47,221 nt of DNA from assembly GCF_001064145.1 (NCBI RefSeq), contig NZ_JVOJ01000046.1:1-47221 (forward strand), read 5' to 3'. Shown in pieces: positions 1-47,221 of this stretch (positions within the stretch are counted from its first letter, which is position 1; each line of letters begins with the position of its first letter). Under the pieces are notes generated by a model. That model did not search any database and had not been told where the DNA came from. It was given only the letters and a program-made list of their open reading frames with translations. Origin of the DNA: Sanguibacter keddieii (GTDB lineage Bacteria; Actinomycetota; Actinomycetes; Actinomycetales; Actinomycetaceae). The position numbers and the translations under genes were made by a program.

Positions 1-558
1 ACTCCGGATCCGACCCCTGCACCGGACCCGGCACCTGCTCCCGAGCCCACGCCGCTGAGTGGTCAGTGGGTGAGTGATTCGGTCGGTTGGTGGTACCGGT
101 ATGCGGATGGTTCCTATCCGGCTGGCCGGGCGGTGCAGATCGGCAGCTCGATCTACCGTTTCGGTGCGGATGGGTACATGCGCACTGGATGGGTGAGTGA
201 GGATGGCTCGTGGTTCTATCACGATGCTTCGGGTGCTCAGGCGAGTGGCTGGGTGTGGGATGGCTCCTCGTGGTATTACCTGGATCCGGCGACGGGTCGT
301 ATGGTGACCGGTTGGCTGCTTGATGGCTTGACCTGGTATTACCTGATGCCGGGCAGTGGTGCGATGGCTACCGGCTGGGTGTGGGATGGCTCGTCTTGGT
401 ACTTCATGGCCCCCAGCGGTGCGCTGACCACTGGCTGGCTGAAGGATGGTGGCTTCTGGTACTACCTGAGCACTGACTCGGGAGCGATGTACACCGGCGG
501 TCACTGGATCGGCTGGAAGTGGTACTACTTCAACGAGTCTGGACAGTGGAACGGCTGA
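1..558 (+). CDS. Cell-wall-binding repeat protein, C-terminal part (5' end outside window)
   Basis: The reading frame is open from base 1, so the gene starts upstream of the window. The first ~20 codons are a Pro/Asp/Ala/Glu-rich linker. The rest is six to seven aromatic repeats of about 20 residues with cores such as GWVWDGSSWYY and TGW, the pattern of choline-binding/glucan-binding wall-anchor repeats (CW_binding family). Such modules hold secreted enzymes (lysozymes, amidases, glycosidases) or adhesins on the envelope; the catalytic or adhesive part would be upstream and cannot be named. The frame ends with TGA directly after the last repeat, as is usual for C-terminal anchors. A strong hairpin at 591-624 follows. 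Repeat identity is confident; function of the whole protein is unknown. Confidence 0.85.
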   Translation, partial: TPDPTPAPDPAPAPEPTPLSGQWVSDSVGWWYRYADGSYPAGRAVQIGSSIYRFGADGYMRTGWVSEDGSWFYHDASGAQASGWVWDGSSWYYLDPATGRMVTGWLLDGLTWYYLMPGSGAMATGWVWDGSSWYFMAPSGALTTGWLKDGGFWYYLSTDSGAMYTGGHWIGWKWYYFNESGQWNG

Positions 559-590
559 GGCCTGACGCAACGCGCTGACATGCGTGATGC

Positions 591-624
591 AGTGTGCGCC
601 TCCGGGTAACCGGGGGTGCACACT
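591..624 (+). terminator. Hairpin terminator after the wall-binding protein
   Basis: A 15-bp stem (591-605 with 610-624, two G-T wobbles) closes on a GTAA tetraloop 33 bases after the stop codon. It is followed by CGTCTT rather than a long T run. Position and strength fit a Rho-independent terminator for the upstream gene. Confidence 0.7.
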
Positions 625-818
625 CGTCTTGTGATCAGTCAATTGTCTGTGGGGTTAAAATCCCAGGATTTTCTCAGCTCACCTTGCCGTTGCCGCAAGG
701 TTGTGCTCCTACAGTAGGTGTCATCACAAGGGAATACGGCACGGGCCACACGGGCTCGGGACATGCCGACGAGACATCATTGGGGAGCCTTCTGGGACAA
801 CTTGCACTGTGTTGATGG

Positions 819-862
819 GATACGCCGAGGGGCCGACCGCCAGGTCGGCCCCTCGGCGTATC
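819..862. terminator. Perfect 20-bp palindrome with 4-base loop
   Basis: Bases 819-838 are the exact reverse complement of 843-862 with a GCCA loop. It resembles a terminator stem but lies 260 bases beyond the last stop, after another terminator, and lacks a T run. It may end an unrecognised small RNA or be an independent palindromic element. Confidence 0.5.
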
Positions 863-1025
863 TGCGTCCCAGTGAGTAACGTGTGGAACTATGGGGTTCC
901 GGCAAGGCAGCTGTGTCGGCTTGTCCTGTGGAGCTTGTACGGAGGCTGTTCTGGCAAGAGTGTGTGGCGGAGTGTATGCCGTCGGAACTCCGCTGTTTCG
1001 GGCCCTGTTCTTGCTGCCACCAATT

Positions 1026-1130
1026 TCGCACGTAATTCCCTTGCAGCTGTTTCAAAGATTGAATTGTGATCGTTGGAATTGCAACGTTTCTGGATGTTGT
1101 TGAATGTTCACGCAGTCGAATTACGTGCGA
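1026..1130. repeat. 13-bp inverted repeat pair (TCGCACGTAATTC)
   Basis: TCGCACGTAATTC at 1026-1038 is exactly reverse-complemented at 1118-1130, 79 bases apart. A related word, GGAATTGCAA, lies between them at 1075-1084. Confidence 0.7.
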
Positions 1131-1206
1131 CTTTTGTCTGGGCGTGACTACGGCTGGGGGGTTGTCGACCTAGCGGTGGTCTCCATGCTGGTCGTAATCA
1201 GGGGTT

Positions 1207-1268
1207 TTGCACTACACGAAGCCCTCTGGCGGCGTGTCGTCGGCGTGTCGGCCCCTCGTGTAGTGCAA
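1207..1268. repeat. 13-bp inverted repeat (TTGCACTACACGA) with a further direct copy
   Basis: TTGCACTACACGA at 1207-1219 is inverted at 1256-1268. The right arm with its flank (TCGTGTAGTGCAATTCCCCC, 1256-1275) recurs exactly at 1568-1587. Confidence 0.75.
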
Positions 1269-1299
1269 TTCCCCCCGTCTTGGCTCTCCTCCACCAATT

Positions 1300-1382
1300 T
1301 CGCATGCAATTCCCCTAAATGATCTTGTCTATCTATTTCAGTTCGCATTGCTGTGTCACTTGTGTTTTGGAATTGCATGCGA
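1300..1382. repeat. 14-bp inverted repeat pair (TCGCATGCAATTCC)
   Basis: TCGCATGCAATTCC at 1300-1313 is exactly inverted at 1369-1382. It shares the TGCAATTCC core with the copies at 1264 and 1576, so this spacer carries several variants of one word. Confidence 0.7.
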
Positions 1383-1446
1383 CATTGTGGAGCCAGCATG
1401 CGCGCATGGCGGTCTTTGCGGTGGCCTGCATCCGGGATCGCGTGTT

Positions 1447-1547
1447 CTGGATAGGAAATTGTGTTCTGGATAGGAACGGCACATCTGGATAGGTTATTTT
1501 CCTATCCAGAAGTCGATAACCTATCCAGATCGTCGTTTCCTATCCAG
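1447..1547. repeat. Six-unit head-to-head array of CTGGATAGG, 19-bp period
   Basis: CTGGATAGG occurs at 1447, 1466 and 1485 (exact 19-bp steps). Its reverse complement CCTATCCAG occurs at 1501, 1520 and 1539 (again 19-bp steps). The set is symmetric around the 7-bp centre 1494-1500. All six 9-mers are identical, while the 10-bp spacers differ, so the 9-mers are what is conserved. It lies between convergent genes, away from any promoter. Confidence 0.9.
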
Positions 1548-1567
1548 TTTGTCGGCATATTGGACTC

Positions 1568-1587
1568 TCGTGTAGTGCAATTCCCCC
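1568..1587. repeat. Second copy of 20-bp direct repeat
   Basis: Exact copy of 1256-1275 (TCGTGTAGTGCAATTCCCCC). Confidence 0.75.
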
Positions 1588-1737
1588 GTCGATCGAGGAG
1601 AGCGGCTGCGAGGCCTCCGGTCCTCACGCAGTGCAGTTCCGCGCCGAGTGACGTCAGGTTGCTCGGGGAGTCGTGGCGTCCCCAGCGCAGCTCGGCTGGG
1701 CGAATAATGCCGACAATGGGCTCAAGCGGATGAAAAA

Positions 1738-1776
1738 GCCGGGGCGCGCCGGGCATATCGCCCAACGCGCCCCGGC
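1738..1776 (-). terminator. Rho-independent terminator of the NCS2 permease gene
   Basis: An 11-bp outer stem (1738-1748 with 1766-1776) encloses a second short stem. On the minus strand it is followed at once by CTTTTTCA. It lies 25 bases past the permease stop codon. Confidence 0.85.
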
Positions 1777-1800
1777 CTCGTCGTTGCGAGATGCTGCTAC

Positions 1801-3741
1801 TCAGAGGCGTTCAAAGCCAGCGTCCCACGCGGCGCGCATGGGGTTCGCGTCGGCGACCAGCTGATCGAAACGCAGGTCGGCGATGTCGATGACCTCGCCG
1901 AGCGCGAAGCGAGCCTCGCGGGCGGGGGAGTGCTCGACGCGGCGCCAGCCCGAGGACAGCAGGTGCTTGCGGTCCACCACGTTGTCCACGCAGATGATCA
2001 GCGGACGGCCGAACTTCTCGCGGTAGGCGGCAGCCAGGGCGCGCAGCTCCTCGGCCTCCTCGGGGGTTACCTCACCCACGGACAGGTTCGAGGTGTCCGT
2101 GCTGGCCTGCTCGTCGCCCGCACCGTCGAGGATTAGGGAGACGACGTCCGTGTAGGACGCGATGAGCTCCTCGGCCTCCTCGGGGCTGGCCGCCAGGACA
2201 GCGTCCTCGAAGGAGGAACGCAACTCGGACACGGAGGCGAAGGGGCGGGACTCCCAGGCGCGCTCGACCGGCCACGTGTGCGAGGAGAACATCGAGGAGA
2301 AGGTTGCAACGAACTGGTCGCGATCCATCGCGTTGACGTCGTCCAGGTTGATCTTCTTGCCGTCCACGACGGCCACGTCCGGCGAGGCCTGGCGTCCGAT
2401 GTGGAAGAAGATGATGTTGAGGATGATGGCCGTCAGCGAGCCGATGGTCACGCCGGAGCCGAAGATGATCTGCAGCCAGGAGGGCATGGCCGTGACGATG
2501 TCTTCTTTCCTGAAGGTGACGAGGAGTGCCAGGCCGATCGACGTGGAGACGATGACGGCGTTGCGGTTGTCGCGCAGGTCGACCTTTGACAGGGTCTGGA
2601 TGCCGACGACGGCGACGTTGGCGAACATCGCCAGGGAGGCGCCGCCGATGACGGGGGAGGGGATGGCTGCGACGATGGCCGCGGCCTTGGGGAGCAGGCC
2701 CAGGATGATCATGAAGACGCCCGCTGCGGTGACGACCCAGCGGGACTTCACGCGGGTGAGGCGCACGAGGCCGACGTTCTGCGCGAAGCAGGTGTAGGGG
2801 AAGGAGTTGAGGACGCCGCCCAGCAGCGTGGACAAGCCGTCGGCGCGCAGGGCGTTGGCGACGTCGCGCGGGGCGATGCGCTTGCCCACGACCTCGCCGG
2901 TGGCGAAGACGTCGCCCGTGGTCTCCACGGCGGTCACGGCCATGACGATGATCATCGCGATGATGGCGGTGATGGAGAACTGGGGGAGCCCGAAGAAGAA
3001 GGGGTGGGTGACGGCCACCCAGCTGGCCTTTCCGACGCCTGTGAGATCGGTCTTGCCCATTGCGAAGGCGACGCCCGTCATAATGACGAGGCCGAGGAGG
3101 ACTGAGAGCGTTCCCATGAAGCCCTTGAAGAGGTGTTGAATAAGAACGATGATGACGATGGTGCCGATGGCGTAGGCGAGCGATTCGACGGTGAGGGCCG
3201 CCTTCGTGTCCGCTGGTGCATTGTCAGTCCACCTCAAAATGTCGTCGGCAGAGACGGACAGGAGCGTCGTGCCCATGACGGTCAGGAGCGTGCCCGTGAC
3301 GACCGGTGGGAAAAAGCGAAGGAACTTCGCGAAGATGGGCGCGACTAGGAAGACGAGAAGGCCGACGGCGATGATGGAGCCGTACATGGTGGCCAGGCCG
3401 GTCTTCGGGTCTGCGCCGGGGGGTGTGGCCGCCGCTCCGATTGCGATGAGGGGGGAGACGGCGGTGAAGGTGACGCCCTGGATGAGGGGGAGCTTCACGC
3501 CGATGAAGCGGCCGATGCCGGCCGACTGGATGATGGTGGCGATGCCGCAGGTGAGCAGGTCTGCGTTGATGAGGTGAATCAGAGTTTCATTGTCGAGTCC
3601 AAGCTGATTGACAATGACGAGCGGGACGACCACGGCGCCCGCGTAAAACGCGAGGACGTGCTGAATGCCCAGAATGGTGAGTTTCCCAAAGGGAGGGACT
3701 TGATCGACGGGGTGGGGAGCGGACGAGGGGCGTGATGCCAT
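1801..3741 (-). CDS. NCS2 purine/urate-type permease fused to an OHCU-decarboxylase-like domain
   Basis: 646 residues. Residues ~20-450 form a multi-spanning nucleobase:cation symporter (NCS2/NAT family); the NAT signature QNVGLVRLTRV lies at about 321-331. The family imports xanthine, urate or uracil with a cation. Residues ~468-635 resemble 2-oxo-4-hydroxy-4-carboxy-5-ureidoimidazoline decarboxylase, a urate-breakdown enzyme: the FGRPLIICV strand and the closing R...AL.EV..IA..R segment are clear. The usual HPDL active-site segment seems to read SYTDV, so catalysis is doubtful. The fusion favours urate or xanthine over uracil as substrate (inference). ATG start with RBS AGGAG 8 bases upstream. 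Divergent from the LacI gene; ends in a good terminator. Confidence 0.85.
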   Translation of the reverse strand: MASRPSSAPHPVDQVPPFGKLTILGIQHVLAFYAGAVVVPLVIVNQLGLDNETLIHLINADLLTCGIATIIQSAGIGRFIGVKLPLIQGVTFTAVSPLIAIGAAATPPGADPKTGLATMYGSIIAVGLLVFLVAPIFAKFLRFFPPVVTGTLLTVMGTTLLSVSADDILRWTDNAPADTKAALTVESLAYAIGTIVIIVLIQHLFKGFMGTLSVLLGLVIMTGVAFAMGKTDLTGVGKASWVAVTHPFFFGLPQFSITAIIAMIIVMAVTAVETTGDVFATGEVVGKRIAPRDVANALRADGLSTLLGGVLNSFPYTCFAQNVGLVRLTRVKSRWVVTAAGVFMIILGLLPKAAAIVAAIPSPVIGGASLAMFANVAVVGIQTLSKVDLRDNRNAVIVSTSIGLALLVTFRKEDIVTAMPSWLQIIFGSGVTIGSLTAIILNIIFFHIGRQASPDVAVVDGKKINLDDVNAMDRDQFVATFSSMFSSHTWPVERAWESRPFASVSELRSSFEDAVLAASPEEAEELIASYTDVVSLILDGAGDEQASTDTSNLSVGEVTPEEAEELRALAAAYREKFGRPLIICVDNVVDRKHLLSSGWRRVEHSPAREARFALGEVIDIADLRFDQLVADANPMRAAWDAGFERL

Positions 3742-3906
3742 CTGTGTCTCCTGGACTTTTATCCAAGTGTTGAAGGGACCCCTCCATTCTCTGTGATCGA
3801 GATGGGCGTTTTACGAGTTATTGAAAAAGTGTGGCGAGTTATATGTCGCGGGTGCTTGTCGTTTACGATGTGAAGACAGTGGGACGCCTGCGGGAGGGAG
3901 GCCGGT

Positions 3907-4920
3907 ATGACGCGCAATGGTCGTCCTCCGTCGATGGCGGACGTGGCCGAATTGGTCGGAGTCTCCCATCAGACGGTGTCTCGCGTGGTGAACGGCAAGG
4001 GGCGTGTGTCGCCTCGGACACGTGAGCGCGTGCAGGCCGCGATTGATCAGCTGGGATACCGCCCGAACTCCGTGGCCCGTGCGCTGGTGACCGCCCGCTC
4101 GGGCATTATCGGCGTCGTGACCACGACCTCGGCCCACTTCGGTCCCTCCTCGATGCTGGTGGCCCTGGAGGTTGCCGCCCGCGAAGCCGGGCTTTTCACG
4201 TCGGTGGTGGCCCTCGATCGCTTTGGCGCGGACGACGTGGCCAGCGCCTTCAACCACTTCTCCTCCCTGGCGGCCGAGGCGATCGTCGTCATTGCGCCGG
4301 TGGATTCTCTCGCCGAGGCCGTGGCCTCCCAGGGTGCGTCCGTGCCGGTGGTTGCGGTCTCCGGTGGGCGCGCGTTCGGTCGCGGGGTGTCCGTCGTTCA
4401 CGCGGATGAGCGCGGAGGTGCGCGAGCCCTCGCAGAGCACCTCATGTCACTGGGGCACAGGGACATTGTCTGCGTGGCGGGCCCTCAGGAGTGGTTCGAG
4501 GCGCGCGAACGCGTGGCCGGATGGCGCGAGGCAATGGATGAGGCGAGCCTGCCGAAGCGCGAGCCGCTCGTCGGCTCGTGGGAGGCGCGCTGGGGGTACG
4601 TCGCCGGACAGAACCTCGTTGAGGATGGCCTTCCGGATGCCGTCATGTGCGCGAACGACGAGGTCGCGGTCGGCCTCCTGCGCGCCTTCGCCGAGGCCGG
4701 GGTGAGCGTTCCGGGTGACGTGTCGGTCGCGGGTTTCGACGATGTGCCGATGGCCGCCTATGCGGGGCCGGGGCTGACGACGGTGCGCCAGGATTTCGCG
4801 GATCTTGGGCGCTGTGCGCTTGAGGCGGTCAGTCACGCGCTCGATGGAGAATCGGTGGACACGTACGTGCGTCCAACCCGCCTCGTTGTGCGCGGTTCGA
4901 CGGGAGTGTGCCTTCGTTAG
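3907..4920 (+). CDS. LacI family transcriptional regulator
   Basis: 337 residues, normal for LacI/GalR proteins. The N-terminal helix-turn-helix (MADVAELVGVSHQTVSRVVNG, about residues 10-30) and hinge helix (YRPNSVARAL) are clear, followed by a periplasmic-binding-protein-like sugar sensor ending in VPGDVSVAGFDDVPMAAY. RBS GGGAGGGAGG precedes the ATG. A perfect 12-bp palindrome of LacI operator type (4963-4974) lies just downstream, in front of the remnant of a sugar ABC transporter, so the regulator most likely controlled that operon before it was lost. It could also act on the divergent permease gene, but I see no matching palindrome in that 165-bp gap. Confidence 0.9.
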   Translation: MTRNGRPPSMADVAELVGVSHQTVSRVVNGKGRVSPRTRERVQAAIDQLGYRPNSVARALVTARSGIIGVVTTTSAHFGPSSMLVALEVAAREAGLFTSVVALDRFGADDVASAFNHFSSLAAEAIVVIAPVDSLAEAVASQGASVPVVAVSGGRAFGRGVSVVHADERGGARALAEHLMSLGHRDIVCVAGPQEWFEARERVAGWREAMDEASLPKREPLVGSWEARWGYVAGQNLVEDGLPDAVMCANDEVAVGLLRAFAEAGVSVPGDVSVAGFDDVPMAAYAGPGLTTVRQDFADLGRCALEAVSHALDGESVDTYVRPTRLVVRGSTGVCLR

Positions 4921-4962
4921 AGGCTCTTTTTGTCGTCGTGCTTGCCTTGTGCGCGGGTGAAT

Positions 4963-4974
4963 GTTAACGTTAAC
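4963..4974. promoter_or_regulatory. LacI-type operator palindrome GTTAACGTTAAC
   Basis: A perfect 12-bp palindrome with a central CG, typical of LacI/GalR operators. It sits 43 bases after the lacI-type stop codon and 30 bases before the remnant permease start. Confidence 0.65.
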
Positions 4975-5004
4975 CCAACCGCTCATCGATGCTCAGTGAG
5001 GAGT

Positions 5005-5262
5005 ATGAAAGGCGCGCAGCCTTCGGCGGGCAACATGTTTGAGCTTGACGCAATCGCCGCCTGCTTCATCGGTGGTGCGTCGACGACCGGTGGTATCGGA
5101 CGTCTGTCCGGTGCCCTCATCGGTGGCCTCATCATGGCCGTCATGTCCAACGGCATGCAGCTCATGGGTGCCTCCACCTCCACCCAGCAGATCGTTAAGG
5201 GAGCTGTCCTACTTCTGGCCGTCGCCTTCGACGTCTGGAACAAGCAGCGCGCCTCGGCCTGA
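5005..5262 (+). pseudogene. Relict sugar ABC permease (C-terminal fragment only)
   Basis: 85 codons whose product matches the last quarter of ribose/xylose-type ABC permeases (RbsC/XylH-like): AQPSAGNMFELDAIAACFIGG, then GRLSGALIGGLIMAVMSNGMQL and IVKGAVLLLAVAFDVWNK. Complete permeases have about 320-400 residues, so the first ~75% is missing. The binding-protein and ATPase genes normally beside it are also absent. The fragment has an intact RBS (GTGAGGAGT) and ATG giving MKGAQPS, so a deletion seems to have joined the start of the first gene of the operon to the end of the permease gene. Followed by an intact terminator (5282-5321). No transport function is expected. Confidence 0.8.
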
Positions 5263-5643
5263 GGGAACGCGTAGAACCTTACGAGGGCGGGGAGCGGCCG
5301 CAGGGTCGCTTCCCGCCCTCGTGTATGCCCATGGGGCTGCGTGCGTGGTCGGCCGTGTTTGTCAGGTCTCATGAGAGGGGCGCAGTCTCGGCGTGGAGCG
5401 AAGTTCTTGTTACCGAAAAACATGCCGGTGGTGGCGCATTTGAGTTCTGCGGAATTGCAACCACTCGGCAAGTTGGAGTGAGCTGTCACACAGAATTGAC
5501 GGTTTTTGAGCAAAAAAACGAGAAATTTTCGTGAAATCCGCGAAATCTGGCCCTAAAGTCGGCAAAATTGCCAAAGATTTCGTAGTGTGTCATTCGTGGC
5601 CACGACAGTGGTAACCAAGAACGAACAGGAATGAGGTTTCTCA
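5263..5643. other. Intergenic region between relict permease and hup
   Basis: It holds the terminator at 5282-5321 and then about 300 AT-richer bases that must contain the hup promoter. TTGACG at 5496-5501 is a possible -35 box but no good -10 follows at 17 bp. The word GGAATTGCAA at 5451-5460 also occurs in the 559-1800 spacer (1075-1084). No gene seen. Confidence 0.6.
5282..5321 (+). terminator. Terminator of the relict sugar operon
   Basis: A 15-bp stem (5282-5296 with 5307-5321, one G-T wobble) and 10-base loop, 20 bases after the permease fragment's stop codon. Confidence 0.75.
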
Positions 5644-5925
5644 ATGTCCGTGAACCGTACCGAGCTTGTCGCTCAGATTGCCGAACGCGCCGACCTGACC
5701 AAGGCGAAGGCCGACGAGGCCCTGGCCGCCTTCCAGGCCGTCCTCGTTGAGTCCCTGGCTAAGGGCGAGGCCGTCAAGGTGACCGGTCTGCTCTCCGTCG
5801 AGCGTGTTGAGCGCGCCGCCCGCACCGGCCGTAACCCCCGTACCGGCGAAGAGATCAAGATCCCCGCTGGCTACGGTGTGAAGCTCTCCGCTGGCTCCAC
5901 GCTGAAGAAGGCCGTCTCCAAGTGA
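5644..5925 (+). CDS. hup: HU family DNA-binding protein
   Basis: 93 residues, the normal length of HU. It begins VNRTELVAQIAERADLTKAKA, followed by the dimer core and the DNA-binding arm containing GRNPRTGEEIKIPA, and ends KLSAGSTLKKAVSK. HU is an abundant nucleoid protein that bends and compacts DNA. It lacks the long Lys/Ala/Pro-rich C-terminal tail of mycobacterial and streptomycete HupB/HupS. RBS GAATGAGG lies upstream of the ATG. Monocistronic: a long AT-rich leader precedes it and a perfect 18-bp hairpin terminator follows. Confidence 0.97.
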   Translation: MSVNRTELVAQIAERADLTKAKADEALAAFQAVLVESLAKGEAVKVTGLLSVERVERAARTGRNPRTGEEIKIPAGYGVKLSAGSTLKKAVSK

Positions 5926-5944
5926 CGCGCTGACACTAGCGAAT

Positions 5945-5984
5945 AGCCTGTGGGGCACGACCGCGTGGTCGTGCCCCACAGGCT
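5945..5984 (+). terminator. Terminator of hup
   Basis: A perfect 18-bp stem (5945-5962 with 5967-5984) with a GCGT loop, 20 bases after the hup stop. Confidence 0.85.
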
Positions 5985-6024
5985 TTAGCCACCTGACGCG
6001 GCCCGATCACGGTGTCGCACGAAA

Positions 6025-6062
6025 CGTTGCCCCCGGCCCGCAGCAGCGGACCGGGGGCAACG
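6025..6062 (-). terminator. Terminator of the peptide ABC transporter operon
   Basis: A 16-bp stem (6025-6040 with 6047-6062, one mismatch/wobble) and 6-base loop. On the minus strand it is followed by TTTCG, 25 bases after the ATPase stop codon. Confidence 0.8.
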
Positions 6063-6087
6063 CATGGAGTTCGCATGAACGTGTGTG

Positions 6088-8139
<2,052 letters not shown>

Positions 8140-8149
8140 AGTTCAGTGC

Positions 8150-9049
8150 TCACCTCTTGCGCAGTCGAACTTCGAAGGCGTCACGCAGGCCGTCGCCGAT
8201 AAAGTTGAACGACAAGACCAGGATGATGATGAGGACGCCCGGCGGGTAGAGCAGCCACCAGTTGCCCGAGTAGACGTGCGACTGGCTGTTGGAGAGCATG
8301 GCTCCCCAGTCGGTGGCCGGAGGCTGCGCGCCCAGGCCAAGGAACGACAGGTAAGCGACGTAGAGGACGGCGTCGGCGACCTGGAAGGTCGCGTTGACGA
8401 TGACGGTACCGATCGTGTTGCGCACAATGTGCGTGCGGATCGCCCGGGGCATCGACCCGCCCATGCCTCGCATCGCGACGACGTATTCGCGGGTGCGCAG
8501 GGACAGGGCCTCGCCTCGGATCAGTCGGGACGTGCCCAGCCAGGACAGAGCCGACATGATGATGATCAGGACGGGGACCGTCGGGGGGATCATCGTCGCG
8601 ATGAGCATGAAGAGGAACAGGACGGGCACGGACATGAGCGCGTCAACGATGCGCATCATGATTGCGTCGATCCAGCCCCCGACGAAGCCCGCGATCGCGC
8701 CGTACAGGGTGCCGATCGTGGTCGCGATGATGCCGGCGAACAGGCCGACGATGATTGAGGTCTGTCCGCCCTTCATGAGGCGGCCGAGCTGATCGTAGCC
8801 GACCATGTCCGTGCCGAGCGGGTGCTCGGAGGAGGGACGCAGTGCCGAGTTCATGAGGTCGGTGTGAACCTGGTCGGTCACGTAGAACATCGGGCCGATG
8901 AACGAGAACGCCAGCAGAATCAGGAGCATGCACACGCCGAAGACGGCGAGCTTGTTCTCCATGAAGACCTGCAGGCCCTGCAGCTTCGTGGACTTGCGGG
9001 CGGTGCGCGTTTTCGCTGGCGCGGTGGGGGTGGCGGTTGCTGTGCTCAT
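8150..9049 (-). CDS. Oligopeptide-type ABC transporter permease (OppC/DppC-like)
   Basis: 299 residues. A cytoplasmic Ala/Thr/Lys-rich head of about 30 residues precedes a first membrane helix (LAVFGVCMLLILLAFSFIGP) and the binding-protein-dependent permease domain. The EAA loop (EALSLRTREYVVAMRGMGGS, about residue 180) contacts the ATPase. It ends in the family pattern VLSFNFIGDGLRDAFEVRLRKR. The ATG overlaps the stop of the preceding permease gene (ATGA), so the two subunits are translationally coupled and made in equal amounts. Confidence 0.93.
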   Translation of the reverse strand: MSTATATPTAPAKTRTARKSTKLQGLQVFMENKLAVFGVCMLLILLAFSFIGPMFYVTDQVHTDLMNSALRPSSEHPLGTDMVGYDQLGRLMKGGQTSIIVGLFAGIIATTIGTLYGAIAGFVGGWIDAIMMRIVDALMSVPVLFLFMLIATMIPPTVPVLIIIMSALSWLGTSRLIRGEALSLRTREYVVAMRGMGGSMPRAIRTHIVRNTIGTVIVNATFQVADAVLYVAYLSFLGLGAQPPATDWGAMLSNSQSHVYSGNWWLLYPPGVLIIILVLSFNFIGDGLRDAFEVRLRKR

Positions 9050-10005
9050 TTGGATCGTCCTGCCAGTCGGATTCGAGGATCGGCAATGGCGTACAGGAAG
9101 TCAGCCAGGAGCGCGCCGATGACGGTCGCGAAGGAGACGATGAGCGCCACGCCCAGGAGGATCGGGTAGTCGCGCCTGCCGGTGGCCTGGTAGTACAGGT
9201 AGCCCATGCCGTTGAAGTTGAAGAGCGTCTCGATGACGAGGGCACCGCAGAACATTGCGGGGATGTACAGGCCGATCATCGTGATGACGGGGAACATGGC
9301 GTTGCGTAGCGTGTGCACGAAGACGACGCGGAACTCTGACAGGCCCTTGGCGCGGGCCGTGCGCACGTACTGCTCGTTGAGGTTATCCACCATCGAGGAG
9401 CGCACGTAACGGGCGTAGGCGGCGATCGTGCCGACCGAGAGGGCACACACCGGCAGGATCAGGTGATCCCACTGCTCCCACATGACGGAGAGGTCCTGCC
9501 CCTGCGGGGCATCGTTGGGCAGGATGGGCCACACCTGGGAGAAGAGGACGATCAGGAGGAGTCCCGCGAAGAAGATGGGCGTCGAGTAGGCCAGCAGACA
9601 CGCAATCGTCACGATGTAGTCGGGGGCCTTGTTTCTCTTCACCGCCTGCCACACGCCCAGGGGAACCGCGATGATGAGGGCCAGGATGGTGGAGAGCAGG
9701 GAGAGGAAGATGGTGCGCGGCAGGCGGGCTGCGAGCAGGTCGTTCACAGACTGGTTGTGCTGGTAGGAGTAGCCGAAGTCGCCGTGCGCAATTTTGTTCA
9801 GGTAGGTGACGTACTGCTCGGCGATCGGCCGGTCGTATCCGTTTTCGTGGTCGAAGGCTGCGAGCTGTTCTTGGGTCGCGTCCTTACCGAGTGCCGCTCG
9901 CGCTGCGCCGCCCGGCTGAGACTGGAGGAGGATGAAGGTGATGATGGTGACCAGGAAGACAACGACGACTGCCTGGCCGAGGCGTTTGAGGATGAATTGG
10001 ATCAT
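9046..10005 (-). CDS. Oligopeptide-type ABC transporter permease (OppB/DppB-like)
   Basis: 319 residues from the ATG at 10005 (MIQFILKRLGQAVVVVFLVT), which has a well-placed GGAG; a GTG four codons upstream at 10017 is also in frame but overlaps that RBS. Typical OppB layout: first helix at the N-terminus, an external loop containing YDRPIAEQYVTYL and GDFGYSY, then the permease domain with EAA loop YVRTARAKGLSEFRVVFVHT and the end LYAIADPRIRL. It forms the membrane channel with the 8150-9049 subunit. A 67-base intercistronic segment with a strong hairpin separates it from the binding-protein gene. Confidence 0.93.
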   Translation of the reverse strand: MIQFILKRLGQAVVVVFLVTIITFILLQSQPGGAARAALGKDATQEQLAAFDHENGYDRPIAEQYVTYLNKIAHGDFGYSYQHNQSVNDLLAARLPRTIFLSLLSTILALIIAVPLGVWQAVKRNKAPDYIVTIACLLAYSTPIFFAGLLLIVLFSQVWPILPNDAPQGQDLSVMWEQWDHLILPVCALSVGTIAAYARYVRSSMVDNLNEQYVRTARAKGLSEFRVVFVHTLRNAMFPVITMIGLYIPAMFCGALVIETLFNFNGMGYLYYQATGRRDYPILLGVALIVSFATVIGALLADFLYAIADPRIRLAGRSK

Positions 10006-10023
10006 TGCGAACTCCACAGTAAG

Positions 10024-10063
10024 GGGGCAGGCGCCCGCATGTGCGGGTGCGGGCGCCTGCCCC
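10024..10063 (-). terminator. Intercistronic hairpin between binding protein and permease genes
   Basis: A perfect 15-bp stem (10024-10038 with 10049-10063) with a 10-base loop and no T run. It lies inside the operon, so it is more likely an mRNA stabiliser or partial terminator that gives more binding protein than membrane subunits (as in malE-malF) than a full stop. Confidence 0.65.
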
Positions 10064-10084
10064 GTGAGGCGTCAAGGCGAAGGT

Positions 10085-11893
10085 TTACTTACCTTCGGTC
10101 GACCACGACCAATCCTCAGGCCAGGTGTCGCCGGTGGCGTCGAGTTCGCCCAGGTCGAGCGTCTTCTTCACCGCGGTGATCTGGTAGTAGGGGTTGGGCA
10201 TCCACAGAACGGGGAGGTCCTCCGCGAGGTAGTCGTTGTATGCCTGGAGAGCGTTGGGCTCGGAGGAGCGGGTCGACTCTTCGATGAGCTTGTCAGCCTC
10301 GGGGTTCTTGTACTGGCCGAGGTTGACGGGAGCGTCAGAGGCGAAGAGGCGCTCGCCGGAGGCGTAGATCGGGAAGCCCCACGAGGTCTGGGATCCGAAG
10401 AAGGACAGGTCCCAGGTGCAGGGGGTTTCGTCGTCGCATGCCTGCGAGGCGCCGACCGAGTCGGGGACCTCGTTCATGTCGATCTTGATGCCGACCTTGC
10501 CGAACTGGGAGATGATCTCCTCGAACATCTGGTGCGTGGAGACGAAGCCCGACTGGGAGATGAGCTTGAAGCTCAGCTTGTCGCCGGCCTCGATGCCCTC
10601 GCCGCACTGGCCTTCACCGGTACCGGGGTTCTCGCAGGTGGTTTCGCCGTCGGGCACGACCTTCCAGCCGTGGTCCTCAAGGAGCTTCTTGGCGGCATCC
10701 GGATCGAACTTGTAGACGCAGCCCTCGGTGGTGCCGGTCTTCTCGGCGGGCATCGGGACGGGGCCACAGGTCGGGGAAGCGGTGCCAGACCAGATCTTCT
10801 CAGACAGGGTTGGCTGGTCGATGAGCTGCTGCATCGCCTGGCGGATGTACTTCTGGTTGATGAACTTCGAGCCGGGGGCCTGGGGAGCAAAGTTCAGGGC
10901 CAGGTAGGTGATGGAGTTGCCGGGCCACAGGAAGACGTTGTAGCCCTTGTCCTCAACGGCCTTGCGCTGGTTGTACTGCGCGGCCGGAATGTAGCCGAAG
11001 TCGATGGCGCCCGAACGCACGGAGTTGAATTCGGCGTCGTCACCCGTGAATGCCTTGTAGATCAACGCGTCGATCTTGGGCTTGTCCTCGCCCCAGTAGT
11101 TCTCGTTGGGGACGAGCGTCAGGCCCTGGTCGGGGGTGAATTCCTTGAGCTTCCAGGGGCCGTTCACCGTCTGCCACAGCGGGTTGGTGGCGTAGGAGGA
11201 CAGGTTCTTGGCCTCGCCCTGCAGGTAGGCGAAGACAGCCTGCGCGCCCTCGGGGGTGCGGTCGAGGTCGGAGACGGCCTCGTCGGCGCTGGACTTGTCC
11301 CAGGCGTGCTGGGGGAGCAGAGCGACCTTGTTGATCTGGTTGTCAATGAACCAGGCCGGGGCGAACTTGGTCTCGGTGGTGATCGAGAAGGTGTGCTCGT
11401 CGACGATCTTCAGATCGGCACCGTCGGGGAAGAAGCCCTTCTTGTAGGAGGCCCATTCGTCCTTGTTGTTGGTGACGAGGTTCCACCAGAACTCAACGTC
11501 GCGGGTGGTGACGGGCGTGCCGTCGGACCACTTGGCGTCGTCGCGCAGCTTGATGGTGTAGGTCAGGCCGTCCTCAGAGACCTCGGGAACGGTGCCCAGG
11601 GACTTGGGGAGGTTGATCTTGTAGGGGGTGTCAGAGGTGGACTTGTAGGCGAAGAGCGGGCGGTACATCGCCTGGATGAACTGGCCGTTCTCGCCCTGCG
11701 TGTAGCCCTTTGCCGAGACCGGGAAGATCCAGTTGGGGGTGCGCGAGGCCATCGTGACCTCGTTCTTTCCGGTTTCCGAGTTGGCTGCCTGGCCGCCGCT
11801 ACTGCTGCTGCCGCCACAGGCGGACAGGCCGAGGGATGCGACCATTGCGAGGGCCGCGCCGGTGACCATCCACCGCTTCTTTCTAAGGTTCAT
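10085..11893 (-). CDS. Family 5 (peptide-type) substrate-binding lipoprotein
   Basis: 602 residues. The N-terminus has a lipoprotein signal (RKKRW, hydrophobic stretch, lipobox LSAC with Cys26) and a Gly/Ser-rich tether. The mature part has the SBP_bac_5 pattern: LRDDAKWSDGTPVTTRDVEFWW near the start and YNDYLAEDLPVLWMPNPYY near the end. Family 5 proteins capture peptides, but also muropeptides, opines, sugars or nickel. The divergent neighbours (M81 peptidase, ROK kinase, NagB) suggest an amino-sugar-containing, amide-linked ligand (inference). RBS GGAG precedes the ATG. First gene of a four-gene operon that probably reads from the AT-rich divergent promoter region at 11894-12142. Confidence 0.92.
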   Translation of the reverse strand: MNLRKKRWMVTGAALAMVASLGLSACGGSSSSGGQAANSETGKNEVTMASRTPNWIFPVSAKGYTQGENGQFIQAMYRPLFAYKSTSDTPYKINLPKSLGTVPEVSEDGLTYTIKLRDDAKWSDGTPVTTRDVEFWWNLVTNNKDEWASYKKGFFPDGADLKIVDEHTFSITTETKFAPAWFIDNQINKVALLPQHAWDKSSADEAVSDLDRTPEGAQAVFAYLQGEAKNLSSYATNPLWQTVNGPWKLKEFTPDQGLTLVPNENYWGEDKPKIDALIYKAFTGDDAEFNSVRSGAIDFGYIPAAQYNQRKAVEDKGYNVFLWPGNSITYLALNFAPQAPGSKFINQKYIRQAMQQLIDQPTLSEKIWSGTASPTCGPVPMPAEKTGTTEGCVYKFDPDAAKKLLEDHGWKVVPDGETTCENPGTGEGQCGEGIEAGDKLSFKLISQSGFVSTHQMFEEIISQFGKVGIKIDMNEVPDSVGASQACDDETPCTWDLSFFGSQTSWGFPIYASGERLFASDAPVNLGQYKNPEADKLIEESTRSSEPNALQAYNDYLAEDLPVLWMPNPYYQITAVKKTLDLGELDATGDTWPEDWSWSTEGK

Positions 11894-12142
11894 GACTGCT
11901 CCAAATCAACGTTGATCAGGGACACTGACGGATGACAACCCTGTCAGATGGCATTCATCATATGACAGATTGTCGGCGAATGTTGGCACTTTGGCCAAAA
12001 TGTGGAATGTTACGAAAAAATAACAAGATATTTTGGCGAAAGAAGTGTCGAACTTTCTTCGGTGGGGCATAATTGATCATGTTCTCAACGATGAGCGCGG
12101 TGTAACGTTGTAGTTACTGCATACGTACTTAGAGGAGGTGTC
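11894..12142. promoter_or_regulatory. Divergent promoter region with candidate operator palindromes
   Basis: This AT-rich 249-bp region separates the transporter operon (minus) from the ROK operon (plus). It holds a perfect palindrome TTTGGCCAAA at 11990-11999, an imperfect 25-bp palindrome at 12037-12061 (CGAAAGAAG...CTTTCTTCG), and an inverted CTGTCA/TGACAG pair at 11941-11946/11963-11968. One of these is the likely site of the ROK regulator. Exact -10/-35 boxes cannot be fixed by eye. Confidence 0.5.
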
Positions 12143-13291
12143 ATGGCCACGCATGATGTCGACGAGACTGTCCTGACGCTGATTGGGTCCGGTCAAGCGG
12201 ACACCAGGCCAGCGATTGTCAAGCAAACGGGCCTCGCACCATCAACGGTGTCGGCCGCTGTGTCTCGCCTTGTCGAAGCCGGGGTCATCGCGGAAGCGGA
12301 ACAGTCTGTTTCCACGGGCGGGCGGCGTGCGCGGCGCCTCGTCACATCCGATGGCGCCGGAGCACTCGCCCTCGTTGAGCTGGGAGCTCACCACGGCCTC
12401 GTGGCACTGACGGACCCCACCCGCGGAGTCGGGCAGGCCTCGAGCCTCCTTATTGACATCGCGGAAGGTCCCCAGGTGGTGCTTGACGCCGTCATGGAGG
12501 AGGTATCCCGCCAGGAAGAAACTGCCGGCGTGCGGGTCGGTGGCATCGCCCTGGCGGTTCCCGGTCCCGTAGACGCGGAGCGCTCGCGCGTCATCCGTCC
12601 CGCCCGCATGCCCGGGTGGGACGGTATCAACGTCGCCGAGGCCGTGACCGAGCAGTGCGGACTGCCCGCCCTCATCGAAAACGACGCGCGCGCGGGAGCC
12701 ATCGGCGAATCCGTGTACCGGCGTCGTCTTCAGGGCGTGACCCCCATCGATACCCTCATCTACGTCAAGGCTGGTTCCGCCATCGGCGGTGCCTACCTCG
12801 TTGATGGCGTGCCGCAGGTCGGGCAGGGCGGACTGGCTGGGGACATCTCGCACATCCCCGTCGAGGCCGCCGCGGGCCGCCCCTGCAAGTGCGGCAACGT
12901 CGGATGCCTCGAGACGATCGCGTCCGCTGACTCGATCCGAGCAGACCTGGCCGCTACCGGCCTCGTCTATGAGAACAACGCACAGCTTCTGGCCGCCGCA
13001 CGCGACGGCATCCCCGAAGTTGCGACGGCTATCCGCCAGGCGGGCACTCTCCTGGGTCTCTGCGTCGCCCACCTTGTGTCCTTCCTGGCACCCCAGGGAG
13101 TCATCGTCGGTGGAGCGCTCTCCGCCGTCGATGCCTTCACTGCCGGAGTGCGCGCCGCACTCCACCAATCCTGCCTCCCCTCGATCATGGAACACCTCGT
13201 GATCGAATCGTCTCGATCAGGGCGCGAAGCAGCGCTCTGGGGGCTCTCGACACTCACCCCCTCAAAGATCTCAAAGGAGAATCGCTCATGA
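12143..13291 (+). CDS. ROK family transcriptional regulator
   Basis: 382 residues. The N-terminal ~65 residues form a winged helix-turn-helix (TRPAIVKQTGLAPSTVSAAV, residues 21-40), followed by a ROK sugar-kinase-like domain with the ROK zinc motif CKCGNVGCLE (Cys248, 250, 255), His237 and ENDARAG (Asp181). NagC, Mlc and XylR share this layout and sense sugars or sugar phosphates. RBS AGAGGAGG sits 5 bases from the ATG. The stop overlaps the next start (ATGA). Its place at the head of this operon and opposite the transporter operon makes it the probable controller of both, with an amino-sugar derivative as effector (inference). Confidence 0.9.
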   Translation: MATHDVDETVLTLIGSGQADTRPAIVKQTGLAPSTVSAAVSRLVEAGVIAEAEQSVSTGGRRARRLVTSDGAGALALVELGAHHGLVALTDPTRGVGQASSLLIDIAEGPQVVLDAVMEEVSRQEETAGVRVGGIALAVPGPVDAERSRVIRPARMPGWDGINVAEAVTEQCGLPALIENDARAGAIGESVYRRRLQGVTPIDTLIYVKAGSAIGGAYLVDGVPQVGQGGLAGDISHIPVEAAAGRPCKCGNVGCLETIASADSIRADLAATGLVYENNAQLLAAARDGIPEVATAIRQAGTLLGLCVAHLVSFLAPQGVIVGGALSAVDAFTAGVRAALHQSCLPSIMEHLVIESSRSGREAALWGLSTLTPSKISKENRS

Positions 13292-14745
13292 CCAAGCCCC
13301 GCATCGCGGTCGCCGGAATCCACATCGAATCCTCGACGTTCACGCCCTACACCTCGACCGCTGACGACTTCATCGTCACCCGCGGCGAGCAGCTGATGGA
13401 GCGCTTCTACTGGCGTGACGAGGACTGGGCCACCCAGATCGAGTGGATCCCCGTCCTGCACTCGCGCGCCCTGCCCGGCGGCGTCGTCGAACGCGGTGCC
13501 TACGACGCCTGGAAGGCAGAGATCCTCGAAGGCCTCGCGGCCGCCGGCCCCCTGGACGGCATCTTCTTCGACATCCACGGTGCCATGAGCGTCCAGGGCA
13601 TGGACGATGCCGAGGGCGACCTCATCAACGCCATCCGCGGTGTCATTGGCCCCGAGCCCATGGTCAGCGCCTCGATGGACCTGCACGGAAACGTCTCCCA
13701 GGACCTCTTCGACGGCTGCGACATCCTCACCTGCTACCGCCTCGCACCCCACGAGGACGCCCTCGAGTCGCGTCGTCGTGCCGCCTACAACCTGGGCATG
13801 CGCCTCCTGAACGGAGTGCCCAAGCCCGTCAAGGCCCTCGTCCACGTCCCTGTGCTGCTGCCGGGCGAGAAGACCTCGACCCGCATCGAACCCGCCAAGT
13901 CCCTGTATAAGATGATCGATCCCATCGAAGAAATGGACGGTATCCTGGATGCCGCGATCTGGATCGGCTTCGCGTGGGCCGACCAGCCGCGCTGCAAGGG
14001 CGCGGTCGTCGTCACGGGTGACGACGCGGAGCTCGTCAAGGAACAGGCCGAGCGCATCGGCCAGTACTTCTGGGACGTGCACGACCGCTTCGAGTTCGTG
14101 GCGCCCGTCGCCTCCATGGAAGAGTGCCTGGCAGCCGCCGAGGAGGGCCCCAAGCCCTTCTTCATCTCCGACTCCGGCGACAACCCGGGTGCCGGCGGTG
14201 CCGACGACGTGACGGTCGCGCTCGCGGCCCTGCTCGCTTGGAAGCCCGTCCAGGAGGCCACACTCGACGTCGTCTACGCCTCGATCATTGATCCTGCCGC
14301 GGCCGCTGTCGCGTGGGAGGCCGGCGTCGGCGCCGAGGTCGACCTCGAGGTCGGCGGACACATCGACACCCGCGAGCCCGGGCCCCTCGCCGTCCATGCC
14401 ACGGTCGAGGCCCTCGCCGACGATCCGATGGGCGGCCACACCGCGCTGCTGCGCACGGGCGGCCTGCGCTTCATCATCACGACGAACCGCAACCAGTACA
14501 CGATGTACAGCCAGTTCGAGCTGCTCGGCGTGGACATCACCACCGCCGACGTTGTCGTCGTCAAGATCGGTTACCTCGAGCCCGACCTGTACGAGACCCA
14601 GAAGGGCTGGCTCATGGCGCTGACCCCCGGCGGCGTCGATCAGGACCTCATCCGCCTCGGTCACCACAAGATTGAGCGCCCGATGTTCCCCTTCGATCCG
14701 GATATGGCAGATCCCGATCTGCATGCTCAGGTCGTCGTACCATGA
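13288..14745 (+). CDS. M81 family metallopeptidase (MlrC-like)
   Basis: 485 residues, the usual size of MlrC/M81 proteins. Probable zinc ligands and motifs are all present: FFDIHGAMS (Asp95, His97), MDLHGN (Asp131, His133), PHED (His155-Asp157) and SDSGDNPGAGGADDV (295-309). MlrC hydrolyses linearised microcystin in sphingomonads; most homologues have unknown peptide or amide substrates. Translationally coupled to the ROK regulator before it and the ROK kinase after it (both ATGA). In this setting it probably cleaves an amide or peptide bond in the molecule imported by the divergent transporter and feeds the sugar part to the kinase; that role is inference. Confidence 0.9.
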   Translation: MTKPRIAVAGIHIESSTFTPYTSTADDFIVTRGEQLMERFYWRDEDWATQIEWIPVLHSRALPGGVVERGAYDAWKAEILEGLAAAGPLDGIFFDIHGAMSVQGMDDAEGDLINAIRGVIGPEPMVSASMDLHGNVSQDLFDGCDILTCYRLAPHEDALESRRRAAYNLGMRLLNGVPKPVKALVHVPVLLPGEKTSTRIEPAKSLYKMIDPIEEMDGILDAAIWIGFAWADQPRCKGAVVVTGDDAELVKEQAERIGQYFWDVHDRFEFVAPVASMEECLAAAEEGPKPFFISDSGDNPGAGGADDVTVALAALLAWKPVQEATLDVVYASIIDPAAAAVAWEAGVGAEVDLEVGGHIDTREPGPLAVHATVEALADDPMGGHTALLRTGGLRFIITTNRNQYTMYSQFELLGVDITTADVVVVKIGYLEPDLYETQKGWLMALTPGGVDQDLIRLGHHKIERPMFPFDPDMADPDLHAQVVVP

Positions 14746-15674
14746 GCGCCGTCAAGGATTCCCAGGGTCCGGTCTTCGCGGGCATCGACATCGGCGGCAC
14801 ATCCATCAAGTGGATGATCGTCGATGAAGCAGGCACGATCCTCACCCAGGGCAACGAGCCGACCGACCGCGAGGCCGTGGCCGCGCAGGTGGGACGCATC
14901 GGCGCGCGCCTTGCGAGCGACTATCCGGGACTGGTTGGTTTCGGCCTGATTTGCCCCGGCCTCGTCGATGAGGAGCGCGGGACCGTCGTGTACGCGGCGA
15001 ACCTTGAGCTACGTGGCGTCCAGCTGGCCCGCGCGGTCGAGGAGGCCACGGGCGTGCCCGCCGCACTTATGCACGACGGGCGCGCCGCCGGCCTGGCCGA
15101 GGGCCTCCTCGGCGCGGGCCGAGGGGCTTCCTCCTTCCTCATGATGCCCATCGGCACCGGCATCTCCGTGGCCCTCATGCTCGGGGATAACCTGTGGAGC
15201 GGAGCGACGTTTAGCGCCGGTGAAGTCGGGCACGCGCCCGTCTTCCCCGGCGGCGAATCCTGCCGCTGCGGATCGCGCGGCTGCCTGGAGGTCTACGCCT
15301 CGGCGAAGGGCATCGCGAGGCGCTACGAGCAGGCGACCGGCGAGGACATCGGTGCGAAGGCTATCGAAGCCGGCATCGGTACGGATCCGGTCGCGACCGA
15401 GGTGTGGAACACCGCGGTTCGTGCACTCGCGCTATCCCTCACCCACATGACACTCACCGTCGACGTTGAGCGCATCATCATCGGCGGCGGCCTGTCGCAC
15501 GCGGGGGAGAACCTGCTGGCACCGCTGCGAGCGGAATTCGCCTCGATGCTGACATTCCGCGACGCTCCCGAGATCGTTCGAGCCTCCCTCGGGGGAGCGG
15601 GCGGACGCTGGGGTGCCGCGATCCTGGCCGCCCGCGTGGGAGGCTCGACGTGCTACGAGAGGTGGCAGCCGTGA
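14742..15674 (+). CDS. ROK family sugar kinase
   Basis: 310 residues, kinase-sized and without a DNA-binding head. ATP-binding motif DIGGTSIK (16-23), probable catalytic Asp112 in HDGRAAG, EVGH with zinc-ligand His164, and the ROK zinc motif CRCGSRGCLE (Cys174, 176, 181). ROK kinases phosphorylate glucose, GlcNAc, ManNAc, glucosamine and similar sugars at the 6-position. The usual END around the catalytic Asp is HD here. The start overlaps the M81 stop (ATGA) and the stop overlaps the cutC start (GTGA). With nagB downstream, a 6-phosphorylated amino sugar is the likely product (inference). Confidence 0.9.
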   Translation: MSAVKDSQGPVFAGIDIGGTSIKWMIVDEAGTILTQGNEPTDREAVAAQVGRIGARLASDYPGLVGFGLICPGLVDEERGTVVYAANLELRGVQLARAVEEATGVPAALMHDGRAAGLAEGLLGAGRGASSFLMMPIGTGISVALMLGDNLWSGATFSAGEVGHAPVFPGGESCRCGSRGCLEVYASAKGIARRYEQATGEDIGAKAIEAGIGTDPVATEVWNTAVRALALSLTHMTLTVDVERIIIGGGLSHAGENLLAPLRAEFASMLTFRDAPEIVRASLGGAGGRWGAAILAARVGGSTCYERWQP

Positions 15675-16351
15675 CGACTGTAGAGATTTGCGTGGAAGAT
15701 GCCGTGGGTGTGCGCCGTGCGCGCGACGGGGGAGCGGATCGCATCGAGATCTGCACCGACCTGTCGTGCGGCGGCCTGACCCCCGCATTCGACGAGGTGG
15801 CAGCCGCCCTCGAGGTGGCGCCCGCCGGGGGCGTTCAGGTGCTCGTGCGCCCGCGCCCGGGGGACTTCGTGCATACGCGCGAGGAGGTCGACCGCATCGC
15901 CTCCGATATTGTGACGCTCTCGTCGATCGGTCGGGGAGCGCACGTGCGCCTCGGCTTCGTCGTCGGCGTCATTACCCGCGACGGGCAGATCGACGTGAAC
16001 GCGTCCGCGCGCCTGCGGGATACCGCCGAGGACGCGCCGCTGACCTTCCACCGTGGATTCGACCAGGTTGTGGATCAGGATCGTAGCCTCGACGTCCTCA
16101 TGGAACTCGGGTACGACCGCGTGCTGACGACGGGTGGGGATCCGGCCGTCGCACAGCCGGACGCCCTGGCCCGCCTCGTCGAGCGCGGGGGAGACGACAT
16201 CATCATCCTGGTGTCGGGTGGCCTGCGCGCTCATAACGTCGCCGAGGTCGTGGCTGCCTCGGGAGCTCGAGAGGTCCACATGCGCGCCCCCGGAACCTCG
16301 GGAACCGATCAGGCGGAGGTCGAGCGAATCGTCGCTGCCCTGCACGGATAG
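15671..16351 (+). CDS. cutC: CutC family protein
   Basis: 226 residues from the GTG at 15671, which overlaps the kinase stop (GTGA) and gives the usual CutC N-terminus TVEICVEDAVGVRRA; an ATG seven codons earlier is in frame but has no RBS. Family patterns ADRIEICTDLSCGGLTPAF, VRPRPGDFVHT, FHRGFDQVVD and VLTTGGDPA are present. CutC is a TIM-barrel protein named for a copper-tolerance phenotype in E. coli; its biochemical activity is unsettled. Here it is embedded in a sugar-catabolic operon with no copper gene nearby, which supports a metabolic role. Confidence 0.88.
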   Translation: MTTVEICVEDAVGVRRARDGGADRIEICTDLSCGGLTPAFDEVAAALEVAPAGGVQVLVRPRPGDFVHTREEVDRIASDIVTLSSIGRGAHVRLGFVVGVITRDGQIDVNASARLRDTAEDAPLTFHRGFDQVVDQDRSLDVLMELGYDRVLTTGGDPAVAQPDALARLVERGGDDIIILVSGGLRAHNVAEVVAASGAREVHMRAPGTSGTDQAEVERIVAALHG

Positions 16352-16426
16352 CCCAGCTCACACGTTTTCGAAAAATCTTCATCGATTCGTCTGACAAATC
16401 GACGTCGACAGTGTAAGGTTAAACAC

Positions 16427-17200
16427 ATGAGAATTGGAATTTTCAACGACGAAGATCAGATCGCATCCCTCGCAGCGGACCGCATCCTCGAGGTGTACCG
16501 CGCTAAGCCGAACTTCGTGCTCGGCCTGGCCACCGGCTCCTCGCCGCTCAAGCTCTACGCAGAGCTCGTGCGCCGCTACGAGGCAGGTCAGATCTCCTTT
16601 GCCCAGGTTCGTTCCTACAACCTCGACGAGTACGTGGGCCTGCCCCGCGACCACTACGAGGGTTACGCGAACTTCATCCACCGCAACCTCGTCGACCTCG
16701 TCGACATGCCCGAGGGTGCGGCACACGGCCCCGACGGCTGGTGCGATGACCTCGAGGCCGGCGCTGCCGCCTACGACGAGGCCATTAAGGCCGACGGCGG
16801 CATCGACATCCAGGTCCTCGGTATCGGCTCGGACGGCCACATCGGCTTCAACGAGCCTGGCGGCACCCTCGCGTCGCGCACCCACGTGGGTGTCCTGACC
16901 GAGCAGACCCGCCGCGACAACGCCCGCTTCTTCGACGGCGACATCGACCAGGTCCCCACGCACTGCGTGACCCAGGGTCTGGGCACGATCATGGACTCGC
17001 GCGCCCACATCTTCATTGCCACGGGTGAAGGCAAGGCCGACGCGGTCAAGGCCATGATCGAGGGCGGCGTCACCCAGCGCTGGCCCGCGTCCATCCTCCA
17101 GCACCACCCCGACGTCACCGTGCTCCTCGACGAGGCCGCCGCCTCCAAGCTCGAGCTCGCGGACTTCTACAAGGAGGTCTGGGAGAAGGAACACCTGTGA
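16427..17200 (+). CDS. nagB: Glucosamine-6-phosphate deaminase
   Basis: 257 residues. Converts glucosamine 6-phosphate to fructose 6-phosphate and ammonia. Motifs are intact: substrate-phosphate loop TGSSP (36-40), catalytic Asp67 in NLDEY, and SDGHIGFNEPG with Asp136, His138 and Glu143. It lies 75 bases after cutC with its own AAGG RBS and probably an extra promoter in that AT-rich gap. No nagA deacetylase is in the window, so either it lies elsewhere or the deacylation step is done by another enzyme here. Ends in a terminator at 17223-17252. Confidence 0.95.
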   Translation: MRIGIFNDEDQIASLAADRILEVYRAKPNFVLGLATGSSPLKLYAELVRRYEAGQISFAQVRSYNLDEYVGLPRDHYEGYANFIHRNLVDLVDMPEGAAHGPDGWCDDLEAGAAAYDEAIKADGGIDIQVLGIGSDGHIGFNEPGGTLASRTHVGVLTEQTRRDNARFFDGDIDQVPTHCVTQGLGTIMDSRAHIFIATGEGKADAVKAMIEGGVTQRWPASILQHHPDVTVLLDEAAASKLELADFYKEVWEKEHL

Positions 17201-17222
17201 GATAGGTTCCCCATCCGGCTGC

Positions 17223-17252
17223 GCCCCGGCCTCATCAATGCGAGGTCGGGGC
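17223..17252 (+). terminator. Terminator of the nagB operon (GCCCCGGCCTC stem family)
   Basis: An 11-bp stem (17223-17233 with 17242-17252, one G-T wobble) with an 8-base loop followed by CTTATTGT. The stem shares the GCCCCGGCCTC word with other terminators in the window. Confidence 0.85.
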
Positions 17253-17325
17253 CTTATTGTGAGGGTCGCTTCTTCGCTCCGGGCGCACGCGTGCCACCCG
17301 TTGGAAGCACCCCCAGGCACGTACA

Positions 17326-17667
17326 ATGGTCCCCATGCGTAATGCCCTCGACGAACCCACCGGCCCCTCCGCGCCCTCCGGTCCCTCCACCGCGTCCTCG
17401 ACCGGCCTTCTGGAGCGTACCGAGACCCGCAAAGAGCGCACCGGCGGGGATGGCGACCGCTTCGCCCACTTCGTGCGCAAGGACAAGGCGAACTCGTCCA
17501 TGGTGACTGGACAGCCCGTCGTCGCCCTGTGCGGCAAGGTGTGGATCCCCACCCGCGACGCCTCGCAGTACCCGGTGTGCCCCACCTGCAAGGAACTGCG
17601 CGACTCGATGGGAAAGAATGGGCGTAACTGGCCTTTCTCTGACGGTGGAAAGGGCTCCGACAAGTGA
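17326..17667 (+). CDS. DUF3039 family protein
   Basis: 113 residues (105 aligned residues or so if the in-frame ATG at 17335 is used; neither start has a strong RBS). A Pro/Ser-rich head is followed by the conserved part: RFAHFVRKDKANSSMVTG, then VVALCGKVWIPTRD and PVCPTCKELRD. The Cys residues (CGK and CPTC) with His look like a small zinc site. DUF3039 is an actinobacterial family of unknown function. Its stop overlaps the GTG of the downstream helicase, a pairing I recall from other actinobacteria, so the two probably work together. Confidence 0.85.
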   Translation: MVPMRNALDEPTGPSAPSGPSTASSTGLLERTETRKERTGGDGDRFAHFVRKDKANSSMVTGQPVVALCGKVWIPTRDASQYPVCPTCKELRDSMGKNGRNWPFSDGGKGSDK

Positions 17668-19406
17668 GCGAGACGACCCGGCGCGCACCCGTTGGCAGGC
17701 TGCGCGCCTGGCAGGCCGCTGCCTTGGATCGCTACATGGCGGCCTCCCCGCGCGACTTCCTGGCGGTCGCAACCCCGGGCGCAGGTAAGACGACCTTCGC
17801 CCTGACGCTTGCGACCGAGCTGATCGCCCGCGGCATCGTCGATAAGCTCACCGTCGTGTGCCCCACCGAGCACCTCAAGGGCCAGTGGGCCTCGAGCGCC
17901 GCGCGCTTTGGTATCCACATCGACCCCGACTTTACGAATTCGCAGGGCGTGGCCGGCTCGCACTTCGACGGCGTGGCCGTCACCTATGCGCAGATTGGCT
18001 CCAACCCGGCCGTTCACGCGGCACGCACCCGCGCCTACCGCACCCTCGTCATCCTCGACGAGATCCACCACGCCGGTGACTCCCTGTCGTGGGGCGATGG
18101 CGTGCGCGAGGCCTTCACGGACGCGACGCGCCGCCTGGCCCTGACGGGTACGCCCTTCCGTTCCGACACCTCTCCGATCCCCTTCGTCACCTACGAGGAG
18201 GACGAGGAGGGCATCCGCCGTTCGCGCGCCGACTACACCTACGGCTACGGCGACGCCCTCAAGGACGGCGTCGTGCGTCCCGTCCTGTTCATGTCCTACT
18301 CGGGGCAGATGGCCTGGCGCACCAGCGCGGGCGACGAGGTCAGCGCCCGCCTGGGCGAGCCCCTCACCAAGGACATGATGAAGCAGGCCTGGCGTACTGC
18401 GCTGGACCCCAAGGGCGAGTGGATCCCCGCGGTCCTGCGAGCCGCCGACATGCGTCTTGAGGAGGTGCGCCGCGCCGTGCCCGATGCGGGCGGCCTCATC
18501 ATTGCCTCCAACCAGGAGCACGCGCGCGCCTACGCCCGCCACCTGCGCCTCATCACCGGCAAGGCTCCCACGATCGTCCTGTCCGACGACGCGGACGCGT
18601 CGGACCGTATCTCCGAGTTCGCCGACTCCACCGACAAGTGGATGGTCGCCGTGCGCATGGTGTCCGAGGGTGTCGACGTGCCCCGGCTCGCGGTCGGTGT
18701 CTACGCCACGAATGCATCCACGCCCCTGTTTTTCGCCCAGGCGGTCGGTCGTTACGTGCGAGCGCGGCGCCGCGGCGAGACGGCCACTGTCTTTATCCCT
18801 TCCGTCGTGCCTCTGCTGACCCTCGCCGGCGGCATGGAGATCGAGCGCGACCACGCGCTGGACCGCCCCAAGCGCGAGGAGGCCAGCGAAGACGACATGT
18901 GGAACCCCGAGGACGCCCTCGTCGCGGTCGCAAACCGCGAGGAAAAGGCGTCCTCCGACCTGCTCTCGCAGTTCGAGGTCCTGGGTGCGGACGCCGAGTT
19001 CGACGGTGTCCTCTTCGACGGTGCCGCGTGGGGTGCGGGCGCCGAGGTCGGCTCCGAGGAAGAGCAGGAATACCTGGGTATTCCCGGCCTGCTGGACGCC
19101 GATCAGGTGACGACCCTGCTGCGCGCTCGACAGGCCGACCAGGTTGCCGCGCAGAAGAAGACCCGCGCCGCGCAGAAGATGCGCGAGGAGAACGCCAGCA
19201 TCCCCGCCCACAAGCTGCGTGCCGCCAAGCGTAAGGAACTCCAGCACCTGGTCTCCACGTGGTCGCGCCGCTCCGGAGAAACCCACGCGACCATCCATTC
19301 GCGCCTGCGCTCGCGCTGCGGCGGCCCCGAGGTCGCCCAGGCGACGACCGAGCAGATCGAGGCCCGCATCGCGCTGCTGCGCGAGTGGTTCGTCGGTCGC
19401 CACTGA
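17664..19406 (+). CDS. Superfamily 2 DEAD/DEAH-type helicase
   Basis: 580 residues from a GTG overlapping the DUF3039 stop. Helicase motifs in order: Q-like LRAWQAAALDRY, Walker A TPGAGKTTF (about 37-45), motif II DEIHH, motif III LTGTPFRS, later MVSEGVDVPRL and QAVGRYVRARR (motifs V-VI). The C-terminal ~150 residues are charged and partly helical without a known domain. This group of SF2 proteins is widespread in actinobacteria next to DUF3039; the substrate (DNA or RNA) is not established to my knowledge. It has no nuclease or methylase neighbours, so it does not look like part of a restriction system. Confidence 0.88.
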   Translation: MSETTRRAPVGRLRAWQAAALDRYMAASPRDFLAVATPGAGKTTFALTLATELIARGIVDKLTVVCPTEHLKGQWASSAARFGIHIDPDFTNSQGVAGSHFDGVAVTYAQIGSNPAVHAARTRAYRTLVILDEIHHAGDSLSWGDGVREAFTDATRRLALTGTPFRSDTSPIPFVTYEEDEEGIRRSRADYTYGYGDALKDGVVRPVLFMSYSGQMAWRTSAGDEVSARLGEPLTKDMMKQAWRTALDPKGEWIPAVLRAADMRLEEVRRAVPDAGGLIIASNQEHARAYARHLRLITGKAPTIVLSDDADASDRISEFADSTDKWMVAVRMVSEGVDVPRLAVGVYATNASTPLFFAQAVGRYVRARRRGETATVFIPSVVPLLTLAGGMEIERDHALDRPKREEASEDDMWNPEDALVAVANREEKASSDLLSQFEVLGADAEFDGVLFDGAAWGAGAEVGSEEEQEYLGIPGLLDADQVTTLLRARQADQVAAQKKTRAAQKMREENASIPAHKLRAAKRKELQHLVSTWSRRSGETHATIHSRLRSRCGGPEVAQATTEQIEARIALLREWFVGRH

Positions 19407-19471
19407 CGCGTGGTTTTGTAGCGTCCGCTCCATGTCAATCTGACACGAGATGCTGAGCGCGCGCTTGGCAG

Positions 19472-19535
19472 GATTCAACCTGATCGGGAGCACTCAACCC
19501 GATCAGAAGGGGTTGAATCTTCCCGATCGGGTGTC
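19472..19535. repeat. TCAACC cluster with 19-bp step
   Basis: TCAACC occurs at 19475 and 19494 (19 bp apart), each followed by a GATCGGG/GATCAG-like word. The inverse GGTTGA occurs at 19511, and GATTCAACC (19472-19480) is exactly inverted at 19511-19519. Same style as the array at 1447 but less complete. Confidence 0.6.
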
Positions 19536-19621
19536 ACCCCCATCGGTAATAAGCCCGGTCGTGGATAACCGGCCCGAGAGATGCTCCGATGAGCCTCCAC
19601 CCGAGCCAGACCAGGCAGTGC

Positions 19622-19704
19622 TGCACTAGATGCAGCAGCAATGCACTAGTTAGGAGTGCATTGCACTGCCTTCTATCTAGTGCAAAGCTGCGCCAAGTAG
19701 TGCA
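19622..19704. repeat. Head-to-head array of TGCACTA words, 20-bp period
   Basis: TGCACTAGA at 19622, TGCACTAGT at 19642 and TGCACTGCC at 19662 are spaced exactly 20 bp apart. The inverse words TCTAGTGCA (19676-19684) and AGTAGTGCA (ending 19704) are again 20 bp apart. Confidence 0.8.
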
Positions 19705-19809
19705 CTGCTGCTGAGCTACAAGTTCACGTGCGGCAGGGTAAGACCCAATGTGTCGTTACATTGCTGTCAACTGAGCTGCGGTAGGCAGTGCTGAGCCACT
19801 TAGGGAGCA

Positions 19810-19879
19810 TTACACCAGTTAGGGAGCATTACACCACTTCCGAGCTGGTGTAATACCCTGCTAAGTGGTGTAACACCAC
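19810..19879. repeat. Head-to-head array of TTACACCA words, 19-20 bp period
   Basis: TTACACCAG at 19810 and TTACACCAC at 19829 (19 bp) are followed by inverse CTGGTGTAA at 19845 and GTGGTGTAA at 19865 (20 bp), plus an overlapping TAACACCAC at 19871. The forward copies share the upstream spacer TTAGGGAGCA. Confidence 0.8.
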
Positions 19880-20094
19880 TTAGCAACAAGTCGTACTGCG
19901 CAGACGTGCGTGAGGTCGCCATTGGTTGCGTGGTCAGCTTGGTGCTCCCGACCCGTATCAGGTCGAAACTGAATGCATAAGACCCGATCGGGTGTTACAC
20001 CCCGTCGGTAACAGGCTTCATTGTGGATCCGGCAGTCGATGGGGGCTCACGCTCGCAGCACACGGCCATGCGTCATGCGCGGATCTGCGGGCAT

Positions 20095-20153
20095 GAAAAG
20101 CCTCCCATTCCCTGGACTTCAATGTCGATGTCCAAGAAACGGGAGGCAGTTCA
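20095..20153 (-). mobile_element. Solitary 59-bp IS3-family end, now acting as pncB terminator
   Basis: Read on the minus strand, 20153-20095 matches the left end of the IS at 46982-47040 with one mismatch in 59 bases, beginning TGAACTGCCTCCCG and ending GGGAGGCTTTTC. No transposase or second end follows, so it is a remnant. Its own imperfect hairpin (GCCTCCC...GGGAGGC then TTTTC) lies 45 bases past the pncB stop and could terminate pncB. Upstream of it on the minus strand is a lone terminator arm (20159-20173). Confidence 0.85.
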
Positions 20154-20197
20154 AAGAAGGACGAGGCCGGGGCTTCGTTGTGAGTGCGAGCTGAGGG

Positions 20198-21541
20198 TCA
20201 GTCGACCTTCTCATAGCGCGTCGGGATCGCGGCCTCGCCCTCGGAGAGGCGCCATGCCTGGTAGGGCAGTTCGTTGCGGGCACGCAGGTGGTGCTCCTGG
20301 GCGCGGGACAGCGCCTCGGAACCCCATGCGGCGGCGTCGATTTGGCCGCCGCGGACCAGCTGGACCTGCAGCGGGCGGGCACCGCGCTCGGCGAGGAGGG
20401 CCTGGCCTTCTTCGAAGGAGGTGCCGACGAGCAGGAGCTCCTCGGTCGCGTAGCCGTCCTCGCCCAGGACGCGGCCGGCGACCTTGCGCCCGCCGACCGT
20501 GGACTTCGACTCGGCCTTCTTGGCGACAAGAACGGTCTCGCCGTTGGAATCCTCGCGCTGGACGACCTTGTAGACCAGGGCGGCCGTCGGCACGCCCGAG
20601 CCCGTGACCAGCTTGGTGCCCACGCCGTAGGAGTCCACGGGGGCCGCGCCCAGGGCGGCGATCGCGTACTCGTCCAGGTCGGAGGTCACCGTGATCTTCG
20701 TGGTGGTGGCACCCATTGCGTCGAGCTGTCCGCGCACCTTGAACGCCTCGGCGACCAGGTCGCCCGAATCCAGGCGCACAGCGCCCAGCTCGCCGCCTGC
20801 GGCGCGCGCGGCCTCGACCGCGTTGATGACGCCCTGCCTGATGTCGTAGGTGTCCACGAGCAGGGTCGTACCCGCGCCCAGCTTGGCGACCTGGGAGTCG
20901 AAAGCGTCGCGCTCGGTGTCGTGCAGGAGCGTGAACGCGTGGGCGGCCGTGCCGATGCAACGGATTCCGTAGCGCTTGGCGGCCTCAAGGTCGGAGGTGC
21001 CCTGGAAGCCGCCGATGATGGCGGCGCGGGCGGCGGAGACCGCCGCGCGCTCGTGGGCGCGGCGAGCACCCATGTCCATACAGGGACGACCATGGGCGGC
21101 GATCGTCATACGCGAGGCGGCAGAAGCCACCGCGCAATCATGGTTGAGGATCGACAGGAGCAGCGTCTCCAGGAGCGTGCAGTCCGCGAAGGTACCCTCA
21201 ACGGTGAGCAGGGGAGAGCCGGGGAAGTAGCACTCGCCCTCGGCGTAGCCCCAGATGTCGCCCGTGAAGCGCCACGAGGCCAGGAACTGTGCGGCCTCCT
21301 CGGAGATGATCCCCTGGTCTTTCAACCAATCGATCTGCTCCGCGTCGAACTCGAAGCGTTCCAAGGCCTCGAGAATTCGGCCGGTTCCGGCGACAACGCC
21401 GAAGCGGCGCGTGGCGGGCAGGCGGCGCCCAAACAGCTCGAACGTGCAGCGACGATGCGCGGTGCCATCCTTGAGGGCGGCGTCGAGCATCGTGAGCTCG
21501 TACATATCAGTCAGCAATGAAGTAGATGTCGATGCAGGCAT
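20198..21541 (-). CDS. pncB: Nicotinate phosphoribosyltransferase
   Basis: 447 residues. Makes nicotinate mononucleotide from nicotinate, PRPP and ATP in the NAD salvage (Preiss-Handler) pathway. It begins with the family N-terminus STSLLTDMYELTMLDAAL, then FELFGRRLP, GFQGTSDLEAAKRYGI and AVRLDSGDL (the PRPP/substrate region) and SDLDEYAIAAL. Length is normal for the short bacterial type. Start ATG with a modest GGGTAGG upstream. Divergent from clpS with an 81-bp promoter gap; single gene. Confidence 0.95.
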   Translation of the reverse strand: MPASTSTSLLTDMYELTMLDAALKDGTAHRRCTFELFGRRLPATRRFGVVAGTGRILEALERFEFDAEQIDWLKDQGIISEEAAQFLASWRFTGDIWGYAEGECYFPGSPLLTVEGTFADCTLLETLLLSILNHDCAVASAASRMTIAAHGRPCMDMGARRAHERAAVSAARAAIIGGFQGTSDLEAAKRYGIRCIGTAAHAFTLLHDTERDAFDSQVAKLGAGTTLLVDTYDIRQGVINAVEAARAAGGELGAVRLDSGDLVAEAFKVRGQLDAMGATTTKITVTSDLDEYAIAALGAAPVDSYGVGTKLVTGSGVPTAALVYKVVQREDSNGETVLVAKKAESKSTVGGRKVAGRVLGEDGYATEELLLVGTSFEEGQALLAERGARPLQVQLVRGGQIDAAAWGSEALSRAQEHHLRARNELPYQAWRLSEGEAAIPTRYEKVD

Positions 21542-21622
21542 ACTGTGAGCCTACCCTGAGAAGCGTGTCACCGGGGTGCGAAATCGCTTCCATGGACGCT
21601 CTTTTCGACTTAGGGTTGATAC

Positions 21623-21910
21623 ATGACCACCATCGCCCAGCCGATTCCGCGCGCGCACGAGGCCGCCACCTCCGTGCCGCGGTGGCGCGCCGTCGTGTGG
21701 GACGATCCTGTCAACCTCATGAGCTACGTGAGCGCTGTTTTTCGCCAGTATTTCGGCTACTCCGCCGCTCGCGCCGAGGAACTCATGCTGGCCGTCCACA
21801 CGCGCGGGCGTGCGATCGTCTCGACGGGCGTGCGCGAACGCATCGAAGCCGACGTCATGGCCATGCACTCCTACGGTCTGCGCGCCACCATCGAAGAGGA
21901 CCGGGACTGA
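21623..21910 (+). CDS. clpS: ATP-dependent Clp protease adaptor ClpS
   Basis: 95 residues. Delivers N-end-rule substrates to ClpC/ClpA-ClpP. The ClpS core is clear: WRAVVWDDPVNLMSYV (DDPVN at 27-31), YSAARAEELMLAVHTRGRAIV and the closing helix. First gene of a run clpS-DUF2017-murI-MBL that is conserved in actinobacteria. The next gene starts 4 bases after the stop. Confidence 0.95.
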   Translation: MTTIAQPIPRAHEAATSVPRWRAVVWDDPVNLMSYVSAVFRQYFGYSAARAEELMLAVHTRGRAIVSTGVRERIEADVMAMHSYGLRATIEEDRD

Positions 21911-21914
21911 GGAT

Positions 21915-22487
21915 ATGGAAGGCTTCGCTCTTCGAGACGGTGTCTACGCCTCGTCGATGAGCGACGGTGAGGCGCTCCTCCTGCGTCAGCTTGCCAGCGA
22001 GGTCCTCGTGGTCCTCGACGACCCCGGCGACTTCGCCGCGACCTCGTCCATGGTGAATGCCGCCACGGAGACCGAACAGCGCCGAGACGAACCCCGCGAA
22101 CGCACCCTGCGCATGCTGCTGCCCTCGATGAGCGAGGACGACGAAGATGCTGGCCGCCTGCGCGCTCTGACCGAGGATTCTCTGCGCACCGATAAGTCCG
22201 TCCGTTTGCGCGCGATCGTTGGCGATCTTGACCACATCGTCCACGGTGAGAGTGACACCCTCAGGATCCAACCCGAGGCCGTGTGGTCCTGGCTCGGTGC
22301 TCTCAATGACATTAGGCTCGGCTTAGCCGGTGAGCTGGGCCTATCGGATCAGCAAGACGCGCAACGCATCGAAGAATTGGCCCTTAGTGAGCCGACGGGG
22401 GAGCGCTCCCAAACCGTCGCCGCCATCTATATGCTCATCACATGGTGGCAGGACTCACTCCTAGAAGCCGTCAATAATTCCCAGTAA
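21915..22487 (+). CDS. DUF2017 family protein
   Basis: 190 residues from ATG 21915, four bases after the clpS stop; the upstream in-frame ATG at 21810 lies inside clpS and is unlikely. The protein starts MEGFALRDGVYASSMSDGEALLLRQLASEV and ends with a WW-type segment (AIYMLITWWQDSLLEAV). DUF2017 proteins are of unknown function and almost always lie beside clpS in actinobacteria, as here. Mostly helical, acidic, no signal peptide or membrane segment. Confidence 0.85.
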   Translation: MEGFALRDGVYASSMSDGEALLLRQLASEVLVVLDDPGDFAATSSMVNAATETEQRRDEPRERTLRMLLPSMSEDDEDAGRLRALTEDSLRTDKSVRLRAIVGDLDHIVHGESDTLRIQPEAVWSWLGALNDIRLGLAGELGLSDQQDAQRIEELALSEPTGERSQTVAAIYMLITWWQDSLLEAVNNSQ

Positions 22488-22503
22488 CGCATAAGGTCGA
22501 TAC

Positions 22504-23334
22504 ATGAACAACGCCCCGATCGGAATTTTCGACTCGGGCCTAGGTGGGCTGACGGTGGCGCGCGCAGTCATCGACAAACTGCCCGACGAAGAGATCATCT
22601 ACCTGGGCGACACCGAGCACACGCCTTACGGCCCGCGAGCTATCGCGCAGGTTCGCTCGCTGACGCTCTCCGCCCTCGACGAGCTGGCCTCGCGCGGCGT
22701 GAAGGCGCTCGTCATCGCCTGCAACACGGCGACGGCTGCCGCGCTCGCGGACGCTCGGGAACGCTACTGGATCGATGCCGGTATCCCCGTCATTGAGGTC
22801 ATCACTCCGGCTGCGCGCCAGAGCGTCATCGCCACGCGTAACCACCACGTGGGTGTCATCGGGACGAAGGCCACCATCCAGTCCGAGGCATATCTGCGCG
22901 CGCTCGCAGCCGTTCCCGGGCTGACGGTCAGCCAGCAGGCGTGCCCCGCTTTCGTCGAGTTCGTCGAGGCCGGGGTGACCACGGGCGAGGAGATCGAGGC
23001 CGTTGCGCGCGAGTATCTGACGCCGCTGAAGGAAGCGGGCGTGGATACGCTGATCCTGGGGTGCACGCACTACCCGCTGCTCACCGGTGTTATCGGTCGC
23101 ATCATGGGCGAGGGAGTCACGCTCGTGACCTCCTCGGAGGCGACCGCGAACGTCACCTATAACGAGCTCGTGGATCGCGGGCTCCTTCATGATCAGTGGC
23201 CCGCAGGTGAAGGGCCGCAGCACCAGTTCCTGGCCACGGGCGCTTCCGACGCGTTCCCGCGCCTGGCTCGCCGTTTCCTCGGCCCCGAGGTGGGGTCCGT
23301 TGCCCGCGTGAACACCGGCGGTGGTATCGCGTGA
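22504..23334 (+). CDS. murI: Glutamate racemase
   Basis: 276 residues. Makes D-glutamate for peptidoglycan. It starts IGIFDSGLGGLTVAR (Asp10, Ser11) and has both catalytic cysteines: Cys73 in ACNTATAA and Cys187 in LGCTHYPLL. The stop overlaps the GTG of the next gene (GTGA). Confidence 0.96.
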   Translation: MNNAPIGIFDSGLGGLTVARAVIDKLPDEEIIYLGDTEHTPYGPRAIAQVRSLTLSALDELASRGVKALVIACNTATAAALADARERYWIDAGIPVIEVITPAARQSVIATRNHHVGVIGTKATIQSEAYLRALAAVPGLTVSQQACPAFVEFVEAGVTTGEEIEAVAREYLTPLKEAGVDTLILGCTHYPLLTGVIGRIMGEGVTLVTSSEATANVTYNELVDRGLLHDQWPAGEGPQHQFLATGASDAFPRLARRFLGPEVGSVARVNTGGGIA

Positions 23335-24131
23335 AGCTCACCGTCATCGGCGCTACCGGTTCGATGTCTGGCCCGGAGTCGCCGGCCTCGTCCTACCTTG
23401 TTCAGGCCCGAGGCCTGGACCCGCGTTCGGGGGAAGATCGGACGCTCTCGCTCGTGTGCGATATGGGTCCCGGTTCCTTCGGTGCGCTGTGGGCGCACCT
23501 GTGTCCGTGCGACCTGGATGCGCTGGTGCTGTCGCACTGCCACGCGGACCACATGGGCGACATTATTTCCCTGCAGGTGTACCGCAAGTGGGGTCCCGGT
23601 TCGTGCGCGATCCGGCCCGTGTCCCTGTTTGGGCCGGGCGAGACGCTGCACCGTGTGCGCCAGATCGAGGGCGCGCCGGAGGGGGAGACCTACGACGGCG
23701 AGTTCGCTTTTACGCGGCTCCGCGTGGGCGAGGTCTATCAGGTTGGTCCCATGACGATCCGCCCCTACCGCGCCCTGCATCCGGTCGAGGCCTTTGGCCT
23801 GCGCATTGAGGGCCCCTCGGAGGAGGACCCCGAGCGCATGGTGTCCCTGTTCTACACGGGAGACACCGACCTGTGCGACACGATCATTGAGGGGGCGCGC
23901 GGCGTCGATGTGCTCCTCAGCGAGGTCGGCTTCACGAGCGACGAGGCCGAGCCCGACATGCACATGGATGGTACGCGCGCGGGCGAGCTCGCCACGCGAG
24001 CCGGAGTGGGCCGCATGATCGCGACACACATCCAGCCCTGGACGCCCCGCGATCGGGTGGCCTCCGAAGTGCGACAGACCTGGTCGGGTCCCCTCGACTT
24101 CGCGACCTCCGGGATGCAGGTCAGTCTCTGA
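23331..24131 (+). CDS. MBL-fold metallo-hydrolase
   Basis: 266 residues from the GTG that overlaps murI's stop. The metal-binding motif HCHADH (His69, His71, Asp73, His74) and a later YTGDTD and ATHIQPW segment place it in the metallo-beta-lactamase fold, close to the RNase Z/cyclic-phosphodiesterase-like group. In actinobacteria this gene usually follows murI (the mycobacterial murI-Rv1339-like arrangement; Rv1339 has cAMP phosphodiesterase activity). A cyclic-nucleotide phosphodiesterase role is therefore possible but unproven here. Confidence 0.88.
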   Translation: MKLTVIGATGSMSGPESPASSYLVQARGLDPRSGEDRTLSLVCDMGPGSFGALWAHLCPCDLDALVLSHCHADHMGDIISLQVYRKWGPGSCAIRPVSLFGPGETLHRVRQIEGAPEGETYDGEFAFTRLRVGEVYQVGPMTIRPYRALHPVEAFGLRIEGPSEEDPERMVSLFYTGDTDLCDTIIEGARGVDVLLSEVGFTSDEAEPDMHMDGTRAGELATRAGVGRMIATHIQPWTPRDRVASEVRQTWSGPLDFATSGMQVSL

Positions 24132-24176
24132 GCCATCCCGCGCCCCGCCGATGGGCGAGGCGCGGCGGCTCCTCAG

Positions 24177-25094
24177 TCAGTCGCCGGACGTCGAGTACGA
24201 GGCGTTGTGGCGCTTCCACTCCGCCAGGTACGTGGCGACGCGCGCCGGGCCTGAAGCCTCGGACCACCCGTGATTCTTGTGGCGCAGCAGGATCTTGCGA
24301 GTGCCCAGCGAGGGGAGAGGCGTGATGCGCATGCCCTCTGTGTGTGCGCCGACCAGCGCCATAGCCGGAAGGATCGTCGAGCCCGTGCGGGCGCGCACGA
24401 GGGCGCGCGCGGCCTCGTAGGTCGTGTAGAGGTGGGGTGCCCACCGCGTGTCCGGGAACGCCTTCGTGATACGGCGCATGACGTGGTCGCCGCTGGTGCC
24501 CGGATTGACGCGCAGCCAGGTGAGGTCCGCGAGGTCTTCGATCGCGCCGATGGGGGGAGCCGAGTCGGGGGTGACGAGCATCCAGGGTTCGTCGAGGAAG
24601 GGAACGTCCGTGTAGCCGCGAGGGGCCAGGCCGGGATCCTCATCTCGTTCGATGACGAGAATGTCGTACTGGCCCGTGCGCAGCGCGGCCATGCCGGGGG
24701 TCTCCTCGGTTTCTTCGATGCGCAGGTCGATGCCGGGCAGGGCGTCCACGAGGTCGGGGAGCGCGGGGATCAGGGTCGATCTGCAGATCGTCAGGAACGC
24801 CCCGATGGTGACCGTTCCCGTGACCTGGCCCGTGAGGGGGCGCAGCGCCTTGAGGGCTTCTTCGATGTCGGCGTTGATGCGCTCGCCGGCCTCGGCGACG
24901 ATCGTGCCGGCCGGGGTGAGAATCGCGCCGGATGTGGTGCGCTCGACGAGCTTGAGGCCGACTTCTTCCTCGAGTTTTTGGATCTGCTGGGACACTGCCG
25001 AGGGCGAGACCATGAGGATGTCGGCGGCGGCAACGATGCCGCCTTCACGCGCGACGGACAGAAGGAAAGGTAGGCGACGGGGGTCGATGTCCAC
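24177..25094 (-). CDS. LysR family transcriptional regulator
   Basis: 305 residues from a GTG with RBS AAGGAG five bases upstream. N-terminal helix-turn-helix: LPFLLSVAREGGIVAAADILMVSPSAVSQQIQKLEEEVG (about 8-46, quoted in part), then a LysR effector domain from about residue 95. Divergent from a small membrane protein gene (25181). The 86-bp shared AT-rich region (TTAAGTGAAACTGTAAGAT...) is the likely binding site for autoregulation and control of that neighbour. Effector unknown. Confidence 0.88.
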   Translation of the reverse strand: MDIDPRRLPFLLSVAREGGIVAAADILMVSPSAVSQQIQKLEEEVGLKLVERTTSGAILTPAGTIVAEAGERINADIEEALKALRPLTGQVTGTVTIGAFLTICRSTLIPALPDLVDALPGIDLRIEETEETPGMAALRTGQYDILVIERDEDPGLAPRGYTDVPFLDEPWMLVTPDSAPPIGAIEDLADLTWLRVNPGTSGDHVMRRITKAFPDTRWAPHLYTTYEAARALVRARTGSTILPAMALVGAHTEGMRITPLPSLGTRKILLRHKNHGWSEASGPARVATYLAEWKRHNASYSTSGD

Positions 25095-25180
25095 GCGAAC
25101 TCCTTCGTTAAGTGAAACTGTAAGATAACTATAGAACCATTCAATTGTGCTTGACTAGTGGAAGGTGCATCATATGAGTC

Positions 25181-25513
25181 ATGACGATCTCATCTCTCGC
25201 AATTCCGGTCCTCGGTTGGTTGGGCGCAGCTGCCTCCATCGCCGCCTACTACCTGGTCTCTTCCAAGCGCTTCGCTCCCGACTCCCTGCGCTACCACTCT
25301 CTCAATGTCTCCAGCTGCATCCTGCTGGCCCTCGCATGTGCGTCCACCGGCGCGTGGCCGTCCTTCCTCACTAACGCCATCTTCATCGGGGTTGGCTGCA
25401 CCATGATCTGGCGCGTGCGCGACCGCCTCGCGCGTCGCATCATGCAGGTCGTTCGCTTCTTCGACGTGCGCCGCTTCCTGCCGCGCCGTGCGCGCCTGGC
25501 GCGCGCTCGCTGA
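25181..25513 (+). CDS. Small membrane protein (CBU_0592-like)
   Basis: 110 residues with three predicted membrane helices: IPVLGWLGAAASIAAYYLV, the segment around LNVSSCILLALACAS and FLTNAIFIGVGCTMIW, followed by a very basic cytoplasmic tail (RRFLPRRARLARAR). The pattern GWLGAAASIAAYYLVSSKR...SLRYHSLNV resembles the CBU_0592-like membrane domain, whose function is unknown. The ATG lies 13 bases after GGAAGG, a loose spacing. Divergently transcribed from the LysR gene, so likely under its control. Hairpin at 25538-25558 follows. Confidence 0.75.
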   Translation: MTISSLAIPVLGWLGAAASIAAYYLVSSKRFAPDSLRYHSLNVSSCILLALACASTGAWPSFLTNAIFIGVGCTMIWRVRDRLARRIMQVVRFFDVRRFLPRRARLARAR

Positions 25514-25537
25514 ATCTTCACTGAATTGGGGGCGAGA

Positions 25538-25558
25538 GGGCAGGCCCTGGGCCTGCCC
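25538..25558 (+). terminator. Hairpin after the small membrane protein
   Basis: GGGCAGGCCC (25538-25547) and GGGCCTGCCC (25549-25558) form a tight hairpin 25 bases after the stop. There is no T run. Confidence 0.6.
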
Positions 25559-25763
25559 CCTCACTGTATCCACCGACGGATAAATTAAGACAAGCAACCT
25601 TCTTTGGTCAAGGCTTTTTCAAGCTGTACCAAGGAAAAGTCCGTAAGATGCGCTTCATAGAAACATAAGAAAACATCGATGGAAAAAACGGACAATGAGG
25701 CGCACTATGTCAGTACGACGCGGTGACAGATCCATCGCACGGTAACTCAAAGAGGAGCACACC

Positions 25764-25886
25764 ATGTCTCGTTTCGTCGCATCACTCCTTCAACGCCTCA
25801 CCCATCACCGCAGGGTGCGCCAACAGCGCAACCCCCTGCAGTTCTCGATGGACCGCCCCATCTTCGGTAACCTCGTCGCCCGTTGA
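25764..25886 (+). CDS. Small basic protein, 40 residues, unknown
   Basis: ATG at 25764 has a strong RBS (AAAGAGGAG, 7 bases upstream). The frame runs 40 codons to TGA at 25884-25886. The product carries eight Arg and two His with a single Asp. It begins MSRFVASLLQRLTHHRR, which could form a cationic amphipathic helix, and ends MDRPIFGNLVAR. About 200 AT-rich bases that could hold a promoter lie upstream, and a hairpin at 25909-25947 follows, so it looks like an independent small gene. I do not recognise the family; a small membrane-active peptide, leader or regulatory protein are options. Confidence 0.6.
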   Translation: MSRFVASLLQRLTHHRRVRQQRNPLQFSMDRPIFGNLVAR

Positions 25887-25908
25887 TGGCGCGCCTGCGG
25901 GCGCAACA

Positions 25909-25947
25909 CACAAGTGCCGGACACCCTCGGGTGCCCGGCACATTTGT
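25909..25947. terminator. Hairpin between the 40-codon gene and rdgB
   Basis: CACAA.GTGCCGG pairs with CCGGCAC.TTGTG across an 11-12 base loop. It lies between convergent genes and could end both. Confidence 0.6.
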
Positions 25948-25961
25948 GTCTGCGCTGTTTC

Positions 25962-26576
25962 TCAGCCGCGCAGGTACTCCACGATGTAGGGCATGAGGGC
26001 GCGGAAGGCAATGCCGCGGTGGCTGATCGCGTTCTTCTGCTGCGCGCTCATCTGAGCGGTCGTGACCTCGAAGCCCTCGGGAACGAAAATCGGGTCGTAG
26101 CCGAACCCGCCCTCACCCCGTGGGGAGCGCGTCAAGGTGCCGCGCACCTCGCCTCGCTCGACGAACTCGCGACCATCCGGGGTGACGAGGACAGCGGCTG
26201 ACACGAACGCCGCTCCGCGGTGGCGGTCGGGAACATCGGAGAGCTGGTCGATGAGCAGGCGCAGATTCGCCGCGTCATCCCCGTGGGAGCCGGCCCAGCG
26301 TGCGGAGAAGATGCCGGGTGCCCCGCCCAGCACGTCCACTGCGATACCGGAGTCATCGGCGATCGCCGCCAGGCCGGTGGCGCGAGCCAGCGCGCGGGCC
26401 TTGATCAGGGAGTTCTCCTCGAAGGTCACGCCGTCCTCGATCGGGGAAACCACGTCAAAATCGCTCATGCGCGCCACGCAGCCGTCCTCGAAGCCCTCCC
26501 ACGCGGGGGCCAGGATGGCCTCGAGCTCGCTGACCTTGTGCGCGTTGGAGGTCGCGAAGACCAGGCGCGCGCTCAC
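25962..26576 (-). CDS. rdgB: Non-canonical purine NTP pyrophosphatase (RdgB/HAM1)
   Basis: 204 residues. Hydrolyses dITP, XTP and ITP to keep them out of DNA and RNA. The N-terminal nucleotide motif [18 protein letters not shown], the central [22 protein letters not shown] and [15 protein letters not shown] are all intact. The ATG overlaps the stop of rph (ATGA), the standard actinobacterial rph-rdgB pair. Confidence 0.96.
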
Positions 26577-27340
26577 GGACGCACCTCGACGCGCTCCATG
26601 AGGGGAGCCTCGAGCGCCAGCTTCTGCGCCTGCGCGAGCTGGGCGTTGCCCAGCGTCGCCAGGTCCAGCAGCTCGTTCAGCTCGTCGCGGTTGAAGGGGG
26701 CATGCTCGGCGGTACCCTGCACCTCGATGAAACGGCCGTCGCCGGTCTGCACGACGTTCATGTCGGTTTCGGCGCGCACGTCCTCAACGTAGGGCAGGTC
26801 CAGCATGGGAGTGCCGTCGATAACGCCCACGGAGATCGCGGAGATTGAGTCGGTGAGGACCTTCGCGGAGGGCTTGAGGATACCCTGCTCCTTCGCCCAG
26901 CTCACCGCGTCGGCGAGGGCCACGTAGGCACCCGTGATCGCCGCGGTGCGCGTGCCGCCGTCGGCGCGCAGAACGTCGCAGTCCAGGACGATGGTGTTCT
27001 CGCCGAGCGCGGACACGTCGACGATGCCGCGCAGGGAGCGGCCAATGAGGCGCGAGATCTCCTGAGTGCGGCCGCCCACCTTGCCCTTGACGGATTCTCG
27101 GGAGGAGCGCTGCTCGGTCGCGCGCGGGAGCATCGAGTACTCGCCGGTCACCCAGCCCTCGCCGGAATCGCGCTTCCAACGCGGCACGCCCTCAGTGAAA
27201 GAGGCGACACACAGGACGCGGGTGTTGCCGAACTCGATGAGGACGGAGCCCTCGCCGGTACCCGACCAACCGCGGGTAATGGAGACGGGACGGAGCTGGG
27301 ACGGGGTGCGCCCATCGGCGCGCAGGGGAGTATTTGTCAT
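26573..27340 (-). CDS. rph: Ribonuclease PH
   Basis: 255 residues. Phosphorolytic 3'-exonuclease that trims tRNA precursors. Begins [19 protein letters not shown], with SMLPRAT and [15 protein letters not shown] typical of the family, and [19 protein letters not shown]. Full length, translationally coupled to rdgB and divergent from nudC across a 36-bp gap. Confidence 0.96.
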
Positions 27341-27376
27341 AGTGCCTAGGGTAGCCCACCGCGTTACCGTGGAGTT

Positions 27377-28312
27377 ATGAGTCTTGATCTACCTCTCGTC
27401 CGTGGTCACGTCGACCCGGCTGTCGCACTGCGTGAATCCGTGGTTCCGGCGGCTCTGGTGCGTGCCGGTGAGGCCGACGTCATTGTCGTCGACCCGTCCG
27501 GTTTCGTTCTCCTCGACGAGGCCGAGGCGTCGTCCTCGGACGCCCCGCTCCTGCGTCGCCTGGCCGGGGATGAGGTTGTGCGTGCCGCCAAGGGGGCGAC
27601 GGCCTCGTTCATCGGGGTCGCGCGCGGACGCTCCGTCGTCGCGATCGAGACGAGCCGGGACGAGGTTCGGGGCCGCTGGGAGCACCTGCGCGCGGTCGGG
27701 TGGCGCCTCGACGGCGACGACGCGGCCCTGGCGCTGACCGCGCTGGCCCTCGCGGGTTGGCACTCCAACTACCGCTTCTGCTCGCGCTGCGGGGCTCCGG
27801 TGCAGCTGGTGTCCGGCGGATGGGCCGCGCGATGCGAGACGTGCGATCGGCTTGAATATCCGCGCCAGGACCCGGCCATCATCGTCCTCGTCCAGGATCA
27901 TGACGGGCGCGTCCTCCTGGCGCACAACGCGCTGTGGCGGCCCGGCTTCGTGTCGATCATTGCCGGCTACGTCGAGGCCGGGGAATCCCCGGACGTCGCG
28001 GTTGCCCGTGAAGTCGCTGAGGAAGTCGGCGTCGAGATTGAGACGCCCACCTACGTCGCGACGCAGCCGTGGCCCTTCGGACGTTCGCAGATGATGGGCT
28101 ACCAGGCTCGCACCGCCTCGCCGTTCCCGACCCCGCAGGCGGACGGCGTGGAGATCGAGTGGGCGCGCTTCTACAGCCGCGACGAGCTGACGCGCGCGCT
28201 TGAATCTGGGGAGATCAGCGCCCCCGGTCGCGCCTCGATCGCCTACGCGCTGCTGCGGGACTGGTACGGCACCGATCTGCCGAGCGGCCCGGACGGCGCG
28301 GGACGCAACTGA
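27377..28312 (+). CDS. nudC: NAD(+) diphosphatase / NAD-decapping Nudix hydrolase
   Basis: 311 residues. Cleaves NADH and removes NAD caps from RNA. Order of domains: variable N-terminal half; zinc ribbon with FCSRCG and RCETC; Nudix box [22 protein letters not shown]; and the NudC signature as [11 protein letters not shown] (usual form SQPWPFPxS). Divergent from rph. First gene of the actinobacterial block that continues with uvrD2 18 bases downstream. Confidence 0.95.
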
Positions 28313-28329
28313 GGGCGGGCGATGGAACA

Positions 28330-30354
28330 ATGGGGGCCATGAACCCCGAGGAACTGCTGGACGCCCTGGACCCCGATCAGCGCGCCGTCGCCACGCAGGT
28401 GGCGGGCCCGCTCGCCGTCCTGGCGGGCGCGGGCACCGGCAAGACCCGCGCGATCACGTACCGCATCGCGTACGGGGCGGCCGTCGGTGCCTTCGACCCG
28501 TCCAACGTGCTCGCCGTGACCTTCACGCAGCGCGCGGCCTTCGAAATGCGTCACCGCCTGGCTCAGCTGGGTGTTCCGAAGGCTCAGGCGCGCACCTTCC
28601 ACTCCGCCGCGCTGCGCCAGCTGCGCCACTTCTGGCCCACCGTCGTGGGCGGTCCGCTGCCCGACGTCATCCCGCACAAGGCGTCCCTCGTCGCGGCCTC
28701 CGCTGCACGGCTCGGGATCACGATTGACCGCACGAACGTGCGTGACATTGCGGCAGAGGTCGAATGGGCGAAGGTGTCGATGATCGACGCCGCGCACTAC
28801 GCCTCGCGCGTGGCTCGACTGCGCCGCGACGTGCCCGCCGGGCTGGACGCTGGTGACATGGCGCGCCTCCTTGACGTGTACGAGGACGCGAAGAACGAAC
28901 GTGGCGTCATCGACTTTGAGGACATCCTCATCTACCTGTGCGGCATGCTGCAGGAGCGCGCAGACGTCGCCTCCATCGTGCGCAAGCAGTACCGCTCCTT
29001 CGTGGTCGATGAGTTCCAGGACGTCAACCTCCTCCAGGCTCGTCTGCTCGACCTGTGGCTGGGTGGGCGCCACGATGTGTGCGTCGTCGGCGACGTCGCG
29101 CAGACCATCTACTCCTTCACGGGCGCGTCCCCGGACTACTTGACCGGTTTCGGGCGCAAGCATCCGGGGGCGCGCATCGTCGAGCTGACTCGCGACTACC
29201 GTTCGACCCCGCAGATCGTGAGCGTGGCGAACGACGTCTTGGCGCGCTCGAGCCAGCGCGAGGGCACGGTGCGCCTGTCCAGCCAGCGCGACGGTGGCGC
29301 TCAGGTCGCCTACCGGTCCTACGACGACGATCGAGCCGAGGCCGAGGGCGTCGCAGCGTCGATCGCCGACCTCATCGCGGGCGGAATCGCGCCTCATTCG
29401 ATCGCTGTCCTCATGCGTACGAACGGCCAGTCCCAGGCCTTCGAGGAGGCCTTGGGCGCGCGCGGTATTCCCGTGGCTGTCGCCGGAGGAAAGCCTTTCT
29501 TCGCTCGTGACGACGTGCGTACCGCGATCTTGCGCTTGCGGACCGCGGCGGCGGCCGCCACCGACGACGGGAGCGTGGGCGAGATTGTGCGCGACGTTCT
29601 GTCGGGCGTCGGTTGGGCCCCCGAGGCCCCCTCCGGCCAGGCGGGTTCCGAGCGCTGGTCGAACATGAACGCGATCGTCGGCTGGGCGGATGACAGCAAG
29701 GCGGAGACGCTCGCCGCCTTCGTCGCCGAACTCGACGAACGCGTCGCCTACCAGGTCGAACCGGACAAGGCTGGCGTCGAGTTGGCGACCATTCATGCCG
29801 CCAAGGGCCTCGAATGGGACGCGGTCTTCCTCGTCGGCGTCGCCGAAGGACTCCTGCCGATCTCGTACGCAAAGACCGCGGCCGCACGCGAGGAGGAGCG
29901 TCGCCTGCTGTCCGTGGCCGTCACCCGTGCCCGCGACCTGCTGACCCTGTCGTGGGCGCGCTCGCGGGGAGCGGACGGGCGCGGCAAGCGCAAGCGCAGT
30001 CGCCTGCTCGACGGTATCTGGCCCGAGGAAGTGGGAGTGGGCGCGCCGAAGAAAAAGGTGCGTGCCTCCACCCGCGCCCTCAATCAGGCTTTTGAGGAGG
30101 AGGCGTCGCCCCAGGCGATCGAGCTCTTCGGGCGTCTCAAGGCGTGGCGTCTCGAGGTCTCACGCCAGGCGGGTGTGCCCCCTTTCGCCGTGTTCACCGA
30201 CCAGACCCTGCGCGATATTGCCAAGGCCATGCCAAAGAACACGACGCAGCTGCGGGTGATTCGAGGCATCGGCGACGTGAAGGTGCAGCGCTTCGCCGCC
30301 CCGGTGCTCGCACTGGTGCGTGGTGACGATGTCATCGTCGACGAAGGGGCCTGA
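28330..30354 (+). CDS. uvrD2: UvrD/PcrA-like DNA helicase with HRDC domain (UvrD2)
   Basis: 674 residues. Superfamily 1 helicase: Walker A AGAGTGKT (32-39), TFTQRAA, DEFQD (227-231), GDVAQTIYSFTGA, ATIHAAKGLEWDAVFL and VAVTRARDLL. An HRDC domain lies at about 590-665 (AIELFGRLKAWRLEVSRQAGV...). Mycobacterial UvrD2 has a zinc-binding tetracysteine between helicase core and HRDC; here that linker (about 545-585) is Lys/Arg-rich and has no Cys. An ATG three codons in (28339) is an alternative start. Its stop abuts the stop of the convergent E1-like gene (one base between). Confidence 0.93.
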   Translation: MGAMNPEELLDALDPDQRAVATQVAGPLAVLAGAGTGKTRAITYRIAYGAAVGAFDPSNVLAVTFTQRAAFEMRHRLAQLGVPKAQARTFHSAALRQLRHFWPTVVGGPLPDVIPHKASLVAASAARLGITIDRTNVRDIAAEVEWAKVSMIDAAHYASRVARLRRDVPAGLDAGDMARLLDVYEDAKNERGVIDFEDILIYLCGMLQERADVASIVRKQYRSFVVDEFQDVNLLQARLLDLWLGGRHDVCVVGDVAQTIYSFTGASPDYLTGFGRKHPGARIVELTRDYRSTPQIVSVANDVLARSSQREGTVRLSSQRDGGAQVAYRSYDDDRAEAEGVAASIADLIAGGIAPHSIAVLMRTNGQSQAFEEALGARGIPVAVAGGKPFFARDDVRTAILRLRTAAAAATDDGSVGEIVRDVLSGVGWAPEAPSGQAGSERWSNMNAIVGWADDSKAETLAAFVAELDERVAYQVEPDKAGVELATIHAAKGLEWDAVFLVGVAEGLLPISYAKTAAAREEERRLLSVAVTRARDLLTLSWARSRGADGRGKRKRSRLLDGIWPEEVGVGAPKKKVRASTRALNQAFEEEASPQAIELFGRLKAWRLEVSRQAGVPPFAVFTDQTLRDIAKAMPKNTTQLRVIRGIGDVKVQRFAAPVLALVRGDDVIVDEGA

Positions 30355-30355
30355 G

Positions 30356-31234
30356 CTAGCAGGCCACACCGTCGATGCCGCAGACGCATTCGTGGGCACC
30401 GATCGCGCGTTCGACGCTGATGGTTCCGTCCTCGTCGACCGTGGCGATCTCGGCGCACAGGGATCGGGTGAGTGCCCCCGAGGCGAAGTCGCGCAGCAGG
30501 CGCGCAATCCGCAGGGCGGCCGCGAAGTGTGCCAGCTGGGGGAGTGGCCCGAGTGGCCACTGGGTGAGTTCTCGCAGGTGGGTGAGGTGGTAGGGGTCCT
30601 GCTCGGCGCGCGCGTGCTCGATGCAGTGGAAGCATGGCGTAGAGCCGGGAATCACGAACGGCCCGATCTCGTAGGAGTGCTCCCCGCGCGTGATGAGCAG
30701 GTGAGGCGTGTCTGCGGCCATCAGCTCGAAAGGGATGCCGGGGTCTTGTGCCCGATCCGCCGATACGAGGGCGACGTCTGGCGCATCCTGGGCGTGCAGG
30801 TCGGGCAGAGGGATCAGAGAGGCGAGTTCTCGGCGCACCGCGCGCGAGCGAGGCGTGCCCGTGTATACCCCGCCGAACACGCGATCCCAGTCGCCGTCCA
30901 CCAGGGTGGGGGCGTCGATGCGGAGTCGTAGCGCGACGGTGTCGACCAGCGAGCGGAGGGCGAGCAGCGTGGCGGGTACCGCGCCGAAAACACCCAGCGA
31001 GAGGAGCGGGCGGCGGTCGGGATGATCCACGAGGTCCGCCTCGGCCAGCGCGGCGAGGAGGCCGGGTGAGGCCTCGGGGATGTCGGAAGCGTGAGCGGGG
31101 CGGGCCTGGCTGGCGAGCCAGAGCTGGTCGCTTGCGTGCAGGTCGTCGAGTCGCACGTGTCGGGCGCGGTCGCCACCAATTTGGACACTGCCCGGCCCGC
31201 GCCACAGGATCGCCGTGTGATGCATTAGGTTCAT
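30356..31234 (-). CDS. E1/ThiF-like protein (cyclodehydratase-partner type)
   Basis: 292 residues. The C-terminal half matches the E1-like proteins that accompany YcaO enzymes: GSTPCFHCIEHARAEQDPYHLTHLREL with a CxxC, and a second Cys pair near the end (HECVCG), likely one zinc site. There is no clear Gly-rich ATP loop of canonical ThiF, so it may be a non-catalytic partner. No YcaO or precursor peptide lies nearby. In Mycobacterium tuberculosis a similar gene (Rv3196) sits in the same block. The ATG and its RBS (AAGGAG) lie inside a strong inverted repeat (31228-31277), suggesting translational or operator control. Confidence 0.7.
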   Translation of the reverse strand: MNLMHHTAILWRGPGSVQIGGDRARHVRLDDLHASDQLWLASQARPAHASDIPEASPGLLAALAEADLVDHPDRRPLLSLGVFGAVPATLLALRSLVDTVALRLRIDAPTLVDGDWDRVFGGVYTGTPRSRAVRRELASLIPLPDLHAQDAPDVALVSADRAQDPGIPFELMAADTPHLLITRGEHSYEIGPFVIPGSTPCFHCIEHARAEQDPYHLTHLRELTQWPLGPLPQLAHFAAALRIARLLRDFASGALTRSLCAEIATVDEDGTISVERAIGAHECVCGIDGVAC

Positions 31235-31277
31235 GATGGTCTCCTTCAGTTTGTGACTGTTAGAGACATCATGAACC
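31228..31277 (-). promoter_or_regulatory. Inverted repeat enclosing the E1-like gene's RBS and start codon
   Basis: 31228-31243 and 31263-31277 pair over 15 bp with one bulged base and a 19-base loop. In the minus-strand mRNA the 3' arm holds part of the Shine-Dalgarno and the ATG of the E1-like gene. The 5' arm and loop contain an in-frame-closed mini-ORF, MMSLTVTN, whose stop touches the Shine-Dalgarno. Either an RNA switch or an operator palindrome fits. Confidence 0.6.
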
Positions 31278-31344
31278 GAGATGGGTCACCGTTGTGGCGT
31301 TTTGAAAAATCTGTGGATAAGTTGTCAGATCGCTTCGGTATGTA

Positions 31345-32811
31345 TCAGTTTGTTTCGTCCTGGGGGTTGGGTGCTTCAGGGTCCTCGGGTTCGTCATCCG
31401 AGCCGGCCGAGGCCTCGTCCCCGGGCTCCAGTCCATCCGCCCAACCGAGCGTGCCATCCAGGAGCGAGTTCAGTGCGGCGTCGATATCCGCGTCTTCTTC
31501 GGCCGCAGCCCGGCGCAGTGTGAGGAAGGTGTCCGGCGTAGCCAGCTCCGTCTCGGAGGGCACCATGTCCGGGTGCGACCAGAGGGCCTCGCGAGCGTCG
31601 CGCCCACCATCGGCCTCCACCAGCGCAAAGATCGATGCGGCGCCGCGCGCCTGACGCGGGCGCATCTTGAGGCCCATGAGTGTCCCGAGGATCTCCTCCG
31701 CAGGGCCGCCCGACGCCCGGCGGCGACGCATCATCTCGCGCAGCGCGTCCGCGTGGGGCAGGTAGGGCAGGGTGGCGCGGGCCGTCACAACCTCAACCCA
31801 GCCCTCGATGAGTGCCAACATCGTCTCCAGGCGTGTGAGCGCGCGGCGCTGATCGGGCGTCGTCGACAGGGCGAACACGCCGCCGTTGAGGGCCGACTCC
31901 ACCGAGTGCGGATCCGAGGGGTCCACCGAGCGTGCTGCCTCGGAAATGGCCTCCGTGTCGATCGCGATCTGGGACGCGTAGCGCTCGACCGCGCGCACCA
32001 GGTCGCCCTCCAGCCACGGGACCGAGGCGAAGAGCCGGCGGTGCGCCGCCTCGCGCACGGCGAGGAACTGGCGGACCTCGTCGAAGGGAATGTCGAGTCC
32101 CTCGGAGAACTGCGCGACGTTGTGCGGTAGTAGGGCGGCGTGCGACGTGTCCGACAGGGGGATACCCGTGTCGAAGGTGCCGAACGACTCACCGGCCAGG
32201 GCCGCCAGCGCGCGTGCGATTTGCGCGGAGAACATCATCGCCGATAGGCGCGGCATCATCTCCTGCGTCTTGCCGAGGATCGCAGCCATACCCTCCGGCA
32301 GGGAGGCCGCATCCCCCAGGCCCTCGGAACCGAACTGCTCCGAGAGGGCAGCGGACAGGGCGCGCGACACGTTGAGTGCCACGGGCTCGCAGATACGCTT
32401 CCACGTCGGAATGGTGTGCTCGACCCACGCGACCTTGCTCCACACGTCCCGGGTGACCGGGCCGGAGGCGAAATCGGTGACCGCATCGAGCCACAGGTCC
32501 GCGACCGTCATCGCCTGACGCGCGGCCTCGGCCTCCGTAGCCGTGGGGGAGGGGTCACCGCTCGCGTATGCCGCCTGCTTCGCGCTGTCCTCCACCATGC
32601 GCCAATTAACGGGGCCAGCCGTCGTGTTCATGAGGAACTGGAACTGGCCCATCGCAGCGCGCATACGCGCGGGATCGGAAAACTCCGGGGGAAGATTCGC
32701 GGGATCGAAACCCTGCGCCTGCAGGGCGCGCGCGGCCTCAGCTGCCGCCTCCTCGCCCAGGATCGAGCGTAGGAAGTCCTCAAACGGGGTGCCGGAGTCA
32801 AACTCGTTCAT
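31345..32811 (-). CDS. Zinc-dependent metalloprotease, DUF2342 family
   Basis: 488 residues from the ATG at 32811; a GTG two codons upstream is also in frame. Neither has a well-spaced RBS. Family features: FGTFDTGIPLSDTSHAALLP, VREAAHRRLF (the putative metal-binding helix, where canonical HExxH is EAAH here as in the family), LEGWVEVV-like segment LIEGWVEVVTARA, and MRRRRASGGPAEEILGTLMGLKMRPRQAR. Cytoplasmic, with an acidic Pro/Asp/Glu tail. The family is actinobacterial and of unknown substrate; it corresponds in position to Rv3195. Divergent from the PDZ/Lon-like gene. Confidence 0.85.
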   Translation of the reverse strand: MNEFDSGTPFEDFLRSILGEEAAAEAARALQAQGFDPANLPPEFSDPARMRAAMGQFQFLMNTTAGPVNWRMVEDSAKQAAYASGDPSPTATEAEAARQAMTVADLWLDAVTDFASGPVTRDVWSKVAWVEHTIPTWKRICEPVALNVSRALSAALSEQFGSEGLGDAASLPEGMAAILGKTQEMMPRLSAMMFSAQIARALAALAGESFGTFDTGIPLSDTSHAALLPHNVAQFSEGLDIPFDEVRQFLAVREAAHRRLFASVPWLEGDLVRAVERYASQIAIDTEAISEAARSVDPSDPHSVESALNGGVFALSTTPDQRRALTRLETMLALIEGWVEVVTARATLPYLPHADALREMMRRRRASGGPAEEILGTLMGLKMRPRQARGAASIFALVEADGGRDAREALWSHPDMVPSETELATPDTFLTLRRAAAEEDADIDAALNSLLDGTLGWADGLEPGDEASAGSDDEPEDPEAPNPQDETN

Positions 32812-32932
32812 GAGCACAGACTAGCCGCCCCTCGTTCGCGGGGGCTGACAATCTTCTGTAAAAACGCTGAGAGCTGAAGGGATGGTGCGCGGCGCGCGTG
32901 CGCAGGCGGAGCGGGTGGGACACAATAACACG

Positions 32933-34129
32933 GTGAATGATGCGCAGATGACCTCGGAGAATATCGAGCTGGTGCCCCTGCAGGAGGACGACTCTACCCG
33001 GCGTATCCCCATCATCAGCTGGCGACTCATCACGGCGGTCCTCGCCGCGCTCGCGATGGTGGCGATCCTCTTCTGGATCCCCGTCCCCTTCGTGGTCAAC
33101 AGCCCGGGTCCGACCTTTAACGTGTTGGGATCCGACAACGGTGTTCCTATGCTTCAGATCGAAGGAACAGACCCCACGACGGAGGAACCGATCCAGCAGG
33201 ACGAGCCTCAATCCAGCTCGTACGACGCACCTGCGAAGCCGGGGCAGGGGCAGCTGCGCATGGTGACGGTCTCCGAATCGGGAAACCCCGCGTCTCGCCT
33301 GAACTTCGCGCAGCTTATCGCCGCATACTTTGACCCTCACAGCAAGATCCTGGACTACGACTCGGTGTATCCCGCTGGAACGACACGTCAGCAGGTGAGC
33401 GATGCTCAGCTGGCGATGATGCGTAACTCGCAGACGACCTCCCAGGTCGCCGCCCTCGAGTACCTCGGGTGGGACGTTCCCGCGACGATCACGATCGAAG
33501 GCGCGGTCGAGGGATCCAACGCGGAAGGCAACGTCGAGCAAGGAGACATCCTCCGCGCGATCACCACCCCCGACGGTGTGCGTCACGAGATCACGAGCGC
33601 CGCCACTCCCTTCGCCCTCATGCGCTCGGTGCCGGCCGGTTCCACGATGACGCTGACGGTCGAGCGAAGCGGAGTCATGCAGGACATCACCTTCGACTCG
33701 GTCGCCGCATCCGCCACCGAGACCGGCTCCAAGCTCGGCGTCTACCTCTCCGCTGACCCCGTCCTGCCCGTCGACATCACCGTCAACATCGACGGCGTGG
33801 GTGGTCCCAGCGCCGGCATGATGTTCTCCCTGAGCATCATCGATCGTCTGACCCCCGGCGATATGACCGGCGGTAACGTCATCGCGGGCACCGGAACCAT
33901 GTCCTACGACGGGCAAGTCGGTGCCATCGGCGGCATCCAGCAGAAGCTGTGGGGCGCGCACCGCGATGGCGCCCAGTGGTTCCTCGCCCCCTCCACCAAC
34001 TGCGACGAGGTCGTCGGACACGTTCCCGATGGGCTGCGCGTCGTCTCGGTGTCCACGCTCGACGAGGCAGTGAGCGCCGTGCACTCCATCGCCGACGGCA
34101 CCGGGGACGCCCTGCCGACCTGCCAGTAG
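32933..34129 (+). CDS. PDZ and Lon-like (S16) membrane-anchored protease (YlbL type)
   Basis: 398 residues from GTG 32933; ATG codons at 32882 and 32948 are in frame, and none has a clear RBS, so the start is uncertain. After ~20 cytoplasmic residues there is one membrane helix (LITAVLAALAMVAILFWIPV) leading into VNSPGPTFNVLG. A PDZ domain lies in the middle (EGNVEQGDILRAI), followed by a Lon-type proteolytic domain with catalytic Ser293 in GGPSAGM and Lys338 in IQQKLWG. These face the outside of the cell. Equivalent of Rv3194c and Bacillus YlbL, the latter linked to DNA-damage checkpoint recovery. Ends in a bidirectional terminator. Confidence 0.88.
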   Translation: MNDAQMTSENIELVPLQEDDSTRRIPIISWRLITAVLAALAMVAILFWIPVPFVVNSPGPTFNVLGSDNGVPMLQIEGTDPTTEEPIQQDEPQSSSYDAPAKPGQGQLRMVTVSESGNPASRLNFAQLIAAYFDPHSKILDYDSVYPAGTTRQQVSDAQLAMMRNSQTTSQVAALEYLGWDVPATITIEGAVEGSNAEGNVEQGDILRAITTPDGVRHEITSAATPFALMRSVPAGSTMTLTVERSGVMQDITFDSVAASATETGSKLGVYLSADPVLPVDITVNIDGVGGPSAGMMFSLSIIDRLTPGDMTGGNVIAGTGTMSYDGQVGAIGGIQQKLWGAHRDGAQWFLAPSTNCDEVVGHVPDGLRVVSVSTLDEAVSAVHSIADGTGDALPTCQ

Positions 34130-34183
34130 CGCGGGGGCGCTCTCAAGCCCGCCCGCCGGCTTTCGTCAGGTGGGCGATAAAGG

Positions 34184-34222
34184 GCCCCGGCCTCGTCCAT
34201 CTGGTCCGGACGAGGCCGGGGC
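34184..34222. terminator. Bidirectional terminator (GCCCCGGCCTCGTC stem family)
   Basis: A perfect 15-bp stem (34184-34198 with 34208-34222) and 9-base loop between convergent genes, followed by ATCTTCT. The clearest complete example of the shared stem. Confidence 0.9.
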
Positions 34223-34235
34223 ATCTTCTATGTCC

Positions 34236-34805
34236 TCAGGCTTCCTCGTCCGTCACCGGCTCGAGGGAAGCGCGCAGGGCGTCCACCAGCGCCGGAACGA
34301 GCGCCGAGCCCTGCCCGACCTTGTCGTCGGAGTCGAAGGCGCGGGTGCGCAGCGCACACCACGACTCGCCCGTGCGCATCACGCCAACGGCCAGACGCAC
34401 GTCCGTGCGTAGGGGATGATTCGAGATGAAGGCCAGGGCCTCGTCGGGGTCCTCGGGGGCCTCGTCCTCGACCTCCGGTGGAACGACGATGCGCTCGACC
34501 GTGATCGCCGCACCCGGCACCGTTTCCGGCCACGCCAGGTGAGCCAGGACCTGCTCGATATCGTCGTCAGCCAGGTCCTCCTGGATGATCGCGCTCAGGT
34601 GGTCCTCGGTCCCGTCCCAGCCCGCGCGCAGCTGCTCGGCGATGTCCGCAGGCAGGTTCGGGTCGGCTAGCAGCATCGCGGTCGGCACCAGCGCGTAGAT
34701 AGACGGGGCGTGATCCCAGCCCACACGGGCCGCGCCCTTCTCGATATCGACAACCACGTTGGCCAGCGCGATCTCGCGCGCACTCGGCATCATCTCAACA
34801 GTCAT
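34236..34805 (-). CDS. PPA1389-type conserved actinobacterial protein
   Basis: 189 residues, acidic, no signal peptide or membrane helix. It starts with a helical segment ending ARVGWDHAPSIYALVPTAMLL, has an acidic middle and closes with GESWCALRTRAFDSDDKVGQGSALVPALVDALRASL. I recall this as the PPA1389 family, usually encoded beside the UPF0182 and PDZ/Lon-like genes in actinobacteria; function unknown. The ATG is preceded by TATGGGGTT without a good RBS, so the transcript may be leaderless. Divergent from the UPF0182 gene. Confidence 0.75.
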   Translation of the reverse strand: MTVEMMPSAREIALANVVVDIEKGAARVGWDHAPSIYALVPTAMLLADPNLPADIAEQLRAGWDGTEDHLSAIIQEDLADDDIEQVLAHLAWPETVPGAAITVERIVVPPEVEDEAPEDPDEALAFISNHPLRTDVRLAVGVMRTGESWCALRTRAFDSDDKVGQGSALVPALVDALRASLEPVTDEEA

Positions 34806-34906
34806 AACCCCATAATCTCACGGAGAGCGAATAAGACAGAGACGAAGAAGTGCATGTGCGCGGCTAAACTGGATCGGAGCTAATCGGTTTCACAGAGAGG
34901 ACTGCC

Positions 34907-37900
34907 GTGAGCTTCAATTTTTCGGTCTTCCCCCCGGGGGGAGCGCGTGCACCGCGAGACCCCGACAGCCCACCCGTCGAGCTGAAAATGCATAAGCCCG
35001 GCCCCGGAGCTATCACTCTGGGCGTCCTGATCGCGATCAGTGCGATCATCTACGGCGCATCGATCGTGTGGACCGAGATCCTGTGGTTCCGCCAGATGAG
35101 CGCCACCCGCGTCATCCTCACCCAGTGGGGTGCGCACATCGGCCTGTTCGTCGTCGGTTTCATCGTGGCCACGGCACTCATTTTCTTCTCGATGTCCTAC
35201 GCGTACCGGCATCGTGCGTCCTCGACGCGCGGGCAGGCCTCGGCCTCCCTGCGTGCCTACCAGAAGGCTCTCGAGCCCCTGCGCCGATTCGCGTTCTGGG
35301 GCGTCTCTGTGTTCTTCGGTTTCACGAACGGCGCTCGCCTGGCCACCGAATGGCAGACGCTGCTCCAGTTCCTCAACCGCTCCTCCTTCGATCAGGTTGA
35401 TCCCCAGTTCGGCCTGGACATCTCGTTCTTCGTGTTCGTCCTGCCCGCGCTGAAGGTCCTCGTGTCCTTCCTGCTGACCGTCACCGCCATCGCCCTCGTC
35501 GCGGCCCTCATCGTGTCCTACCTGTACGGAACGATCCGCCTGGCGCCGCGCCCCCACGCCTCGAAGCAGGCGCGCCTGCAGTCCGGCATGATGGCCGCCT
35601 GTCTGTCGATCTTCATCGGCTTGAACTACTGGCTGGGCCGCTACGAGCTGCTCACCTCGGACTCCGGCTCCATTCATGGCGCCATGTACTCCGATATCAA
35701 CGCGACGCTGCCCGCGCACTCCATCCTGGCGGTCATCTCGGGACTCGTTGCTGTCCTCTTCGTCGTCGCGGCCTTCAAGGGCACGTGGCGCCTGCCGGTC
35801 ACCGGCGTCGCGGTGACCGTGATCGCCGCCCTCGTCCTGGCCGGTGCCTACCCGGCCCTCGTCGAGCAGTTCCGCGTGCGCCCCAACCAGCGCAGCCTTG
35901 AATCTCCCTATATTCAGCGCAACATCGACGCCACGCTGGCCGCCTACGGCCTGCAGGACGTCGACTATCAGACGAACTACGACGCGGCCACCACGGCCTC
36001 GGCCGGGCAGTTCGACACTGAGTCCCTCACCTCCCAGGTGCGTCTGCTCGACCCGCAGGTCATCACGAAGACCGTCCAGCAGCTCCAGCAGTCTCGCCTG
36101 TACTACGGCTTCAACTCGGGCATGAAGGTCGACCGCTACAACGTGGGCGGGGAGCGTCGCGACACCGTGATCTCCGTGCGCGAGCTCAACCTCTCGGGCC
36201 TGTCCGCCGAGCAGCAGACGTGGGTTAACCAGCACACTGTCTACACCCATGGCTACGGTGCGGTCGCCGCGTACGGCAACCAGCTGACCAGCGACGGCCT
36301 GCCCTCCTACTGGGAGCAGTCCGTGCCATCCGTCGGCGAGATGGGCGACTACGAGGAGCGCGTCTACTTCAGCCCCGGCTCGCCCGACTACTCGATCGTC
36401 GGTGCCCCCGAGGGCTCCGAGCCCCAGGAACTCGATTACCCGGACGACACCGCGGTCGGCGGCCAGGTCTCCACGACCTTCGTCGGCAACGGCGGCCCCT
36501 CCGTGGGTAACGTGTGGAACAAGCTTCTGTACGCGATCAAGTTCGGATCCACGGACCTGTTCTTCTCCTCGCAGACGAACGAGGCCTCGCAGATCCTCTA
36601 CAACCGCGATCCTCTCCAGCGCGTCGCGAAGGTCGCCCCGTACCTGACGCTCGAACAGTCCGCCTACCCGGCGGTCGTCGACATGGACGGTGACGCCTCG
36701 ACTCCCAAGCGCCTCGTGTGGGTCGTCGACGCGTACACGACCACGAACAACTACCCGTACGCTCAACACGAGACCCTCTCGGACACCACCGTGGATTCTC
36801 GCTCCACGCAGGTGGGCCAGTACGTCCAGGCGAACAAGATCAACTACATGCGTAACTCCGTCAAGGCCATCGTCGACGCCTACGACGGCTCCGTGCGCCT
36901 GTTCCGCTGGGATGACCAGGATCCGATCCTGCGCACCTGGGAAAAGATCTACCCCGGCAGCGTCGAGCCTGTCTCGGCGATCTCGGGCGATCTCATGAGC
37001 CACCTGCGCTACCCGGAGGACATGTTCAAGGTCCAGCGCAACCTGCTCGCCACGTACCACGTGACCGACGCCGCCGGCTTCTACTCCGGCGGTGACCGTT
37101 GGCGCCTGGCCGAGGAGACCTCCACCCACGGTGCGGCCTCCAGCTCCGACTCCTCCACGCGGGTGGACGCGTCGGGCAACCCCGTGCCCGCTCCGACTGC
37201 ACTGCAGCCGCCGTACTACCTGACCATGCAAATGCCCGGCCAGGACAGCGCTGAGTTCTCCCTGACCTCGGTCTTCGTGCCCGGTGGAGGCGGCGAGGGA
37301 CGGCGCGAGGCAATGGCTGGCTTCCTCGCCGTCGACTCCGAGACCGGTAACACCCCCGGCCAGGTGCGCGAGGGATACGGCAAGCTGCGTCTCCTTGCCC
37401 TCCCGTCCTCGACGACTGTTCCTGGCCCCGGCCAGGTGCAGAACAAGTACGACTCGGATGAGAAGATCGCGACCCAGCTCAACCTGCTCAACCAGGCTGA
37501 CTCCACGGTCATCCGCGGTAATCTCCTGACCCTGCCGGTTGGCGGCGGTCTGCTCTACGTGCAGCCCGTCTACGTGCAGGGCACGGGATCGGCGTCATAC
37601 CCGGTGCTGCGTTCGGTCCTGACGGCCTTCGGCGACAAGGTTGGCTTCGCGCCGACCCTGGAAGAGTCGCTGCGCCAGCTCGTCTCGGACGATGGGAGCT
37701 CGTCAACCTCTCCCGGCACGACGACTCCACCGTCGGGGGACACCTCGCAGTCGGGTGCGAGCTCATCAGATGCGAGCGCCCAGCTGTCCCAGGCCGTCAG
37801 CGATGCTGCGCAGGCCATGCGTGACGCGGATGCCGCGATGAGCAAGGGCGACTGGACTGCGTACGGCGAGGCCCAGACGCGCCTGCACGACGCCCTGACT

Positions 37901-38017
37901 CGTGCAGAGGCCGCACAGGCAGCGCTCGGTACGTCCACGTCGGCGACCCCGAACGCAGGAACGCCGACGCCCAGCCCGAGCCCATCCGCCACGAGCGGAG
38001 CACAAAGCGGCTCATAA
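34907..38017 (+). CDS. UPF0182 family large membrane protein
   Basis: 1036 residues from GTG 34907 with RBS AGAGAGG. About seven membrane helices lie in the first ~330 residues (e.g. AITLGVLIAISAIIYGASI, GLFVVGFIVATALIFFSMSY), then a large external domain of about 550 residues with family patterns RPNQRSLESPYIQRNI, VNQHTVYTHGYGAV and LVWVVDAYTTTNNYPYAQ. A Ser/Thr/Pro-rich stretch (around 930) leads to an Ala-rich helical segment (AQLSQAVSDAAQAMRDADAAMSKGDW) and a Ser/Pro tail. Widespread in actinobacteria (Rv3193c equivalent), function unknown. No neighbour overlaps; terminator follows. Confidence 0.93.
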   Translation: MSFNFSVFPPGGARAPRDPDSPPVELKMHKPGPGAITLGVLIAISAIIYGASIVWTEILWFRQMSATRVILTQWGAHIGLFVVGFIVATALIFFSMSYAYRHRASSTRGQASASLRAYQKALEPLRRFAFWGVSVFFGFTNGARLATEWQTLLQFLNRSSFDQVDPQFGLDISFFVFVLPALKVLVSFLLTVTAIALVAALIVSYLYGTIRLAPRPHASKQARLQSGMMAACLSIFIGLNYWLGRYELLTSDSGSIHGAMYSDINATLPAHSILAVISGLVAVLFVVAAFKGTWRLPVTGVAVTVIAALVLAGAYPALVEQFRVRPNQRSLESPYIQRNIDATLAAYGLQDVDYQTNYDAATTASAGQFDTESLTSQVRLLDPQVITKTVQQLQQSRLYYGFNSGMKVDRYNVGGERRDTVISVRELNLSGLSAEQQTWVNQHTVYTHGYGAVAAYGNQLTSDGLPSYWEQSVPSVGEMGDYEERVYFSPGSPDYSIVGAPEGSEPQELDYPDDTAVGGQVSTTFVGNGGPSVGNVWNKLLYAIKFGSTDLFFSSQTNEASQILYNRDPLQRVAKVAPYLTLEQSAYPAVVDMDGDASTPKRLVWVVDAYTTTNNYPYAQHETLSDTTVDSRSTQVGQYVQANKINYMRNSVKAIVDAYDGSVRLFRWDDQDPILRTWEKIYPGSVEPVSAISGDLMSHLRYPEDMFKVQRNLLATYHVTDAAGFYSGGDRWRLAEETSTHGAASSSDSSTRVDASGNPVPAPTALQPPYYLTMQMPGQDSAEFSLTSVFVPGGGGEGRREAMAGFLAVDSETGNTPGQVREGYGKLRLLALPSSTTVPGPGQVQNKYDSDEKIATQLNLLNQADSTVIRGNLLTLPVGGGLLYVQPVYVQGTGSASYPVLRSVLTAFGDKVGFAPTLEESLRQLVSDDGSSSTSPGTTTPPSGDTSQSGASSSDASAQLSQAVSDAAQAMRDADAAMSKGDWTAYGEAQTRLHDALTRAEAAQAALGTSTSATPNAGTPTPSPSPSATSGAQSGS

Positions 38018-38035
38018 CCGCTGATGGAAGCCGCC

Positions 38036-38082
38036 GCGCGCCCGGTCCCGCCGATCACACGTCGTGAGGGGGCCGGGCGCGC
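38036..38082 (+). terminator. Terminator of the UPF0182 gene
   Basis: A 14-bp stem (38036-38049 with 38069-38082, one G-T wobble) beginning 19 bases after the stop codon. Confidence 0.75.
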
Positions 38083-38214
38083 AGCCGTCTGTGGGGTGGG
38101 GAAGCGGCGGGGGCGCTTTCCCGGCATGAGTTATCGACCGGCGTGCTCTGCCGCGTCGTTGCTATGGTGAGGGCATCTGTCCCTGGGATCCATCTATATT
38201 GTGGAAGGAAGACG

Positions 38215-38973
38215 ATGACTCTCCCCAATAATCCCTTCGCTGCGTCCGCGGGCGTGCCTCAGCCGATCCAAGAACCTGCGCACGCCTCGTCGCTGCCTGC
38301 GCCGACGGGTGCCCCCGTGATGGTGGCACCGACCGCAGCTGCTCATGGTGCGGTGCCCCTGTTCAGCGGTGCAGCGAGCTCGTCGCGATCCTCGCACGGA
38401 CGCATTGCTGCGTGGATGGTCATCGTCCTCCAGGTGGTCTCCCTGGTGCAGGGATTCATTCCCTATCACTTCGATCATCTCGACAATTACGCGAGCCGGT
38501 TCTCGAACCCGATATTCTGGTTCTGGTGTCTGACGTACATCGTCGTCATCGCTCTTGCGGTGCTCTATCTCCGCAAGAGCGCTGTCATTGCGCGCTACGT
38601 CGCCGCGTGCATCATTGTGGTGCTGTTCTTCATCGTCGCTCCGGTCATGCTCGCTGTTCACGATGATATGTGGTACTACGCGTTCATTCCTAACCCCAAT
38701 ATTTATGAGATGGGTGCGTTGGGTGCGCGCTTGCTCCTGATGCGCGCGCTCGATTGGATCTGCGTGATTGCCGCGATCCTGCTCGCGATCCCGGACTTCA
38801 AGCGGGCGCCCGCGCCCTACGCGATGAGCGCTTCCGTCCCTGCCGCAGGAGTGGCTCCGGCCGGACAAGTCCCGGTTCCGTCGGCGCCCCCCGAGGGAGC
38901 TTTTTCCGAGGCCGCGCCCGAGGCCTCGACCGCTCAGACAACGAACGCGTCAGGGTTCGTGCAGCCCCAGTGA
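38215..38973 (+). CDS. Four-helix membrane protein, unknown
   Basis: 252 residues from ATG 38215, chosen because GGAAGGA lies just upstream; an earlier in-frame ATG at 38143 would add a poorly coded head. A Pro/Ala-rich cytoplasmic N-terminus of about 60 residues (MTLPNNPFAASAGVPQPIQ...) precedes four predicted membrane helices (MVIVLQVVSLVQGFIPY, FWFWCLTYIVVIALAVLY, YVAACIIVVLFFIVAPVML, ALDWICVIAAILLAIPDF) and a Pro/Ala-rich C-terminus. The layout (disordered tail, four helices, disordered tail) is the same as in the protein at 39312 on the other side of the tRNA, but the sequences differ. I do not recognise the family. Confidence 0.75.
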   Translation: MTLPNNPFAASAGVPQPIQEPAHASSLPAPTGAPVMVAPTAAAHGAVPLFSGAASSSRSSHGRIAAWMVIVLQVVSLVQGFIPYHFDHLDNYASRFSNPIFWFWCLTYIVVIALAVLYLRKSAVIARYVAACIIVVLFFIVAPVMLAVHDDMWYYAFIPNPNIYEMGALGARLLLMRALDWICVIAAILLAIPDFKRAPAPYAMSASVPAAGVAPAGQVPVPSAPPEGAFSEAAPEASTAQTTNASGFVQPQ

Positions 38974-39046
38974 GCGCTTCTGGACCGTGTGGATGCCCGC
39001 CCGCTAACAGATACTGACCGCTGGGACGTAAATCACCGTGCACGGT

Positions 39047-39075
39047 TTGTGCCCTCCCCATCGATGCGCTAGAGT
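39047..39075 (+). promoter_or_regulatory. Promoter of the initiator tRNA gene
   Basis: TTGTGC (39047-39052) and TAGAGT (39070-39075) are separated by 17 bp and end 12 bases before the tRNA, a good sigma-70-type layout. Confidence 0.55.
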
Positions 39076-39087
39076 ATCTAGAGCCGA

Positions 39088-39164
39088 CGCGGGGTGGAGC
39101 AGTTCGGTAGCTCGCCGGGCTCATAACCCGGAGGTCGCAGGTTCAAATCCTGTCCCCGCTACCA
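39088..39164 (+). tRNA. Initiator tRNA-fMet (CAT)
   Basis: 77 bases with encoded CCA. Anticodon CAT in loop CTCATAA. Initiator features are present: no Watson-Crick pair at 1-72 (C against T), and three G-C pairs next to the anticodon loop (GGG/CCC). T-loop TTCAAAT and acceptor arm GCGGGG/CCCCGC are intact. Likely the gene that supplies formylmethionyl initiation; copy number in the genome is unknown. Confidence 0.96.
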
Positions 39165-39170
39165 CCAAAG

Positions 39171-39199
39171 GCCCGGTCCCGTGAGGGGCCGGGTCTTTT
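39171..39199 (+). terminator. Terminator of the tRNA gene
   Basis: GCCCGGTCCC (39171-39180) pairs with GGGGCCGGGT (39185-39194), including wobbles, and is followed by CTTTTG. Confidence 0.85.
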
Positions 39200-39311
39200 G
39201 TTTCACGCCCATGTTTCATGGTGTGAACGTCTTGACGTGTACAACCCTCGGCGCGATAGTATTGGCTGTTCGCCATCAGGAACTGCACCTACGGGTGCGA
39301 GAGGAATACAG

Positions 39312-40787
39312 ATGAGCACTATCGATCCGTCGCAGCTCACCGCTGCCGACTTGAGCAATCCGGCGCTTTCGGCCCAGGATCTCGCGGATATTACTGCCGC
39401 TCGCCCGGACCTGCGTCCGTACGTCGCAACGCACCCGTCGCTGTACCCTGCCCTCGGGCAGTGGCTGGCGGATCAGGGCGTCGTTCCCGCGCAGCCCCCG
39501 GCTGCCGTGGAACCGGCTGTCTCTGAGTTCGAGGCTCCCGCGGAGGAGACCGGCGAGCAGGCCGAGCCTTTCGCCGGTGCCCACGAGGAAGCGCAGGCCG
39601 AGGCTGACGCCGCGCCGGCCGAGGCCCCTGTCGAGCAGCCCGCGGTCGAAGAGTCGCGCGTTGAGGCTCCCGCAGAGCCCGAGGCTCCCGTTGTTGCGGC
39701 CTCTGATGACAATCTCGAGCAGGCGATCCTTGACGGCGCGGCGCAGTCCGAGGCTCCCGCGGGTGACGAGGCTACCCCGGCCCCGTCGGCCGAGGAGCAG
39801 GTCGCGCAGTCTCCCTTCAGCAACCCGCCCCAGGCCGATGCTCAGGCGCAGGCTCAGCAGGCCCCCTTCGGCCAGCCCCAGTACGGCACTGCTCCTCAGC
39901 AGGGTCAGCCTCAGTTTGGCGGCCAGCCGCAGCAGGGCCAGCGGGCTCCCTTCGGCCAGCCTCAGCCCGGCCAGCAGCAGTACGGTCAGCCGGGTTACGC
40001 TCCGGCGGGCCCGTCGGCGGGCCAGCAGTTCGGTGCTGCCGCCCAGCAGTTCGGCGCTGCCGCGAACTCGGCGTTCAACCAGTTCCAGACGGCCGTCGTG
40101 GCTGAAACGGGCAAGGTGAGCGGTCGTTCCGTTCGCGCGACCTACTCGCTCATCGGTATCGCCGCGTCGGCGGTGCTGATCCTCGTCTCGATGCTGCTGC
40201 CTTACCTCACTAGTGACTATGGAAGCGCGTCGATGTTTACCGTGAAGGGTGGGTACTCGGCATTCCACCTCGTCCTGCTGATGGCTGTCGTCGGCTTGGG
40301 TGCCGCCTACTGGTTTACGAATCAGAAGTGGGCCTACCTGTCGGCGGGTATCGGTGCGCTTGTGGTGGCGTTGCTTGGTGTTGTTCAGTTCTTTGTCGCG
40401 TTCAGTTATGACTACATCGACGCGGGCTTTGGTGCGTTCATGCTGGGGCTGTTCTCTATCGCGATTGGCGTCGCGGGGGGCTTCCTGCTCATGGAGCTGA
40501 AGAGTGGCGCGGTCGCACCGATTAACAATCCGAATGCCTTTGGTGGTGCGTTCGCCGGTGTTCAGATGGGCCAGCAGCAGGGCCAGTTCGGCCAGCAGCA
40601 GGGTGGCTTCCAGGCTCCCCAGGCCGGTCAGCCTCAGTATGGCCAGCAGCAGGGCGGCTTCCAGGCTCCCCAGGCTCCCCAGGCCGGTCAGCCTCAGTTC
40701 GGCCAGCAGGCTCAGTTTGGCCAGCAGCAGGGCCAGCAGCCCCAGCTGGGCGACAAGCCCTACAATCCCTTCGGTCCTCAGGCGTGA
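39312..40787 (+). CDS. LRV-domain membrane protein with Gln-rich prion-like tails
   Basis: 491 residues from ATG 39312 with RBS AGAGGAA. Residues ~1-60 look like a leucine-rich-repeat-variant module (LSAQDLADITAARPDLRPYVATHPSLYPALGQWL). An acidic Ala/Glu/Pro region follows, then a Gln/Gly/Pro/Phe/Tyr-rich low-complexity stretch (units such as FGQPQYG, GQPQFGGQPQQGQ). Four membrane helices lie at about 280-410 (e.g. LIGIAASAVLILVSMLLPYL, LVLLMAVVGLGAAYWF). The C-terminus repeats GQQQGGFQAPQAGQPQ blocks, also visible as DNA tandem repeats (40571-40740). The domain combination is known from Actinomyces-like genomes; the function is unknown. Low-complexity Q/G/F/Y tails could drive self-association (inference). 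Confidence 0.8.
   Translation: MSTIDPSQLTAADLSNPALSAQDLADITAARPDLRPYVATHPSLYPALGQWLADQGVVPAQPPAAVEPAVSEFEAPAEETGEQAEPFAGAHEEAQAEADAAPAEAPVEQPAVEESRVEAPAEPEAPVVAASDDNLEQAILDGAAQSEAPAGDEATPAPSAEEQVAQSPFSNPPQADAQAQAQQAPFGQPQYGTAPQQGQPQFGGQPQQGQRAPFGQPQPGQQQYGQPGYAPAGPSAGQQFGAAAQQFGAAANSAFNQFQTAVVAETGKVSGRSVRATYSLIGIAASAVLILVSMLLPYLTSDYGSASMFTVKGGYSAFHLVLLMAVVGLGAAYWFTNQKWAYLSAGIGALVVALLGVVQFFVAFSYDYIDAGFGAFMLGLFSIAIGVAGGFLLMELKSGAVAPINNPNAFGGAFAGVQMGQQQGQFGQQQGGFQAPQAGQPQYGQQQGGFQAPQAPQAGQPQFGQQAQFGQQQGQQPQLGDKPYNPFGPQA
40571..40740. repeat. In-frame tandem repeats encoding the Gln-rich tail
   Basis: Blocks encoding GQQQGGFQAPQ(APQ)AGQPQ(Y/F) recur about every 50-60 bp with near-identical codons. 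Such repeats can change copy number by slippage and so vary tail length. Confidence 0.7.
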
Positions 40788-40812
40788 TGCGCTGAGAGCC
40801 TGATGGCACGTA

Positions 40813-40844
40813 CGAGGGGCCCGCGGTGATCCGCGGGCCCCTCG
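40813..40844. terminator. Bidirectional terminator between convergent genes
   Basis: A perfect 14-bp stem (40813-40826 with 40831-40844) with a TGAT loop, between the LRV protein gene and the MgtC/SapB gene. Confidence 0.85.
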
Positions 40845-40858
40845 TCTATGCTGCGACT

Positions 40859-41551
40859 CTATTCGTCGTCGTCTTCGCTGATGTCGACGCCTGCGACGCC
40901 ATCGAGGTCGGCGAGGGTGGTCACCAGCAGGGAGCGGGAGAGGTCCTGGCGCGTCGCCGCAGTGAATCGCGCGGTGGTCGCGCGGTCACTTGAATCCGTG
41001 CGGGTCGATACGCCTGAGACGTTCCAGCCGAGGGAGGAGACCTGGCTCAGCAGCGTGGAGAGGACGCCGTGCCCGGGCGTGTAATGGACGGTGAGCGTGA
41101 CTTTGTGGCCATGCGTGCGCATGAGGATGAATTGAACGAGGGGCGTCAGGAGGGCGATGACGATGAAGTGGAGGACCGTTCCGGCCAGGGCGAGCCACCA
41201 CAGGCCTGCGCCACACGCCATGCCGATCGCCGCGGTCTCCCAGATGGTGGCCGCAGTCGTGAGGCCTCGAATTGCGCCGTGACGGGTGAGGATGATGCCC
41301 GCGCCCAGGAAGCCGATGCCCGAGACAATCTGCGAGGCGACGCGCGAAGGGTCGTAACGGGTGATGCCGTCGACGAGGATGTCGGAGAAGCCGTACTTGG
41401 AGATGAGCATCATGAGGCAGGCGGTGAGGCCGACGATGGCCTGCGTTCGAATGCCTGCGCTCTTGCCTCGGATCTGTCGCTCGAGGCCGATGGACGCTGA
41501 GAGGATGAGGGCGAGGAGCATCCAGCCGATGCTCATCAGGGATTGCGTCAT
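40859..41551 (-). CDS. MgtC/SapB family membrane protein
   Basis: 230 residues from ATG 41551, which has RBS AGGAGG seven bases upstream; the longer upstream frame has no family similarity. The hydrophobic N-terminal domain has the MgtC pattern (LALILSASIGLERQIRGKSAGIRTQAIVGLTACLMML, ASQIVSGIGFLGAGIILTRHGAIRGLTTAATIW) with conserved Asp/Glu/Arg in membrane segments. A soluble ACT-like C-terminal domain follows (VTLTVHYTPGHGVLSTLLSQV). Homologues aid growth in low magnesium and survival in host cells and modulate ATP synthase in Salmonella. Divergent from the lysP-type gene. Confidence 0.92.
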   Translation of the reverse strand: MTQSLMSIGWMLLALILSASIGLERQIRGKSAGIRTQAIVGLTACLMMLISKYGFSDILVDGITRYDPSRVASQIVSGIGFLGAGIILTRHGAIRGLTTAATIWETAAIGMACGAGLWWLALAGTVLHFIVIALLTPLVQFILMRTHGHKVTLTVHYTPGHGVLSTLLSQVSSLGWNVSGVSTRTDSSDRATTARFTAATRQDLSRSLLVTTLADLDGVAGVDISEDDDE

Positions 41552-41767
41552 GGGATCCTCCTGTGGTGGCGTGGGTGGGTTTAGTGTAACTGCCCAGCAT
41601 GTGTGTGGCTCATGTGGCGGGGACGAGGCCGTGGTGGGCAATGGGGTGACAAAGCGGAAGGGGAGCCCCGTCCTCATTAAAGAATGAGAAAAGAATCTAC
41701 CAACGTCGACACAAGCGGTTGTGGGACTAAGATGGGACTCAACGATCAACAGATGAGGAACCGACTC

Positions 41768-43270
41768 ATGGCTACCCCCACTCCCGACGACATCGCCAGT
41801 GATGTGCGCGAGCGCTCCAACACGGCGCTCAAGCGCGGCCTGGCGTCGCGTCACATGCAGATGATCGCCATCGGCGGAGCAATCGGCACGGGCCTGTTCC
41901 TGGCCTCCGGTAGGACGGTCTCGAACGCCGGTCCGGGCGGTGCTCTTCTCGCTTACGCGGCGATTGGCCTGATGGTGCTACTCCTCATGCAGTCCCTGGG
42001 CGAGATGAGCGCGCACCAGCCGGTCGCGGGCTCCTTCCAGACGTTCGCCACGAAGTTCGTCTCCCCGTCCTTCGGTTTCACGATGGGGTGGAACTACTGG
42101 TTCAACTGGGCGGTCACGGTGGCCGCGGACCTCGTGGCATCGGGCCTGGTCATGGCCTATTGGTTCCCCTCTGTGCCCTCGTGGATATGGGCGGTGGGCT
42201 TCCTCGTCATTGTCGTCGGGCTCAACGCGCTCTCGGCGAGAGTCTACGGCGAGGCCGAATTCTGGCTGGCCGCAATCAAGGTCGTCATCGTCATCATCTT
42301 TGTCCTGTCGGGCGTCTTCATGATCGCCGGCGTGATGGGCGACAACTCTCCGGGCCTGTCGAATTGGACGATCGGGGACGCGCCCTTCCATAACGGTTTC
42401 GTGGGCGTCATCGCGGTCTTTATGATCGCGGGCTTTTCCTTCCAGGGCACAGAGCTGGTGGGCGTGGCCGCGGGCGAGTCTGAGAATCCGCGCAGGGACG
42501 TGCCGCGCTCGATTCGCACGGTGTTCTGGCGCATCATGTTCTTCTACATCGGCGCGATCGCCGTGATCGGCACGCTGCTGCCGTACACAGACCCGAGCCT
42601 GCTGAGCGCGGCCGATGACTCGGCGAACAACATCGCACAGTCGCCCTTCACGCTCGTGTTTGCGCGCATGGGAATCGGCGCGGCGGCCGCCGTCATGAAC
42701 GCCGTCATCCTCACGTCGATCCTGTCCGCTGGTAACTCGGGCCTGTACGCGGCCTCGCGCATGTTGCACTCGATGGCCCTCAAGCGCCAGGCGCCCGCGA
42801 TCTTCGCGCGCGTCACTAAGGGCGGCGTGCCCGCCTATGCGATGGCGGTGACGACGATGATGGCGGCGTTGGGCTTCCTCACGCAGCTGGTCTTCAACGA
42901 CGCGTACATCTGGCTGGTGAACATCGTCGGTATTTCCGGCATCATCATGTGGCTGGGCATCGCGGTCAGTCATCTTCGATTCCGCCGCGCGTACCTGCTG
43001 CAGGGGTATCGCCTCGAGGACTTGCCGTATCGATCGCCGTTCTTCCCGGCCGGTCCCATCATCGCTTTCGTCATGTGCCTGGTCGTCATGGCCGGCCAGA
43101 ACTATGAAGCAGTGCTTCACGGCCAGGTCTGGGAGGTTGCCTCCTCCTATATCGGCCTGCCGCTGTTCGGCGTGGTCTGGTTGGGCTACCACGTGGCCCG
43201 CAAGGATCGGGTGGTACCGCTGGCTGAGATGGACGTGGCCCCCGTGGAGATCGAGTCTGTCGCTCGATAA
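41768..43270 (+). CDS. lysP: Lysine-type amino acid permease
   Basis: 500 residues from ATG 41768 with RBS GAGGAA; an upstream in-frame ATG at 41684 would add an uncharacteristic head. Twelve predicted membrane helices of the APC/AAT family. Many stretches closely follow E. coli LysP as I remember it: MIAIGGAIGTGLFLASG, GWNYWFNWAVTVAADLVASGLV, SNWTIGDAPFHNGF, MIAGFSFQGTELVGVAAGESENP and VMNAVILTSILSAGNSG. Imports lysine by proton symport. Single gene; the 216-bp gap upstream is shared with the divergent MgtC/SapB gene. Confidence 0.88.
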   Translation: MATPTPDDIASDVRERSNTALKRGLASRHMQMIAIGGAIGTGLFLASGRTVSNAGPGGALLAYAAIGLMVLLLMQSLGEMSAHQPVAGSFQTFATKFVSPSFGFTMGWNYWFNWAVTVAADLVASGLVMAYWFPSVPSWIWAVGFLVIVVGLNALSARVYGEAEFWLAAIKVVIVIIFVLSGVFMIAGVMGDNSPGLSNWTIGDAPFHNGFVGVIAVFMIAGFSFQGTELVGVAAGESENPRRDVPRSIRTVFWRIMFFYIGAIAVIGTLLPYTDPSLLSAADDSANNIAQSPFTLVFARMGIGAAAAVMNAVILTSILSAGNSGLYAASRMLHSMALKRQAPAIFARVTKGGVPAYAMAVTTMMAALGFLTQLVFNDAYIWLVNIVGISGIIMWLGIAVSHLRFRRAYLLQGYRLEDLPYRSPFFPAGPIIAFVMCLVVMAGQNYEAVLHGQVWEVASSYIGLPLFGVVWLGYHVARKDRVVPLAEMDVAPVEIESVAR

Positions 43271-43385
43271 CGGGGACGAGGCCGGGGCCGGGTGCGCAGC
43301 GCGGGCCCGGTGCGCGGCTTGTCACCCCTGGGCTATGCCCGGCGTGGCGGTGCGTGAGCGGCGTGGCACTTCATAGGATGGGGCC

Positions 43386-44018
43386 ATGATCAACACGCGA
43401 CGCATTCTTGCCGTGACCTCCCTGTCCACCCTCGCCCTGGGCGTTGCCGCCTGCTCCCCGCAGGGCACGCAGCCCCAGTCGGGGTCGGCGGCCTCGTCCG
43501 CTTCCCCGAGCGCTTCCGCCTCTCAGAGCGACATGCCCGCCCAGAGCGGCGCCGGCCCCCAGAGCGGCGTGCCCGACGAGGGTAACCAGGCCCCCGAGGT
43601 CAACGTCGCCGACAACGATCAGCGTTGCGACCTGACGAACCTGCAGCCTTCCATCGACTCTCAGCAGGAGGCGGGCGGTACCTCCTACGTGGACATCGGC
43701 TTCACGAACGAGGGACCCTCGTGCTGGATTGACGGCTTCCCGCAGATTATTTTCTCCGGCGGCGGCGCGGTTCTTTCGACGGCCGTGCGCGATGGCGAGG
43801 ATCCCGGCAACGTCTACACGATCGCTCAGGGTGGCCGCGTGGGCGTGACCCTGACGGCAGAGTCGACGGATGGAGTCGACGGATGTAACCCCGCCGATTC
43901 GGAGCTGGTCGACATCATGCCCGAGGCCGGCACCGGCGCGACGAGCCTGCAGCTGACCCTGCGTGTGTGCCAGGAGATGCCATCGGTGTCAGTGAGCCCC
44001 TTCGAGCCGCGTTCCTGA
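43386..44018 (+). CDS. DUF4232 domain lipoprotein
   Basis: 210 residues. Signal peptide MINTRRILAVTSLSTLALG with lipobox GVAAC (Cys23), then a Ser/Gln/Pro-rich spacer of ~50 residues, and a DUF4232 domain from about residue 80 with CDLTNLQPSIDSQQEAGGTSYVDIGFTNEGPSCWIDGFPQI-type pattern (quoted in parts: CDLTNLQ, FTNEGPSCWIDGFP, CQEMPSVSVSPFEP) and probable disulfides. Anchored on the outer face of the membrane. Function of the domain is unknown; common in actinobacterial lipoproteins. A hairpin terminator follows at 44046-44084. Confidence 0.85.
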   Translation: MINTRRILAVTSLSTLALGVAACSPQGTQPQSGSAASSASPSASASQSDMPAQSGAGPQSGVPDEGNQAPEVNVADNDQRCDLTNLQPSIDSQQEAGGTSYVDIGFTNEGPSCWIDGFPQIIFSGGGAVLSTAVRDGEDPGNVYTIAQGGRVGVTLTAESTDGVDGCNPADSELVDIMPEAGTGATSLQLTLRVCQEMPSVSVSPFEPRS

Positions 44019-44045
44019 GGAAGGCGCTTTCACTTCTGTGAACAG

Positions 44046-44084
44046 GGCGGGCGGCGAGACGATTGAGTCGTCACGCCGCCCGCC
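44046..44084 (+). terminator. Terminator of the DUF4232 lipoprotein gene
   Basis: A perfect 11-bp outer stem (44046-44056 with 44074-44084) with an inner GACGA/TCGTC extension, 28 bases after the stop. Confidence 0.75.
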
Positions 44085-44315
44085 TGCGTCTATGGGCCTG
44101 GCTTTTGCTTTCTTAACGAAGGTCATGGTCATTTCTGGTGACGGAGTATGAGATTTGGGCGCGTGCTGCTACGCTGAACCAGATGGAAGAAGTCGCGCAC
44201 CCGCAGTGTCACACCGAGACGACCGCGTCGGTGCGTGTGGCCCCTTCTTCGCCGGTGCGCGCGCGAACAGATCGCGCGTATCCGAGATAACTGAGATCTT
44301 TAAGGAGACACTCCC

Positions 44316-44666
44316 ATGGGTATGCGTTCCACGACGCAGGCATTCCAGTTCAACGTGCCGTTCGCGCAGCTGTTCCAGCTCGCTACCCCGGCCGCGCAGT
44401 CCGTTCCGAAGGCGACCGTGACGCTCGCCGACCCCAACCGCCAAGTTGTCACCTTCGACACCCCGATGGGCATGATGTCGTGGGGCGAGAAGATCGTCGT
44501 GGGCTTCATCCCCTCTGAGGCCGGCACCGTCGTTGAGGTCACCTGCACGACCAAGGGCCTGCCCAACCTCATGCAGGACAGCCGTAACCGCACGCTGATC
44601 GCGCAGTTCGTGACCGCTCTGTCCAACCTCGCGCAGACGACCGCCGTGGAGGTCGCTCGCTCCTGA
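44316..44666 (+). CDS. Small conserved-looking protein, unknown
   Basis: 116 residues from ATG 44316 with RBS AAGGAG eight bases upstream. Soluble, no signal peptide. The sequence alternates beta-like strands (ATVTLADPNRQVVTFDTPMG, MSWGEKIVVGFIPSEAGTVVEVTCTT) and ends in an amphipathic helix (LIAQFVTALSNLAQTT). This resembles small START/lipid-binding-like or DUF1499-like folds, but I cannot assign it. It stands alone between a promoter gap of about 300 bases and a textbook terminator, so it is very likely expressed. Confidence 0.7.
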   Translation: MGMRSTTQAFQFNVPFAQLFQLATPAAQSVPKATVTLADPNRQVVTFDTPMGMMSWGEKIVVGFIPSEAGTVVEVTCTTKGLPNLMQDSRNRTLIAQFVTALSNLAQTTAVEVARS

Positions 44667-44689
44667 GGGCGCGTACTCGCAAGACTCGG

Positions 44690-44725
44690 CCCCGGCCTCG
44701 TTCATGACGACGAGGTCGGGGTTTT
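44690..44725 (+). terminator. Rho-independent terminator (GCCCCGGCCTCGT stem family)
   Basis: A 12-bp stem (44690-44701 with 44710-44721, one G-T wobble), loop TCATGACG, then TTTT. It resembles the interrupted arm at 46959-46973, which is followed by GTCATGAA. Confidence 0.92.
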
Positions 44726-44834
44726 GCATGCGGGTAACGGACGAGATGTTTCTTCATTGTGCTGTCGTGGTTATTCGGTAGATGTAGGCTGGTCCACATA
44801 TTGCTTCTAACAACGTCGAACTGGGAGTAATGCG

Positions 44835-46940
44835 ATGGCGCGTGGCTACAGGGCAATTGTGGAACTGGACAGCAAGGAAGGCGCTCTGCTCACCGCCGAC
44901 CGACTCTTTCACGAGTGGGTGCACAACAAGTACCCACTGGAGGGAAGGAGTGTGCGCATTGAGTGCGACGAGGAGGGCATCTACCGATTCGGTGAGCTGC
45001 CATCCCAGAAAGGGACCATCGCGGATATCGTCGCGACGAAACTAACGGAGACGTCCGAGGATAAGCACTACGAACGTCAACTCCTCGAGCTGGTCGAACG
45101 CACAGGCGACGGCCACCAGCAGTGGACGACGCGGATCTTCGCCATGCACGCGACCAAAGAGTCCCACTATCGGGATGTGGTCTGGATCGAGGTCACTCCA
45201 CCGCGCGATAGTGAATGGGACGCGAAGCCTCCGAGGCTGGTACACGATCTCATCAGTGAGGGCCACTGCTATGACCGGGGAATGCCGCTGTCGGAATCTC
45301 TTCAATCCATCTCCGACGACCGTCAGGTCGACGAGCTGATCGGCTGGATCCGTGACGAACGTAGGCGTGCCTCCGTCGTCGTGGCCGCTCCGCTCACGGA
45401 TGGGAGCGGAGAAGGGGACCTCGTGGCGGAATGTCGATGGAAGGAAATCCTTGGTTCGCTGACTCGGGACTCGGCCGGCTGTGCTTCCTACTTCCTCCTC
45501 ACGCCCGACGCCTATCGTGAGTTCCGTGCTGGGATCGGGCAGGGGTGTGGCATGCCTAAGGGGAGCCTGCGCACCTACCTGCCTGGTTTTAACCCGGAGG
45601 AACCTGCGGACAGGCTTCGCCACCGGGTTCTCACCGCTCCTACGCTCCTGCGCGGCTATGACGAGAAAAGAAAGCGTTTTCGCCCTGAATTGTCGGCGAT
45701 TATCGCGCGTACCCCCTGCGAATACCTGTGGGAAAACGGCCTGGACAAGGAACTGCGCCGCGCGCAAGCACCCCTAGACAAGAAACGCCTCACGGTTCCC
45801 ACGTTCTATCCGCTGCGCGAAGTGACGAGGACGGTGGAGCTGCTCGACGAGAGGGTGCGCCAGCGGGTCGCCGAGTCTCTGTCCGCGCTCTCTCATGAGA
45901 CGGGGCTACCGGTCGAGGAGTCGAGTAAGCCTGGAGCGGTGAAGCCGGAGGAATCTGCACCTGGGGCGCCTGTATCCGAGGCGAACGGTAGGGCAGTGGT
46001 TGCCGAGCCAGCGCCGCAGCGTAGCGAGTCGCGGCACCTGGCGTGGTACGAGCCGTTACGCCGCCTCGTTCGCCGCTTCTTGCCGTCTTTTAATCCGCGT
46101 TCGCACACCGAGCTGGAGAGCGGTGTCGCCGCTCTCTCGAGTGGCCTGGACGCAATGAATGACGAGCATGCGCAACTTGCCGCGCGCCGTGATGAGCTCG
46201 AAAACGAGCTGCGGGCCGCGGAAGAACTGCTGGAAGAAGCATCGCGCCAGAGCCAGCACATCGAAGAACTTAAACAGGAGCGGAACACGCTCGCAGAAGA
46301 GCTTCTCGTGGTTCAGCAAGAGAGGGAGAACCTCAGTAAGAAGAACCGCCGTCTCGAGTGGAAGGTGAGACATCCCGACGCGGGTGACCAAAGCGAAGAT
46401 GTCGACGATTCGTGGTTGACTGATTCACCTAAGAGCATGTCGGAGCTCTTCGATCGGATGACTCAGGGCGGCTATGAGATGGTCACGCACTACGTTGAAC
46501 TGAGCGACCCCGACAAGATGATGGACGACATTCTCGCCCTCGATGAGCTGGCGGAAAGCCACTATGCGGCTGAGTTTTGGAACTACATCCTTGTGCTGCG
46601 TGATTATATGCGCGCTCGCGAGACGGGTGACTTCACTGCTGGGGATATCGAGGAGTATTTGCTAGCGCAGCCAGAGGGGTATTTTACGTGTGGCCTCAAG
46701 CGGCACAAGCGCAATGAGGGGCATACCGTGAAGACAATGCGAAAGATGCGGCTTGAACGTATGCTGCCGGTTCCTACTGCGGTTGATTCGCGCGGTTATA
46801 TCGAGATGTGGGCGCACTTTGCGCCGACGCATTGTAATCAGAGGGCACCGCGCATGTACTACTACGCGGATACGAAAAAGACGAACAAGGTCTACATCGG
46901 CTATATCGGTCGTCACCTGACGAACACGAGGACCAACTGA
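44835..46940 (+). CDS. 701-residue coiled-coil protein, unknown; possible defence or stress factor
   Basis: RBS GGGAG seven bases before the ATG. Three parts: residues 1-~330, a globular domain with VVWIEVTPPRDSEWDAKPPRLVHDLI, RRASVVVAAPL and SLRTYLPGFNPEEPADRLRHRVL; a Pro/Ser/Ala linker (about 345-395) with a basic WYEPLRRLVRRF segment; a coiled coil (about 426-513); and a C-terminal domain (about 523-701) with WLTDSPKSMSELFDRM, YFTCGLKRHKRNEGHTVK and the ending RMYYYADTKKTNKVYIGYIGRHL. I recall similar architectures in unannotated actinobacterial proteins, often in variable islands, but no named family. Less codon-biased than its neighbours and bordered by an IS, so recent acquisition is plausible. 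Confidence 0.75.
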   Translation: MARGYRAIVELDSKEGALLTADRLFHEWVHNKYPLEGRSVRIECDEEGIYRFGELPSQKGTIADIVATKLTETSEDKHYERQLLELVERTGDGHQQWTTRIFAMHATKESHYRDVVWIEVTPPRDSEWDAKPPRLVHDLISEGHCYDRGMPLSESLQSISDDRQVDELIGWIRDERRRASVVVAAPLTDGSGEGDLVAECRWKEILGSLTRDSAGCASYFLLTPDAYREFRAGIGQGCGMPKGSLRTYLPGFNPEEPADRLRHRVLTAPTLLRGYDEKRKRFRPELSAIIARTPCEYLWENGLDKELRRAQAPLDKKRLTVPTFYPLREVTRTVELLDERVRQRVAESLSALSHETGLPVEESSKPGAVKPEESAPGAPVSEANGRAVVAEPAPQRSESRHLAWYEPLRRLVRRFLPSFNPRSHTELESGVAALSSGLDAMNDEHAQLAARRDELENELRAAEELLEEASRQSQHIEELKQERNTLAEELLVVQQERENLSKKNRRLEWKVRHPDAGDQSEDVDDSWLTDSPKSMSELFDRMTQGGYEMVTHYVELSDPDKMMDDILALDELAESHYAAEFWNYILVLRDYMRARETGDFTAGDIEEYLLAQPEGYFTCGLKRHKRNEGHTVKTMRKMRLERMLPVPTAVDSRGYIEMWAHFAPTHCNQRAPRMYYYADTKKTNKVYIGYIGRHLTNTRTN

Positions 46941-46958
46941 ACGTCATGGATGTGGCTC

Positions 46959-46973
46959 GGCCCCGGCCTCGTC
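46959..46973 (+). terminator. Left arm of a terminator interrupted by the IS
   Basis: GGCCCCGGCCTCGTC, 19 bases after the stop of the 701-residue gene, is followed by GTCATGAA and then the IS end at 46982. The matching right arm is absent in the window and should lie beyond the far IS end. Confidence 0.7.
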
Positions 46974-46981
46974 GTCATGAA

Positions 46982-47221
46982 TGAACTGCCTCCCGTTTCT
47001 TGGACATCGAAATTGAAGTCCAGGGAATGGGAGGCTTTTCGTGTCTGTGGATCTGGGGTTGAGGCATGATCGTTTGCTTCGGGAGCAGGCGGTGGAGATG
47101 TTTGAGAGGGGGTGTGGCTATGGTTTGACCGCCAGGAGGCTTGGTGTGTCTGCCGAGACTGTGAGAGAGTGGCAGAAGATGTACCGAGTGATCGGGAGGG
47201 GCGGGCTTCTTGCCATGGGAG
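46982..47221 (+). mobile_element. IS3-family insertion sequence, left end (runs off the window)
   Basis: The end begins TGAACTGCCTCCCG and continues TTTCTTGGACATCG, matching the TG...CCCC...TTGGACA style of IS150/IS3-group inverted repeats. A hairpin inside the end (GCCTCCC...GGAC / GTCC...GGGAGGC, 46988-47034) has the transposase Shine-Dalgarno in its 3' arm. The first transposase frame begins at 47041. A 59-bp copy of this end is found at 20095-20153. Confidence 0.88.
47041..47221 (+). CDS. IS3-family transposase OrfA, N-terminal part
   Basis: Begins with GTG at 47041 (RBS GGGAGG six bases upstream) and stays open to the window edge. The product has a helix-turn-helix typical of OrfA: LLREQAVEMFERG, then LTARRLGVSAETVREWQKMY and GRGGLL. 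OrfA binds the IS ends; the catalytic DDE OrfB would follow outside the window, usually by frameshift fusion. Confidence 0.85.
   Translation, partial: MSVDLGLRHDRLLREQAVEMFERGCGYGLTARRLGVSAETVREWQKMYRVIGRGGLLAMG

Follow-up and report, generated by a model that had tools for sequence, protein, structure and literature searches.

The question raised by this locus is whether an insertion sequence (IS) that interrupts a host terminator does so because it selects the loops of such hairpins. The window, meaning the whole stretch of 47,221 nucleotides that was analyzed, is the entire contig C46 of a Schaalia-type genome (2.36 Mb in 61 contigs) from an oral bacterium, and it stops inside an IS. The left end of that IS, TGAACTGCC, begins at 46982 on the forward strand and, as the original prediction had it, follows by 8 bases a lone left arm, GGCCCCGGCCTCGTC (46959-46973), which is identified from its sequence as half of a split host terminator, an uninterrupted hairpin being found at the orthologous place in three relatives. 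The intervening bases (46974-46981) are the rest of the loop; their final three (46979-46981) are GAA, the target duplication, and GAA also opens the right flank on contig C49. Only the left 240 bases of the element (46982-47221, forward strand) lie in the window, among them the start of OrfA (47041-47221, forward strand; GTG start and helix-turn-helix), which is cut by the contig end and was recognized from OrfA and OrfB in the complete copy L050 and from Pfam. A solitary left-end remnant of the same IS, 85% identical to its first 100 bases, occupies 20054-20153 on the minus strand and adjoins five loop bases and the left arm GCCCCGGCCTCGTCC of another split host terminator (20154-20173, minus strand). 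The strand and the neighboring arm of this remnant had been predicted as found, while the predicted gap of 6 bases is in fact 5 and the remnant extends over the full 100 positions.

The element is a member of the IS3 family and IS150 subgroup of about 1,473 bp. Complete Schaalia copies measure 1,464 or 1,473 bp and carry IS3-type TG...CA inverted ends (TGAACTGCC...GGCGCAGTTCA). OrfA, with a helix-turn-helix (Pfam HTH_Tnp_1), and OrfB, with an rve integrase core, are in different frames joined at CCTAAAAAAATC, a frameshift site predicted from the sequence. The NCBIfam model transpos_IS3 is matched at 252.9 bits (cut-off 160), and the DD(35)E residues can be located by eye in the OrfB of L050 (TDVTEF, HSDMG, 35 residues, E), so that the family assignment first proposed agrees with domains, catalytic residues, and ends alike. 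Matches to the element were found in 12 of the 35 congeneric genomes searched, and the nearest named relatives of its protein are from Schaalia and Actinomyces. Among the best 80 of 141 relatives, OrfB is 53-100% identical and is found in Schaalia/Actinomyces, Rothia, Bifidobacterium, several Coriobacteriia genera, and others.

Arms like those at the two window junctions are abundant in this genome. With at most 2 mismatches allowed, 28 copies of the arm 14-mer were counted in the window where 1.9 would be expected, and the first 13 bases of the arm occur 255 times genome-wide against none for a reversed control. The palindromic arm GCCCCGGCCTCGTC was itself observed in 184 exact copies in the genome, far above the reversed control (sites include window positions 1769, 14953, 34184, and 43275), and the exact 14-mer of the repeat is present in 46-217 copies in 12 of the 35 genomes of the genus. 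Uninterrupted, terminator-like hairpins built from it fold at 34184-34222 (loop of 9), at about 44689-44722 (loop of 6, then TTTT), and at 17223-17252, all on the forward strand; the loops of 8-9 bases originally claimed for the first two thus hold for the former and not for the latter. A nearby arm is thus commoner than in shuffled sequence, and exact arms stand without a neighboring IS at 1769, 14953, and 43275. The two window junctions alone are weak evidence of site selection, and it is the wider sample that decides. Two other repeats were noticed in the window, namely CAG-rich direct repeats at 39848-40736 that are probably coding, and a 52-base repeat at 232-469, present four times at a spacing of 60-63 bases, which by eye could encode W-Y-Y-L motifs of cell-wall-binding repeats.

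The far end of the window's element is on contig C49, where the right end is followed by GAA, matching the GAA in which the window's left flank ends. The original prediction had named a far end lacking the right arm as evidence against it; the right arm is present on C49, and the two arms pair beyond the common repeat (CTCGG with CCGAG). The left and right flanks directly abut in genomes G020, G021, and G006, where an intact hairpin spans the join (e.g., CTCGGCCCCGGCCTCGTTCATAGTGACGAAGCCGGGGCCGAG, which folds at -40.3 kcal/mol with a z of -8.3). The right arm at the far end, together with the uninterrupted site in relatives, indicates that the site before insertion was a hairpin. In the window's genome as a whole, where 8 left-end and 7 right-end matches were found, remnants among them, five left/right end pairs could be matched by duplication in all, and 5/5 rebuild hairpins; three of the four pairs besides C46/C49 have partly or wholly different arms. 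The left end on C13 and the right ends on C43 and C32 remain unpaired. It should be noted that some mismatched left/right pairs of G000 score equal to or above matched pairs because of the common repeat arm, so that the pairing of ends depends on the duplication and, for C46/C49, also on the empty site.

A total of 100 OrfB loci (80 from relatives and 20 from the genus) were then considered; both ends could be located in 75, and the remaining 25 lacked an end and were set aside. The 75 yielded 65 distinct junctions, and after removal of 3 that lacked a flank, 62 were scored (21 from Schaalia and 41 from other genera). The score is that of the best ungapped stem in the joined flanks with a loop centre at most 4 bases from the insertion and a limit of 22 pairs. 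A score of at least 12 was reached by 46 of the 62 junctions, against 28 of 1,350 positions picked at random and 57 of 1,234 located in non-coding sequence 5-70 bases past stop codons (Fisher p < 1e-40 for each control, both drawn from loci L066-L145), where the score and its threshold were set after the sites were first seen and counts were tabulated at thresholds of 8 to 18; at a score of at least 16 the corresponding counts are 36/62, 2/1,350, and 26/1,234. Hairpins at the threshold of 12 were found at 18 of the 21 Schaalia junctions, which are not fully independent of one another, and at 28 of the 41 junctions in the remaining genera. When the search range was widened to 20 bases, 44 of 57 hairpins scoring at least 10 were centred within 2 bases of the insertion. 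When right flanks were shuffled among the 41 non-Schaalia junctions 200 times, on average 2.9 and at most 8 passed, against 28 observed.

The target duplication is 3 bp long in 42 junctions, 4 bp in 5, and 2 bp or absent in 15, and it is centred in the hairpin loop. Junctions with a duplication of at least 3 bp scored at least 12 in 39 of 47 cases, and those without in 7 of 15. The check originally proposed, that flanks should rebuild a hairpin with a 3-4 bp duplication in its loop, thus returns hairpins at 46/62 junctions and such duplications at 47/62, and most copies lie within strong hairpins rather than outside palindromes, the outcome that had been named as refuting. A total of 16 of the 62 junctions fall below the threshold of 12, nine of them under 8, and no convincing hairpin was found at the insertion in L078, L088, L089, L113, or L140. 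A CRISPR repeat was considered at L078 and dropped, as repeated units were not found around the site. Enclosure of the site in an RNA fold was likewise abandoned in favor of the stem score for being too permissive, since 50/62 sites but also 713/3,240 random positions lie in a hairpin loop with at least 7 enclosing pairs. The copies L099 and L137 each occupy the loop of an exceptionally long and almost perfect palindrome (22 pairs, as many as the score allows), which is possibly a MITE-like element. The site selection for hairpin loops that had been suggested from two junctions is borne out by these controls, by the empty site, and by the gene-end context described below, and it is very likely that the clade of the window element prefers hairpin loops as targets.

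What the element recognizes at these sites could in principle be a sequence, a base composition, or a shape. One reading is that a single interspersed repeat, the Schaalia GCCCCGGCCTCGTC palindrome, is targeted sequence-specifically, as REP is by IS1397. The arm CCCCGGCCTCG is indeed present at 12 of the 21 Schaalia junctions, and 10 of the 12 repeat-rich genomes are among the 12 genomes (of 35) that match the element. However, the arm is missing at 9/21 Schaalia junctions and at 41/41 junctions in other genera, and 34 of these 50 (6 of the 9 and 28 of the 41) still score at least 12. Sites with unrelated arms, such as L046 (GTGCCCCGCGTG/CACGCGGGGCAC), L138 in Bifidobacterium (AAAAGCCCCTC/GAGGGGCTTTT), and L121 in Collinsella (AAAAGCCCG/CGGGCTTTT), refute the single repeat as the whole explanation, and we regard it as extremely unlikely. 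Of the original prediction, the targeting of terminator loops therefore stands, while its tie to one conserved terminator does not. Base counts around the 41 non-Schaalia junctions revealed no fixed motif; they did reveal G+C-rich arms, an A-rich outer left, and a T-rich outer right, a pattern that would also arise if the element preferred G+C-rich DNA flanked by runs of A and T and the dyad were incidental. Swapping right flanks preserves that composition, yet the 28 of 41 drop to the mean of 2.9 given above, and AT-rich sites in viral contigs pair too, making such a preference very unlikely. The target is likely recognized by shape rather than sequence.

Gene context was assessed at the 48 sites with enough flank, with genes called as long ORFs. 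A total of 42 sites are intergenic and 6 lie inside long ORFs; the intergenic sites comprise 22 between convergent and 20 between co-directional genes, none being divergent, and 40 of them are within 150 bases of a gene 3' end. By comparison, 314 of 1,920 random positions are intergenic, 89 of these divergent and 158 near a 3' end. The predominance of intergenic sites and the absence of divergent ones suggest that the target hairpins are most likely intrinsic terminators, and T enrichment is seen at the sites, the T tract being no part of the hairpin score. By eye, the same terminator appears to have been hit separately in different species, at different bases in the remnant at 20153 and in L068, and in opposite orientations in L051 and L059. 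An intergenic, 3'-end distribution of this kind is also what survivorship would leave, that is, random insertion with persistence only in harmless gene-end regions. We consider this extremely unlikely, since non-coding positions past stop codons reach a score of 12 in 57/1,234 cases against 46/62, centring within 2 bases is not obviously explained by selection, and another IS3 branch in viral contigs gives 1/22. A more serious contender, although on balance still doubtful, is that the transposase takes its cue from the terminating transcription complex, or from hairpins formed in single-stranded DNA, and not from the duplex dyad. In its favor, the sites resemble terminators in more than their palindromes, with nearby gene 3' ends, an A-rich outer left, and a T-rich outer right. 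Against it, T tracts point equally often either way with respect to the element (18, 18, and 10 ties among 46 sites, with rough arm boundaries), and a duplication of 3 bp in the middle of the dyad is what an attack on both duplex strands would leave; this evidence is not decisive. Our preferred reading, which we hold to be probable, is that the transposase of this IS150-subgroup element prefers the centre of a short-loop inverted repeat, which in genomes is mostly an intrinsic terminator.

The element also carries hairpins of its own. In the window, a terminator-like hairpin (46988-47035) followed by TTTT (to 47039) reads into the element on the forward strand (-38.3 kcal/mol, z of -5.6), and its 3' arm contains GGGAGG upstream of OrfA. 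Each of the 42 distinct left ends forms such a structure (-25 to -42 kcal/mol), which begins no later than base 8 and in most cases is followed by T residues immediately before OrfA. When 21 of the 40 listed left ends were aligned, with shorter-hairpin forms left out, compensatory change on both sides was seen at 5 of the 12 pairs predicted. The final part of OrfB forms an inward-facing hairpin in 11/11 right ends looked at; this hairpin lies within coding sequence, and its conservation may have another cause. Since the ends fold into inward-facing, terminator-like hairpins, insertion may swap terminators, and it is plausible that the element replaces the host terminator by its own end hairpins. 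The junction sequences show that insertion usually duplicates 3 bp, and in some cases 4, at the midpoint of the loop. In the mechanism that we propose, the transposase would read the shape of the dyad or hairpin and not its sequence. Host transcripts entering either end of the element would then meet the element's own hairpin, one terminator would be exchanged for two at low cost to the host, and the left hairpin might sequester the ribosome-binding site of OrfA in transcripts that read through.

How far this behavior extends in the IS3 family was examined with a tree of 61 OrfB rows, rooted at the midpoint only, in which 47 rows (IS150, ISKpn1, and the clade of the window element) are split from 14 distant rows with support of 100/99. 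Besides the Serratia and E. albertii types, the distant rows include six more (with L221 among them unscored); the G114 type was too short for the tree, and labels within the IS150 branch derive from the same data. Searches with the OrfB of the window element, IS150, and ISKpn1 found 56 viral-contig loci, of which 35 were scored and 25 were distinct with clear ends. A score of at least 12 was found in 13 of these 25 (11 of 19 with a duplication), against 7 of 1,500 random positions in the same loci; setting aside three loci of the window element's own clade, two of which pass, leaves 11/22 for the other IS150/ISKpn1 relatives. For the Serratia-type branch in viral contigs (32 of 59 loci plus four query loci, the E. 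faecium/Rhizobium type, L342-L347, L297, and L299, being uncounted because of unreliable ends), 1 of 22 copies with clear ends and 1 of 10 with a duplication scored at least 12. Six more distant relatives, about 25-29% identical in OrfB where measured, gave 0 of 23 copies, and the G398 and G208 elements, which lie within the IS150 branch at 34-36% identity, gave 0 of 6. In one more distant relative (G389; L213-L216), 3 of 4 copies adjoin TGATGTGGC units identical to their own end, as if inserting beside their own end sequence. A branch-wide rule of hairpin targeting is plausible; the G398 and G208 results count against it, as do the low scores of the ISKpn1 copy, of the plasmid copies of IS150/ISKpn8, and of the experimental IS150 positions given below. 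The broader proposal, that the IS3 branch including E. coli IS150 finds terminators by dyad or hairpin geometry and that the window element's clade brings a terminator at each end and so replaces what it breaks, is offered tentatively, as a possibility somewhat short of even.

Terminators are numerous and mostly harmless addresses in bacterial genomes, and loop targeting looks like a way to spread without breaking genes. A transposase that reads their shape would, if this is true, be an uncommon example of DNA transposition guided by structure. It might account in part for the tolerance of some IS elements at several copies per genome, and it might serve to direct inserts to gene ends. Moreover, branch-wide geometry targeting would also explain the trg/mokB hot spot of IS150, left unexplained in a mutation-accumulation study. 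A search of the open literature, mostly by titles and abstract openings, did not find sequence-independent terminator-loop targeting by IS3 elements, although the original IS1397, ISKpn1, and IS150 papers may mention it.

Among known systems, IS150 lies in the same branch as the window element (OrfB 37.7% identical), and one IS150-type viral-contig copy, L245, splits a clear hairpin (score of 20). A total of 12 IS150/ISKpn8 copies were fetched, ten of them from E. coli chromosomes; the remaining two, of which one is ISKpn8, are carried on plasmids and score under 8. Nine of the 12 adjoin annotated hok genes (L232-L236, L238-L240, and L155), several being the same site in different genomes, a pattern possibly related to the trg/mokB hot spot that has been reported. 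By fold, the hok sites are imperfect hairpins, unlike the usual targets of the window element. Experimental IS150 positions are given in REL4536 coordinates (PMC5419217); only those at hokC (16,972 and 16,989) and brnQ (388,275 and 388,543) fell in REL606 at the genes to which they are assigned, six other regions that lacked their assigned genes being left out, and 0 of these 4 pass the hairpin score (3.4, 7.7, 9.3, and 5.0). Folding places the two hokC positions on opposite sides of a strong hairpin's loop, and no strong hairpin was found at the brnQ positions.

The comparison with IS1397 and ISKpn1 drawn in the original prediction is apt, as ISKpn1 (L153), also an IS3 element, falls in the same supported branch and, at 39.6% OrfB identity, is among the nearest named relatives in the matches listed. 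The single ISKpn1 copy examined scores 7.7, below the threshold of 12, and its insertion site looks by eye like a REP. An ISKpn1-like E. coli relative of the same family and branch (L226, NZ_CP144930.1) interrupts a hairpin that lies downstream of ugd and resembles a terminator (AAAAAGCCCTCAT/ATGAGGGCTTTTTTTT; score of 16.7), with no duplication found. The described target of ISKpn1 and IS1397 is one specific repeat, whereas the arms at the window element's sites differ (50/62 without the Schaalia arm). In the literature, IS1397, ISKpn1, and ISPsy8 are described as inserting into REP palindromes, and ISPsy8, IS621, ISPpu9, and other REP-targeting elements resemble the window element in choosing extragenic palindromes; ISPsy8, IS621, and ISPpu9 are, however, described there as REP-specific, and several of that group are from other families (PMC1525189). 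Group IIC (bacterial class C) introns likewise use intrinsic terminators as a safe address, but they are group II introns that insert after the terminator, whereas the window element inserts into its loop (PMC8919778, PMC3522654).
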